Assembly (NCBI GenBank): GCA_029262315.1 | Contig: JAJCZP010000161.1 | Span: 1 to 35,344, forward strand | DNA length: 35,344 nt | Origin: Deltaproteobacteria bacterium | GTDB lineage: Bacteria > Desulfobacterota > Binatia > UTPRO1 | Direction: 5' to 3' | Shown: positions 1 to 35,344 of the stretch, piece after piece | How the letters are laid out: every line of letters begins with the position of its first letter | Numbering within the stretch: the stretch's first letter is position 1 | Position numbers and translations under genes: made by a program | Notes under the pieces: model-generated | What the model saw: the letters and a program-made list of their open reading frames with translations, nothing else | Told to the model about the DNA's origin: nothing | Databases searched by the model: none

Positions 1-735
1 GATGTCGTTCATGAAGTGGTAGCTGGGATCGTCCGGCGTCTCGACACGATTCTGGTTGTGGTACACGGCCGGCGCCCACTGGTTGGTCTCCCCGCCCAGG
101 AATCCATAGAACTCGTCGAAGCCCTGGTAGTTCGGCCAGCGAGTGAAGGGACCGGACGGACTGATCTCCCAGACCGCGGTTTCGTGCCACTTGCCGTACG
201 CCGCCGTGCTGTAGCCGTTCAGGCGTAGCATCTCGCCGATGCCCGCCACGTCGTTCGGCAGCATGCCGGTCGCCCCGGGGAACGAGGTCGCGACCTCGGC
301 GATCTTCGCCTGGTTGGCCGAGTGGTGATTGCGCCCGGTCTTGAGCGCCTGCCGCGTCGGCGAGCACAACGCGGTCGTGTGGAACTGATTGTACATCAGG
401 CCCTGACTGGCCAGCTTGTCGATGTGGGGCGTCTCGATCACACCGCCGAAAGCGCTGGTGCCACCGAAACCGAGATCGTCGAGCAGGACAATCACCACGT
501 TGGGCGCGTCTTTGGGCGCCTTAACCTCGAATACAGGCGGCGCCTTGGCATCGCGCGCATCGAGCGTGGTGATCGGCGGATACCAGGGCCCCTTGACGGG
601 CAGGCTGGTGCGATCGAGCTGTGCCTCCTGGGCGAGAGCGACAGCCGCGCCCGGGCCGACTATCACGAGCGTGAGCGCAACGGCGACAAAGCTTCTCTTC
701 CTCATTGTTGTGGTCCTCATTGTTGTGGTCCTCAT
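1..735 (-). CDS. Secreted type I sulfatase (arylsulfatase), N-terminal part
   Basis: This is the N-terminal 245 codons of an arylsulfatase; the frame is open through base 1, so the rest lies outside the window. Family members hydrolyse sulfate esters, usually in the periplasm. Visible features are a hydrophobic signal peptide (about residues 14-36, ending VALAQ), the metal-binding start of the alkaline-phosphatase fold ([13 protein letters not shown], Asp86-Asp87), and the formylglycine signature CSPTR with Cys124 followed by LKTGRN. GKWHE at 181-185 supplies the conserved Lys and His. The CxPTR form rather than CxPSR is common in this NHH-containing subgroup. Three in-frame ATGs occur at 735, 720 and 705 because a 15-bp unit is duplicated. 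I chose 735 because GGAG lies 7 nt upstream (743-746). It is the last gene of a three-gene operon, 31 nt after its neighbour. Activation would need a formylglycine-generating enzyme (for the Cys type), which is not seen here. Confidence 0.9.
706..735 (-). repeat. Two perfect 15-bp tandem repeats, each with a start codon
   Basis: The unit ATGAGGACCACAACA (coding strand) occurs twice perfectly, at 735-721 and 720-706, followed by a third ATGAGG at 705. It encodes [16 protein letters not shown] at the N-terminus of the sulfatase. As 15 is a multiple of three, a copy-number change would keep the frame and only alter the length before the signal peptide and the distance from the GGAG ribosome site. 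Confidence 0.9.
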
Positions 736-766
736 CGTTGTTCTCCGTGTTGGCGAGCGTGACATC

Positions 767-1051
767 TCATCCGGCGGGAAGCAGCAGCGTCATCGCGAGA
801 TCGAGGGCAATCCGCTGCTCGTACAACTCCTGCCGTCGCCCCGCGAGATCCCCGAGGAGTGTCGTCCGACGCCAGAGATCACCCCGATAGTCCGACACCG
901 GCGTCAGGTCGGGTGCGAGCGTCATGAGGGAGAGCTTCCCGGGCGGTGCCTCGGCCGGCCCCTCGTTGGCACGCGCGAGAATGGCCTGGTCGAGCACGAG
1001 CCCAACAGTCACCGCCGCCACGAACACGATCCACGTCTTACTCAACCGCAC
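767..1051 (-). CDS. Small secreted or membrane-anchored hypothetical protein
   Basis: I do not recognise the family. The predicted product has 94 residues: a short basic N-terminus (MRLSKTW), one hydrophobic segment (about residues 8-24) that could be a signal anchor or signal peptide, and a ~65-residue exported tail. The tail ends with two leucine-rich helices ([27 protein letters not shown]). The start is the GTG at 1051 because GGAGG sits 6 nt upstream; a GTG at 1069 in the same frame lacks a good site. It overlaps the upstream gene by 14 nt and precedes the sulfatase by 31 nt, so the three are probably co-translated. A role as a helper or anchor for the sulfatase is only inference from position. 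Confidence 0.65.
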
Positions 1052-1340
1052 GCGTCCCCTCCTCGTCACTATCGATCAACTCTACCAAGAGCAGCGGCAG
1101 GTGAAGATCGTGGAGCGTATTCAACACGCCGAGAAGCTCGGCCTGATCGCACACCCGCCCCTCGACGCACGTGACCTCCTCTTCTCCGGCTTCGACACGC
1201 CTGGCGGCAACGCGCATGCCCCCAAGCCGATCAGCCCACGTATCGCCAACCCGCCCCTGGACGCACACGCGGTACAACCCAGGACCGCCAAAGCGGGAGG
1301 TCTTGAGACGCGGAGACTTGTCGTGTCCAACCGGACGCAT
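1038..1340 (-). CDS. Conserved small hypothetical protein, first gene of sulfatase operon
   Basis: A 100-residue cytoplasmic-looking protein with no signal peptide. The body (LYRVCVQGRVGDTWADRLGGMRV...) and the end (DQAELLGVLNTLHDLHLPLLLVELI) match, from memory, a widespread short bacterial family that ends in a leucine-rich '(D)QAxLLGVLNxLxxLxLPLLxVE' helix-strand; no function is known to me. The ATG at 1340 follows GAGGTGAGCC, a good ribosome site. The gene ends in TAA at 1038, inside the start of the next gene (14-nt overlap), which points to translational coupling. In other genomes such proteins often sit singly beside unrelated genes, so the link to the sulfatase is not certain. Confidence 0.7.
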   Translation of the reverse strand: MRPVGHDKSPRLKTSRFGGPGLYRVCVQGRVGDTWADRLGGMRVAARRVEAGEEEVTCVEGRVCDQAELLGVLNTLHDLHLPLLLVELIDSDEEGTRAVE

Positions 1341-1450
1341 GGCTCACCTCGACCGTACCGTGCCGATATAGAAGAAAGCCGCCGGCTACGCACCCCGCGC
1401 GAAGGGGGAAAAACGGGGGACCCGACCTGGGCGCGGCGGCGGGTACCTGA

Positions 1451-1943
1451 TCAGGGACCGAGGAGAAGTCCGATCTCGCGCGCTCGTGTTACCGCCGCGC
1501 GTCGACTGCCGACCCCGAGCTTCTGATAGACACCCTCAGGGCCCGCAATGCCAGGAGATCGCTCAACCGGCGGCAATCATTCGACGCGACGAGCGCCCCG
1601 TGAAGCGCCTGGAGGATGCTTCGCGCCTCGTCACCAGAACCGGGGACATCGACCGCGGCGGGTGCGTCACCAGGGCGCTCAACAGATCGTGGACTTCGGC
1701 GGTCTGCACACGTTGATAGTCATCGAGGACGAGAATGAACGGTGTCTCGATCGCGGCCAGATCGTTCGCGAGGCAGGCGGCGAGCGTGCGTACCGGAACC
1801 GGACTCGAAGCCTTGCGCGGAGCAAGCGTACGCGCGCAGGCGCGCGGAAAGACCGAGCGGAGCGCCGGAACCGGTGGACGCAGCACGCTGAATCGACGCG
1901 CTATGGCCTCAGCTCCCGTTCTCGGTAGGGATCCCCTGGTCAC
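1451..1943 (-). pseudogene. Remnant of a LuxR-family LAL/MalT-type ATPase regulator
   Basis: Two pieces of one protein type survive in different frames. Read from 1943 towards 1563, the segment PVRTLAACLANDLAAIETPFILVLDDYQRVQ... contains the Walker-B-like LVLDDY and THPPRSMSPVLVTRRE, typical of the STAND ATPase domain of large MalT-like activators. Near 1531-1451, in another frame, GVYQKLGVGSRRAAVTRAREIGLLLGP followed by a stop is the typical end of a LuxR helix-turn-helix domain. Intact family members have about 900 residues; here under 500 bp remain, with the Walker A region, the TPR middle and most of the HTH missing and at least one frameshift. Frames between about 1530 and 1630 are unclear. 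It cannot be functional as a regulator. Confidence 0.7.
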
Positions 1944-2012
1944 TCCAGCCCAACGTACCGCCGTTCAGGCTGCGCATGTTCGTGTACCCAAGGTGAGTTG
2001 CTGACCGGAGTC

Positions 2013-2150
2013 ATGGAGCACGAGATCGAACCGTTGAAGTACGAAGGAGCGGGGCAGAGCGTCGCATGGTGCAACGAACTGTCGACCGGCGCGCAAGTCA
2101 TCGCGCGCCTCGTGGCCGAGACGCGCGAGGCGCTGCACACGTTGGGGTAG
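2013..2150 (+). pseudogene. C-terminal scrap resembling nitronate monooxygenase
   Basis: A 45-codon open stretch reads MEHEIEPLKYEGAGQSV... and ends ...ARLVAETREALHTLG then TAG. The 'GQsv...l.tga.vi..lv.ea.eal' pattern matches the C-terminal helix of nitronate monooxygenase/2-nitropropane-dioxygenase-type FMN proteins, which otherwise have 320-380 residues. No FMN-binding barrel sequence is readable upstream, where the decayed LuxR gene ends. I take it as the tail of a deleted gene rather than a small protein; the ATG at 2013 has no ribosome site. The assignment rests on one motif and is tentative. Confidence 0.4.
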
Positions 2151-2164
2151 TGTCGACGCACAGG

Positions 2165-2240
2165 ACTCCCTCGCTCGGGAGTGATGTTCGTCAGCCGACA
2201 CCATGACGAAACGCACTACTGACCTTCGTCATGGTGCCGG
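2165..2240. terminator. Two hairpins downstream of the nitronate-monooxygenase scrap
   Basis: Two inverted repeats follow the TAG at 2150. The first is ACTCCC (2165-2170)/GGGAGT (2177-2182) with a 6-nt loop. The second is CACCATGACGAA (2199-2210)/TTCGTCATGGTG (2225-2236), a perfect 12-bp stem with a 14-nt loop, extended by 3 bp after one mismatch (2195-2197/2238-2240). No T-tract follows on either strand, so this is a weak terminator candidate; the second could instead be an operator or an RNA hairpin. Confidence 0.4.
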
Positions 2241-2344
2241 GTGCTTGCCGCGCCTGACGAGCACGTCCAGGATCTGATCGCTAGAATGGCTCGTTGTGTC
2301 GCGGCTACGATAGCGACAACACGTCAACGAGTTGGAGGTAGCCC

Positions 2345-3739
2345 ATGACACCGTGTCGCGTTTTCGTAGTCATCACTCTCGCCGTGTTCATCATCGCGGC
2401 GGCGGCAACCAGCGCGACTCGCGCCGGCGAGGCGCCCGCCCTCGGCACCGCGCGCATTACGCAGGCGATGGTTGCTGGTGGTGAGTTGAGTCGTGCGCAG
2501 ATGCGGCGCGAGGGGCGACGGATCTTTGCGACACCGTTCAACCTGCTCGACGGTCTCGGCGACGGCCCGATGGATCCGAACGAGCCCACGGCGCCGGGTG
2601 GACGGCCGACACTGCAGGCAAACGGGATGTTCCTGCGGGCGAATGGTCTCGACTCGCAGACCTGCCTCGAGTGTCACAGCCTGCTCAGCAACGCGACGAT
2701 CCCGGCCACGTTCGCCGTCGGTGGCGCGGGGGGCGTGGCGACCAATGCCATGGCGGGTCCGACGACGATCGATGTCGACGATTCCGACGGCAACGGTTTC
2801 GCCGGGTTCGACGGTCGCTTCATCAATCCCCCGTTCGTCTTCGGCGCGGGTGGTGTCGAGCTCCTCGCCAAGGAGATGACGGCCGAGTTGCGGGCGTTAC
2901 GCGCGACTGCCGAGTCCAACCCGGGAACGATCGTGCCGCTGCTCAGCAAGGGGGTCGACTTCGGATCGATCGTCTTCCAAACTGGCATATTCGATACCGA
3001 CGCCGTCGAGGGCGTTGCCAGCGATCTCGTCGTGCGGCCGTTCGGTCGCAAGGGCGAGTTCGCGACCGTTCGAGCGTTCGACGTCGGCGCCATGCAGTTC
3101 CACCACGGCATTCAGCCGACAGAGGTCGTCGGCGAGGGCATCGACGATGACGGGGACGGCGTCGTCGACGAGATCCTGGTCGGTGAGCTCTCGGTGTTGC
3201 ACATCTTCGGCGTGACGCTCGAGCGCCCGCGCGAGGTGCGCGCGGATGCGGAGGCCCGCTCCGGACGAACCATCTTCTCGGCAATCGGCTGCGCCGATTG
3301 CCATGTGCCCGAGCTGCGGACCACGAGCCGTCGACTCACGGTGAGCTTTCCCGAGGTCGACACCGACCCCAGCGCCAACGTGTTCGCGTCGTTCGATCTC
3401 AGTCACGCACCGGCGAGGTTCAAACGCGTGCCTGGGGGCGGCCTTCGTGTGCCACTGTTCGCCGATCTGAAACGGCACGACATGGGTCCGGCCCTCGCGG
3501 AAACGCCGGCCGGAGAGCTCGACGCGCACTTCACGACCGCCCGGCTCTGGGGCGTTGCGGATACCGCGCCCTATCTGCACGACGGCCGTGCGAGTACGCT
3601 GACCGAGGCGATTTTGCTTCACGGCGGCGAAGCGGAAGCATCGCGCAACGCCTTCGATGGCCTCGACGGCGCCAACCAGGACGCCGTGCGCGCGTTCTTG
3701 AAGACGCTGCGTACCCCGCGCACCGTACGAGGCCGCTAG
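2345..3739 (+). CDS. Secreted di-heme peroxidase-like oxidoreductase (DHOR/MauG-CcpA type)
   Basis: A 464-residue exported c-type cytochrome. A signal peptide covers about residues 1-27. Two heme c sites are visible, CLECH (Cys107, Cys110, His111) and CADCH (Cys316, Cys319, His320), as in di-heme cytochrome c peroxidases and the larger 'di-haem oxidoreductase, putative peroxidase' group, whose C-terminal signature is also present (ARLWGVADTAPYLHDGRASTLTEAILLHGG, about 399-428). Met380 in RHDMGP is a possible axial ligand. Two Asp-rich loops, DVDDSDGNG (143-151) and DDDGDGVVDE (267-276), look like calcium sites. The ATG has GGAGG 8 nt upstream. A membrane-protein gene follows 29 nt later and is probably co-transcribed. 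The substrate (peroxide or an organic reductant) cannot be told. Confidence 0.88.
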   Translation: MTPCRVFVVITLAVFIIAAAATSATRAGEAPALGTARITQAMVAGGELSRAQMRREGRRIFATPFNLLDGLGDGPMDPNEPTAPGGRPTLQANGMFLRANGLDSQTCLECHSLLSNATIPATFAVGGAGGVATNAMAGPTTIDVDDSDGNGFAGFDGRFINPPFVFGAGGVELLAKEMTAELRALRATAESNPGTIVPLLSKGVDFGSIVFQTGIFDTDAVEGVASDLVVRPFGRKGEFATVRAFDVGAMQFHHGIQPTEVVGEGIDDDGDGVVDEILVGELSVLHIFGVTLERPREVRADAEARSGRTIFSAIGCADCHVPELRTTSRRLTVSFPEVDTDPSANVFASFDLSHAPARFKRVPGGGLRVPLFADLKRHDMGPALAETPAGELDAHFTTARLWGVADTAPYLHDGRASTLTEAILLHGGEAEASRNAFDGLDGANQDAVRAFLKTLRTPRTVRGR

Positions 3740-3768
3740 CGAGCCGCAGCGCCACCGAGGAGTCGACA

Positions 3769-4404
3769 ATGCCAACCGAGTTCGCATCACAGGCGCTCGC
3801 CAGGGTTCGCGATGGGAGCCACTTCGAGTGGTACGTCATCCCGATCCTCGTCCTCGTGTTCTACATCTACTCGGTAGAGGTCGAGCGCCGGAACTGGAAC
3901 GTGTTGTTCGCCGGACTCGCCTTCTGGGGCATGGATTGGTTCAACGAGATCTGGAACGGCCTGGTCTTTCACTTCACGCAGCATGCGCCGATGTGGGCTA
4001 CGCCCGGCGACAGCGCCTATGTGATCCTGATCGGTCTCAACATCGAGATCTGCATGATGTTCGCCTTCATGGGGATCTACGGTGCCAAGCTGCTTCCCGC
4101 GGACAAGTCACTGCGGATCCTGGGGATCCCGAATCGCTGGTTCCTCGCTGCGATCAACTCGGCGGGGTGCGTGGTCATTGAGGTCTTCCTGAACGCCATC
4201 GATGCCTTGACCTGGGACTACACGTGGTGGAGCGCCCGGAGCCCCATCCCGATCTTCCTGTTCGGGTACCTCCATTTTTACCTGGTCGCCTACTGGGTGC
4301 ACGACATGGAGAGCGTACGGCGGAAAGCCATGACCGTCGGGGCGATCTTCGCGTTCGACGCCGCCTGTCTGATCGTGTTCGGAGCCGTGTTGGGCTGGAT
4401 CTGA
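3769..4404 (+). CDS. Multi-pass integral membrane protein, unknown function
   Basis: A 211-residue protein with about six hydrophobic segments (first at residues 20-36, then near 42-60, 85-105, 125-145, 160-180 and 190-210) and no recognised catalytic motif. Aromatic and charged residues sit at membrane edges (DWFNEIWNGLVFHFTQHAP, WDYTWWSARSP). The ATG at 3769 follows GAGGAG with 6-nt spacing; a longer reading frame that includes this region begins inside the cytochrome gene in another frame and is an artefact. It lies 29 nt after the di-heme protein, which suggests an operon and perhaps a membrane partner, but no quinone or heme ligand pattern is evident. Confidence 0.8.
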   Translation: MPTEFASQALARVRDGSHFEWYVIPILVLVFYIYSVEVERRNWNVLFAGLAFWGMDWFNEIWNGLVFHFTQHAPMWATPGDSAYVILIGLNIEICMMFAFMGIYGAKLLPADKSLRILGIPNRWFLAAINSAGCVVIEVFLNAIDALTWDYTWWSARSPIPIFLFGYLHFYLVAYWVHDMESVRRKAMTVGAIFAFDAACLIVFGAVLGWI

Positions 4405-4503
4405 TCGGGCACCGCGGAAGCTCTAGCGGGTGCGGCTCGGTGAAGCACGCTCGCCAGCAGGAAATCTTGACCTGTCGGGCGCAGATCAAGCGGAAGACGA
4501 TGG

Positions 4504-4535
4504 CGCGGCGCAAACGGGCGAATTCACGCGCCGCG
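4504..4535. terminator. Hairpin between convergent genes
   Basis: A perfect 8-bp stem, CGCGGCGC (4504-4511)/GCGCCGCG (4528-4535), with a 16-nt loop lies between the convergent membrane-protein and DUF1554-like genes. No T-tract follows, and the loop is long, so the terminator role is weakly supported. No gene is seen in 4405-4612. Confidence 0.3.
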
Positions 4536-4612
4536 TAGTCTAGCCGTCGTGCGGGGAATGTCTCTTAGAAACTGATCCCATCGATCCCGATTCCGCTGAC
4601 GACGTACACCCG

Positions 4613-6976
4613 CTATTGCTCGACGCAGTAGATGTGACGCGTGGTCACGTTGCAGGGCGAGGCGATGCCCGGCTTCCAGAACCCGAAACCCGTGTTCGCC
4701 ACCAGGCTGGCGCCCGTCGAGTCGGGCGCCGCGTCGTCGGTCCAATCGTCACATGTCTCGGCCACGGTCGCCGGCGCGATAATGTCGGCCGCGCCCGTGA
4801 TGACAGTACCGTCACGGTACGTGCCGTCGCCCGATTGCCAGATGCCGCTCTGCAGCCGCGTGGCGGCGGTCGGCGCCAACGCCGTCGCGATGATCTGTTC
4901 TTTTGTGCCAACGACCTGCCCATCGGGACGCACATAGGTCTGGCCGTCGGCCAGGACACTCGCCGCCGCCGTCGTTGTCGTCGGCAGGAGCGCCTTCACG
5001 GCCCCTGCCCCGGCCGGCTTCTCTGCGGTGCACTTGGTATCGGGGTCGTCGACACCCACCAGAAACGGCGTATTTGTCATGTAGATCATCTTGCCTGGCA
5101 CCCCCGCCGGCACCAACTCTGCGTTCTTGCTGTTACCAAAACAGTAGACGGATCCGGTGGTGACGACGTTGCAGCCGAATCCGCCCTCCGCCGTCCAACT
5201 CGTCGGCCCTTTGTGCGCATGCCCGGTCGAGAGCAGCCCCGACACGGTCTGGGAGTAGTCGGTACAGTTGGGCGTCACCGTCCCGGTCGGCCCCGTTCCC
5301 GTCATCACTTGCGGTGAGTTCTCGTTGGTCGCACCGTCCTCGCCGAGTTCAACGGTGTTGAAGATCTCGTTGGCGCTGAACAGATCGGCGAGCTCATCCG
5401 CAAACGGCTTGCCGTCCATGCGGACGAAGCCGCGTGCCGGCGCCAGACGATCCGAGATGGTCTGCACGGTCGAAGACAGAAAAGCGGTGAAGCCGTCGTC
5501 GGTCAGGTTGTTGATGCCCGCCGCAGTGGCCAGCTGATTGCACTCGTCGTCGTAGGGCGCCGTGGGATCGTTCGGATCGCCGGCACCGAGCGTGACGTCG
5601 AATCGCTCCTGAGTCGAAAACACGAGATTGAAGGTCTGCGGGGCGAAGTATGCCTCGACGGCCTGCGACTCGCCGGTCGACACGGTGCAATCATGGAAGC
5701 CGCCGCCGCAGGCGCCATCCCATACTTGAAAATAGGAGTCCGATCCGTTGACGGTGCGCGCATGCAATTCGACGGACGGCCCACCCGGAAACGCGGCCAC
5801 GCACGTGGGCCCGCTCGGGCCGCAATCGATGCCGAGCGGCGTGGACGTCACCGTCCCGGCCCCGCCCCCTCGCCTGGTGACGCCGATCAGGATCTCGCCT
5901 TCGGCCGCGCAAAACGGGCTATGAAGCTCGTGCCCAACCGATTGCAGGAGCGCTTCCGCCCGCGGAGCCTGGAAATGCACCATCTCCTCGGCGAGGCACG
6001 ACAGCTGCTGAAACATGCACAGGCGATAGTCGGAGGGCGCATCGATCGTGTTCACGCCGACGTCGAGGCAGCGACCCGCGAGACCATCCACGTGCATGCC
6101 CGCATCGGCGCGCGCGTCGGCGTGGATTTCGTCGCACCGCTTGGTCAGCGACTTCTCCAGCTTCGCCGCCGCCTTCGCCACGTTCGCAACGAGTTCCTTG
6201 TCGCACTTGGCCGTGGCCTTATCGAGGCACTTCTGGTCGCCCGGCTTCGTTTGTACACACTTGAAGTGGGCACCAACGCACCTCTGCAAACTCTTCAGCT
6301 TCGAGGCAATGAACTTCGCGCCGGCCTTCTTGGCTTCCTTCTGGCATTTGTCGAGCGCCTTCCCGAGACCCGGGTCACCGACGTCGCCGCCGGTTCCACC
6401 AAGGTCGCGGAGACACGTTCCGGGACGCACCCCGATCGCGAGCGCGTCGGCAAAGCCGCCGGCACGCGGCATGTGGAGGTTGAACGCCTCCTCGGCCTGA
6501 CACTCGTGTTGCTCCCGGACGCAGGCGGCGATCGAGGCCACATCGGTGAGAGAAATCCCGAAGTCGTCGTTGCACTCCGTCGCCAGTGCGTCGAAACCGA
6601 GGCCGAGAGCACCCGTGAGATCCGCCGGGTCGGTCGGACACCTCTTGACGATGGCATCGGTGAGCTTGGTGCGCTCCTTGGCGACCTTGCCGGACTCCTT
6701 GGCGCATTTTGCGATCGCCTTGTCGAGGCACTTCTGGTCGCCGGGCTTGGTCTGGATGCACTTGAAGACTGCGTCGTAGCACTTCTCGAGGCTCTTCAGG
6801 GTCTTGCTCGTAAACTTGGCGCCGGACTTGGTGAAGGTGGCCTGGCACTTGTCGGCCGCCTTGGCGGCCGCAGGATCGGGCAGGTTGCCGGCACCGACTG
6901 GCGACGCGACCCCAAGAGCAACGAGCAGCAGCGCCAGGGCCGTCCTGCAGATATCCGTGTGGTGCGCCAGCCGCAT
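4613..6976 (-). CDS. Secreted Cys-rich module/repeat/DUF1554-like protein, downstream paralogue
   Basis: A 787-residue exported protein. Order: signal peptide (1-30); Cys-rich helical module 1 (about 42-175) and module 2 (208-345), each with the same nine-Cys spacing around KC...KCYDAVFKC.QTKPGDQKC; a beta 'bacterial repeat' domain (about 362-450, GTVTSTPLGIDCG...); then two related C-terminal domains (about 470-615 and 628-787) resembling DUF1554, a C-lectin/endostatin-like fold, ending with CDDWT and IYCVEQ. No enzyme motif is seen; adhesion or ligand binding is possible by fold only. The ATG at 6976 lies one base after the TAG of the upstream paralogue (TAGGATG), so translation is probably coupled. 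An upstream extension of the open frame overlaps that paralogue and is rejected. Confidence 0.85.
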   Translation of the reverse strand: MRLAHHTDICRTALALLLVALGVASPVGAGNLPDPAAAKAADKCQATFTKSGAKFTSKTLKSLEKCYDAVFKCIQTKPGDQKCLDKAIAKCAKESGKVAKERTKLTDAIVKRCPTDPADLTGALGLGFDALATECNDDFGISLTDVASIAACVREQHECQAEEAFNLHMPRAGGFADALAIGVRPGTCLRDLGGTGGDVGDPGLGKALDKCQKEAKKAGAKFIASKLKSLQRCVGAHFKCVQTKPGDQKCLDKATAKCDKELVANVAKAAAKLEKSLTKRCDEIHADARADAGMHVDGLAGRCLDVGVNTIDAPSDYRLCMFQQLSCLAEEMVHFQAPRAEALLQSVGHELHSPFCAAEGEILIGVTRRGGGAGTVTSTPLGIDCGPSGPTCVAAFPGGPSVELHARTVNGSDSYFQVWDGACGGGFHDCTVSTGESQAVEAYFAPQTFNLVFSTQERFDVTLGAGDPNDPTAPYDDECNQLATAAGINNLTDDGFTAFLSSTVQTISDRLAPARGFVRMDGKPFADELADLFSANEIFNTVELGEDGATNENSPQVMTGTGPTGTVTPNCTDYSQTVSGLLSTGHAHKGPTSWTAEGGFGCNVVTTGSVYCFGNSKNAELVPAGVPGKMIYMTNTPFLVGVDDPDTKCTAEKPAGAGAVKALLPTTTTAAASVLADGQTYVRPDGQVVGTKEQIIATALAPTAATRLQSGIWQSGDGTYRDGTVITGAADIIAPATVAETCDDWTDDAAPDSTGASLVANTGFGFWKPGIASPCNVTTRHIYCVEQ

Positions 6977-6977
6977 C

Positions 6978-9371
6978 CTACTGCTCCGCACAGTAGATGC
7001 GCCCGTTTGCGCTGCACGCGATGGGGTCGACGTTCCACCAGCCAACCTCGATGGCACCGGCAATACCTCGGTGACCGGTGCCGCCCGTGTCCGTCCAATC
7101 GTTACAGGTGCTCGCCACGGTGCCGAGATCATCGATGTTCTCCTGCCCCGTCCAGGCCGTGCCGGTCAGGTAGGAGCCGTTGCCTAGTTGCCACACCCCG
7201 CTGTCGAGCCAGGGATCCAGCGCCGACGGCGCCTGGGCGACGGTGACCAACTGCGCGCCCGTGCCGATGACGTAGCCATCGGGCCGCACATACGTCGTGT
7301 TGTCGTCGAGATGCGTCGATGCCGCAACGGTCGTAGTGGCCAGGAGCGCCTTGACCGTACCCGTACCCGCGGGCTTGTCGACCTCGCACTTGCCATCTGG
7401 GTCGTCGACGCCGATGGCGAGGTGGGTGTCCGTCAGGTAGAGGACCTTGCCGTTCTTCGGCGGGGGAACGATCGGCGTCGTCTGGGTGTTCATCCAGCAA
7501 AAGACTCTCGCGACCGGGCTGTCACACCGAACCGACCCGACGAACGTGAACCCAGGTCCGGTGCGATGGGTTCCACGTGAGAAGAAATCGTTACTGTCGA
7601 TCGACGACCAATCGAGGCACGTGGAGAGCGAGGTCGTTCCGCTGAGGTTCATTCCGGTCGCAAACGTGGACGAGAAGTCGAACCCGCCCATCTCGTCGTA
7701 CAGAAGCGGATTGAACACCTCTCGTTGCGCGGTCATGTCAGCGGGCAGATCTCCGAACACCTTCCCGTCCGGCAGGATGAAGCCGCGCGCCGATCCCAGG
7801 CGCGTAAGGGCGCTGGAGACGCTCGACGAGAGAAACGCGACGTACGCGTCCCCGCCGCCATTGTTCACGCCGGCCGCGGTGGCGAGTTGGTTGCACGCGT
7901 CGTCGTACGGCGACGTGGGATCGTTCGGGTCGGCCAGCCCAAGGTTCATGGCGACGGTCGTCGAGCTGGCAAAGACGAGGTTGTGATCGAGCGCCCCGAA
8001 CGTGGCATCGACCACATGCGTCTGGTCGGTCACCACGTCGCAGTCCCAGAACGGGCCCGTGCAACTCGCCCCACCCCAATGGTTGAACTGCGCATTCGAT
8101 CCGTTCGTCGTCCGCGCTTCGAGCTTGACGGCGGTGCTGACCGGGAAGCTCGCGCCGCAGGTGCTCCCGCAATCGATACCTGCCGGGATCGAGGTCACGG
8201 TCCCCGTGCCCGCCCCCTTCTTGTTGACGATGACCGCAAACTGGCCCGGCGCCGGTGTGAAGCTCGGCGTCGTCGCGGGTGTCGCCGTCACGGACGGCGT
8301 CACCGTGGCCGTGGAGGTCGGCGTCGCGGTGGGGGTCGGGGTGGGACCACAGACCCCGCGGTGCAACGTGTGCCCGACCGTCTGCAACAGCGCATCCGCA
8401 CGCGGTGCCGTGGCGCCGAACAGATCATCGACCTCGCACTCGTTGCGACGGACGATACACTGTGCGTAGTCGCCCATGGTGGCAAACGCCGGGATCCCGA
8501 GTTGTTGGCAGATCGCGCCCAAGACGCTGACGTTCATTGCACTGACCGGGAGGAGGGCGGGGAAGACTGCCAAGCAGCGCTTGCCGAGCGCGGCCGCGAG
8601 CTTGGCCTCGAGCTTCGGGATGTTGGTGACGAACTCCTTGTCGCACTTCGCCTGCGCCTTCGCGATGCATGCGGGATCGTTCGGTTTGGTCTGGGTGCAC
8701 TTGAAGAGCGCACCCACACACTTCTGGAGACTCTTCCGCTTGCCGGCCACGAACTTCGCGCTCGCCTTCTTCACCTGCTTCTGACACTTGTCGAGGGCCT
8801 TCCCCAGCCCCTTCGGATCACCAACGTCACCGAGCCCAGTCCCCTGGAGGCACGTCCCAAGGCGGATCGTAATCGGCTCCTGGATGGCGAACCCGCGCGC
8901 CCGCGGCATCTGGGCGCCGAACATCCGCTCGGCGTGACACTCCGACAACTCCCGCACGCAGCCGGCGATCGCGTTCACCCCTGAGAGCGGGAACCCCGCA
9001 TCGGTACAGGTCGCGGCCAGCGCGTTGTAGCCGAGTCCGTCGTCCGACATGAGGTCGGCGAAGCTCGTGCACTTCTTCTGAATGGCCCCGAGGAGCTTGG
9101 CCTCGTTCTTCGGCCGCTTGATCTGCACTTCCTTGGTGCACTTCGCCGCCGCCTTGTCGATGCACTTTTGATCGCCCGGCTTGGTCTGCACACACTTGAA
9201 GACCGCGTCGTAGCACTTCTCGTGATACTTCAGGGTCTGACTGGCGAACTTCGCGCTCGCCTTGTTGATGGCGACCTGGCACTTGTCGGCGGCCTTGGCC
9301 GCCGCCGGGTCCGGAAGTGCAGAGGCGCCAGCCGGGCCGCTGCTGATCACAGCAAGCCCCAGACACATCAC
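6978..9371 (-). CDS. Secreted Cys-rich module/repeat/DUF1554-like protein, upstream paralogue with interrupted signal peptide
   Basis: About 797 residues from the first start after the amber codon. Domain order matches the downstream paralogue: Cys-rich module 1 (about 28-162), module 2 (193-330), a T/P-rich linker (GPTPTPTATPTSTATVTPS, 342-376) absent from the paralogue, a bacterial repeat domain (378-460), and two DUF1554-like domains ending IYCAEQ. All nine module cysteines are kept in both copies. The natural start is probably the ATG at 9404, preceded by AGGAG 8 nt upstream and giving MIRPTLSILA, but codon 11 is TAG (9374-9372); the same frame then continues VMCLGLAVISSGPAGASA, the rest of a signal peptide. 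Starting at GTG 9371 or ATG 9368 leaves a leader without basic residues. It is therefore a recent nonsense mutation, a sequence error, or a readthrough case. Confidence 0.75.
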   Translation of the reverse strand: MMCLGLAVISSGPAGASALPDPAAAKAADKCQVAINKASAKFASQTLKYHEKCYDAVFKCVQTKPGDQKCIDKAAAKCTKEVQIKRPKNEAKLLGAIQKKCTSFADLMSDDGLGYNALAATCTDAGFPLSGVNAIAGCVRELSECHAERMFGAQMPRARGFAIQEPITIRLGTCLQGTGLGDVGDPKGLGKALDKCQKQVKKASAKFVAGKRKSLQKCVGALFKCTQTKPNDPACIAKAQAKCDKEFVTNIPKLEAKLAAALGKRCLAVFPALLPVSAMNVSVLGAICQQLGIPAFATMGDYAQCIVRRNECEVDDLFGATAPRADALLQTVGHTLHRGVCGPTPTPTATPTSTATVTPSVTATPATTPSFTPAPGQFAVIVNKKGAGTGTVTSIPAGIDCGSTCGASFPVSTAVKLEARTTNGSNAQFNHWGGASCTGPFWDCDVVTDQTHVVDATFGALDHNLVFASSTTVAMNLGLADPNDPTSPYDDACNQLATAAGVNNGGGDAYVAFLSSSVSSALTRLGSARGFILPDGKVFGDLPADMTAQREVFNPLLYDEMGGFDFSSTFATGMNLSGTTSLSTCLDWSSIDSNDFFSRGTHRTGPGFTFVGSVRCDSPVARVFCWMNTQTTPIVPPPKNGKVLYLTDTHLAIGVDDPDGKCEVDKPAGTGTVKALLATTTVAASTHLDDNTTYVRPDGYVIGTGAQLVTVAQAPSALDPWLDSGVWQLGNGSYLTGTAWTGQENIDDLGTVASTCNDWTDTGGTGHRGIAGAIEVGWWNVDPIACSANGRIYCAEQ

Positions 9372-9404
9372 CTAGGCCAAGATGGATAGCGTGGGTCGAA
9401 TCAT
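9369..9404 (-). other. Signal-peptide start with in-frame TAG
   Basis: ATG at 9404 with AGGAG at proper spacing opens MIRPTLSILA, then TAG at 9374-9372, then VMCLG... in the same frame. A single base change at the TAG (for example to CAG, TGG or TCG) would restore a normal ~29-residue signal peptide ending GASA-LPDPAAAKAADKC, matching the paralogue's NLPDPAAAKAADKC mature start. Confidence 0.75.
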
Positions 9405-9659
9405 CAAAGGGCTCCTGTCAGACCGCCGTGGGCGGAAGCTACCGGCCGCCTGTGCGCTCACGGCGTTCCACCGAAGGTAGCAGGTCACCCCGTGGCGGAG
9501 AACTGCGCGCCCACTATGCCGGACAACACACTGCCTGCGGCACCCGCCTACGTCTGGGGCCTCCGCCTCAGGCCCCTGATCGTCAACGCCGTCATGGAGC
9601 GCCTCGACCAGTAGCGCGCGCGGCGCGGGGACGGGAACCACCCGGCGAGAATCGTGCCC

Positions 9660-11102
9660 TCAGCCGATCGCGGCGGTTCCGTCGGACTGGCTCACGAGGC
9701 CACCAACGATCGTCAGTTCGCGATCCACGGCCGCGACCAGATCGTGGAGGTCGGGCAGCGCATCCCAATCGGCGTTGAAGCCCCAATGGAGCTTTCCATC
9801 GTAGCTGAACAACGCGATCCCGAGCGCCTGGCCTGAAAACAGGGGAACCAGCGGATAGCACGCACGCATGCACGCCCCCCCGACATAGACCGGCCCCGGG
9901 GGGCCCGGCACATTCGTGACCACGAGATTGTAGGGGCGCGACAACGCCGACAGACGAGCGAACTGGACGACCAACGTCGTGAACGTCACGTCGCTCAGCG
10001 ACTCCACCGTCTCCATCCCGACCGCCTGCCGTGATTGCTTCGCCTGGCGCGCCTGCTCGATCGTACGGCGCAAACGCGGCAGGAGATCCCGCTCGTCGAG
10101 CGGCAGGCGAACGACCATCATCGCGACCCGGTTGCCGACGTCACGTTGCGTGCTGGCGTTCCGAATGTTGACAGGGACCATCACCCGAAAATCGGCTGGC
10201 ACGGGATCGACACCCCGGCGATGGAAGAAGCGCGCCAGCGCCCCCGTGATGACCGCCAAGACGACGTCGTTCACCGTACCGCCGTACTTGCTGCGCACTG
10301 CCTTGATCTGCTCGAGGTCCGCCACCGTCCAGTCGAAACGCCGGTACGGTCCAATGTCGACGTTCAGCGGTGAGGGCGACGCTGGGGCGAGTCCAGCACC
10401 GAACGCCTCGGCGACACCTGCGGCGCGATGGCCGATCGACGACAGCGCTGTTTGCGGTTGCGCGGCGGTACGCAGCAATCCGAGCGTGCCTCGCACCGGC
10501 GCCGTCACCCGATGCCCGAGCTCCGCGAGGAACAACTCGAGTGGCGTCGGCGCCGCGCGGGGACTCCACCGCGGTGGGGGCTCGGTGAGGGCAGGGTCGG
10601 GGTCCGGCGTCGGGCGCATGATCGAAGCCGACTGCTGCACGCTCCCGACCCCGTCGATCATGCAGTGGTGCGCTTTCTGGATGATGGCGAAGCCGCCCCC
10701 TTCCAGCCCCTCGACGACCCACATCTCCCAGAGCGGCCGGTTGCGGTCGAGCTCTTGCGACATCACGCGGCCAGCGAGCCGCTTCAACTGGCGATCATCA
10801 CCTGGCTTCGGCAGGTGGGTGTGCCGAATGTGGAAGTGCAGATTGAACCGGGGGTCGTCGACCCACACCGGCTGGCCGAACACGGGTGTCCACGCCAGTC
10901 GTTGCCGGAAGCGCGGAAATCGGTAGAGCGCCGCCTCCATCATCGTCCGCACCTGCTCGATGTCGACGCTCCCGTCCGACGCCACCAGCGGCCCGTCCTC
11001 GAACAGCGCCACGGAACCGATGTGCATGTGACTGTCGCCGTCCTCGATCTCGAGGAAGCTGTCGTCGAGCGCGGAGAGTCGTTCGGAGTGCGTATAGGGC
11101 AT
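9660..11102 (-). CDS. Wax ester synthase/diacylglycerol acyltransferase (WS/DGAT)
   Basis: A 480-residue bifunctional acyltransferase of the bacterial WS/DGAT family, which joins acyl-CoA to fatty alcohols or diacylglycerol to make storage wax esters or triacylglycerol at the inner membrane. The catalytic motif HHxxxDG is present as HHCMIDG (145-151). Other family marks are ALDDSFLEIE near the start, NRPLWEMWVVEGL (121-133), NDVVLAVITGAL, FRVMVPVNIR and LVVTNVPGPPGP. Length fits the family (about 450-490). The ATG at 11102 follows AGAGGAGG with 7-nt spacing. It lies 25 nt downstream of an alpha/beta hydrolase gene on the same strand, a likely operon for neutral-lipid turnover. Confidence 0.93.
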   Translation of the reverse strand: MPYTHSERLSALDDSFLEIEDGDSHMHIGSVALFEDGPLVASDGSVDIEQVRTMMEAALYRFPRFRQRLAWTPVFGQPVWVDDPRFNLHFHIRHTHLPKPGDDRQLKRLAGRVMSQELDRNRPLWEMWVVEGLEGGGFAIIQKAHHCMIDGVGSVQQSASIMRPTPDPDPALTEPPPRWSPRAAPTPLELFLAELGHRVTAPVRGTLGLLRTAAQPQTALSSIGHRAAGVAEAFGAGLAPASPSPLNVDIGPYRRFDWTVADLEQIKAVRSKYGGTVNDVVLAVITGALARFFHRRGVDPVPADFRVMVPVNIRNASTQRDVGNRVAMMVVRLPLDERDLLPRLRRTIEQARQAKQSRQAVGMETVESLSDVTFTTLVVQFARLSALSRPYNLVVTNVPGPPGPVYVGGACMRACYPLVPLFSGQALGIALFSYDGKLHWGFNADWDALPDLHDLVAAVDRELTIVGGLVSQSDGTAAIG

Positions 11103-11127
11103 CGGTCGTCCTCCTCTGTCTCTCAGG

Positions 11128-12048
11128 TCAGGCTACGACGGCGGGACCGCGCCGACGATCTGCCGCCGTCGCCTCCGCGCTCACGTACTCGCACGCATGG
11201 ACCAGGGCCGGCACGAAGCTGTCGACGGCGCGCGCACATGCCAGGTGGTCGCCATCCACCTCGAAGATGCGAGCGCCTGGAATCGAGGCCGCCAGTCGAT
11301 ACTGACGCCGCGCCGGAACGAGAGTGTCATGGACCATCACCAGAACCGCCGTCGGCACGTCAATGTTCGAGACCCAGTCGTGGGACGAGAAACGGATCAC
11401 CGCACGCGTTGCCTGCAGGACGGTCGCCGGGTCCATCATCGCCATTTCGCCACGCGCATGCTCGCGGCGCTCACCCGGGGAAAAGCCGTCGAGCATGCCG
11501 GCGGTGATACGGTCGCGGAAGACGTCGGGAAGCATCCGCGCGGTCACGACCATTCCTGGAAAGAAGGCACTCGCGACACCCCGGACCTCCGGACGGACGA
11601 AGTGTTTCGCCGTCGCGCACAGAACGAGACCACGCACCCGATCCGGGTGCCGGCTCCAGGTCAGCTTGGCGATGGGTCCACCCATCGAGTAACCGACCGC
11701 GAATACCGACTCGATGTCGAGCGCATCGACGAGCGCGATAACGTCATCTGCGCAGTCGACAAGCCGGAAGTGTCCGGTTCGAATTCCCCGCCCATGACCG
11801 CGATGATCGACGATGAGAACCCGAAAGTGCTCGGCGAGCGCCGGCAGCGCCGTCATCCAATTGAGGCGCCCGGTGGCAGCGAGTCCGTGCAGGAGAACGA
11901 GCGTCGGCGCACCGTCCGGCCCGGACGCCTCGCGAACGGGAATCACCCCACGCCCGGGCAGATCGACCTCACGATCGACCCACTGCAGTGCGTCCATTTC
12001 TGGCTTCGGCACGACACCTCTCATCTTGATGTGACCTGCACTCATCAT
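11128..12048 (-). CDS. Alpha/beta hydrolase
   Basis: About 306 residues of a soluble alpha/beta-hydrolase-fold esterase or lipase. LVLLHGLAATG is the oxyanion-hole HG motif, DHRGHGRG follows the second strand, and GYSMGG is the nucleophile elbow with Ser. Candidate acid and His residues are in VMVHDTLVP and DGDHLA near the C-terminus. No signal peptide is seen. Several in-frame starts exist; I use the ATG pair at 12048 (MMSAGHIKMRG), while ATG 12024 is also possible and neither has a strong ribosome site. The frame continues open to 12195 but that stretch looks non-coding. Being 25 nt upstream of the WS/DGAT gene suggests a role in acylglycerol or wax-ester hydrolysis, which is inference. Confidence 0.85.
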   Translation of the reverse strand: MMSAGHIKMRGVVPKPEMDALQWVDREVDLPGRGVIPVREASGPDGAPTLVLLHGLAATGRLNWMTALPALAEHFRVLIVDHRGHGRGIRTGHFRLVDCADDVIALVDALDIESVFAVGYSMGGPIAKLTWSRHPDRVRGLVLCATAKHFVRPEVRGVASAFFPGMVVTARMLPDVFRDRITAGMLDGFSPGERREHARGEMAMMDPATVLQATRAVIRFSSHDWVSNIDVPTAVLVMVHDTLVPARRQYRLAASIPGARIFEVDGDHLACARAVDSFVPALVHACEYVSAEATAADRRRGPAVVA

Positions 12049-12337
12049 GATACGTGCACCCCACGTGCCAAGCAGCGGGTCCATCGAATCCAACGACCGC
12101 CCGTCGTTGCGGGGGCCGCGGCGCCGTGATTCCGACCTGTGCGATACGGGTTCCCAACACCAGGAACGGTGCGGGGCGCCATCGACCAACGGCACGCCGA
12201 AGCGACGCTCGACGGGGCCGGCCAGACCGCGTCCGAGTCGAGCCGCCGGTCGCCGAGCGCCGGGGCCGGCGACCGCGATGCGGCCCGCCCGGCGCGGGTT
12301 GCCGACTCGTTGCGATTGGCGTAGTCAGATTGACGCG

Positions 12338-12832
12338 ATGAGTAGAGGGCGCGAGATCAGGTGCTTCGACTACGTGAACCATCCTTACGCGACCGTTCGT
12401 GACGCGTTGACTCGCGATGCGACCGCTGTGTTCCAGGCGGCGACCAAGGCGGCGACCGCGCGCGCCCACAGCGTGGCCTCCCAGCTGCACGCGAGCGTGG
12501 CAGGCATCGACGTATCGACGGATGTGGCCATCAGCGTCACGGGTATCGAGAACGACGTGAGTGACGCGCCGGCGAAGCCCGCCACCCGCCTGCGGCTGGA
12601 GTGGCAGGCGGCCGAGCGGTCCCACCTGTTTCCTTTCATGCAAGCGGCATTGCTCGTCTATCCCTTAACCGGGAGGGAGACGCAGCTCGACTTCGTCGGA
12701 ACGTACGAACCGCCGCTCGGCCCGCTCGGAAGCGCCGTGGACGCCATCGGCGCCCACCGGATCGCCGACGTATCGGTGCATCACTTCGTCGCCGAGGTCG
12801 CGAGCTACCTGCGGACGACACTCGCGGATTGA
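12338..12832 (+). CDS. Conserved hypothetical protein, possibly SRPBCC-like
   Basis: A 164-residue soluble protein beginning MSRGREIRCFDYVNHPY. Alternating strands (HASVAGIDVSTDVAISVTGIE, TRLRLEWQAAERSHLFPFMQAALLVYPL, TQLDFVGTYEPPLGPLGS) followed by a long C-terminal helix (HHFVAEVASYLRTTL) suggest a helix-grip (SRPBCC/polyketide-cyclase-like) fold; I do not recognise a specific function. The ATG at 12338 is preferred because the preceding in-frame sequence, although open, is arginine-rich and resembles the opposite-strand shadow; no clear ribosome site precedes it. It faces sdhB with 20 nt between stop codons. The 289 bases before it (12049-12337) hold no recognised gene. Confidence 0.7.
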   Translation: MSRGREIRCFDYVNHPYATVRDALTRDATAVFQAATKAATARAHSVASQLHASVAGIDVSTDVAISVTGIENDVSDAPAKPATRLRLEWQAAERSHLFPFMQAALLVYPLTGRETQLDFVGTYEPPLGPLGSAVDAIGAHRIADVSVHHFVAEVASYLRTTLAD

Positions 12833-12838
12833 CCGCGC

Positions 12839-12852
12839 GGGCCGTTGCGGCC

Positions 12853-12853
<1 letters not shown>
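12839..12853. terminator. GC-rich hairpin between convergent stop codons
   Basis: GGGCCG (12839-12844), loop TTG, CGGCCC (12848-12853) forms a perfect 6-bp stem in the 20 nt between the plus-strand hypothetical gene and sdhB. It could end transcripts from both sides, but no T-tract follows. Confidence 0.4.
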
Positions 12854-13602
<749 letters not shown>

Positions 13603-13605
13603 GCG

Positions 13606-15534
13606 CTACTTGTAGCTCCGGACGGTCGGCGTGGTCGACTCGAACACGAGCGGCTCCTTGTGAAGCTGCGGCGCCGCGTCGGGTCCGGCGTGCCCCCACG
13701 CAGCCACGTGCATGAACTCGGTGTCGTCCCGCCGGGCCTCGCCGTCGTCGGTCTGGTGCTCCTCGCGGAAGTGGGCGCCGCACGACTCGTTGCGCGCGAT
13801 TGCGTCCCGCACGATGAGCTCGCCGAGCTCGAGGAAGTCGGCGAGGCGGCCGGCCTTCTCGAGCTCCGGATTCATGCCGTCGGCGCTACCAGTGACGTGC
13901 ACGTCGCGCCAGAACCTCTCGCGGAGGGCCCGCACGTCCGCCAACGCCCGCTCCAGGTCGGCGTGGTTACGCATCATGCCGCAATGGTTCCACAGCGTGA
14001 TGCCGAGATCGCGGTGGAAGCGCCGTGGGCTCGTCGTCCCCCGGATCGCGAGCAGGCGGTCGATCCGCTCGCGCACCTCGCGCTCGGCCGTCTCGAACGG
14101 CGGCTGCTCGGCCGGAACGGGGCCGGTGCGGATGTCGTCGGCAAGATAGTCGGTGATCGTGTGCGGGAGGATGAAATATCCGTCGACGCACGCCTGCAGC
14201 AGTGAGTTGGCCCCGAGACGGTTCGCCCCGTGGTCGGCGAAGTTGCACTCGCCGATCGCGAACAGTCCGGGCACGGTCGTCATCAGATCGTAGTCGACCC
14301 AGAGGCCGCCCATCGTGAAGTGCGCCGCCGGGTAGATCCGCATCGGTGTCTCGTACGGATTCGTTCCCGTGATCTTCTCGTACAGGTCGAACAGGTTGCC
14401 ATACCGCTCGCGGATCACGGTCTGCCCTTGGCGAGCGATGGCGTCCGCGAAGTCGAGATACACGCCTCGTCCCGTCGGCCCCACCCCGTGTCCGGCGTCG
14501 CAGATCTCCTTGGCGGCACGAGACGCGATGTCACGCGGGGCCAGATTGCCGTACGACGGATACTTCCGCTCCAGATAGTAGTCGCGCTCGTCATCGGGGA
14601 TGTCTTCGGGGCGGCGCTCGTCGCGGGACTTCCGGGGTGCCCAGATCCGGCCATCGTTGCGGAGCGACTCGGACATGAGCGTGAGCTTCGACTGCGTCTC
14701 CAGGGTCGCGGGGATGCAAGTCGGATGGATCTGCGTGAAGCTCGGGTTCGCGAACAGCGCCCCGCGCACGTGAGCCTTCCAGACGGCCGAGGCGTTACAG
14801 CCCATCGCGAGCGTCGACAGATAGTAGATCGTCCCGTAGCCCCCGGTCGCGAGGACGACCGCGTGCCCGGCATGGCGCTCGAGCCGTCCGGTCTGCAGAT
14901 CGCGCGCGATGACCCCCCGGGCGCGTCCGTCCACCAAAACGAGGTCGAGCATCTCGCGGCGGGGGAGCATCCGCACCTTGCCGCGCTCGACCTGGCGCAA
15001 CAGGGCGCCGTAGGCCCCCATCAGCAGCTGCTGGCCGGTCTGGCCGCGCGCGTAGAACGTGCGCTCCACCTGAACGCCGCCGAACGAGCGGTTCGCGAGC
15101 AGGCCTCCATACTCACGCGCGAAGGGCACCCCCTGCGCGACCGCCTGGTCGATGACCCGGAGCGAGAGCTCGGCCAGCCGGTAGACGTTCGCCTCGCGCG
15201 AGCGGTAGTCCCCGCCGCGCAGGGTGTCGACGAACAGCCGCCAGACGTTGTCGCCGTCGTTCTGGTAACCCTTGGCCGCGTTGATCCCGCCCTGGGCGGC
15301 GACGGAGTGGGCCCGCCGAGCGCTGTCCTGAAAGCAGAGGCAGGTCACATTGTAGCCGAGCTCGGCCAAGCTGGCCGCGGCGGACGCGCCGGCGAGGCCG
15401 GCCCCGACCACGAGTACGTCGATCTTGGCCTTGTTGGCCGGGCTGATCAGGCGCAGGCCGGCCTGGTGTCTCGACCACTTCTCGGCAAGCGGTCCGTCGG
15501 GGATCTTGGCGTCGAGCGACATGTCCGCGCTCAT
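13606..15534 (-). CDS. sdhA: Succinate dehydrogenase/fumarate reductase flavoprotein subunit
   Basis: A 642-residue SdhA that oxidises succinate to fumarate (or the reverse) with covalently bound FAD. Visible marks are the dinucleotide fold [12 protein letters not shown] (about 42-53), the FAD-linking His76 in [17 protein letters not shown], the substrate-side motifs HPTCIP and [12 protein letters not shown], and [28 protein letters not shown]. Length fits the family. The ATG at 15534 overlaps the sdhC stop by 4 nt (ATGA), showing translational coupling. The open frame extends upstream into sdhC but has no separate start support. Whether the complex works as oxidase or reductase cannot be told from sequence alone. 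Confidence 0.95.
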
Positions 15535-16187
15535 CCCCGCATGATGTACACGAACACGGGCAGGACGGCGAAGCCGGCCGAGACTCCGACGGCGAACGTG
15601 ATGCCCAGGCCCTCCAACCATCGGCCGTAGCGCCGGTGATGCAGGCCGAGCGTGCGGCTCGCGCTCGCGACGCCGTGCAGCAGGTGGTAGCCGAGCGCGC
15701 CCATGCACAGCACGTAGAGGGCGGTGTACCACTCGGCCTGGAACGCGGCGACGACCACGCCGTACAGATCGCGCCGGCCTGCGGCATCCACGCCGACCTC
15801 GCCGAACTTGTACTCCCACCAGAACGTTCGCATGTGGACGAGCAGGAAGAGCAGGAGGATGGTCCCGAGCAGGCCCATGCGGCGCGCGTACCAGGGGCTC
15901 GTCTCCGCGGGGCGCGCGACGGCGTAGCGGACCGACCGGGCGCTTCGATTCCGGCGCGTGAGCACGAGGCTCACGAGCGTGTGGACGAGCACGCTAGCCA
16001 ACGTCACGAGCGAGGCGAGCCGGATGAGGGGATTGTGACTGAGGGCCTCCGAGTAGGCGTTGAAGCGGAGCTGCGCAGCCGGTAGCGGCATCAGGAGCGG
16101 CAGATTGCCGACCAGGTGGACGACGAGGAAGAGACAGAGGAAGAGCCCGGTGAGGGCCATGAGGATCTTCTGAGCGATCGTATCCAT
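15531..16187 (-). CDS. sdhC: Succinate dehydrogenase cytochrome b558 subunit
   Basis: A 218-residue membrane anchor with five predicted transmembrane helices (about residues 8-28, 53-75, 103-122, 150-172 and 190-215). Conserved histidines suited to heme b ligation sit in these helices: His24 (LVVHLVGN), the His in VLVHTLVSL, the His in [14 protein letters not shown], and the His pair in YHLLHG. Length and single-anchor layout match the cytochrome b558 family of three-subunit SDH. First gene of sdhCAB. The ribosome site before ATG 16187 is weak (GAGCGGCG). Confidence 0.9.
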
Positions 16188-16554
16188 CGAGTGCGCCGCT
16201 CAGATAGCGGCAGTACCGGCCGCCGTCATCGTTCGCCTCTCCATACTCATCCGCACCGATCGACTACCGTGGTGAGCACATCCCATAGATTGCCGCGCCC
16301 ATCGAACGCAAATGGAACGCGCTCTCGGAGTACGCGGGCTCCCGCCGTACGGACGCTCGCTGTGACAACAGCGTAGGAGACCGAATCCGGGCCAAGGTCC
16401 GATATCGAGGCCTTACGTCAACCGATATCAGGCGTTCATGTTGCCTATCATCTTGCGCGACGCTGCCTGCCCGCCTTCGATCGTCGTCGCCGCCGCAGGG
16501 TTTGCGCCTTGTCGGGCGGTCGTCTCGAGCGGGATTGCTCTCAAAGCGTTCGCA
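16188..16554. other. Intergenic region upstream of sdhC, no gene seen
   Basis: About 367 bases between sdhC and the broken DUF7450-like gene. No protein with family-like sequence is readable. It should hold the sdhCAB promoter (minus strand), but no convincing -35/-10 pair was found. An 8-bp direct repeat CCGATATC occurs at 16399-16406 and 16422-16429 (23 bp apart); this is too short to interpret. Confidence 0.5.
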
Positions 16555-17034
16555 TCATGGCAGGCGCTTGGTCGAAGGAACACAGATCTCGCGTGGCTTC
16601 CCGACCCGCACGTCGTCGTTGCCGAATTGGTTGTCGATGAAGACCGTGGTGCCCACGGGTCTCGTTCGTGTTCGAACGGCGTAGCACATGAGGTGTGCGG
16701 CGGGATCCGCAATGCCCTCGCCGTTCTTGTCGACTGGGTTGCAGAGGCGTAGCGGCCGCTTCACATCGACCGTGAAGGTGCCGAACTGGTCGGTGACGAC
16801 GAGATCCGGCATGCGCGTACGTGCGCGCTTCACATGGTAGCACTGGAAATGGCGGAGATCCGCCACGGGCCGGGGCGTGGAGGCCGCGGTCGGCGTCGTC
16901 AGGCTAACCCGCTGCGCCGGCATGCAGAGTTCTTGTGCGAAGACGGCACGCATTGGTATCTCGCCGAACTGATTGCGCACGTGGACATCGGGGAATGATG
17001 AGACGCACGCGGTGCCTATCAAAGCGCCCCTCAC
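16555..17034 (-). pseudogene. N-terminally truncated DUF7450-like secreted protein
   Basis: The frame encodes VHVRNQFGEIPMRAVFAQELCMPAQ, which is the tail of one repeat, then a full repeat from HFQCYHVKRARTRMPDLVVTDQFG... to CVPSTKRLP. The pattern 'hfQCY.vk....v.v.DQFG...v.v.rp.rLCnPVdKnGe...dp.aHLmCY' is the DUF7450-like module, also found twice in the large secreted protein at 25961-28207. A signal peptide is lacking: the first 14 residues look random and no ribosome site precedes the GTG at 17034, so the gene has lost its 5' part. The C-terminal part appears intact. Function of the family is unknown to me. Confidence 0.65.
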
Positions 17035-17093
17035 ACTCCAAGAGATACGCGCACCGCCGTTTCACGAGTCGCCAACCGGACGCGCCGTCGCGG

Positions 17094-17123
17094 AAGGCGG
17101 GCTGACGCCCGTCAGCCCGCCTT
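17094..17123 (-). terminator. Strong 13-bp stem terminator of the RetSat-like gene
   Basis: AAGGCGGGCTGAC (17094-17106), loop of 4, then the perfect complement GTCAGCCCGCCTT (17111-17123). It lies 27 nt beyond the stop codon of the minus-strand oxidoreductase gene ending at 17150. It is the strongest hairpin in the window; the A/T ends give only a two-base T tail. Confidence 0.75.
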
Positions 17124-17149
17124 GTCGTCCTACGCAGTCGTCACCGCGC

Positions 17150-18745
17150 TCAGCCGCGGCGCACGGTCCGGCCAAGGTCGCGACCGAGAATGGCCGACGC
17201 GGCGATCAGCCCACCGAACATGGCGCCAGTGACGCCGAGCAGCGCGATGTCCTGCCCCGCGAGGTAGAGCCCGGGGATCGGTGTCTGCGCCCGCAGCTGG
17301 CGGTCGGTCAGGCGCGCCGGCGTCGCGGCCATTCCGTAGATCTCCCCGTGCTCGTAGCCGGTGAAGTGGCGCGTCGATATGGGTGTCGAAAGCTCGCAGT
17401 GGTCGACCTTGCCCTCGGCCTGCGGCACAAACCGGTACAGCACCTCGAGCAGGCGCTCGGCGTACCGCTGTTTCAGCGCCTCGTAGGCGTCGCCGCGATG
17501 CTGCCACTGTTTGTCGGCCCACGGGGCGAACAAATCGTACGGAGCAGGCGCCATGATGTCGATCGTCGAGCGTCCGGGAAAGCGCTCCCCGAACGACGGG
17601 TCCTTGGCCGCCGGAAACGAGAGGTACACGACGGGCAGTGGGCCATCGGGATTGGCCGTGTAGGCGGCGTGGTCACGCTCGTAGTCGGCGCTCGGGTAGA
17701 CGAAGTAGTTGCCGCGTTCGAGGCCGAGCTCGGCCGCCGTGTGCTTCAGGCCGACGTAGAGGCACACGTGCGCGAGCGACGGACGATGGCGCGTCGCGAG
17801 GCCGTCGAGCCCGTGTGCGGCGACGACGTCCGGCGGGAGCAGGCGGCCGTACGTGATCGGGACGCCCGCCGCGCTCACGATCGTTCGCGCGTGAAACTCG
17901 GTGCCGTCGGCGAGCCGCACCCCGACGGTACGCCCCGCCTCGATCAGAATGGTGTCCACCTCGGCGCGTGTGACGACCTGGCCGCCGGCGTGCTCGATGA
18001 CCGGGAGCACCGTCGCCGCAATGCGCGACGCGCCGCCGACGGGATAGAATCCGCCGTCGAAGTAGTGTGCTGCAATCACCGCATGCACCCCGAAGCTGCT
18101 CTCGGCCGGGGGGAGCCCGTAGGTGAAAAACTGGCCGGCGAGCACGGCGACGAGCTTCGGATCGTCGGTGAGCTCCTCGAGTACCGCGCGCGTCGTGCGC
18201 GCCGCCTGGCCCGTGAACTTTCGGCGGAGCCAGCCGCCGAGCAGTTTCGAGACGAGGCGCGGCACCGACTTCTCCGCGAAGTAGAGTCGGCTCGCCCGGA
18301 CAGTGTCGTCGACGAGCTCGATGTAGCGGGTGATCGCTCGCTCCTCGGCGGGAAAGCGCCGGACCAGCTCAGCGCGGAGCGCGTCGCGGCCCGCGGGCAA
18401 GTCGTACACGTCGTCGCCGAGGACGATGCGATCGTGCACGGGCCCCATCGACGCCCACTCGAGCTGGCCGTCCGAGATCGCGTCGAACAGGCGCCGGGTG
18501 TCCGAGCTGGGATCGCCAACGTCCCCGATGTAGTGCAGCCCCACGTCCCACTCGTAGTCGCCGTGACGGAACGCGTGGGTGTAGCCACCCGCGGTGTAGT
18601 GGCGCTCGAGCACGAGCACCCGCTTGCCCGCGTACTTGGCGAGCAGCGCGGCAGTCGTGAGCCCGCCCATGCCGGAGCCGATGACGATGACGTCATAGTC
18701 GTCGTGGAACGTCGCCCGACGAAGCGGCGTGCCGATCCTTGTCAC
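17150..18745 (-). CDS. FAD-dependent phytoene desaturase/retinol saturase-like oxidoreductase
   Basis: A 531-residue flavoprotein of the CrtI/CrtISO/RetSat superfamily. The N-terminal FAD fold DVIVIGSGMGGLTTAALLAK has GSGMGG at about 23-28, followed by VLVLERHYTAGGYTHAF, a typical second half of the FAD motif. The C-terminus has the FAD-closing motif TPIPGLYLAGQDIALLGVTGAMFGG. Members act on isoprenoid or polyene double bonds; the substrate is unknown here, and no carotenoid synthesis genes are nearby. I prefer the GTG at 18745, preceded by AAGGGG, over a TTG at 18781. A DUF2490-like gene lies 85 nt upstream on the same strand and a strong hairpin downstream. Confidence 0.85.
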   Translation of the reverse strand: MTRIGTPLRRATFHDDYDVIVIGSGMGGLTTAALLAKYAGKRVLVLERHYTAGGYTHAFRHGDYEWDVGLHYIGDVGDPSSDTRRLFDAISDGQLEWASMGPVHDRIVLGDDVYDLPAGRDALRAELVRRFPAEERAITRYIELVDDTVRASRLYFAEKSVPRLVSKLLGGWLRRKFTGQAARTTRAVLEELTDDPKLVAVLAGQFFTYGLPPAESSFGVHAVIAAHYFDGGFYPVGGASRIAATVLPVIEHAGGQVVTRAEVDTILIEAGRTVGVRLADGTEFHARTIVSAAGVPITYGRLLPPDVVAAHGLDGLATRHRPSLAHVCLYVGLKHTAAELGLERGNYFVYPSADYERDHAAYTANPDGPLPVVYLSFPAAKDPSFGERFPGRSTIDIMAPAPYDLFAPWADKQWQHRGDAYEALKQRYAERLLEVLYRFVPQAEGKVDHCELSTPISTRHFTGYEHGEIYGMAATPARLTDRQLRAQTPIPGLYLAGQDIALLGVTGAMFGGLIAASAILGRDLGRTVRRG

Positions 18746-18830
18746 GATGCCCCTTGTGGCATCGCCCCCGAGCCCGTTCAAGCGGCGCGGAGCACGTGGG
18801 ACCGTCTGCCCGGCTCGCGGCAGCTCGATG

Positions 18831-19550
18831 TCACCGATTCCCCCAATCCACGAACACCTGCATCAAGATGATGTGGTTCATGTCGTCCGAGACATCAGAC
18901 CCACGGGTGTTGACGATCTGATTCTGGTACCCGAAGTCGAAACTGACACGATCGTTGATCGTTCGGTGCACACCAACGAACACGCGATTCTGATCGAAAC
19001 CGCTTTCGGGACCATTACCAACCGTATTCAGGTTTACGAACAGTTCATCGTACAGAACTGCGCTCCACATTCCGTCGGCGCTGAAGGGCATGTCCGCCCG
19101 TAGCAGCTCCCTCGCCCGAACGGCGACGCTCCCGGCACGTTCGATGAAGCGCTGCTCGAGGCGCGTACGGCTGGATACCCTAAAATTGGACACTCGGAGG
19201 CGATAGCTCAACTGCTGATACAACCGATGCTCATCGCGAAACCGCGGCTGATAGTTCGTAATCCATCCATACCCCTGCCAGACGGAAAGCGCGGGAGTAA
19301 GCTGATAGCCGAGGGCGGGACGGAGAATCAGCTGATCAACCTCGGAGACGTCGTCCCCGAACCTTGGGTTCACCTCGATCCAGCCTCGCACTCGCTCGGA
19401 GAACCTGAGTCGGTTGTAGAGTGGCGTCCAGAGCTGCCCGTCGTGATCAGGCCCGGCCCACGCGACTGCCCCACCGACCCCCCAGATAGCCACGCACAGG
19501 CACGCAACGAGGAATCGTCGAATCTCGAATGGCAGCTTCTGGACACTCAC
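18831..19550 (-). CDS. DUF2490-like outer-membrane beta-barrel protein
   Basis: A 239-residue exported protein with a signal peptide (about 1-32, ending VAWA). The mature part has regularly spaced amphipathic strands rich in aromatic residues (LWTPLYNRLRFSERVRGWIEVNPRFG, ALSVWQGYGWITNYQPRFRDEHRLYQQL, RVSFDFGYQNQIV) and ends in a hydrophobic strand, MQVFVDWGNR. This is the pattern of the DUF2490 barrel family. GTG at 19550 is chosen because GGAGG lies 8 nt upstream; the open frame extends to 19712 without signal-peptide sense. Function unknown; it suggests a Gram-negative cell envelope. Confidence 0.8.
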   Translation of the reverse strand: MSVQKLPFEIRRFLVACLCVAIWGVGGAVAWAGPDHDGQLWTPLYNRLRFSERVRGWIEVNPRFGDDVSEVDQLILRPALGYQLTPALSVWQGYGWITNYQPRFRDEHRLYQQLSYRLRVSNFRVSSRTRLEQRFIERAGSVAVRARELLRADMPFSADGMWSAVLYDELFVNLNTVGNGPESGFDQNRVFVGVHRTINDRVSFDFGYQNQIVNTRGSDVSDDMNHIILMQVFVDWGNR

Positions 19551-19723
19551 AGTGCGGTCCTCCGTACACCTGCTCGTCCGTCTGCAGGAAGGCGCAGGCG
19601 CGTTGTGGGCGGCGCCCCGACAACCGCGGCCGAACATAGCGCATTCTTGCCGCAAGGGGACAGAAGGATAGTCCCGAGCGATGTCAAAGCAAACGGGCGG
19701 GCGGCACCGCATCTTTCGCGAGA

Positions 19724-20506
19724 CTAGCGCGACCGACGGGCGTGTCGTCGCTGGAGTCGATCGTCAGCGTACCCGGCGGCGCAGGTCCCAAAGAGGAGGT
19801 CGTTCCAGGGGAAGAAGCCCGCGTAGTTTCCGACGACCTTGGCGTGGTGGTAGTCGTGATGTGTCGCACCGTCACTGAAGGGGACGAGGCGCGTCGGGCT
19901 GTAGGGAAAATCGTAACCGGCATGCCCCTCCGCCGCTTCCCATTGGCGGTAGATGATCCAAAGGTACAAGGTGAAAATGTGCGCACCGACCAACAGCGGT
20001 CCGGTGAGCATGATCACGCCAATCACGACGTACTCGACGGGGTGCATATAGTGCCCGGTCAGCGCCCACGGTGTCATGATGCGATGGTGCACGCGGTGGA
20101 TGTTGGCGAACAACCACTTGTTCTCGTGTAGGTACCGATGCACCCAGTAGAATAGGGAGTCGTCCAGCACGATGAAGAAAAGGAGCTGTCCGACGATGAC
20201 CCACCACGGCGGGATGGGACCACCGTGGACGCCCGACAGGCGCAGCAGCGGCCAGGCCGCGATCGTGAGGACGACGAGCATGCCGTTGTTCACAGCGACG
20301 TACTTGAGCGACTCACCAACGATCGGACGCACGCCCGTCGCCCGACGTTGGATGCGATAGGGCTCGGCCCATGCCGGCTGCCGCCACGCCAGCAGCGTGA
20401 ACGGCACCGCGAATGCCAGGAATGCGACCGTACTGATCAGCATCGCGGCGACCGGAAACGTCCAGAACAAAGGATCAGCGTAGACCACCCGCAGCGAGTC
20501 GAGCAT
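19724..20506 (-). CDS. Sterol desaturase/fatty acid hydroxylase superfamily protein
   Basis: A 260-residue integral membrane di-iron enzyme. Three histidine clusters are present: HRYLH (123-127), HRVHH (137-141) and HHDYHH (216-221), in the order and spacing of the C4-methylsterol oxidase/fatty acid hydroxylase superfamily. Hydrophobic helices lie at about 12-40, 66-90, 100-122 and 160-186. The enzymes use O2 to hydroxylate or desaturate lipids; the substrate cannot be assigned. ATG at 20506 follows a weak ribosome site. It is transcribed away from fhs with 133 nt between. The 173-nt gap to the DUF2490-like gene makes a shared operon uncertain. Confidence 0.9.
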   Translation of the reverse strand: MLDSLRVVYADPLFWTFPVAAMLISTVAFLAFAVPFTLLAWRQPAWAEPYRIQRRATGVRPIVGESLKYVAVNNGMLVVLTIAAWPLLRLSGVHGGPIPPWWVIVGQLLFFIVLDDSLFYWVHRYLHENKWLFANIHRVHHRIMTPWALTGHYMHPVEYVVIGVIMLTGPLLVGAHIFTLYLWIIYRQWEAAEGHAGYDFPYSPTRLVPFSDGATHHDYHHAKVVGNYAGFFPWNDLLFGTCAAGYADDRLQRRHARRSR

Positions 20507-20639
20507 CGTCCCAACCTACGCATGGGAAGAGCGAAGCGCCACGTACGAACCATACCTCTTCCGGCTTCCCGACATGACAAAAGTCAGCCTACGGATCCCT
20601 CGGTGGAGGTGCGCCCACGCCGCTGCTAGCGTGTGGTCC

Positions 20640-22307
20640 ATGACGACCGACATCGAAATTGCACGCGCGACGACGATGCGTCCCATCGTGGACGTTGCTG
20701 CCGATCTCGGGCTCCACCCGCAGGACATTCGCCCGTACGGACACGACGTGGCGAAGATCTCACCCGTAGTGCTCTCGCAGCCGCGGCGCCGTGAACGGCA
20801 AGCAAATCTGATCCTCGTCTCGGCGATCACACCGACCCCGGCGGGCGAGGGCAAGACCACCACGAGCATCGGCTTGGCGCAGGGACTCACCCGACTAGGC
20901 GAGTCCGCCTGCCTCGCGCTCCGCGAGCCCTCCCTCGGCCCCATGCTCGGCATGAAGGGCGGCGCGACGGGAGGGGGCCGGAGCCAGATCGTGCCGATGG
21001 ATCGTATCAACCTCCACTTGACGGGCGATTTCCACGCGATCACGACAGCGCACAATCTGCTCGCCGCGCTCCTCGACAACCATCTCTATTTCGACAATCC
21101 GCTTCGCATCGATCCTCGCCGAATCGTGTGGCGACGCGTGATCGACATGAACGACCGCGCGCTCCGGAATACCATCGTCGGACTGGGCGGCAACAAGCAG
21201 GGCGTACCACGCGAGACCGGCTTCGACATCACCGCCGCCTCCGAGGTCATGGCCATCCTGTGCCTCGCCGAGAATGAGGACGATCTCCGTCATCGCCTCG
21301 ATCGCATCCTCGTCGGGTTCACCTACGATGGGGATCCGGTGACCGCCCGGCAACTCTCCGCCTCGAGCCCCATGCTGGCCCTGATGCGCGACGCCTTGTG
21401 GCCGAACCTCGTGCAAACGCTCGAGGGCGGACCGGCACTCGTCCATGGCGGCCCTTTCGCCAACATCGCGCACGGGTGCAACAGCGTGCTCGCCACCCGG
21501 ATGGCGATGCACCTCGCCGACTGGGCCATTACCGAGGCGGGCTTCGGCTTCGATCTCGGAGCGGAGAAATTCTTCGACATCAAGTGCCGCAGTACCGGCC
21601 TCGATACCGCAGCCGTCGTGCTCGTGGCCACGGTGCGCGCACTCAAACTGCACGGAGGGCGACAGCCCGGGGAACTCACCGACAGCTGCCCGAAAGCGGT
21701 GCAGCAAGGGCTCCCCAATCTGGACAAGCACGTCGAGAACATTCGCCACTTCGGCGAGGTGCCCATCGTTGCCTTGAACCGCTTCGGCACTGACACCGAG
21801 GACGAGATCGCGGTCGTCCGCGAACACTGCCGAACGCTCGGCGTCCCCTTCGCCGTCTCCGATCACCACGCACGCGGTGGCGAGGGCGCGCTCGAACTCG
21901 CGCAGGCCGTAATGGCTCACGCCGAGCGTGGGTCGAGGTTCACGCCGCTCTACGAGCTCGACGCCCCGATCCGTGACAAGATCCGCGCCGTCGCGCAGCA
22001 GATGTACGGCGCCGACGGCGTGTCCTTCACCAAGCGTGCCGAGCGCGACATCGAAGAAGCCGCACGGCTCGGGTACACCGATCTGCCGGTCTGCATTGCC
22101 AAGACGCCGGCGTCGCTCTCGGACGACCCGAAGCGGCGCGGCCGACCAGGCGGATTCAGCGTCACCGTCACCGCCGTCCAGATCAATGCGGGCGCGGGCT
22201 TCCTGGTCGTACTGACGGGCGACATCCTCCGCATGCCGGGCCTGCCCCGCCGCCCGCTCGCGGAGCGGATCGATCTCAAGGGCGGCGAGATCGTAGGGCT
22301 CGAGTGA
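20640..22307 (+). CDS. fhs: Formate-tetrahydrofolate ligase
   Basis: A 555-residue formyltetrahydrofolate synthetase, which joins formate to tetrahydrofolate at the cost of ATP. The P-loop PTPAGEGKTT is at 65-74, and EPSLGPMLGMKGGATGGGRSQIVPM, NLHLTGDFHAITTAHNLLAAL and TGGPANIAHG-like LVHGGPFANIAHGCNSV are family signatures. The C-terminal GRPGGFSVTVTAVQINAGAGFLVVLTGDILRMPGLP is also typical. Length matches the family (about 555-560). I start at ATG 20640 (MTTDIEIARA); an open frame from 20574 adds 22 Arg/Trp-rich residues. No folD or other Wood-Ljungdahl gene is next to it, so a C1-supply role is more likely than acetogenesis. It overlaps the next gene by 4 nt. Confidence 0.95.
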   Translation: MTTDIEIARATTMRPIVDVAADLGLHPQDIRPYGHDVAKISPVVLSQPRRRERQANLILVSAITPTPAGEGKTTTSIGLAQGLTRLGESACLALREPSLGPMLGMKGGATGGGRSQIVPMDRINLHLTGDFHAITTAHNLLAALLDNHLYFDNPLRIDPRRIVWRRVIDMNDRALRNTIVGLGGNKQGVPRETGFDITAASEVMAILCLAENEDDLRHRLDRILVGFTYDGDPVTARQLSASSPMLALMRDALWPNLVQTLEGGPALVHGGPFANIAHGCNSVLATRMAMHLADWAITEAGFGFDLGAEKFFDIKCRSTGLDTAAVVLVATVRALKLHGGRQPGELTDSCPKAVQQGLPNLDKHVENIRHFGEVPIVALNRFGTDTEDEIAVVREHCRTLGVPFAVSDHHARGGEGALELAQAVMAHAERGSRFTPLYELDAPIRDKIRAVAQQMYGADGVSFTKRAERDIEEAARLGYTDLPVCIAKTPASLSDDPKRRGRPGGFSVTVTAVQINAGAGFLVVLTGDILRMPGLPRRPLAERIDLKGGEIVGLE

Positions 22308-22831
22308 ACCGGGCAACCTCCAAGCAACTCGATCAGCGCATGCACGTCAGCACGACCGTCACCGCGCACATCACCGCGGAGCCCGAGGCAGTCTTCGATC
22401 TCGCGAACAGCGCCGAGGATGCGCCGAGAGTCTTCACCGGCTGGGGGCCCTTGCCGGGAACCTCCCGCACGGAGGTACTCGGCGACCGCCCGCTCGACGT
22501 TGGCGTGACGCGTCGTGTGTTCTTCGTGGATGGCAACCAGATCGAAGAGACGATCCTCGAATACATCCCGGGCTCCGCGTGGAGCTACACCCTCTCGGGC
22601 ATCGGACGACCATTCTCGCTGCTGGTCCGGGAAGGAAAGGTGCGTTGGACCTTGAAGCCCGAAGGCCACGGGGTTCGCGTCACGTGGACGTGCGCTTTCG
22701 ATCTCCGCAGCCCTCTCGCGTGGCCGATCGCCTCCGTCCTCATGTTCTTCTTCACGCGAATGATGCGGCGTGTGCTGACCACCATCGCTCGCACCTGCGA
22801 GCAACCCCAGGATTCGACGGCAAAAGTCTAG
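22304..22831 (+). CDS. SRPBCC (polyketide cyclase/START-like) family protein
   Basis: A 175-residue protein beginning with VSTTVTAHITAEPEAVFDLANSAEDAPRVFTGWGPLPG, the typical first strand and helices of a helix-grip lipid-binding domain, and ending with a hydrophobic helix (LAWPIASVLMFFFTRMMRRVLTTI) that could sit on the membrane or line the ligand cavity. The GTG at 22304 overlaps the fhs stop (GTGA), so it is probably translated with fhs; an internal ATG at 22340 is an alternative start. Ligand unknown. It faces the histidine kinase gene, 33 nt between stops. Confidence 0.8.
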   Translation: MNRATSKQLDQRMHVSTTVTAHITAEPEAVFDLANSAEDAPRVFTGWGPLPGTSRTEVLGDRPLDVGVTRRVFFVDGNQIEETILEYIPGSAWSYTLSGIGRPFSLLVREGKVRWTLKPEGHGVRVTWTCAFDLRSPLAWPIASVLMFFFTRMMRRVLTTIARTCEQPQDSTAKV

Positions 22832-22864
22832 CGACTCCTCCCACGACAGCAGACGAGGGCACGC

Positions 22865-24916
22865 TCACCGCGCGTGCGCGAGGCGACCTGACGCCGTGGG
22901 CGGCGTCGCCGGAGCGTCGACCGGACATACCATGCCCACCGTCGTGCCTGCACCCGGCGCAGACTCCAGCGTAAACTTCCCGCCGAGCGCCAGCACGCGC
23001 TCCTCCATGCTGACGAGGCCGAGCGCGTCGTGGCATTGATCGCGATCGAACCCACATCCGTCGTCGCGCACCTCGAGCCGGAGCATGCCCCCTTCCACGG
23101 AGACGACGAGATCGATCGTGCCGGCGTCGGCGTGGCGGACGGCGTTGATCACTGCCTCCTGTGCGAACCGGTAGACGGCTACCTCCAGGCTCTCTTCGAG
23201 CCGGGGAATCTCGGTGGGAAAGACGGCGCTGACGCTGACGGTCTCCGAGGACATCCCTGCGATCATCGATCGCAACCCATCGACCAGACCGTAGTCACGC
23301 AGCGGTAGCGGCTGGAGATCGCGCGCGAGCAGCCGAAGATGCTCGACCAGTGCATTCAGATACCGCGACACGCGCTCGAATGTCGCCGCGTTCTCGGTCG
23401 ACATCGGGCCGAGACGGCGGCGCAACGATTCGAGGTGGATGTCGATGCCCACTAGCTCCTGGCAGACATCGTCGTGCAGATCGAGACCCAAACGCTTCCG
23501 TTCGTCTTCGCGAATCACGATCTGTCGGGCAGCCAGCGCACGAAGCTTCTGCTCGCTGCGCTGGAGCTGCGCGAGGGAGTCACGAAGCTTTTCCTCGCCC
23601 GCCCGCCGTTCGGTCACGTCCCGACCAGCCGCCTGCAACTCGACGATTGCGCCTCCGTCATCCCGAATACTGCTGGTCTCCCATTCGAACCAGCGCCACC
23701 CCTCGGGCGTACGATTACGATTCACTACGCGAGATCGATAGGGAGGGTGCGAGAGACCGTTTTGCATCTCGGCCACGGTTCCCAAATCATCGGGATGCAC
23801 CAGATCGGGGAAATTGACGCGGCCTTGCGCAACATCCTCCCTGCTGAGGCCGAATGTCCGACAGTAGGCATCGTTGGCGAACGTCAGCCGACCCCGTGGG
23901 TCGCTGCGCGCAATGAGATCGTGCTGCGATTCGACGAGCGCGCGATAGCGCCCCTCGCTTTCTCGCAGGGCCTCCTGGCGCCGTTCGCGCTCGCCCACAT
24001 CCTCCACCTGCGCGACAAAGTGCAGCGGCGCCCCGGTGCGGTTGCGTACGAGCGAGAGGCTCGCGCACCCGCTGACGACCTGGCCGTCCTTCCGGACATA
24101 GCGTTTCCCGATCGAAAACGACTGCACTTCGCCGGCAACGAGCTGCCGTAGCGCATCGGCCGTCGCGGCAGCATCCTCCGGATGCGTGATGTCCGCGATG
24201 CTCTTGCCGAGCAACTCGTGCTCCGCATAGCCCAACAGCTCGCAGAACGACCGATTCACTTGCATGAAGCGTCTGTCGGCGCCGGCGACGGCCATCCCCA
24301 CCGGCGCATGATCGAACACCCCGCGAAAGCGGGCCTCGCTCTCGCGACTGGCCAGTTCGGCTTCCAGGCTTCGCCGCGACATCTCCGCGACCAGCAAGGA
24401 GACGATCATGCCGAGGAGGATCGCCCCGCCCATCATGTAAGTCGAGACGAGCATCCCCTGGATCGAGAGCGCCGCAAGCTCGGGGCCGATGGTGAGCCCG
24501 AACACGACGAGTTCGGCCTGCCATCCCCATGCGAACAGGAGTGCGAGCGTGAGATAGAGCGCCAGGAGTACGAAGGCGACCGCATCGCCCGATCCGCCCA
24601 TGACGCCGAAACCCACCGTGGTCGTGATCCCAATGAGGACACCGACCGCGACCGTGATGACGCGGACACGCCTCGCCTCAGGATCCCGACGCGCGAGAAC
24701 GATGGCCAGCGACAGGATCGTGCCCTGACACACCACGAGGGCGATCGCCGGAAGGGCAACGAGGCGTGCCTCGAGCGCATAGACCGCCATCCAGAGCACC
24801 AGAATGACGGACCAGACGAGCGCAAAGAGCGGTAGTCGATCCACGAGCAACCGCCAGCGCAACCCCTGCCAGTCGCCCGATCGCCCGATGGCTGTGTTAC
24901 TCGCCGACGGCGTCAT
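22865..24916 (-). CDS. PAS-containing NarL/UhpB-type sensor histidine kinase
   Basis: A 683-residue membrane sensor kinase. About six transmembrane segments cover residues 28-178. Two PAS domains follow: about 195-310 (FDHAPVGMAVAGADRRFMQVNRSFCELLGY) and 322-437 (HDLIARSDPRGRLTFANDAYCRTFG). The HisKA_3 dimerisation helix has DERKRLGLDLHDDVCQELVGI with phospho-acceptor His481. The ATPase domain shows EAVINAVRHADA (N box), RDDGCGF (618-623, G box) and GLVSMEER. This is the HPK7 class that normally pairs with a NarL/FixJ-type response regulator; none is in the window, so it is an orphan here. ATG 24916 is chosen; the frame extends to 25012 with no signal for a start. Confidence 0.92.
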   Translation of the reverse strand: MTPSASNTAIGRSGDWQGLRWRLLVDRLPLFALVWSVILVLWMAVYALEARLVALPAIALVVCQGTILSLAIVLARRDPEARRVRVITVAVGVLIGITTTVGFGVMGGSGDAVAFVLLALYLTLALLFAWGWQAELVVFGLTIGPELAALSIQGMLVSTYMMGGAILLGMIVSLLVAEMSRRSLEAELASRESEARFRGVFDHAPVGMAVAGADRRFMQVNRSFCELLGYAEHELLGKSIADITHPEDAAATADALRQLVAGEVQSFSIGKRYVRKDGQVVSGCASLSLVRNRTGAPLHFVAQVEDVGERERRQEALRESEGRYRALVESQHDLIARSDPRGRLTFANDAYCRTFGLSREDVAQGRVNFPDLVHPDDLGTVAEMQNGLSHPPYRSRVVNRNRTPEGWRWFEWETSSIRDDGGAIVELQAAGRDVTERRAGEEKLRDSLAQLQRSEQKLRALAARQIVIREDERKRLGLDLHDDVCQELVGIDIHLESLRRRLGPMSTENAATFERVSRYLNALVEHLRLLARDLQPLPLRDYGLVDGLRSMIAGMSSETVSVSAVFPTEIPRLEESLEVAVYRFAQEAVINAVRHADAGTIDLVVSVEGGMLRLEVRDDGCGFDRDQCHDALGLVSMEERVLALGGKFTLESAPGAGTTVGMVCPVDAPATPPTASGRLAHAR

Positions 24917-24957
24917 GACGGCACGATTGTACTCCCAAAGGCGACCGGGGCGCCAAT

Positions 24958-24982
24958 GTGCCACCGTGGCACACCACGTGGT
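24958..24982. promoter_or_regulatory. Two adjacent palindromes in a divergent intergenic region
   Basis: GTGCCACCGTGGCAC (24958-24972, 6-bp arms, 3-nt centre) is followed directly by the perfect 10-bp palindrome ACCACGTGGT (24973-24982). They lie in the 87 bases between the divergent histidine kinase and dehydrogenase genes, 9-20 nt before the dehydrogenase ribosome site. A dimeric regulator site is plausible; no known motif is claimed. Confidence 0.45.
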
Positions 24983-25003
24983 CACTACGCTAAGGAGGAT
25001 GAT

Positions 25004-25876
25004 GTGAAACACATCGGCTTTATCGGGTTAGGGGTCATGGGTGCCCCGATGGCGGAGTCTCTGCTGCGATCGGACTTCGAGGTTGCGGTGTACGACTTGC
25101 GAGACAATGCCGTCGCGACGCTGGTGGCCGGGGGAGCACAGCCGGCTGCGCGGCTCGAGGAATTGGCCAGATGCGACGCGGTCATCGTGATGGTCAACAC
25201 AGACGCCCAAGCGCGCGACGTCGTCGGTCGTCTGATCGCGTGCATGCGTGAGGCGCCACCGCCGATCTTGTGTATGAGTACGATTCTGCCGGCGAGCGCC
25301 CGGGAGTTCGGCGCGGCTGCGGCCGCTGCGGGGATCGAGTTCCTCGATGCACCGGTCAGCGGTGGCCCGGTCGTGGCCGGCATCGGTGCACTTGCGATCA
25401 TGGTCGGCGGTGACCCGCGGGCCTTCGAGAAGGCCAAGCCGGTTTTTCGCGCCATGGGCAATGCGGTGACACACGTGGGGCCGGTGGGGGCGGGCCTCAC
25501 CTTGAAGCTGGTGAACAACATGATCGCCATCAGCACCTTGCCGGTGGTCGTCGAGGCGCTGGGCATTGGACTGGACGAAGGACTCGATCTCACGACCATG
25601 GTCGAGGTCATCAAGGCCAGTAGCGGCAACACCTGGCTCACTGACAACTGGGAACAGACGCAGCTGTTCATGCGGCTCGTGCTCCAGGACCCTGCTCAGG
25701 CGGAGCCACTGATGCAGACCGGGCAGAAGGACATGGAACTCGTCGCTACGCTATGCGATCAAGCCGGAATCGATGCGCCGATGCTGCGCCACGCGATCAC
25801 AGCGCTCCAGTCCCAGCTCGATGGGCGATTGATCGCCAACGTTCGGCGCCTGCTCGACACTCTTCTGAACCCATGA
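25004..25876 (+). CDS. 3-hydroxyisobutyrate dehydrogenase-family (beta-hydroxyacid) oxidoreductase
   Basis: A 290-residue NAD(P)-dependent beta-hydroxyacid dehydrogenase (6-phosphogluconate-dehydrogenase superfamily). The nucleotide-binding GFIGLGVMGAPMA is at 5-17, the substrate motif FLDAPVSGGP at about 113-122, and the catalytic lysine Lys168 in GLTLKLVNNMI with Asn171/172. Length fits. The start is GTG 25004, preceded by AAGGAGG at ideal spacing; the longer open frame from 24956 is not supported. Substrates in this family include 3-hydroxyisobutyrate, tartronate semialdehyde and glyoxylate/succinic semialdehyde; none can be chosen. It is divergent from the kinase gene, with paired palindromes between. 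Confidence 0.92.
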   Translation: MKHIGFIGLGVMGAPMAESLLRSDFEVAVYDLRDNAVATLVAGGAQPAARLEELARCDAVIVMVNTDAQARDVVGRLIACMREAPPPILCMSTILPASAREFGAAAAAAGIEFLDAPVSGGPVVAGIGALAIMVGGDPRAFEKAKPVFRAMGNAVTHVGPVGAGLTLKLVNNMIAISTLPVVVEALGIGLDEGLDLTTMVEVIKASSGNTWLTDNWEQTQLFMRLVLQDPAQAEPLMQTGQKDMELVATLCDQAGIDAPMLRHAITALQSQLDGRLIANVRRLLDTLLNP

Positions 25877-25937
25877 GTTGCAGCGCTCCGTCGTAGGGAT
25901 TGCAGGGCGGAGTGTCGGCGGAAGCCCCCGTGAGTAC

Positions 25938-25954
25938 CGCACCGGAACGGTGCG
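25938..25954. terminator. Hairpin between convergent genes
   Basis: CGCACCG (25938-25944), loop GAA, CGGTGCG (25948-25954): a perfect 7-bp stem in the 84 bases between the convergent dehydrogenase and large secreted-protein genes. It suits a bidirectional terminator, although a T-tract is absent. Confidence 0.5.
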
Positions 25955-25960
25955 TGAACG

Positions 25961-28207
25961 CTACGGCAACACGATCTTAAAAACGTTGCTAGTGGTCTGG
26001 GCCGCGACGAAGATGTTCCCGCTCGCGTCGATCGCGATCTCCTCGGGGAAATCGAGCGAATTGGTCCCATCGCCGGTGCTGTCAATGATCTCCGTGATCG
26101 TCCCGCCCGGCGTGATCTGGAAGACATTGTCGCTCGTGCCGCCCGACACGTACACGTTTCCGCTTCCGTCATCTACGTGGATGTTGAAGGGCCCGTCGAG
26201 TGCGCTGATCCCATCGCCGGTGTTGTCGATGATCTGGGTGATCGTACCGCCCGGCGTGATCTTGAAGGCGTTATCGCTGGCGACGCCCGATACGTAGACG
26301 TCGCCGCTCGCGGCAACGGCGAGACCGAAAGGCTGGCTGAGCGTATTCGTGCCGTCGCCGGTCGCGTCGATGATCTGGGTGATCGTCCCACCGGGTGTGA
26401 TCTTGAAGGCATTCGAGGAGAACGAGCCCGCGACATAGACGTTGCCGCTGCCGTCCAGGTCGATGGCCAGCGGATTGCTGAGTGTATTGGTGCCGTCGCC
26501 GGTGCTGTCGATGATCTGGGTGATCGTCCCGCCCGACGTAATCTTGAAGACGTTATCGCTGCCGATAGCCGATACGTAGACGTTACCGCTCGCGTCGACG
26601 GCGACGTGGAACGGACTGAGCAGGGAGTTGGTACCGTCACCGGTGCTGTCGATGATCTGGGTGATCGTCCCGCCCGGCGTGACCTTGAAGACGTTGCCGC
26701 TAGTGACGCCCGGCACATAGACGTTCCCGCTGGCATCGACCGTAATATCCTCGGGACCGATGAGCGCGTTGGTGCCATCGCCGGTGCTGTCGATGATCTG
26801 GGTGATGGTCCCGCCCGGCGTGATCTTGAAAGCGTTGTTGCTTCCTCTCCCCGCGACGTAGACGTTGCCGGCACCATCGACGGCCAGGCCTTCGGGGGCG
26901 GTCAAGATGTTGCCGGAATTGTCACCGTTCGCGTCGATGATCTGCGTAATGATCTTCGAGGTCGGGGTCGCGGTCGGCGTCGGTGTCAGCGTCGGGGTAG
27001 CAGTAGCCGTGGTCGTCGCGGTTGGCGTGACGGTGGCCGTCGGAGTGGTCGTGGCAGTCGGCGTCAGCGTAGCCGTGACGGTGGCGGTCACGGTCGGTGT
27101 GGCGGTCACGGTCGGTGTCGCGGTCACGGTCGGTGTCGCAGTCACGGTCGGCGTCGCGGTCACGGTCGGGGTAGCAGTCACGGTCGGCGTCGCGGTCACG
27201 GTCGGCGTCGCGGTCACGGTCGGGGTAGCAGTCACGGTCGGCGTCAGCGCTGATGCGGGGGTCGCCACCGGGACGCAGAGCTCACGCGCGCGCCGGACGT
27301 TCAGGCTCTCCGTGCCGAACTGGTTGTCGACGAACACCGTCTGGTTCACCCGCGGGCCGGGCTTGGTCAGGTAGCACATCAGCCGCGCGGCGCCGTCGAG
27401 AATGCCCTCGCCGGCTTTGTCGACTGGCAGGCAGAGCCGGTGCGGCTTTTTCACGTCGGTCGTGGTGGGCCCGGTGGTGAACTGATCCTCGACCGGCACG
27501 TCGGCTACGCGCCGGCGGTCGCCGCGGACGCGGTAGCACTGGTAGTGATCGACCACGGGCGGCGCGAGCGGTGCCGGTGGGCCAGTGAGGCTCTTGGCCG
27601 TCGGCACCAGCAGGCGCTCGGGGCGCTGGAGATCGAGCAGGAGCGTTCCAAACTGATCCGTGACTTGCTCATCGACGAAGCGCTCAAAGCGCCGGCCGTC
27701 ACGGCGGATCTCATAGCCGACCAGATGATCCGGATCGTCGGGGGCGGTCGGGTCCTCGTTGTCCTTGTTGACCGGTGCGCAGAGGATCTTCGGGCGGCGT
27801 ACCTCGATGTTGTTCGCCCCGAAGTCATCGGTCAGGTTCAGAGAGAACCGGTCGAAAGGCTGACGGTCAACGTCGTAGCACTGGAAGTGGTTCAGGGAGG
27901 GAGCCGGCGCCGCGACGCTGCAGGTTGAGCCCGTAAAGCCTGGCTGACAGTCACAGACGAAGGAGCCCGGCGTGTTGGTGCAGATGCCGCCATTTAGGCA
28001 CGGCAGGAGCGCGCACTCGTCGATGTCGGTGTCGCACGTCATGCCCTGAAAACCCGAAACGCACTCGCACACGCCACTGACGCAGGTGCCGTTGACGCAT
28101 GTGAAGTCAGCGGGGCACGTCGGCGGAAACTGCGCTACCGCCGCCCGCGGGGTGAGGAGGACGATGACGAGCATCGGGACGAGAGCGAGCAGGTGGCGGA
28201 CGCGCAT
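25961..28207 (-). CDS. Secreted EGF/DUF7450-like/T-P linker/seven-bladed propeller protein
   Basis: A 748-residue exported modular protein. Order: signal peptide (1-26); EGF-like domain 1 (about 30-58); calcium-binding EGF-like domain 2 (61-96, DIDECALLPCLNGGICTN...); two DUF7450-like modules (106-205 and 219-314); nine tandem TPTVTA units (322-375) and a looser T/P stretch to about 417; then seven 47-48-residue repeats (418-748), each near TITQIIDSTGDGTN...VDASGNVYVSG..SDNVFKITPGG, as in NHL/SMP-30-type propellers. Seven repeats give a full propeller. The ATG at 28207 follows GGAG with good spacing; the frame extends to 28231. It is probably cell-surface or extracellular. Function unknown; EGF plus propeller suggests binding rather than catalysis. 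Confidence 0.88.
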   Translation of the reverse strand: MRVRHLLALVPMLVIVLLTPRAAVAQFPPTCPADFTCVNGTCVSGVCECVSGFQGMTCDTDIDECALLPCLNGGICTNTPGSFVCDCQPGFTGSTCSVAAPAPSLNHFQCYDVDRQPFDRFSLNLTDDFGANNIEVRRPKILCAPVNKDNEDPTAPDDPDHLVGYEIRRDGRRFERFVDEQVTDQFGTLLLDLQRPERLLVPTAKSLTGPPAPLAPPVVDHYQCYRVRGDRRRVADVPVEDQFTTGPTTTDVKKPHRLCLPVDKAGEGILDGAARLMCYLTKPGPRVNQTVFVDNQFGTESLNVRRARELCVPVATPASALTPTVTATPTVTATPTVTATPTVTATPTVTATPTVTATPTVTATPTVTATPTVTATVTATLTPTATTTPTATVTPTATTTATATPTLTPTPTATPTSKIITQIIDANGDNSGNILTAPEGLAVDGAGNVYVAGRGSNNAFKITPGGTITQIIDSTGDGTNALIGPEDITVDASGNVYVPGVTSGNVFKVTPGGTITQIIDSTGDGTNSLLSPFHVAVDASGNVYVSAIGSDNVFKITSGGTITQIIDSTGDGTNTLSNPLAIDLDGSGNVYVAGSFSSNAFKITPGGTITQIIDATGDGTNTLSQPFGLAVAASGDVYVSGVASDNAFKITPGGTITQIIDNTGDGISALDGPFNIHVDDGSGNVYVSGGTSDNVFQITPGGTITEIIDSTGDGTNSLDFPEEIAIDASGNIFVAAQTTSNVFKIVLP
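25964..26956 (-). repeat. Seven tandem 141-144-bp repeats encoding propeller blades
   Basis: On the plus strand the segment starting gatctgggtgatcgt recurs at 26087, 26231, 26372, 26513, 26654, 26795 and 26939. The steps are 141 bp except 144 for the first and last (one extra codon). The units are highly similar at the DNA level, so the propeller seems to have grown by recent in-frame duplication. Confidence 0.9.
27083..27244 (-). repeat. 18-bp minisatellite, nine units (TPTVTA)
   Basis: Nine contiguous 18-bp units, each encoding TPTVTA, with third-position variants (gcggtc/gcagtc; ggcgtc/ggggta/ggtgtc on the plus strand). The variants alternate in a pattern suggesting multi-unit duplications. 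It forms the start of the T/P-rich linker before the propeller. Confidence 0.9.
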
Positions 28208-28449
28208 GGCGGTCTCCTTTTCGAGAGCCAAGAATCAGGCAAAGGAGCTACTTCGCGCGGATTCGGAATCCGAGTCAAGCAAAGAGTGCCAACCTGGGGC
28301 GCTCCGGATCGCGCGACAGCGTGGTAAACGCAGCACGCTCTTGGTCGAGACTGCAGCAGGCAGAGTCGCGCGCTGGCGATTGGCAGCATCCGCTATCACC
28401 CTCGGGAAGAGCTGCTCCACGAAGTGAGTCTCGCGGCGACTGCGCCCGC

Positions 28450-28884
28450 TCAGTTCTCGCAGGTGGCGGTGCAGTTGGGGACGTGGTCCTCGCATGCCAG
28501 GAAGGCGTCCTCCTTCTCGGTCTTCACGGCCGCCTTCAGCATCTTCCGGTGAGCGCTCGCGTCCTTCTTGCACTGTTTCTCGTCCACAATCGTGTCGAGC
28601 TTGCAGCGCGCCTTCTCGAGCTTCTCGCTCGCCGAGAGCTCACCGTTCCGGCAGGCCGCCGCTTTTCGCACGGCGGCTTTGCATGTCTTGAGCCAGGCCT
28701 TGCAGAGCTTCTCGCCTTCGCCAATCAGGCACTGGGCTGCGGGAACCTTTCCCTCCCAAGCGAGCTGGGCAGTAGCGGGAGGAACGCATGCCGTCGGGAC
28801 TGCGTGCGCGTTCGAGCCGAGCACGGTGACGAGACCGAACGCCACCACCAAGGGGGCTACTCTTACCTGTCGTGAGATCATCAT
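28450..28884 (-). CDS. Small secreted Cys/Lys-rich protein
   Basis: A 144-residue exported protein: signal peptide about 1-28 (ending SNAHA), then a helical, Lys- and Cys-rich mature part with ten or so cysteines (CLIGEGEKLCKAWLKTCKAAVRKAAAC..., KEDAFLACEDHVPNCTATCEN). The helical 'C...K...C' style resembles the Cys-rich modules of the paralogous pair at 4613-9371, but the spacing is not identical. No metal or heme motif (no CxxCH) is seen. Two adjacent ATGs at 28884 and 28881 serve as start; the ribosome site is weak. It is 242 nt upstream of the large modular protein on the same strand. Function unknown. Confidence 0.75.
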   Translation of the reverse strand: MMISRQVRVAPLVVAFGLVTVLGSNAHAVPTACVPPATAQLAWEGKVPAAQCLIGEGEKLCKAWLKTCKAAVRKAAACRNGELSASEKLEKARCKLDTIVDEKQCKKDASAHRKMLKAAVKTEKEDAFLACEDHVPNCTATCEN

Positions 28885-29066
28885 GCCGGGTGACTAGCGG
28901 ATGAGCGTCCGCAGTGTCCACTTAAAGGCACCCCGCCACCCTAACGACATCGCGACGACGTCCGCGCCAGATGCGACCTGGAAACACCGCCCGCCCCTCC
29001 TGGATCGATGCGCGACTCGAGGTCCGTGTTTCGCTGGGCTCCTGCGTGCGTGCTAGCCTCCCCCCC

Positions 29067-29516
29067 ATGGGCTACTGGGAATCGCTTCTGCACGACATCA
29101 ATGCTGGAACAACCACCGTTCCCGGCGCCATGGAGACGACGCACTTGAAAGTAGTTCCGGGCACACTCTCGTGGGAGACTGGCGTCGTACGACGGCGATG
29201 GGCCATCGGGCCCTGGGCGCACAACGCCAACGGCACGGTGTTCGGCGGCCTACTCGCTGCTGCCGCCGACCAGGTGACCTCCCTGGCCGCGTTCACAATC
29301 CTCGGCGACGATGAGGCCTCACGCACAGCCAGCCTACAGGTCGACTACTTTCGACCCGTCGTCGGCGACTACATCGATATCGAAGCGCGCGTCGTCAACC
29401 GAAGTCGAAGACTCATCCACACCGAAACGGAGCTGACCCGCGCTGACGGCAAGATCGGCGCACACGCGCGCGCCGTCCTCGCCATCGTGCCGTTCGATCG
29501 CCCTGGCGTCGGGTAG
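29067..29516 (+). CDS. PaaI-type hotdog-fold thioesterase
   Basis: A 149-residue acyl-CoA thioesterase of the PaaI/DUF4442-like hotdog group. The core motif is N-G-T-V-F-G-G-LLAAAADQVTSLAAF (family HGG...aD, here Asn-Gly in place of His-Gly), followed by ASLQVDYFRPVVGDYIDIEARVVNRSRRLIHTETEL and an alanine-rich last strand, HARAVLAIVPF. Members hydrolyse acyl-CoA in degradation pathways. The ATG at 29067 is chosen because the family begins here (MGYWESLLHDINAG); the open frame starts at 28971. The preceding tract TCCCCCCC has no clear ribosome site. Confidence 0.85.
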   Translation: MGYWESLLHDINAGTTTVPGAMETTHLKVVPGTLSWETGVVRRRWAIGPWAHNANGTVFGGLLAAAADQVTSLAAFTILGDDEASRTASLQVDYFRPVVGDYIDIEARVVNRSRRLIHTETELTRADGKIGAHARAVLAIVPFDRPGVG

Positions 29517-29742
29517 ACCGCCCCCACTGAGACGACAGCGCAGTAGACCAATCAGGGCCCATCCCGAGAACGGAACATGGTTGAGGCTGGGCACCAGGAA
29601 CGCCATGCCGTCGGGCCAGAGCTCGTAGAGCGCAGCGCGCTCTCTTGCGTCCTCGTCCGCCGGAGCCCTATGCTCGCCCGATTCGTGAATAGGCGTGAGG
29701 CTCGTAGTCGTGGCTGCCGTGTCGCGGGCATCAGGAGGCTGT

Positions 29743-30261
29743 GTGGAAGAGCAGTTAGGCGTACTCGCGGAAATTTCCGTGGGCCTTGTGGGTTTTTCCA
29801 GTATCGTCGTCGTGTTCCGCAGGCGCAGCTCGACCGGGGCCTGGAAACCCGAAGACGCGTTCCGATTCAAGCTCATGCTCGAGGCCGGCCTCGCGGCGGG
29901 CCTCTTCGCGATCCTCCCTGCCGCGATCATGGGGCTGGGTGTCCCCCCGAACCGGCTCTGGCCCTCCCTTTGCGCGCTGTTGCTCGGCTATGAGCTGATC
30001 GATCTCGTTGCCAAGCGCCGCCAGCTCGCTCGCCTCCCGCGCGAGTCCTTGAGTCGAGTGCTGAACATCTTCGTTGGCATAGGCAAGGTCTGCGTCATGG
30101 TGGTCCAGGTGCTGAGTATTGCCGACTGGCTGGTCCCCCGCGGCCCCGGCGCGTACGTCTTCGGCGTGACCTGGCTGACCGTCTACTCGGGACTGACGTT
30201 CTATCGATTGGCGACCGCACCCCTCGTCATCTCGACCGCAGGGGCGCCGCCTGACGATTGA
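29743..30261 (+). CDS. Multi-pass membrane protein, unknown function
   Basis: A 172-residue protein with about four hydrophobic segments: LAEISVGLVGFSSIVVVF (8-27), GLAAGLFAILPAAIMGL, LWPSLCALLLGYELI, and ICVMVVQVLSIADWL/YVFGVTWLTVYSGLTFY. The opening 'LGxLAEIxVGLxGFSSIVVxFR' is, from memory, typical of a conserved bacterial hypothetical membrane family. I choose GTG 29743 (MEEQLGVLAEI) because AGGAGG lies 4 nt upstream; the frame is open from 29695. It stands alone between a thioesterase and a secreted Cys-rich protein. Confidence 0.75.
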   Translation: MEEQLGVLAEISVGLVGFSSIVVVFRRRSSTGAWKPEDAFRFKLMLEAGLAAGLFAILPAAIMGLGVPPNRLWPSLCALLLGYELIDLVAKRRQLARLPRESLSRVLNIFVGIGKVCVMVVQVLSIADWLVPRGPGAYVFGVTWLTVYSGLTFYRLATAPLVISTAGAPPDD

Positions 30262-30572
30262 TCGGGCCACCTGGCGGCCGACCGTTGCGTGCCCATTCGC
30301 ACGCGTCCTATTGTCGCGTCGTGATTGAGACCAGCATCCAGTCTGGCGCCGCGGGTGCGTGATCGGGCCAACCTAGGGTCGACGATGCAGGAAGGATTGC
30401 GGCGCCATCTCGCGAATCCAGACACGCTCGTCGTCGTGGGACCGAATCTCCAGGTGTGGGGCCGGAAACCGGGATGACGGCCACCCACCGCGGGCTGAGA
30501 GTTCGGCAGAAACACCCGCGAAATCGTGGACTCCCGCTTCCGCTCTGTGGGACCATCTTCACTGCTGAAGCT
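30262..30572. other. Intergenic region with one possible gene scrap
   Basis: About 311 bases without an intact gene. A 30-codon plus-strand reading (30385-30477, MQEGLRRHLANPDTLVVVGPNLQVWGRKPG then TGA) resembles the end of a soluble enzyme, possibly a SAM-dependent methyltransferase, but the match is too short to be sure. No promoter was recognised. Confidence 0.35.
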
Positions 30573-31805
30573 ATGACCCGCCTGGCCCGCATAGTGCTTA
30601 CGGCTGTTGCGATCCTGACGCTGACGTCAGACGCCGCCTGGGCGCTTGATCGCGCGATCTTCGGCCAGAAGATGATCGTCAAGCGTTCCTCCTCGGGTAA
30701 GGAGAAACTGATCGTCTTCTTGAAGGATCAGAGCCTTCTCTTCCCGGCGATCGGCGGCGCGGATGATCCTAGTTCCGCCGGGATGTTGATCGAGCTCTTC
30801 CCGGGCAACGGCGGCTCGACGGCCTCCTTCCTCATGCCGACCGGACTCGGCAAACCGGGCTGGACGACCAAGGACGCCAACTTCGACAGCTACAAGTTCG
30901 TGAACCGGGACGCCCCGGATGGCATTTCTGAGATCCGCGTCGCCCTGCTGCGTCAGGGCAAACTGCTGAAGATCGTCGCGAAGCGAACCGGGCTCGACCT
31001 GGCGACGCCGCAGCAGTCGGTCGGCGTTCGCATCACGACGGGCTCGCTCCGGAACTGCGCGCTGTTCACCGGCCTGACGATCCAACGCGACGAACCGGGC
31101 CTGTTCAAGGCCCGCAAGGCCCCACCGCCCTTGGGCTGCGACACGGAGACGCTCCTCCAACTCCCGCCAGCGTGCGGGGACGGAATCGTCAATGGCTCGG
31201 AAGAGTGCGACGGTCCCGGCACCTGCACCAACCCGGTCCCGGGCATCTACGAGTGCACGGCGGTCGGCGCACCAGACGAGTGCACCTGCTGCAGCGACAA
31301 CTGTCCAGCGCAGACTGGCGGCTGTTGCCAGCCGTCGATCATCATTCCGGAAGCAGGATCCTGCGGTGGCACCTGCATCTCGACCACGTGCGCACCGCCT
31401 TTCAACTGCAGCGGGAACGCACAATGTCTCCCCGACGAAAGCTGTTGTTCACCAGCCGGTGAGGGATGCTTCATCGCGACCATCATGTTGCCGATAACCC
31501 CGTGCTGCCCCGGCACGGTGTGTGGCGCCCCATTCGCTGGCGGTCTCGCCTTCAACTGCTGCCACCCCGGAGCGGGGCCGTGTACGAGTGACGCAGACTG
31601 CTGCTCTGATGCCTGCGGCGTGGACGGCACCTGCGACCCGTGTTCCGAAAACGGCACGGCCTGTACTGGCGACATCGAATGCTGCTCGCGGAACTGCGGT
31701 GCCTCTGGCACCTGCGAGTGCGGCGGGACGGGCACCCGGTGCTTCTCGTCGAGCCACTGCTGCAGTGGCTCGTGCAATCCGAACACCCTGGCCTGCGACC
31801 CCTGA
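30573..31805 (+). CDS. Secreted Cys-rich protein with CGDG/ECDG repeat
   Basis: A 410-residue exported protein: signal peptide 1-24 (ending AAWA); a Cys-poor N-terminal domain (about 25-190, strand-rich with FGQKMIVKRSSSGKEKLIVFLKD); then a Cys-dense tail (200-410). The tail starts with CGDGIVNGSEECDG (201-214), the myxobacterial/DUF4215-type repeat, and continues with many CC pairs (ECTCCSDNC, GGCCQPS, DADCCSDACG, IECCSRNCG, SHCCSGSCN) resembling knottin-like repeats. Probably disulfide-rich and extracellular. ATG 30573 is chosen for the signal peptide; the open frame starts at 30456. Its TGA overlaps by one base (TGATG) the ATG of a cyclase remnant. Confidence 0.8.
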   Translation: MTRLARIVLTAVAILTLTSDAAWALDRAIFGQKMIVKRSSSGKEKLIVFLKDQSLLFPAIGGADDPSSAGMLIELFPGNGGSTASFLMPTGLGKPGWTTKDANFDSYKFVNRDAPDGISEIRVALLRQGKLLKIVAKRTGLDLATPQQSVGVRITTGSLRNCALFTGLTIQRDEPGLFKARKAPPPLGCDTETLLQLPPACGDGIVNGSEECDGPGTCTNPVPGIYECTAVGAPDECTCCSDNCPAQTGGCCQPSIIIPEAGSCGGTCISTTCAPPFNCSGNAQCLPDESCCSPAGEGCFIATIMLPITPCCPGTVCGAPFAGGLAFNCCHPGAGPCTSDADCCSDACGVDGTCDPCSENGTACTGDIECCSRNCGASGTCECGGTGTRCFSSSHCCSGSCNPNTLACDP

Positions 31806-32119
31806 TGACGAGACCGTCGGCGCACGTCGCCCCGACATCAGCAGCGGCGCGGAACGAACAGCAGCCCGAGGAGCCGCTCCGGCAGCGCATCGGTCTGCAT
31901 ACGGGCGAGGCGATCCGCGACGTCGACAAGTTCTTCGGCGAGACCGTCATCCAGGCGTTCCGCATTGCCGACCTCGCGGAGGCCGAGGAGATCCTGATCT
32001 CGGAGGACGTGCGCGAGCAGATCGAGGCCGTGGGCAAGTTCCGGTTCATCGACGAGCGTTTCACGACGCTGAAGGGCATCTCGGACGAGCATCGCCTCGT
32101 CGCCGTCGCCTGGCGGTGA
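31805..32119 (+). pseudogene. C-terminal half of a class III nucleotide cyclase
   Basis: A 104-codon frame whose core RQRIGLHTGEAIRDVDKFFGETVIQAFRIADLAEAEEILISEDVREQIEAVGKFRFIDERFTTLKGISDEHRLVAVAW matches the second half of adenylate/guanylate cyclase catalytic domains ('RiGlHtGe.i.....ffG.tV..aaRia..A...eIlvS'). The first half with the metal-binding aspartates is missing, so it cannot be an active cyclase. The first 27 residues (MTRPSAHVAPTSAAARNEQQPEEPL) are unrelated. The ATG overlaps the preceding stop (TGATG), so it could still be translated by coupling. A decayed remnant is the simplest view. Confidence 0.7.
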
Positions 32120-32152
32120 GGCATTCGGGGGGCATGAGTGCACCCTTTTGAG

Positions 32153-32182
32153 TTGACCCACGAAAGTCACGGATAGTACCAT
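32153..32182 (+). promoter_or_regulatory. Possible sigma70-type promoter
   Basis: TTGACC (32153-32158) and TACCAT (32177-32182) with an 18-base spacer match the consensus at 5/6 and 4/6 positions. They lie 29 bases before the ATG of the beta-helix protein. Support is from the motif only. Confidence 0.35.
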
Positions 32183-32211
32183 CTTGTATCGTCACAACCG
32201 CGGAGGCTGAC

Positions 32212-33108
32212 ATGCACGACCGGCTCTCAGTTTTGCCACGATCGCTTCTGGCATTCGCCCTCGTCCTCGGCCTCGCCGCCCCCGCTTGGGCGATCGATCT
32301 CGACGTCACCGCCTGCGGCACGGTCGTGCCGCCGAGGGTCACAGGGATTCTGCAGGCCGATCTCGACTGCGGGGGACTGGACGGTATTACGTTGAAGAAG
32401 AGAGCCCGCCTCGACATGAACGGCCACAGCATCTCCAATGCTGAGACCGCCGTGCTGTGCGACAACGACGGCAAGAGCACGCGCTGCTCGGTGACCGGCC
32501 CAGGAGTCATCGACACATCGGCGTTCGGGTTCCAGGTTTCCGTTCGAACCAGGATGACCCTCACCGATCTCGATGTGCTGAACTGCGGCGAGGGGATCTT
32601 CTCCTCCTCTCCCGGCGAACTTCGCCTCACGGCCACGAACGTGCGCGCAAACGGAAACAGCGGTTCAGGTATTCGGTTTGTCCTGCGTGCGAAGCTCACC
32701 AACATCGAAGCGAACAACAACGGCTCGGTGGGTATCTACACGTTTGGTGGGAAGCTGACGAACGTGACCACCAACGGGAATCTGGTAGGCCTCATATCCG
32801 CAAGCCGACGCCTCAAGGCAACGAACGTGACCACCAACAACAACACGGAAAGCGGGATGCGACTGTTTTTCCTTGCGAAGATCGTCGGTGCCGAAGTGCA
32901 TGGCAACGGGCTCGGTGGAGTGCTGGGCTTCGACCAAACTATCCGGCTGACCGACGCGTCGGTCACCGGAAATTTCTACTCCGGAAACCCCGCGGACATC
33001 GTCGCAGCCAAGCGTCCGCGTCTCAAGAATACCACCTGCGAGTATAGTTGGGGTTTCGACAGCTTCGGGCCTCTGCTTCCCACATGGGGACTCTGTAGCA
33101 ACGACTAG
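32212..33108 (+). CDS. Secreted parallel beta-helix repeat protein
   Basis: A 298-residue exported protein: signal peptide 1-27 (LAAPAWA), then repeated ~22-residue coils of right-handed beta-helix type (LDMNGHSISNAETAVLCDN, VRANGNSGSGIRFV, IEANNNGSVGIYTFGGKLTNVTTNGNLVGLI, TNVTTNNNTESGMRLF, VHGNGLGGVLGF), as in PbH1/Right-handed beta-helix families. Four to six cysteines lie near the ends. Some members are polysaccharide lyases, but no catalytic motif is apparent, so binding or structural use is possible. ATG 32212 is preceded by GGAGG with 5-nt spacing, and a promoter-like pair lies just upstream. Confidence 0.85.
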   Translation: MHDRLSVLPRSLLAFALVLGLAAPAWAIDLDVTACGTVVPPRVTGILQADLDCGGLDGITLKKRARLDMNGHSISNAETAVLCDNDGKSTRCSVTGPGVIDTSAFGFQVSVRTRMTLTDLDVLNCGEGIFSSSPGELRLTATNVRANGNSGSGIRFVLRAKLTNIEANNNGSVGIYTFGGKLTNVTTNGNLVGLISASRRLKATNVTTNNNTESGMRLFFLAKIVGAEVHGNGLGGVLGFDQTIRLTDASVTGNFYSGNPADIVAAKRPRLKNTTCEYSWGFDSFGPLLPTWGLCSND

Positions 33109-33377
33109 CTCCGGGCCGCGAGGCGGGCACGACAGGCGGGCCCGTCATTGGGCGTTCATGCGCGCTGGCTAGACAGGATGAGGTAGCATTCGCTGCGTCT
33201 GTCGTGCCGTTTCCGGGCGCTCTCTCGGACGTGCGCTGCGGCATCGTGCTCCAGCGCGCGTTTTGGGGCTGAAGTTCCCTCGAATCTCACGATGTTCCTT
33301 CGATCGTAACGCCTTCGAGATGAACCTACCGGACGCGATGGCCGATCGCTGGCCGGCGTCTCGAAGGAGGAACCGTT

Positions 33378-33890
33378 ATGCGGATCGCCGCATCGTGCCT
33401 CGTCGTGGGTCTCCTGGTCGAGATCGCGCTGCCGGCGCACTCCGGGCAACTCACGTGTCAGCGCGACACCCTGACTGCGTCACCGGAATCCATCGCGCGG
33501 CACCCGCCCGGGTTCTCCCCCTCCCCCAATCCGAACGTGCTGATGTGTCAGCGGACGATCGGCGGCGCGATGCGCCAGCTGTTCGACGCCCGCGCCACTG
33601 CACTCCGGAAGTGCTGGAGCGCTCGCTACAAGGGAGGACACGCCAACCAGTGCCCGGATCCAGGCGACACCAAGGCGGAAGCGAAGATCGCCAAGGCGAC
33701 ATCGAAGGCACGGGCGAGGATTTGCGAAGCGTGCGGAGGTGCCGACCGGGACTGCGGCGGCGGCGATGACCTCACGACTGCCGAGATCGGCTTTCCCCAG
33801 CCGTGCCCTGACGTGGGGGACTGCGCGGGAGCCGTCACGACCCTCGACGACCTGGTCGACTGCGCCACGTGTGACCGATTTCGACACTGA
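33378..33890 (+). CDS. Small secreted Cys-rich protein, single helical Cys module
   Basis: A 170-residue exported protein: signal peptide 1-23 (ending AHSG), then a helical Cys-rich part (CQRTIGGAMRQLFDARATALRKCWSARYKGG...KAEAKIAKATSKARARICEACGGADRDCGG) and a tail FPQPCPDVGDCAGAVTTLDDLVDCATC. The arrangement (paired Cys helices, 'KI.KA..K....C', then 'C....dlv.C..C') is a distant relative of the modules in the 4613-9371 pair by my reading. ATG 33378 follows AGGAGG with 8-nt spacing. No known function. The protein stops shortly after CATC; it may be complete. Confidence 0.75.
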   Translation: MRIAASCLVVGLLVEIALPAHSGQLTCQRDTLTASPESIARHPPGFSPSPNPNVLMCQRTIGGAMRQLFDARATALRKCWSARYKGGHANQCPDPGDTKAEAKIAKATSKARARICEACGGADRDCGGGDDLTTAEIGFPQPCPDVGDCAGAVTTLDDLVDCATCDRFRH

Positions 33891-34056
33891 CCACACGGCG
33901 ACCAACGCGGTCCCACCGCCTAGAAACGGCGTGAGGTCGATTCTCGTTTGCGCCACGACGGCGGGCAGCGCCTTCTCAACCTCGCGATAGCGGGACGTGG
34001 CAGAGGGTCTTTCTCGACGCGGGGGGCCGGCACGAGAGTTGCGATGCTCTTCTCTC

Positions 34057-35344
34057 GTGCGACCGAGACCGTACAGAAACCGAAGCGCGAAGCACGCTGC
34101 ACGGCGTGTGTCGGCGTTCGCCCTGGGCGTCGTCATGCTGCTCGGCTCAGCCCCGTTCGTCCTGGCGCAGCCTGGGGTGCAGATCACTCCGGACGGCAAG
34201 CGGACACTCGTCAGCAAGGACGTGGGGCTCGAGCGCTGGGCGATCACGCTGGAACAGGAGACGGGGTTCGTAACGGGCAACGTGTTCTTTCCCGAGGGCG
34301 GGGAGCCAAGCTTCGTGGAGTGCCGTGAACTCGAGCGCTCGGCGGGTGAGATCCGCTTCTCGTGCTCCGGCGCGGACCGGTGTCGGCTCGCACCGTGCAC
34401 ACTCGACGAATGGACGCTCATCGCCGAGGTGAGTCTTCCCGAGGCATTCTTCCTGCCTCCCGCCATGAGCGAGATAGTGGGCGGCACCATCGAGACGCCC
34501 GCGGGCGCCTCGACGAATTCTCCTCCGGGTGTCCAGGAGACGAGTGGCGACGAGCAGGCGCTCGTCAGCAAGAACGTCGGCGACGAGCGCTGGGCCATCA
34601 CCGTCCATCGCGACGACACCACGGTCACCGGGAACGTCTTCTTTCCGGGAGGTGGTGAGCCGGCCTTCGTCTGGTGCGAGGAGACCAGTCGAACGGTCGA
34701 GGAGGTTGGCATGCGCTGCTTCGGTGCCGACCGGTGCACGGCAGCGCCGTGCACGCCGGACCAGTGGACGCTCATCAACGCGGTCAGTCTGCCGGTCGGG
34801 TTCTTCGAGGCGCCCGAAGCGGTGGCAGTCGACGACGTCGTCGATATCGCCGCCGACGACCACGGCGAGGACGGGAGCTTCGACGCCGTCGTCCTGGCGC
34901 TCGACGGAGGCTACTCCCTGCGACAGGTCATCGACGCGATCCTCACTGGGCGACTCGCGCTCGAAGGCGCGATCCGGACCCGGGAAGGAACCATCGAGCC
35001 GCCGAACGGGCCACCGCTCGGTCTCATCGACTCCGGGGCAGCTCCCGCCCTCCGGGCCGCGGCCAAAAGGACTGCCCTCGAGATCATCCGCGCGGAGGCG
35101 AAGGAAGATGCGGAACAGGGAGGCGCGCTCGCGTTGCAGGTGATGCTGGATCTCGTCCGGAAGGGTTACGGGATGGATCAGGTCATCGACGCTCTTCTCA
35201 CGGATCAGGTCGAGTACGCGGGCTTCTTCACTTGGGAGATTCGCGAGGACGGCGAGCGCGTCGAGCCCTCCGGACCGCCCGTGCGCTACCTGAACCGGAA
35301 GTGCGGAGACGGACGGGCCGAGCTCGTTGAAGAGTGTGACGGCA
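34057..35344 (+). CDS. Secreted protein with two kinds of internal repeat, cut by the right edge
   Basis: The first 429 residues of an exported protein; the frame is open at the edge. A signal peptide spans about 15-38 (FALGVVMLLGSAPFVLAQ). Repeat A/B: residues 49-133 and 168-250 share LVSK(D/N)VG.ERWAIT, VTGNVFFP.GGEP.FV.C, GADRC...PCT.D(E/Q)WTLI..VSLP..FF. Repeat C/D: 281-322 and 366-410 share GY...QVIDA.LT......G.......(T/R)(I/V)EP..GPP. Then CGDGRAELVEECDG opens a Cys-rich DUF4215-like repeat. I do not recognise the A/B or C/D domains. GTG 34057 is chosen because the frame gives a basic n-region (MRPRPYRNRSAK); the GTG at 34108 and ATG at 34135 are alternatives. Confidence 0.8.
   Translation, partial: MRPRPYRNRSAKHAARRVSAFALGVVMLLGSAPFVLAQPGVQITPDGKRTLVSKDVGLERWAITLEQETGFVTGNVFFPEGGEPSFVECRELERSAGEIRFSCSGADRCRLAPCTLDEWTLIAEVSLPEAFFLPPAMSEIVGGTIETPAGASTNSPPGVQETSGDEQALVSKNVGDERWAITVHRDDTTVTGNVFFPGGGEPAFVWCEETSRTVEEVGMRCFGADRCTAAPCTPDQWTLINAVSLPVGFFEAPEAVAVDDVVDIAADDHGEDGSFDAVVLALDGGYSLRQVIDAILTGRLALEGAIRTREGTIEPPNGPPLGLIDSGAAPALRAAAKRTALEIIRAEAKEDAEQGGALALQVMLDLVRKGYGMDQVIDALLTDQVEYAGFFTWEIREDGERVEPSGPPVRYLNRKCGDGRAELVEECDG

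Follow-up and report, generated by a model that had tools for sequence, protein, structure and literature searches.

A paired ten-cysteine helical module at the ends of unrelated exported proteins in uncultured Binatia, a candidate retention tag

SLH domains are tandem folded domains found at the N or C terminus of unrelated Gram-positive exoproteins, which they retain non-covalently. CHCH twin-CX9C proteins are disulfide-stapled helical hairpins. Plant alpha-hairpinins are also disulfide-stapled helical hairpins and have a palindromic cysteine spacing (PMC7191063). In Myxococcota, the MYXO-CTERM/myxosortase system directs dozens of proteins in each genome to the surface by way of type II secretion (PMC11980579), and laminin, fibronectin and, in part, factor H are ligands of the DUF1554-containing Len proteins of Leptospira (PMC2063517).

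Here we analysed a 35,344-nucleotide stretch of DNA (hereafter, the window) from a Deltaproteobacteria bacterium (GTDB lineage Bacteria; Desulfobacterota; Binatia; UTPRO1; assembly GCA_029262315.1, contig JAJCZP010000161.1) that encodes a pair of cysteine-rich modules. The likeness of this pair to MYXO-CTERM would lie in the recurrence of one terminal tag on exported proteins that are otherwise unrelated, dozens of them in a genome, in surface display and in type II secretion. However, MYXO-CTERM is a short C-terminal motif with one cysteine, a transmembrane helix and an arginine tail, and it is cleaved, whereas the pair consists of two folded domains of ~155 residues, with ten cysteines each, located at either end of the protein. 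Module proteins with a C-terminal pair end in the module, without a transmembrane helix and arginine tail; TIGR03901 was not matched in the window's genome, and no control genome matched it either. With SLH domains the pair shares its placement at either end of unrelated exoproteins, an analogy in placement only: the pair matches no Pfam model, SLH included, has a fixed number of two copies, appears disulfide-rich and belongs to a Gram-negative-type lineage.

Tandem genes A and B and their tails

Two tandem paralogous reading frames with two modules each, as proposed by the initial annotation, are both real and lie on the minus strand, ~255 bases behind a wax-ester synthase/DGAT gene (9660-11102) of the same strand. 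The features of the locus, together with a third module protein of the window, are as follows.

6978-9404, minus strand: gene A, predicted secreted protein with two ten-cysteine modules, a Pro/Thr-rich linker, an InlB-like repeat and two endostatin-like (DUF1554) domains
9372-9374, minus strand: in-frame TAG, codon 11 from ATG 9404, within the predicted signal peptide of gene A; translation MIRPTLSILA, stop, VMCLGLAVISSGPAGASA
8820-9290, minus strand: module A1 (ten cysteines)
8337-8795, minus strand: module A2 (ten cysteines)
8247-8348, minus strand: Pro/Thr-rich linker of A, from the sequence (PTPTPTATPTSTATVTPSVTATP...)
7989-8246, minus strand: InlB B-repeat-like beta domain of A, by profile (approximate limits)
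7485-7988, minus strand: endostatin-like (DUF1554) domain 1 of A (approximate limits)
6981-7457, minus strand: endostatin-like (DUF1554) domain 2 of A (approximate limits)
4613-6976, minus strand: gene B, 787 aa, paralogue of A; its ATG lies one base past the stop of A
6383-6856, minus strand: module B1 (ten cysteines)
5897-6355, minus strand: module B2 (ten cysteines)
5639-5896, minus strand: InlB B-repeat-like beta domain of B (approximate limits)
5132-5638, minus strand: endostatin-like (DUF1554) domain 1 of B (approximate limits)
4616-5107, minus strand: endostatin-like (DUF1554) domain 2 of B (approximate limits)
33378-33890, plus strand: third module protein of the window, 170 aa from ATG, with a signal peptide and a single divergent short-type module (33537-33875)

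Both proteins share one domain order, that is, a signal peptide, two modules, one InlB-like beta repeat and two endostatin-like domains, with the Pro/Thr-rich linker present in A. Judging by their signal-peptide-like N termini, both products are probably secreted. The TAGGATG reported to join the gene copies was read at the junction, GAG CAG TAG G ATG, as the stop TAG of A (6980-6978), one base and the ATG of B (6976-6974), an arrangement that suggests translational coupling of the two genes.

Apart from its in-frame TAG, gene A is intact. ATG 9404 is the sole start with a good ribosome-binding site (AGGAG a few bases ahead), and the TAG follows ten codons on; joined across it, the peptides on its two sides would form an ordinary signal peptide. 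The reading frame that begins at GTG 9371 (6978-9371, minus strand; alternative start ATG 9404) encodes 797 aa and gives the protein a short signal peptide that lacks a charged start. Gene A is silenced or is read from the weaker start, unless the TAG base is variable or wrong in the assembly. Pyrrolysine read-through was considered and is not supported: no pyrrolysyl-tRNA synthetase was found above the cut-off in the search, the sole signal being a weak general synthetase match below it.

A direct Pfam search of the tails of A and B was negative for DUF1554. A tail profile (A4), in turn, matched four loci, L083-L086, with E-values of about 1e-59 to 1e-61; L083, L085 and L086 lie above the DUF1554 (PF07588) cut-off of 27.5 bits, and L084 lies just under it. 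Foldseek comparison of the tail model (pLDDT 74) with the PDB retrieved endostatin (1dy2, E 1.2e-5, probability 1.00, TM 0.70 on target length; 1dy1, E 1.5e-5). The DUF1554-like call made from the sequence was therefore right, by way of intermediate profiles (three of the four loci scanned pass the cut-off) and the endostatin fold match, and the tails appear to belong to PF07588 through those intermediates. In genomes G002-G005 the tail profile recovered proteins in which one or two modules are followed by two DUF1554 domains. What had been described as a beta repeat domain behaves as a single divergent InlB B-repeat would: the profile region that covers it also matches loci assigned by Pfam to PF18998. 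On the evidence of fold and intermediate profiles, the C-terminal tails share the family of the Len proteins (PMC2063517), from which A and B differ in that two DUF1554 copies are fused behind an InlB-like repeat and a module pair, and in that Pfam misses their tails directly. Len-type binding of host proteins cannot be assumed for this organism.

Elsewhere in the window, positions 25964-28231 (minus strand) encode a secreted-looking protein that combines an EGF-like domain with DUF7450 repeats and SBBP/NHL propeller repeats; its EGF and teneurin-type profile matches are unusual in bacteria.

Cysteine pattern and predicted fold of the module

Each module contains ten cysteines, and not the nine initially counted. 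In protein B they occupy residues 44, 66, 73, 83, 91, 113, 135, 152, 159 and 188 of B1 and residues 211, 233, 240, 250, 258, 281, 303, 320, 327 and 356 of B2, and once C10 is counted in, the module extends over about 155-165 residues instead of ~135. The closely spaced tandem recurs in related proteins: in 18 pairs from the window's own genome, aligned over 370 columns, nearly all cysteines are invariant, with few exceptions in the second module. The sequence is highly divergent except at the cysteines and at a few Lys, Gly and Pro positions, and the invariant residues are mostly Cys, Pro, Gly, Lys and Arg.

The 110 modules that fit the pattern have the spacing C1-x21-C2-x6-C3-x(7-16)-C4-x(6-8)-C5-x(20-28)-C6. 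The gaps C1-x21-C2 and C2-x6-C3 are invariant in all 110, which excludes chance, the C4-C5 gap is 7 in 103 of them, and the C5-C6 gap is 21 in 69, 22 in 16 and 25 in 14 modules. The spacing is thus palindromic (C-x21-C-x6-C-loop-C-x7-C-x21..25-C), and length varies mainly in the C3-C4 loop. The module pair was modelled confidently by AlphaFold as an all-helical structure (pLDDT 91.5, pTM 0.89), in which the variable C3-C4 loop forms the turn that joins helices 2-40 and 45-76. The simplest reading of the palindromic spacing is an antiparallel helical hairpin closed by three putative disulfide rungs, C1-C6, C2-C5 and C3-C4; numbered along the modelled sequence, the proposed partner positions of B1 sum to 85, 85 and 84. 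The remainder of each module would form a second, small helical subdomain with two more disulfides: C7 and C8, which are jointly lost in four of five cases, would form one, and C9-C10 would by elimination form the other. Cysteine covariation alone was also tried for assigning the pairs and was set aside, with only C7-C8 being clear and the joint absence of C3, C5 and C9 in a short subfamily failing to resolve; palindromic spacing is used in its place. These joint losses may reflect loss of the outer rung together with misalignment of C4/C5, and only so do they fit the simple pairing.

No region of the module matched Pfam, NCBIfam or PHROGs above the curated cut-offs. A sequence-profile search of the PDB gave vinculin as the best match (E 0.017 over 39 residues), and this match (E about 0.02) was rejected as helical composition. 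Foldseek of the module-pair model returned a best E of 0.19, with TM below 0.25, against the PDB and nothing significant against the viral library BFVD. The earlier impression that the module cannot be assigned to a known domain therefore held, with all of these searches negative or at the level of noise and confident alignment to a characterised family absent. By the libraries searched, the paired module, queried as one unit, is an undescribed domain. What the module has in common with CHCH twin-CX9C proteins and plant alpha-hairpinins is palindromic cysteine spacing across an antiparallel helical hairpin; it differs in having three predicted rungs, far longer helices (~40 and 32 residues in the model) and an extra helical subdomain, and, with no sequence or fold match to disulfide-stapled hairpins, the likeness is one of analogy only.

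Distribution, pairing and cargo

Profile searches revealed the module throughout its own family. With protein B as the sole query, 36 matches were found in the window's genome, and with the pair profile at least 56 (E<=1e-3); the other five family genomes gave 16-37 pair-profile matches each, so that the family range is 16-56; being obtained by searching, these counts are minimum values. Elsewhere in the class, matches were fewer, weaker and patchy (22 of 38 genomes positive in all, own included). In a phylum-wide sample of 198 genomes, five were positive, all of the same class, and none of the 191 outside the class. No plasmid match for the module was found. A mobile or viral origin was also considered; the sole IMG/VR match (L172) lies on a phage-like contig, was left unscored by the module profile and is spurious.

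Anatomy was established on 84 module proteins, taken from five family genomes and contig JADYZW010000035.1 of a relative (MAG: Deltaproteobacteria bacterium isolate SJ588). Exactly two modules are present in 73 of them and one in 11; apart from two exceptions, the second module directly follows the first, 0-19 residues further on. Position classes and signal-peptide calls, obtained with a heuristic signal-peptide finder, placed the pair C-terminally in 33 proteins, N-terminally behind a signal peptide in 25 and internally in 6, while 9 consist of little else and 11 are the single-module proteins. Of the complete two-module proteins, 56 have 200 or more residues outside the pair; the pair is terminal in 50 of these, against 9.6 expected under random placement.

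The pair thus occurs alone as well as with many cargos besides DUF1554. Cargo domains include disintegrin-like and DUF4215 repeats, FG-GAP, DUF5122 propeller, RTX, BNR and GDSL-like domains, DUF7948 with SBBP propeller, di-haem (MauG) peroxidase, laminin-G-like domains, glucose/sorbosone dehydrogenase (GSDH) with PKD, lactonase, RHS/teneurin, beta-helix and weak cohesin/dockerin matches. Because these domains are unrelated, no single catalytic function accounts for the pair. Therefore, in place of the two-gene secreted system first suggested, we find a genome-wide paired domain at the ends of many cargos, of which the DUF1554 tails are one.

Several individual proteins are unusual in their own right. 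A 1509-aa protein of the window's genome (L028:1565-6091) has a module pair followed by ~31 stretches that match the disintegrin profile (PF00200, E 5e-155), probably a cysteine-rich repeat that mimics the profile. An N-terminal pair sits on an RHS/teneurin-like protein of >2100 aa that is open at the locus end (L158:4557-11000). Pairs are fused to MauG-type di-haem cytochrome c peroxidases at L051:4431-8510, where the protein additionally has a beta-propeller region, and at L156:4949-9694. One further module-pair protein (L134:3731-5821) shows weak cohesin and dockerin matches in one chain, each just below the cut-off.

In a tree of 124 modules, the labels 'first' and 'second' need 10 changes, compared with a shuffled mean of about 41 per label. 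A1 and B1 group most closely with first modules of other proteins, A2 and B2 with second modules. These separate lineages indicate that the pair is an old unit, which arose once or a few times and has moved as a whole. Its placement switched between the N and the C terminus at least seven times on the tree, in which many inner branches are weakly supported.

A candidate retention tag and its alternatives

The net charge per 100 residues is +10.3 in the first 80 residues of the module, the predicted hairpin, and -8.0 in the remainder; whole pairs average +2.0 and cargo -5.7, and in 62 of 64 proteins the pair is more positive than its cargo. The best explanation for stable domains that come as a fixed pair, at one end or the other of many unrelated exported proteins, is a retention or address tag. 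It would work in the manner of SLH domains or MYXO-CTERM, but has no defining sequence feature in common with either. We see about an even chance that the pair is such a tag, hitherto undescribed and terminal, which keeps its cargo at the cell surface or in the matrix. As evidence for it we count the at least 56 matches in one genome, the fixed pairing, the separate lineages of first and second modules, the terminal placement, the unrelated cargo, the cysteine pattern suggestive of disulfides, the charge split, the confident all-helical model and the presence of GspD. On the other side, protein ends are where new domains are gained most easily, which can also produce a terminal position, and there are proteins with a single module or with the pair inside.

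From the sequence, we would expect a tagged protein to leave the cytoplasm through Sec by means of its signal peptide. In the oxidising periplasm each module would fold as a two-helix antiparallel hairpin with rungs C1-C6, C2-C5 and C3-C4, followed by the small helical subdomain with its C7-C8 and C9-C10 disulfides, and the two modules would pack as a fixed unit at the protein end, often with a Pro/Thr-rich linker to the cargo. The Lys-rich hairpins may then attach to part of the envelope or matrix of the producer itself; an anionic polymer is the probable ligand, proposed from the basic character of the hairpin. The bound tag would keep and display the cargo at the cell surface. In A and B the cargo so displayed would be the two endostatin-fold domains, as an adhesin-like head similar to the Len proteins of Leptospira.

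The terminal, linker-separated position of the pair and its union with enzymes and adhesin-like domains would also suit an outward-facing, CBM-like binding domain that sticks released proteins to a plant, mineral or host polysaccharide or matrix, and CBMs, too, occur at either end of proteins. We consider this unlikely: the cargo is too varied for a single substrate, the near-invariant two-copy layout and the 16-56 matches per family genome look like housekeeping retention, and the invariant residues show no conspicuous aromatic binding platform.

A folding cap or export determinant for a secretion machinery such as type II, rather than an anchor, would explain why the pair adjoins a terminus in most proteins, and GspD is encoded in the genome. 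Cleaved export tags, however, are normally tied to one end, whereas the pair is N- or C-terminal with multiple switches, and nine proteins consist of little but the pair, which makes an export role improbable in our view. Shuffling alone could have spread modules that act as spacers without a binding role, as might be suggested by their high divergence everywhere but at the cysteines and at a few Lys, Gly and Pro positions; we regard this as very improbable, given that first and second modules keep separate identities across cargos and that the charge split between hairpin and remainder is systematic. Least probable of all is a metal-storage or redox domain whose cysteines bind a metal or redox cofactor: twenty conserved cysteines per pair and the di-haem peroxidases among the cargos speak for it, but there is no CxxC cluster and no invariant His, and both the palindromic spacing over a hairpin and the disappearance of C7 together with C8 are in keeping with disulfides in a protein that is exported, so that, of the disulfides or metal binding to which cysteine retention was at first attributed, the former gains support and the latter becomes less likely.

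To return to the retention tag, a broader reading is possible, though we hold it only tentatively: that this lineage of uncultured bacteria retains much of its exoproteome, at least ~50 proteins in the window's genome, by anchoring it to the envelope through a domain of new fold. This helical tag of two domains, with twenty cysteines arranged in disulfide ladders, could sit at either protein end and would have its own receptor or polymer ligand. At minimum, the analysis yields a domain model that would annotate some fifty 'hypothetical' genes in such a genome. If the tag reading is right, an abundant unannotated domain gains a definition, a predicted fold and a testable role, and its disulfide ladder would offer a new, very stable, end-independent display tag. 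It would also explain how an uncultured lineage might display dozens of different enzymes and adhesins.
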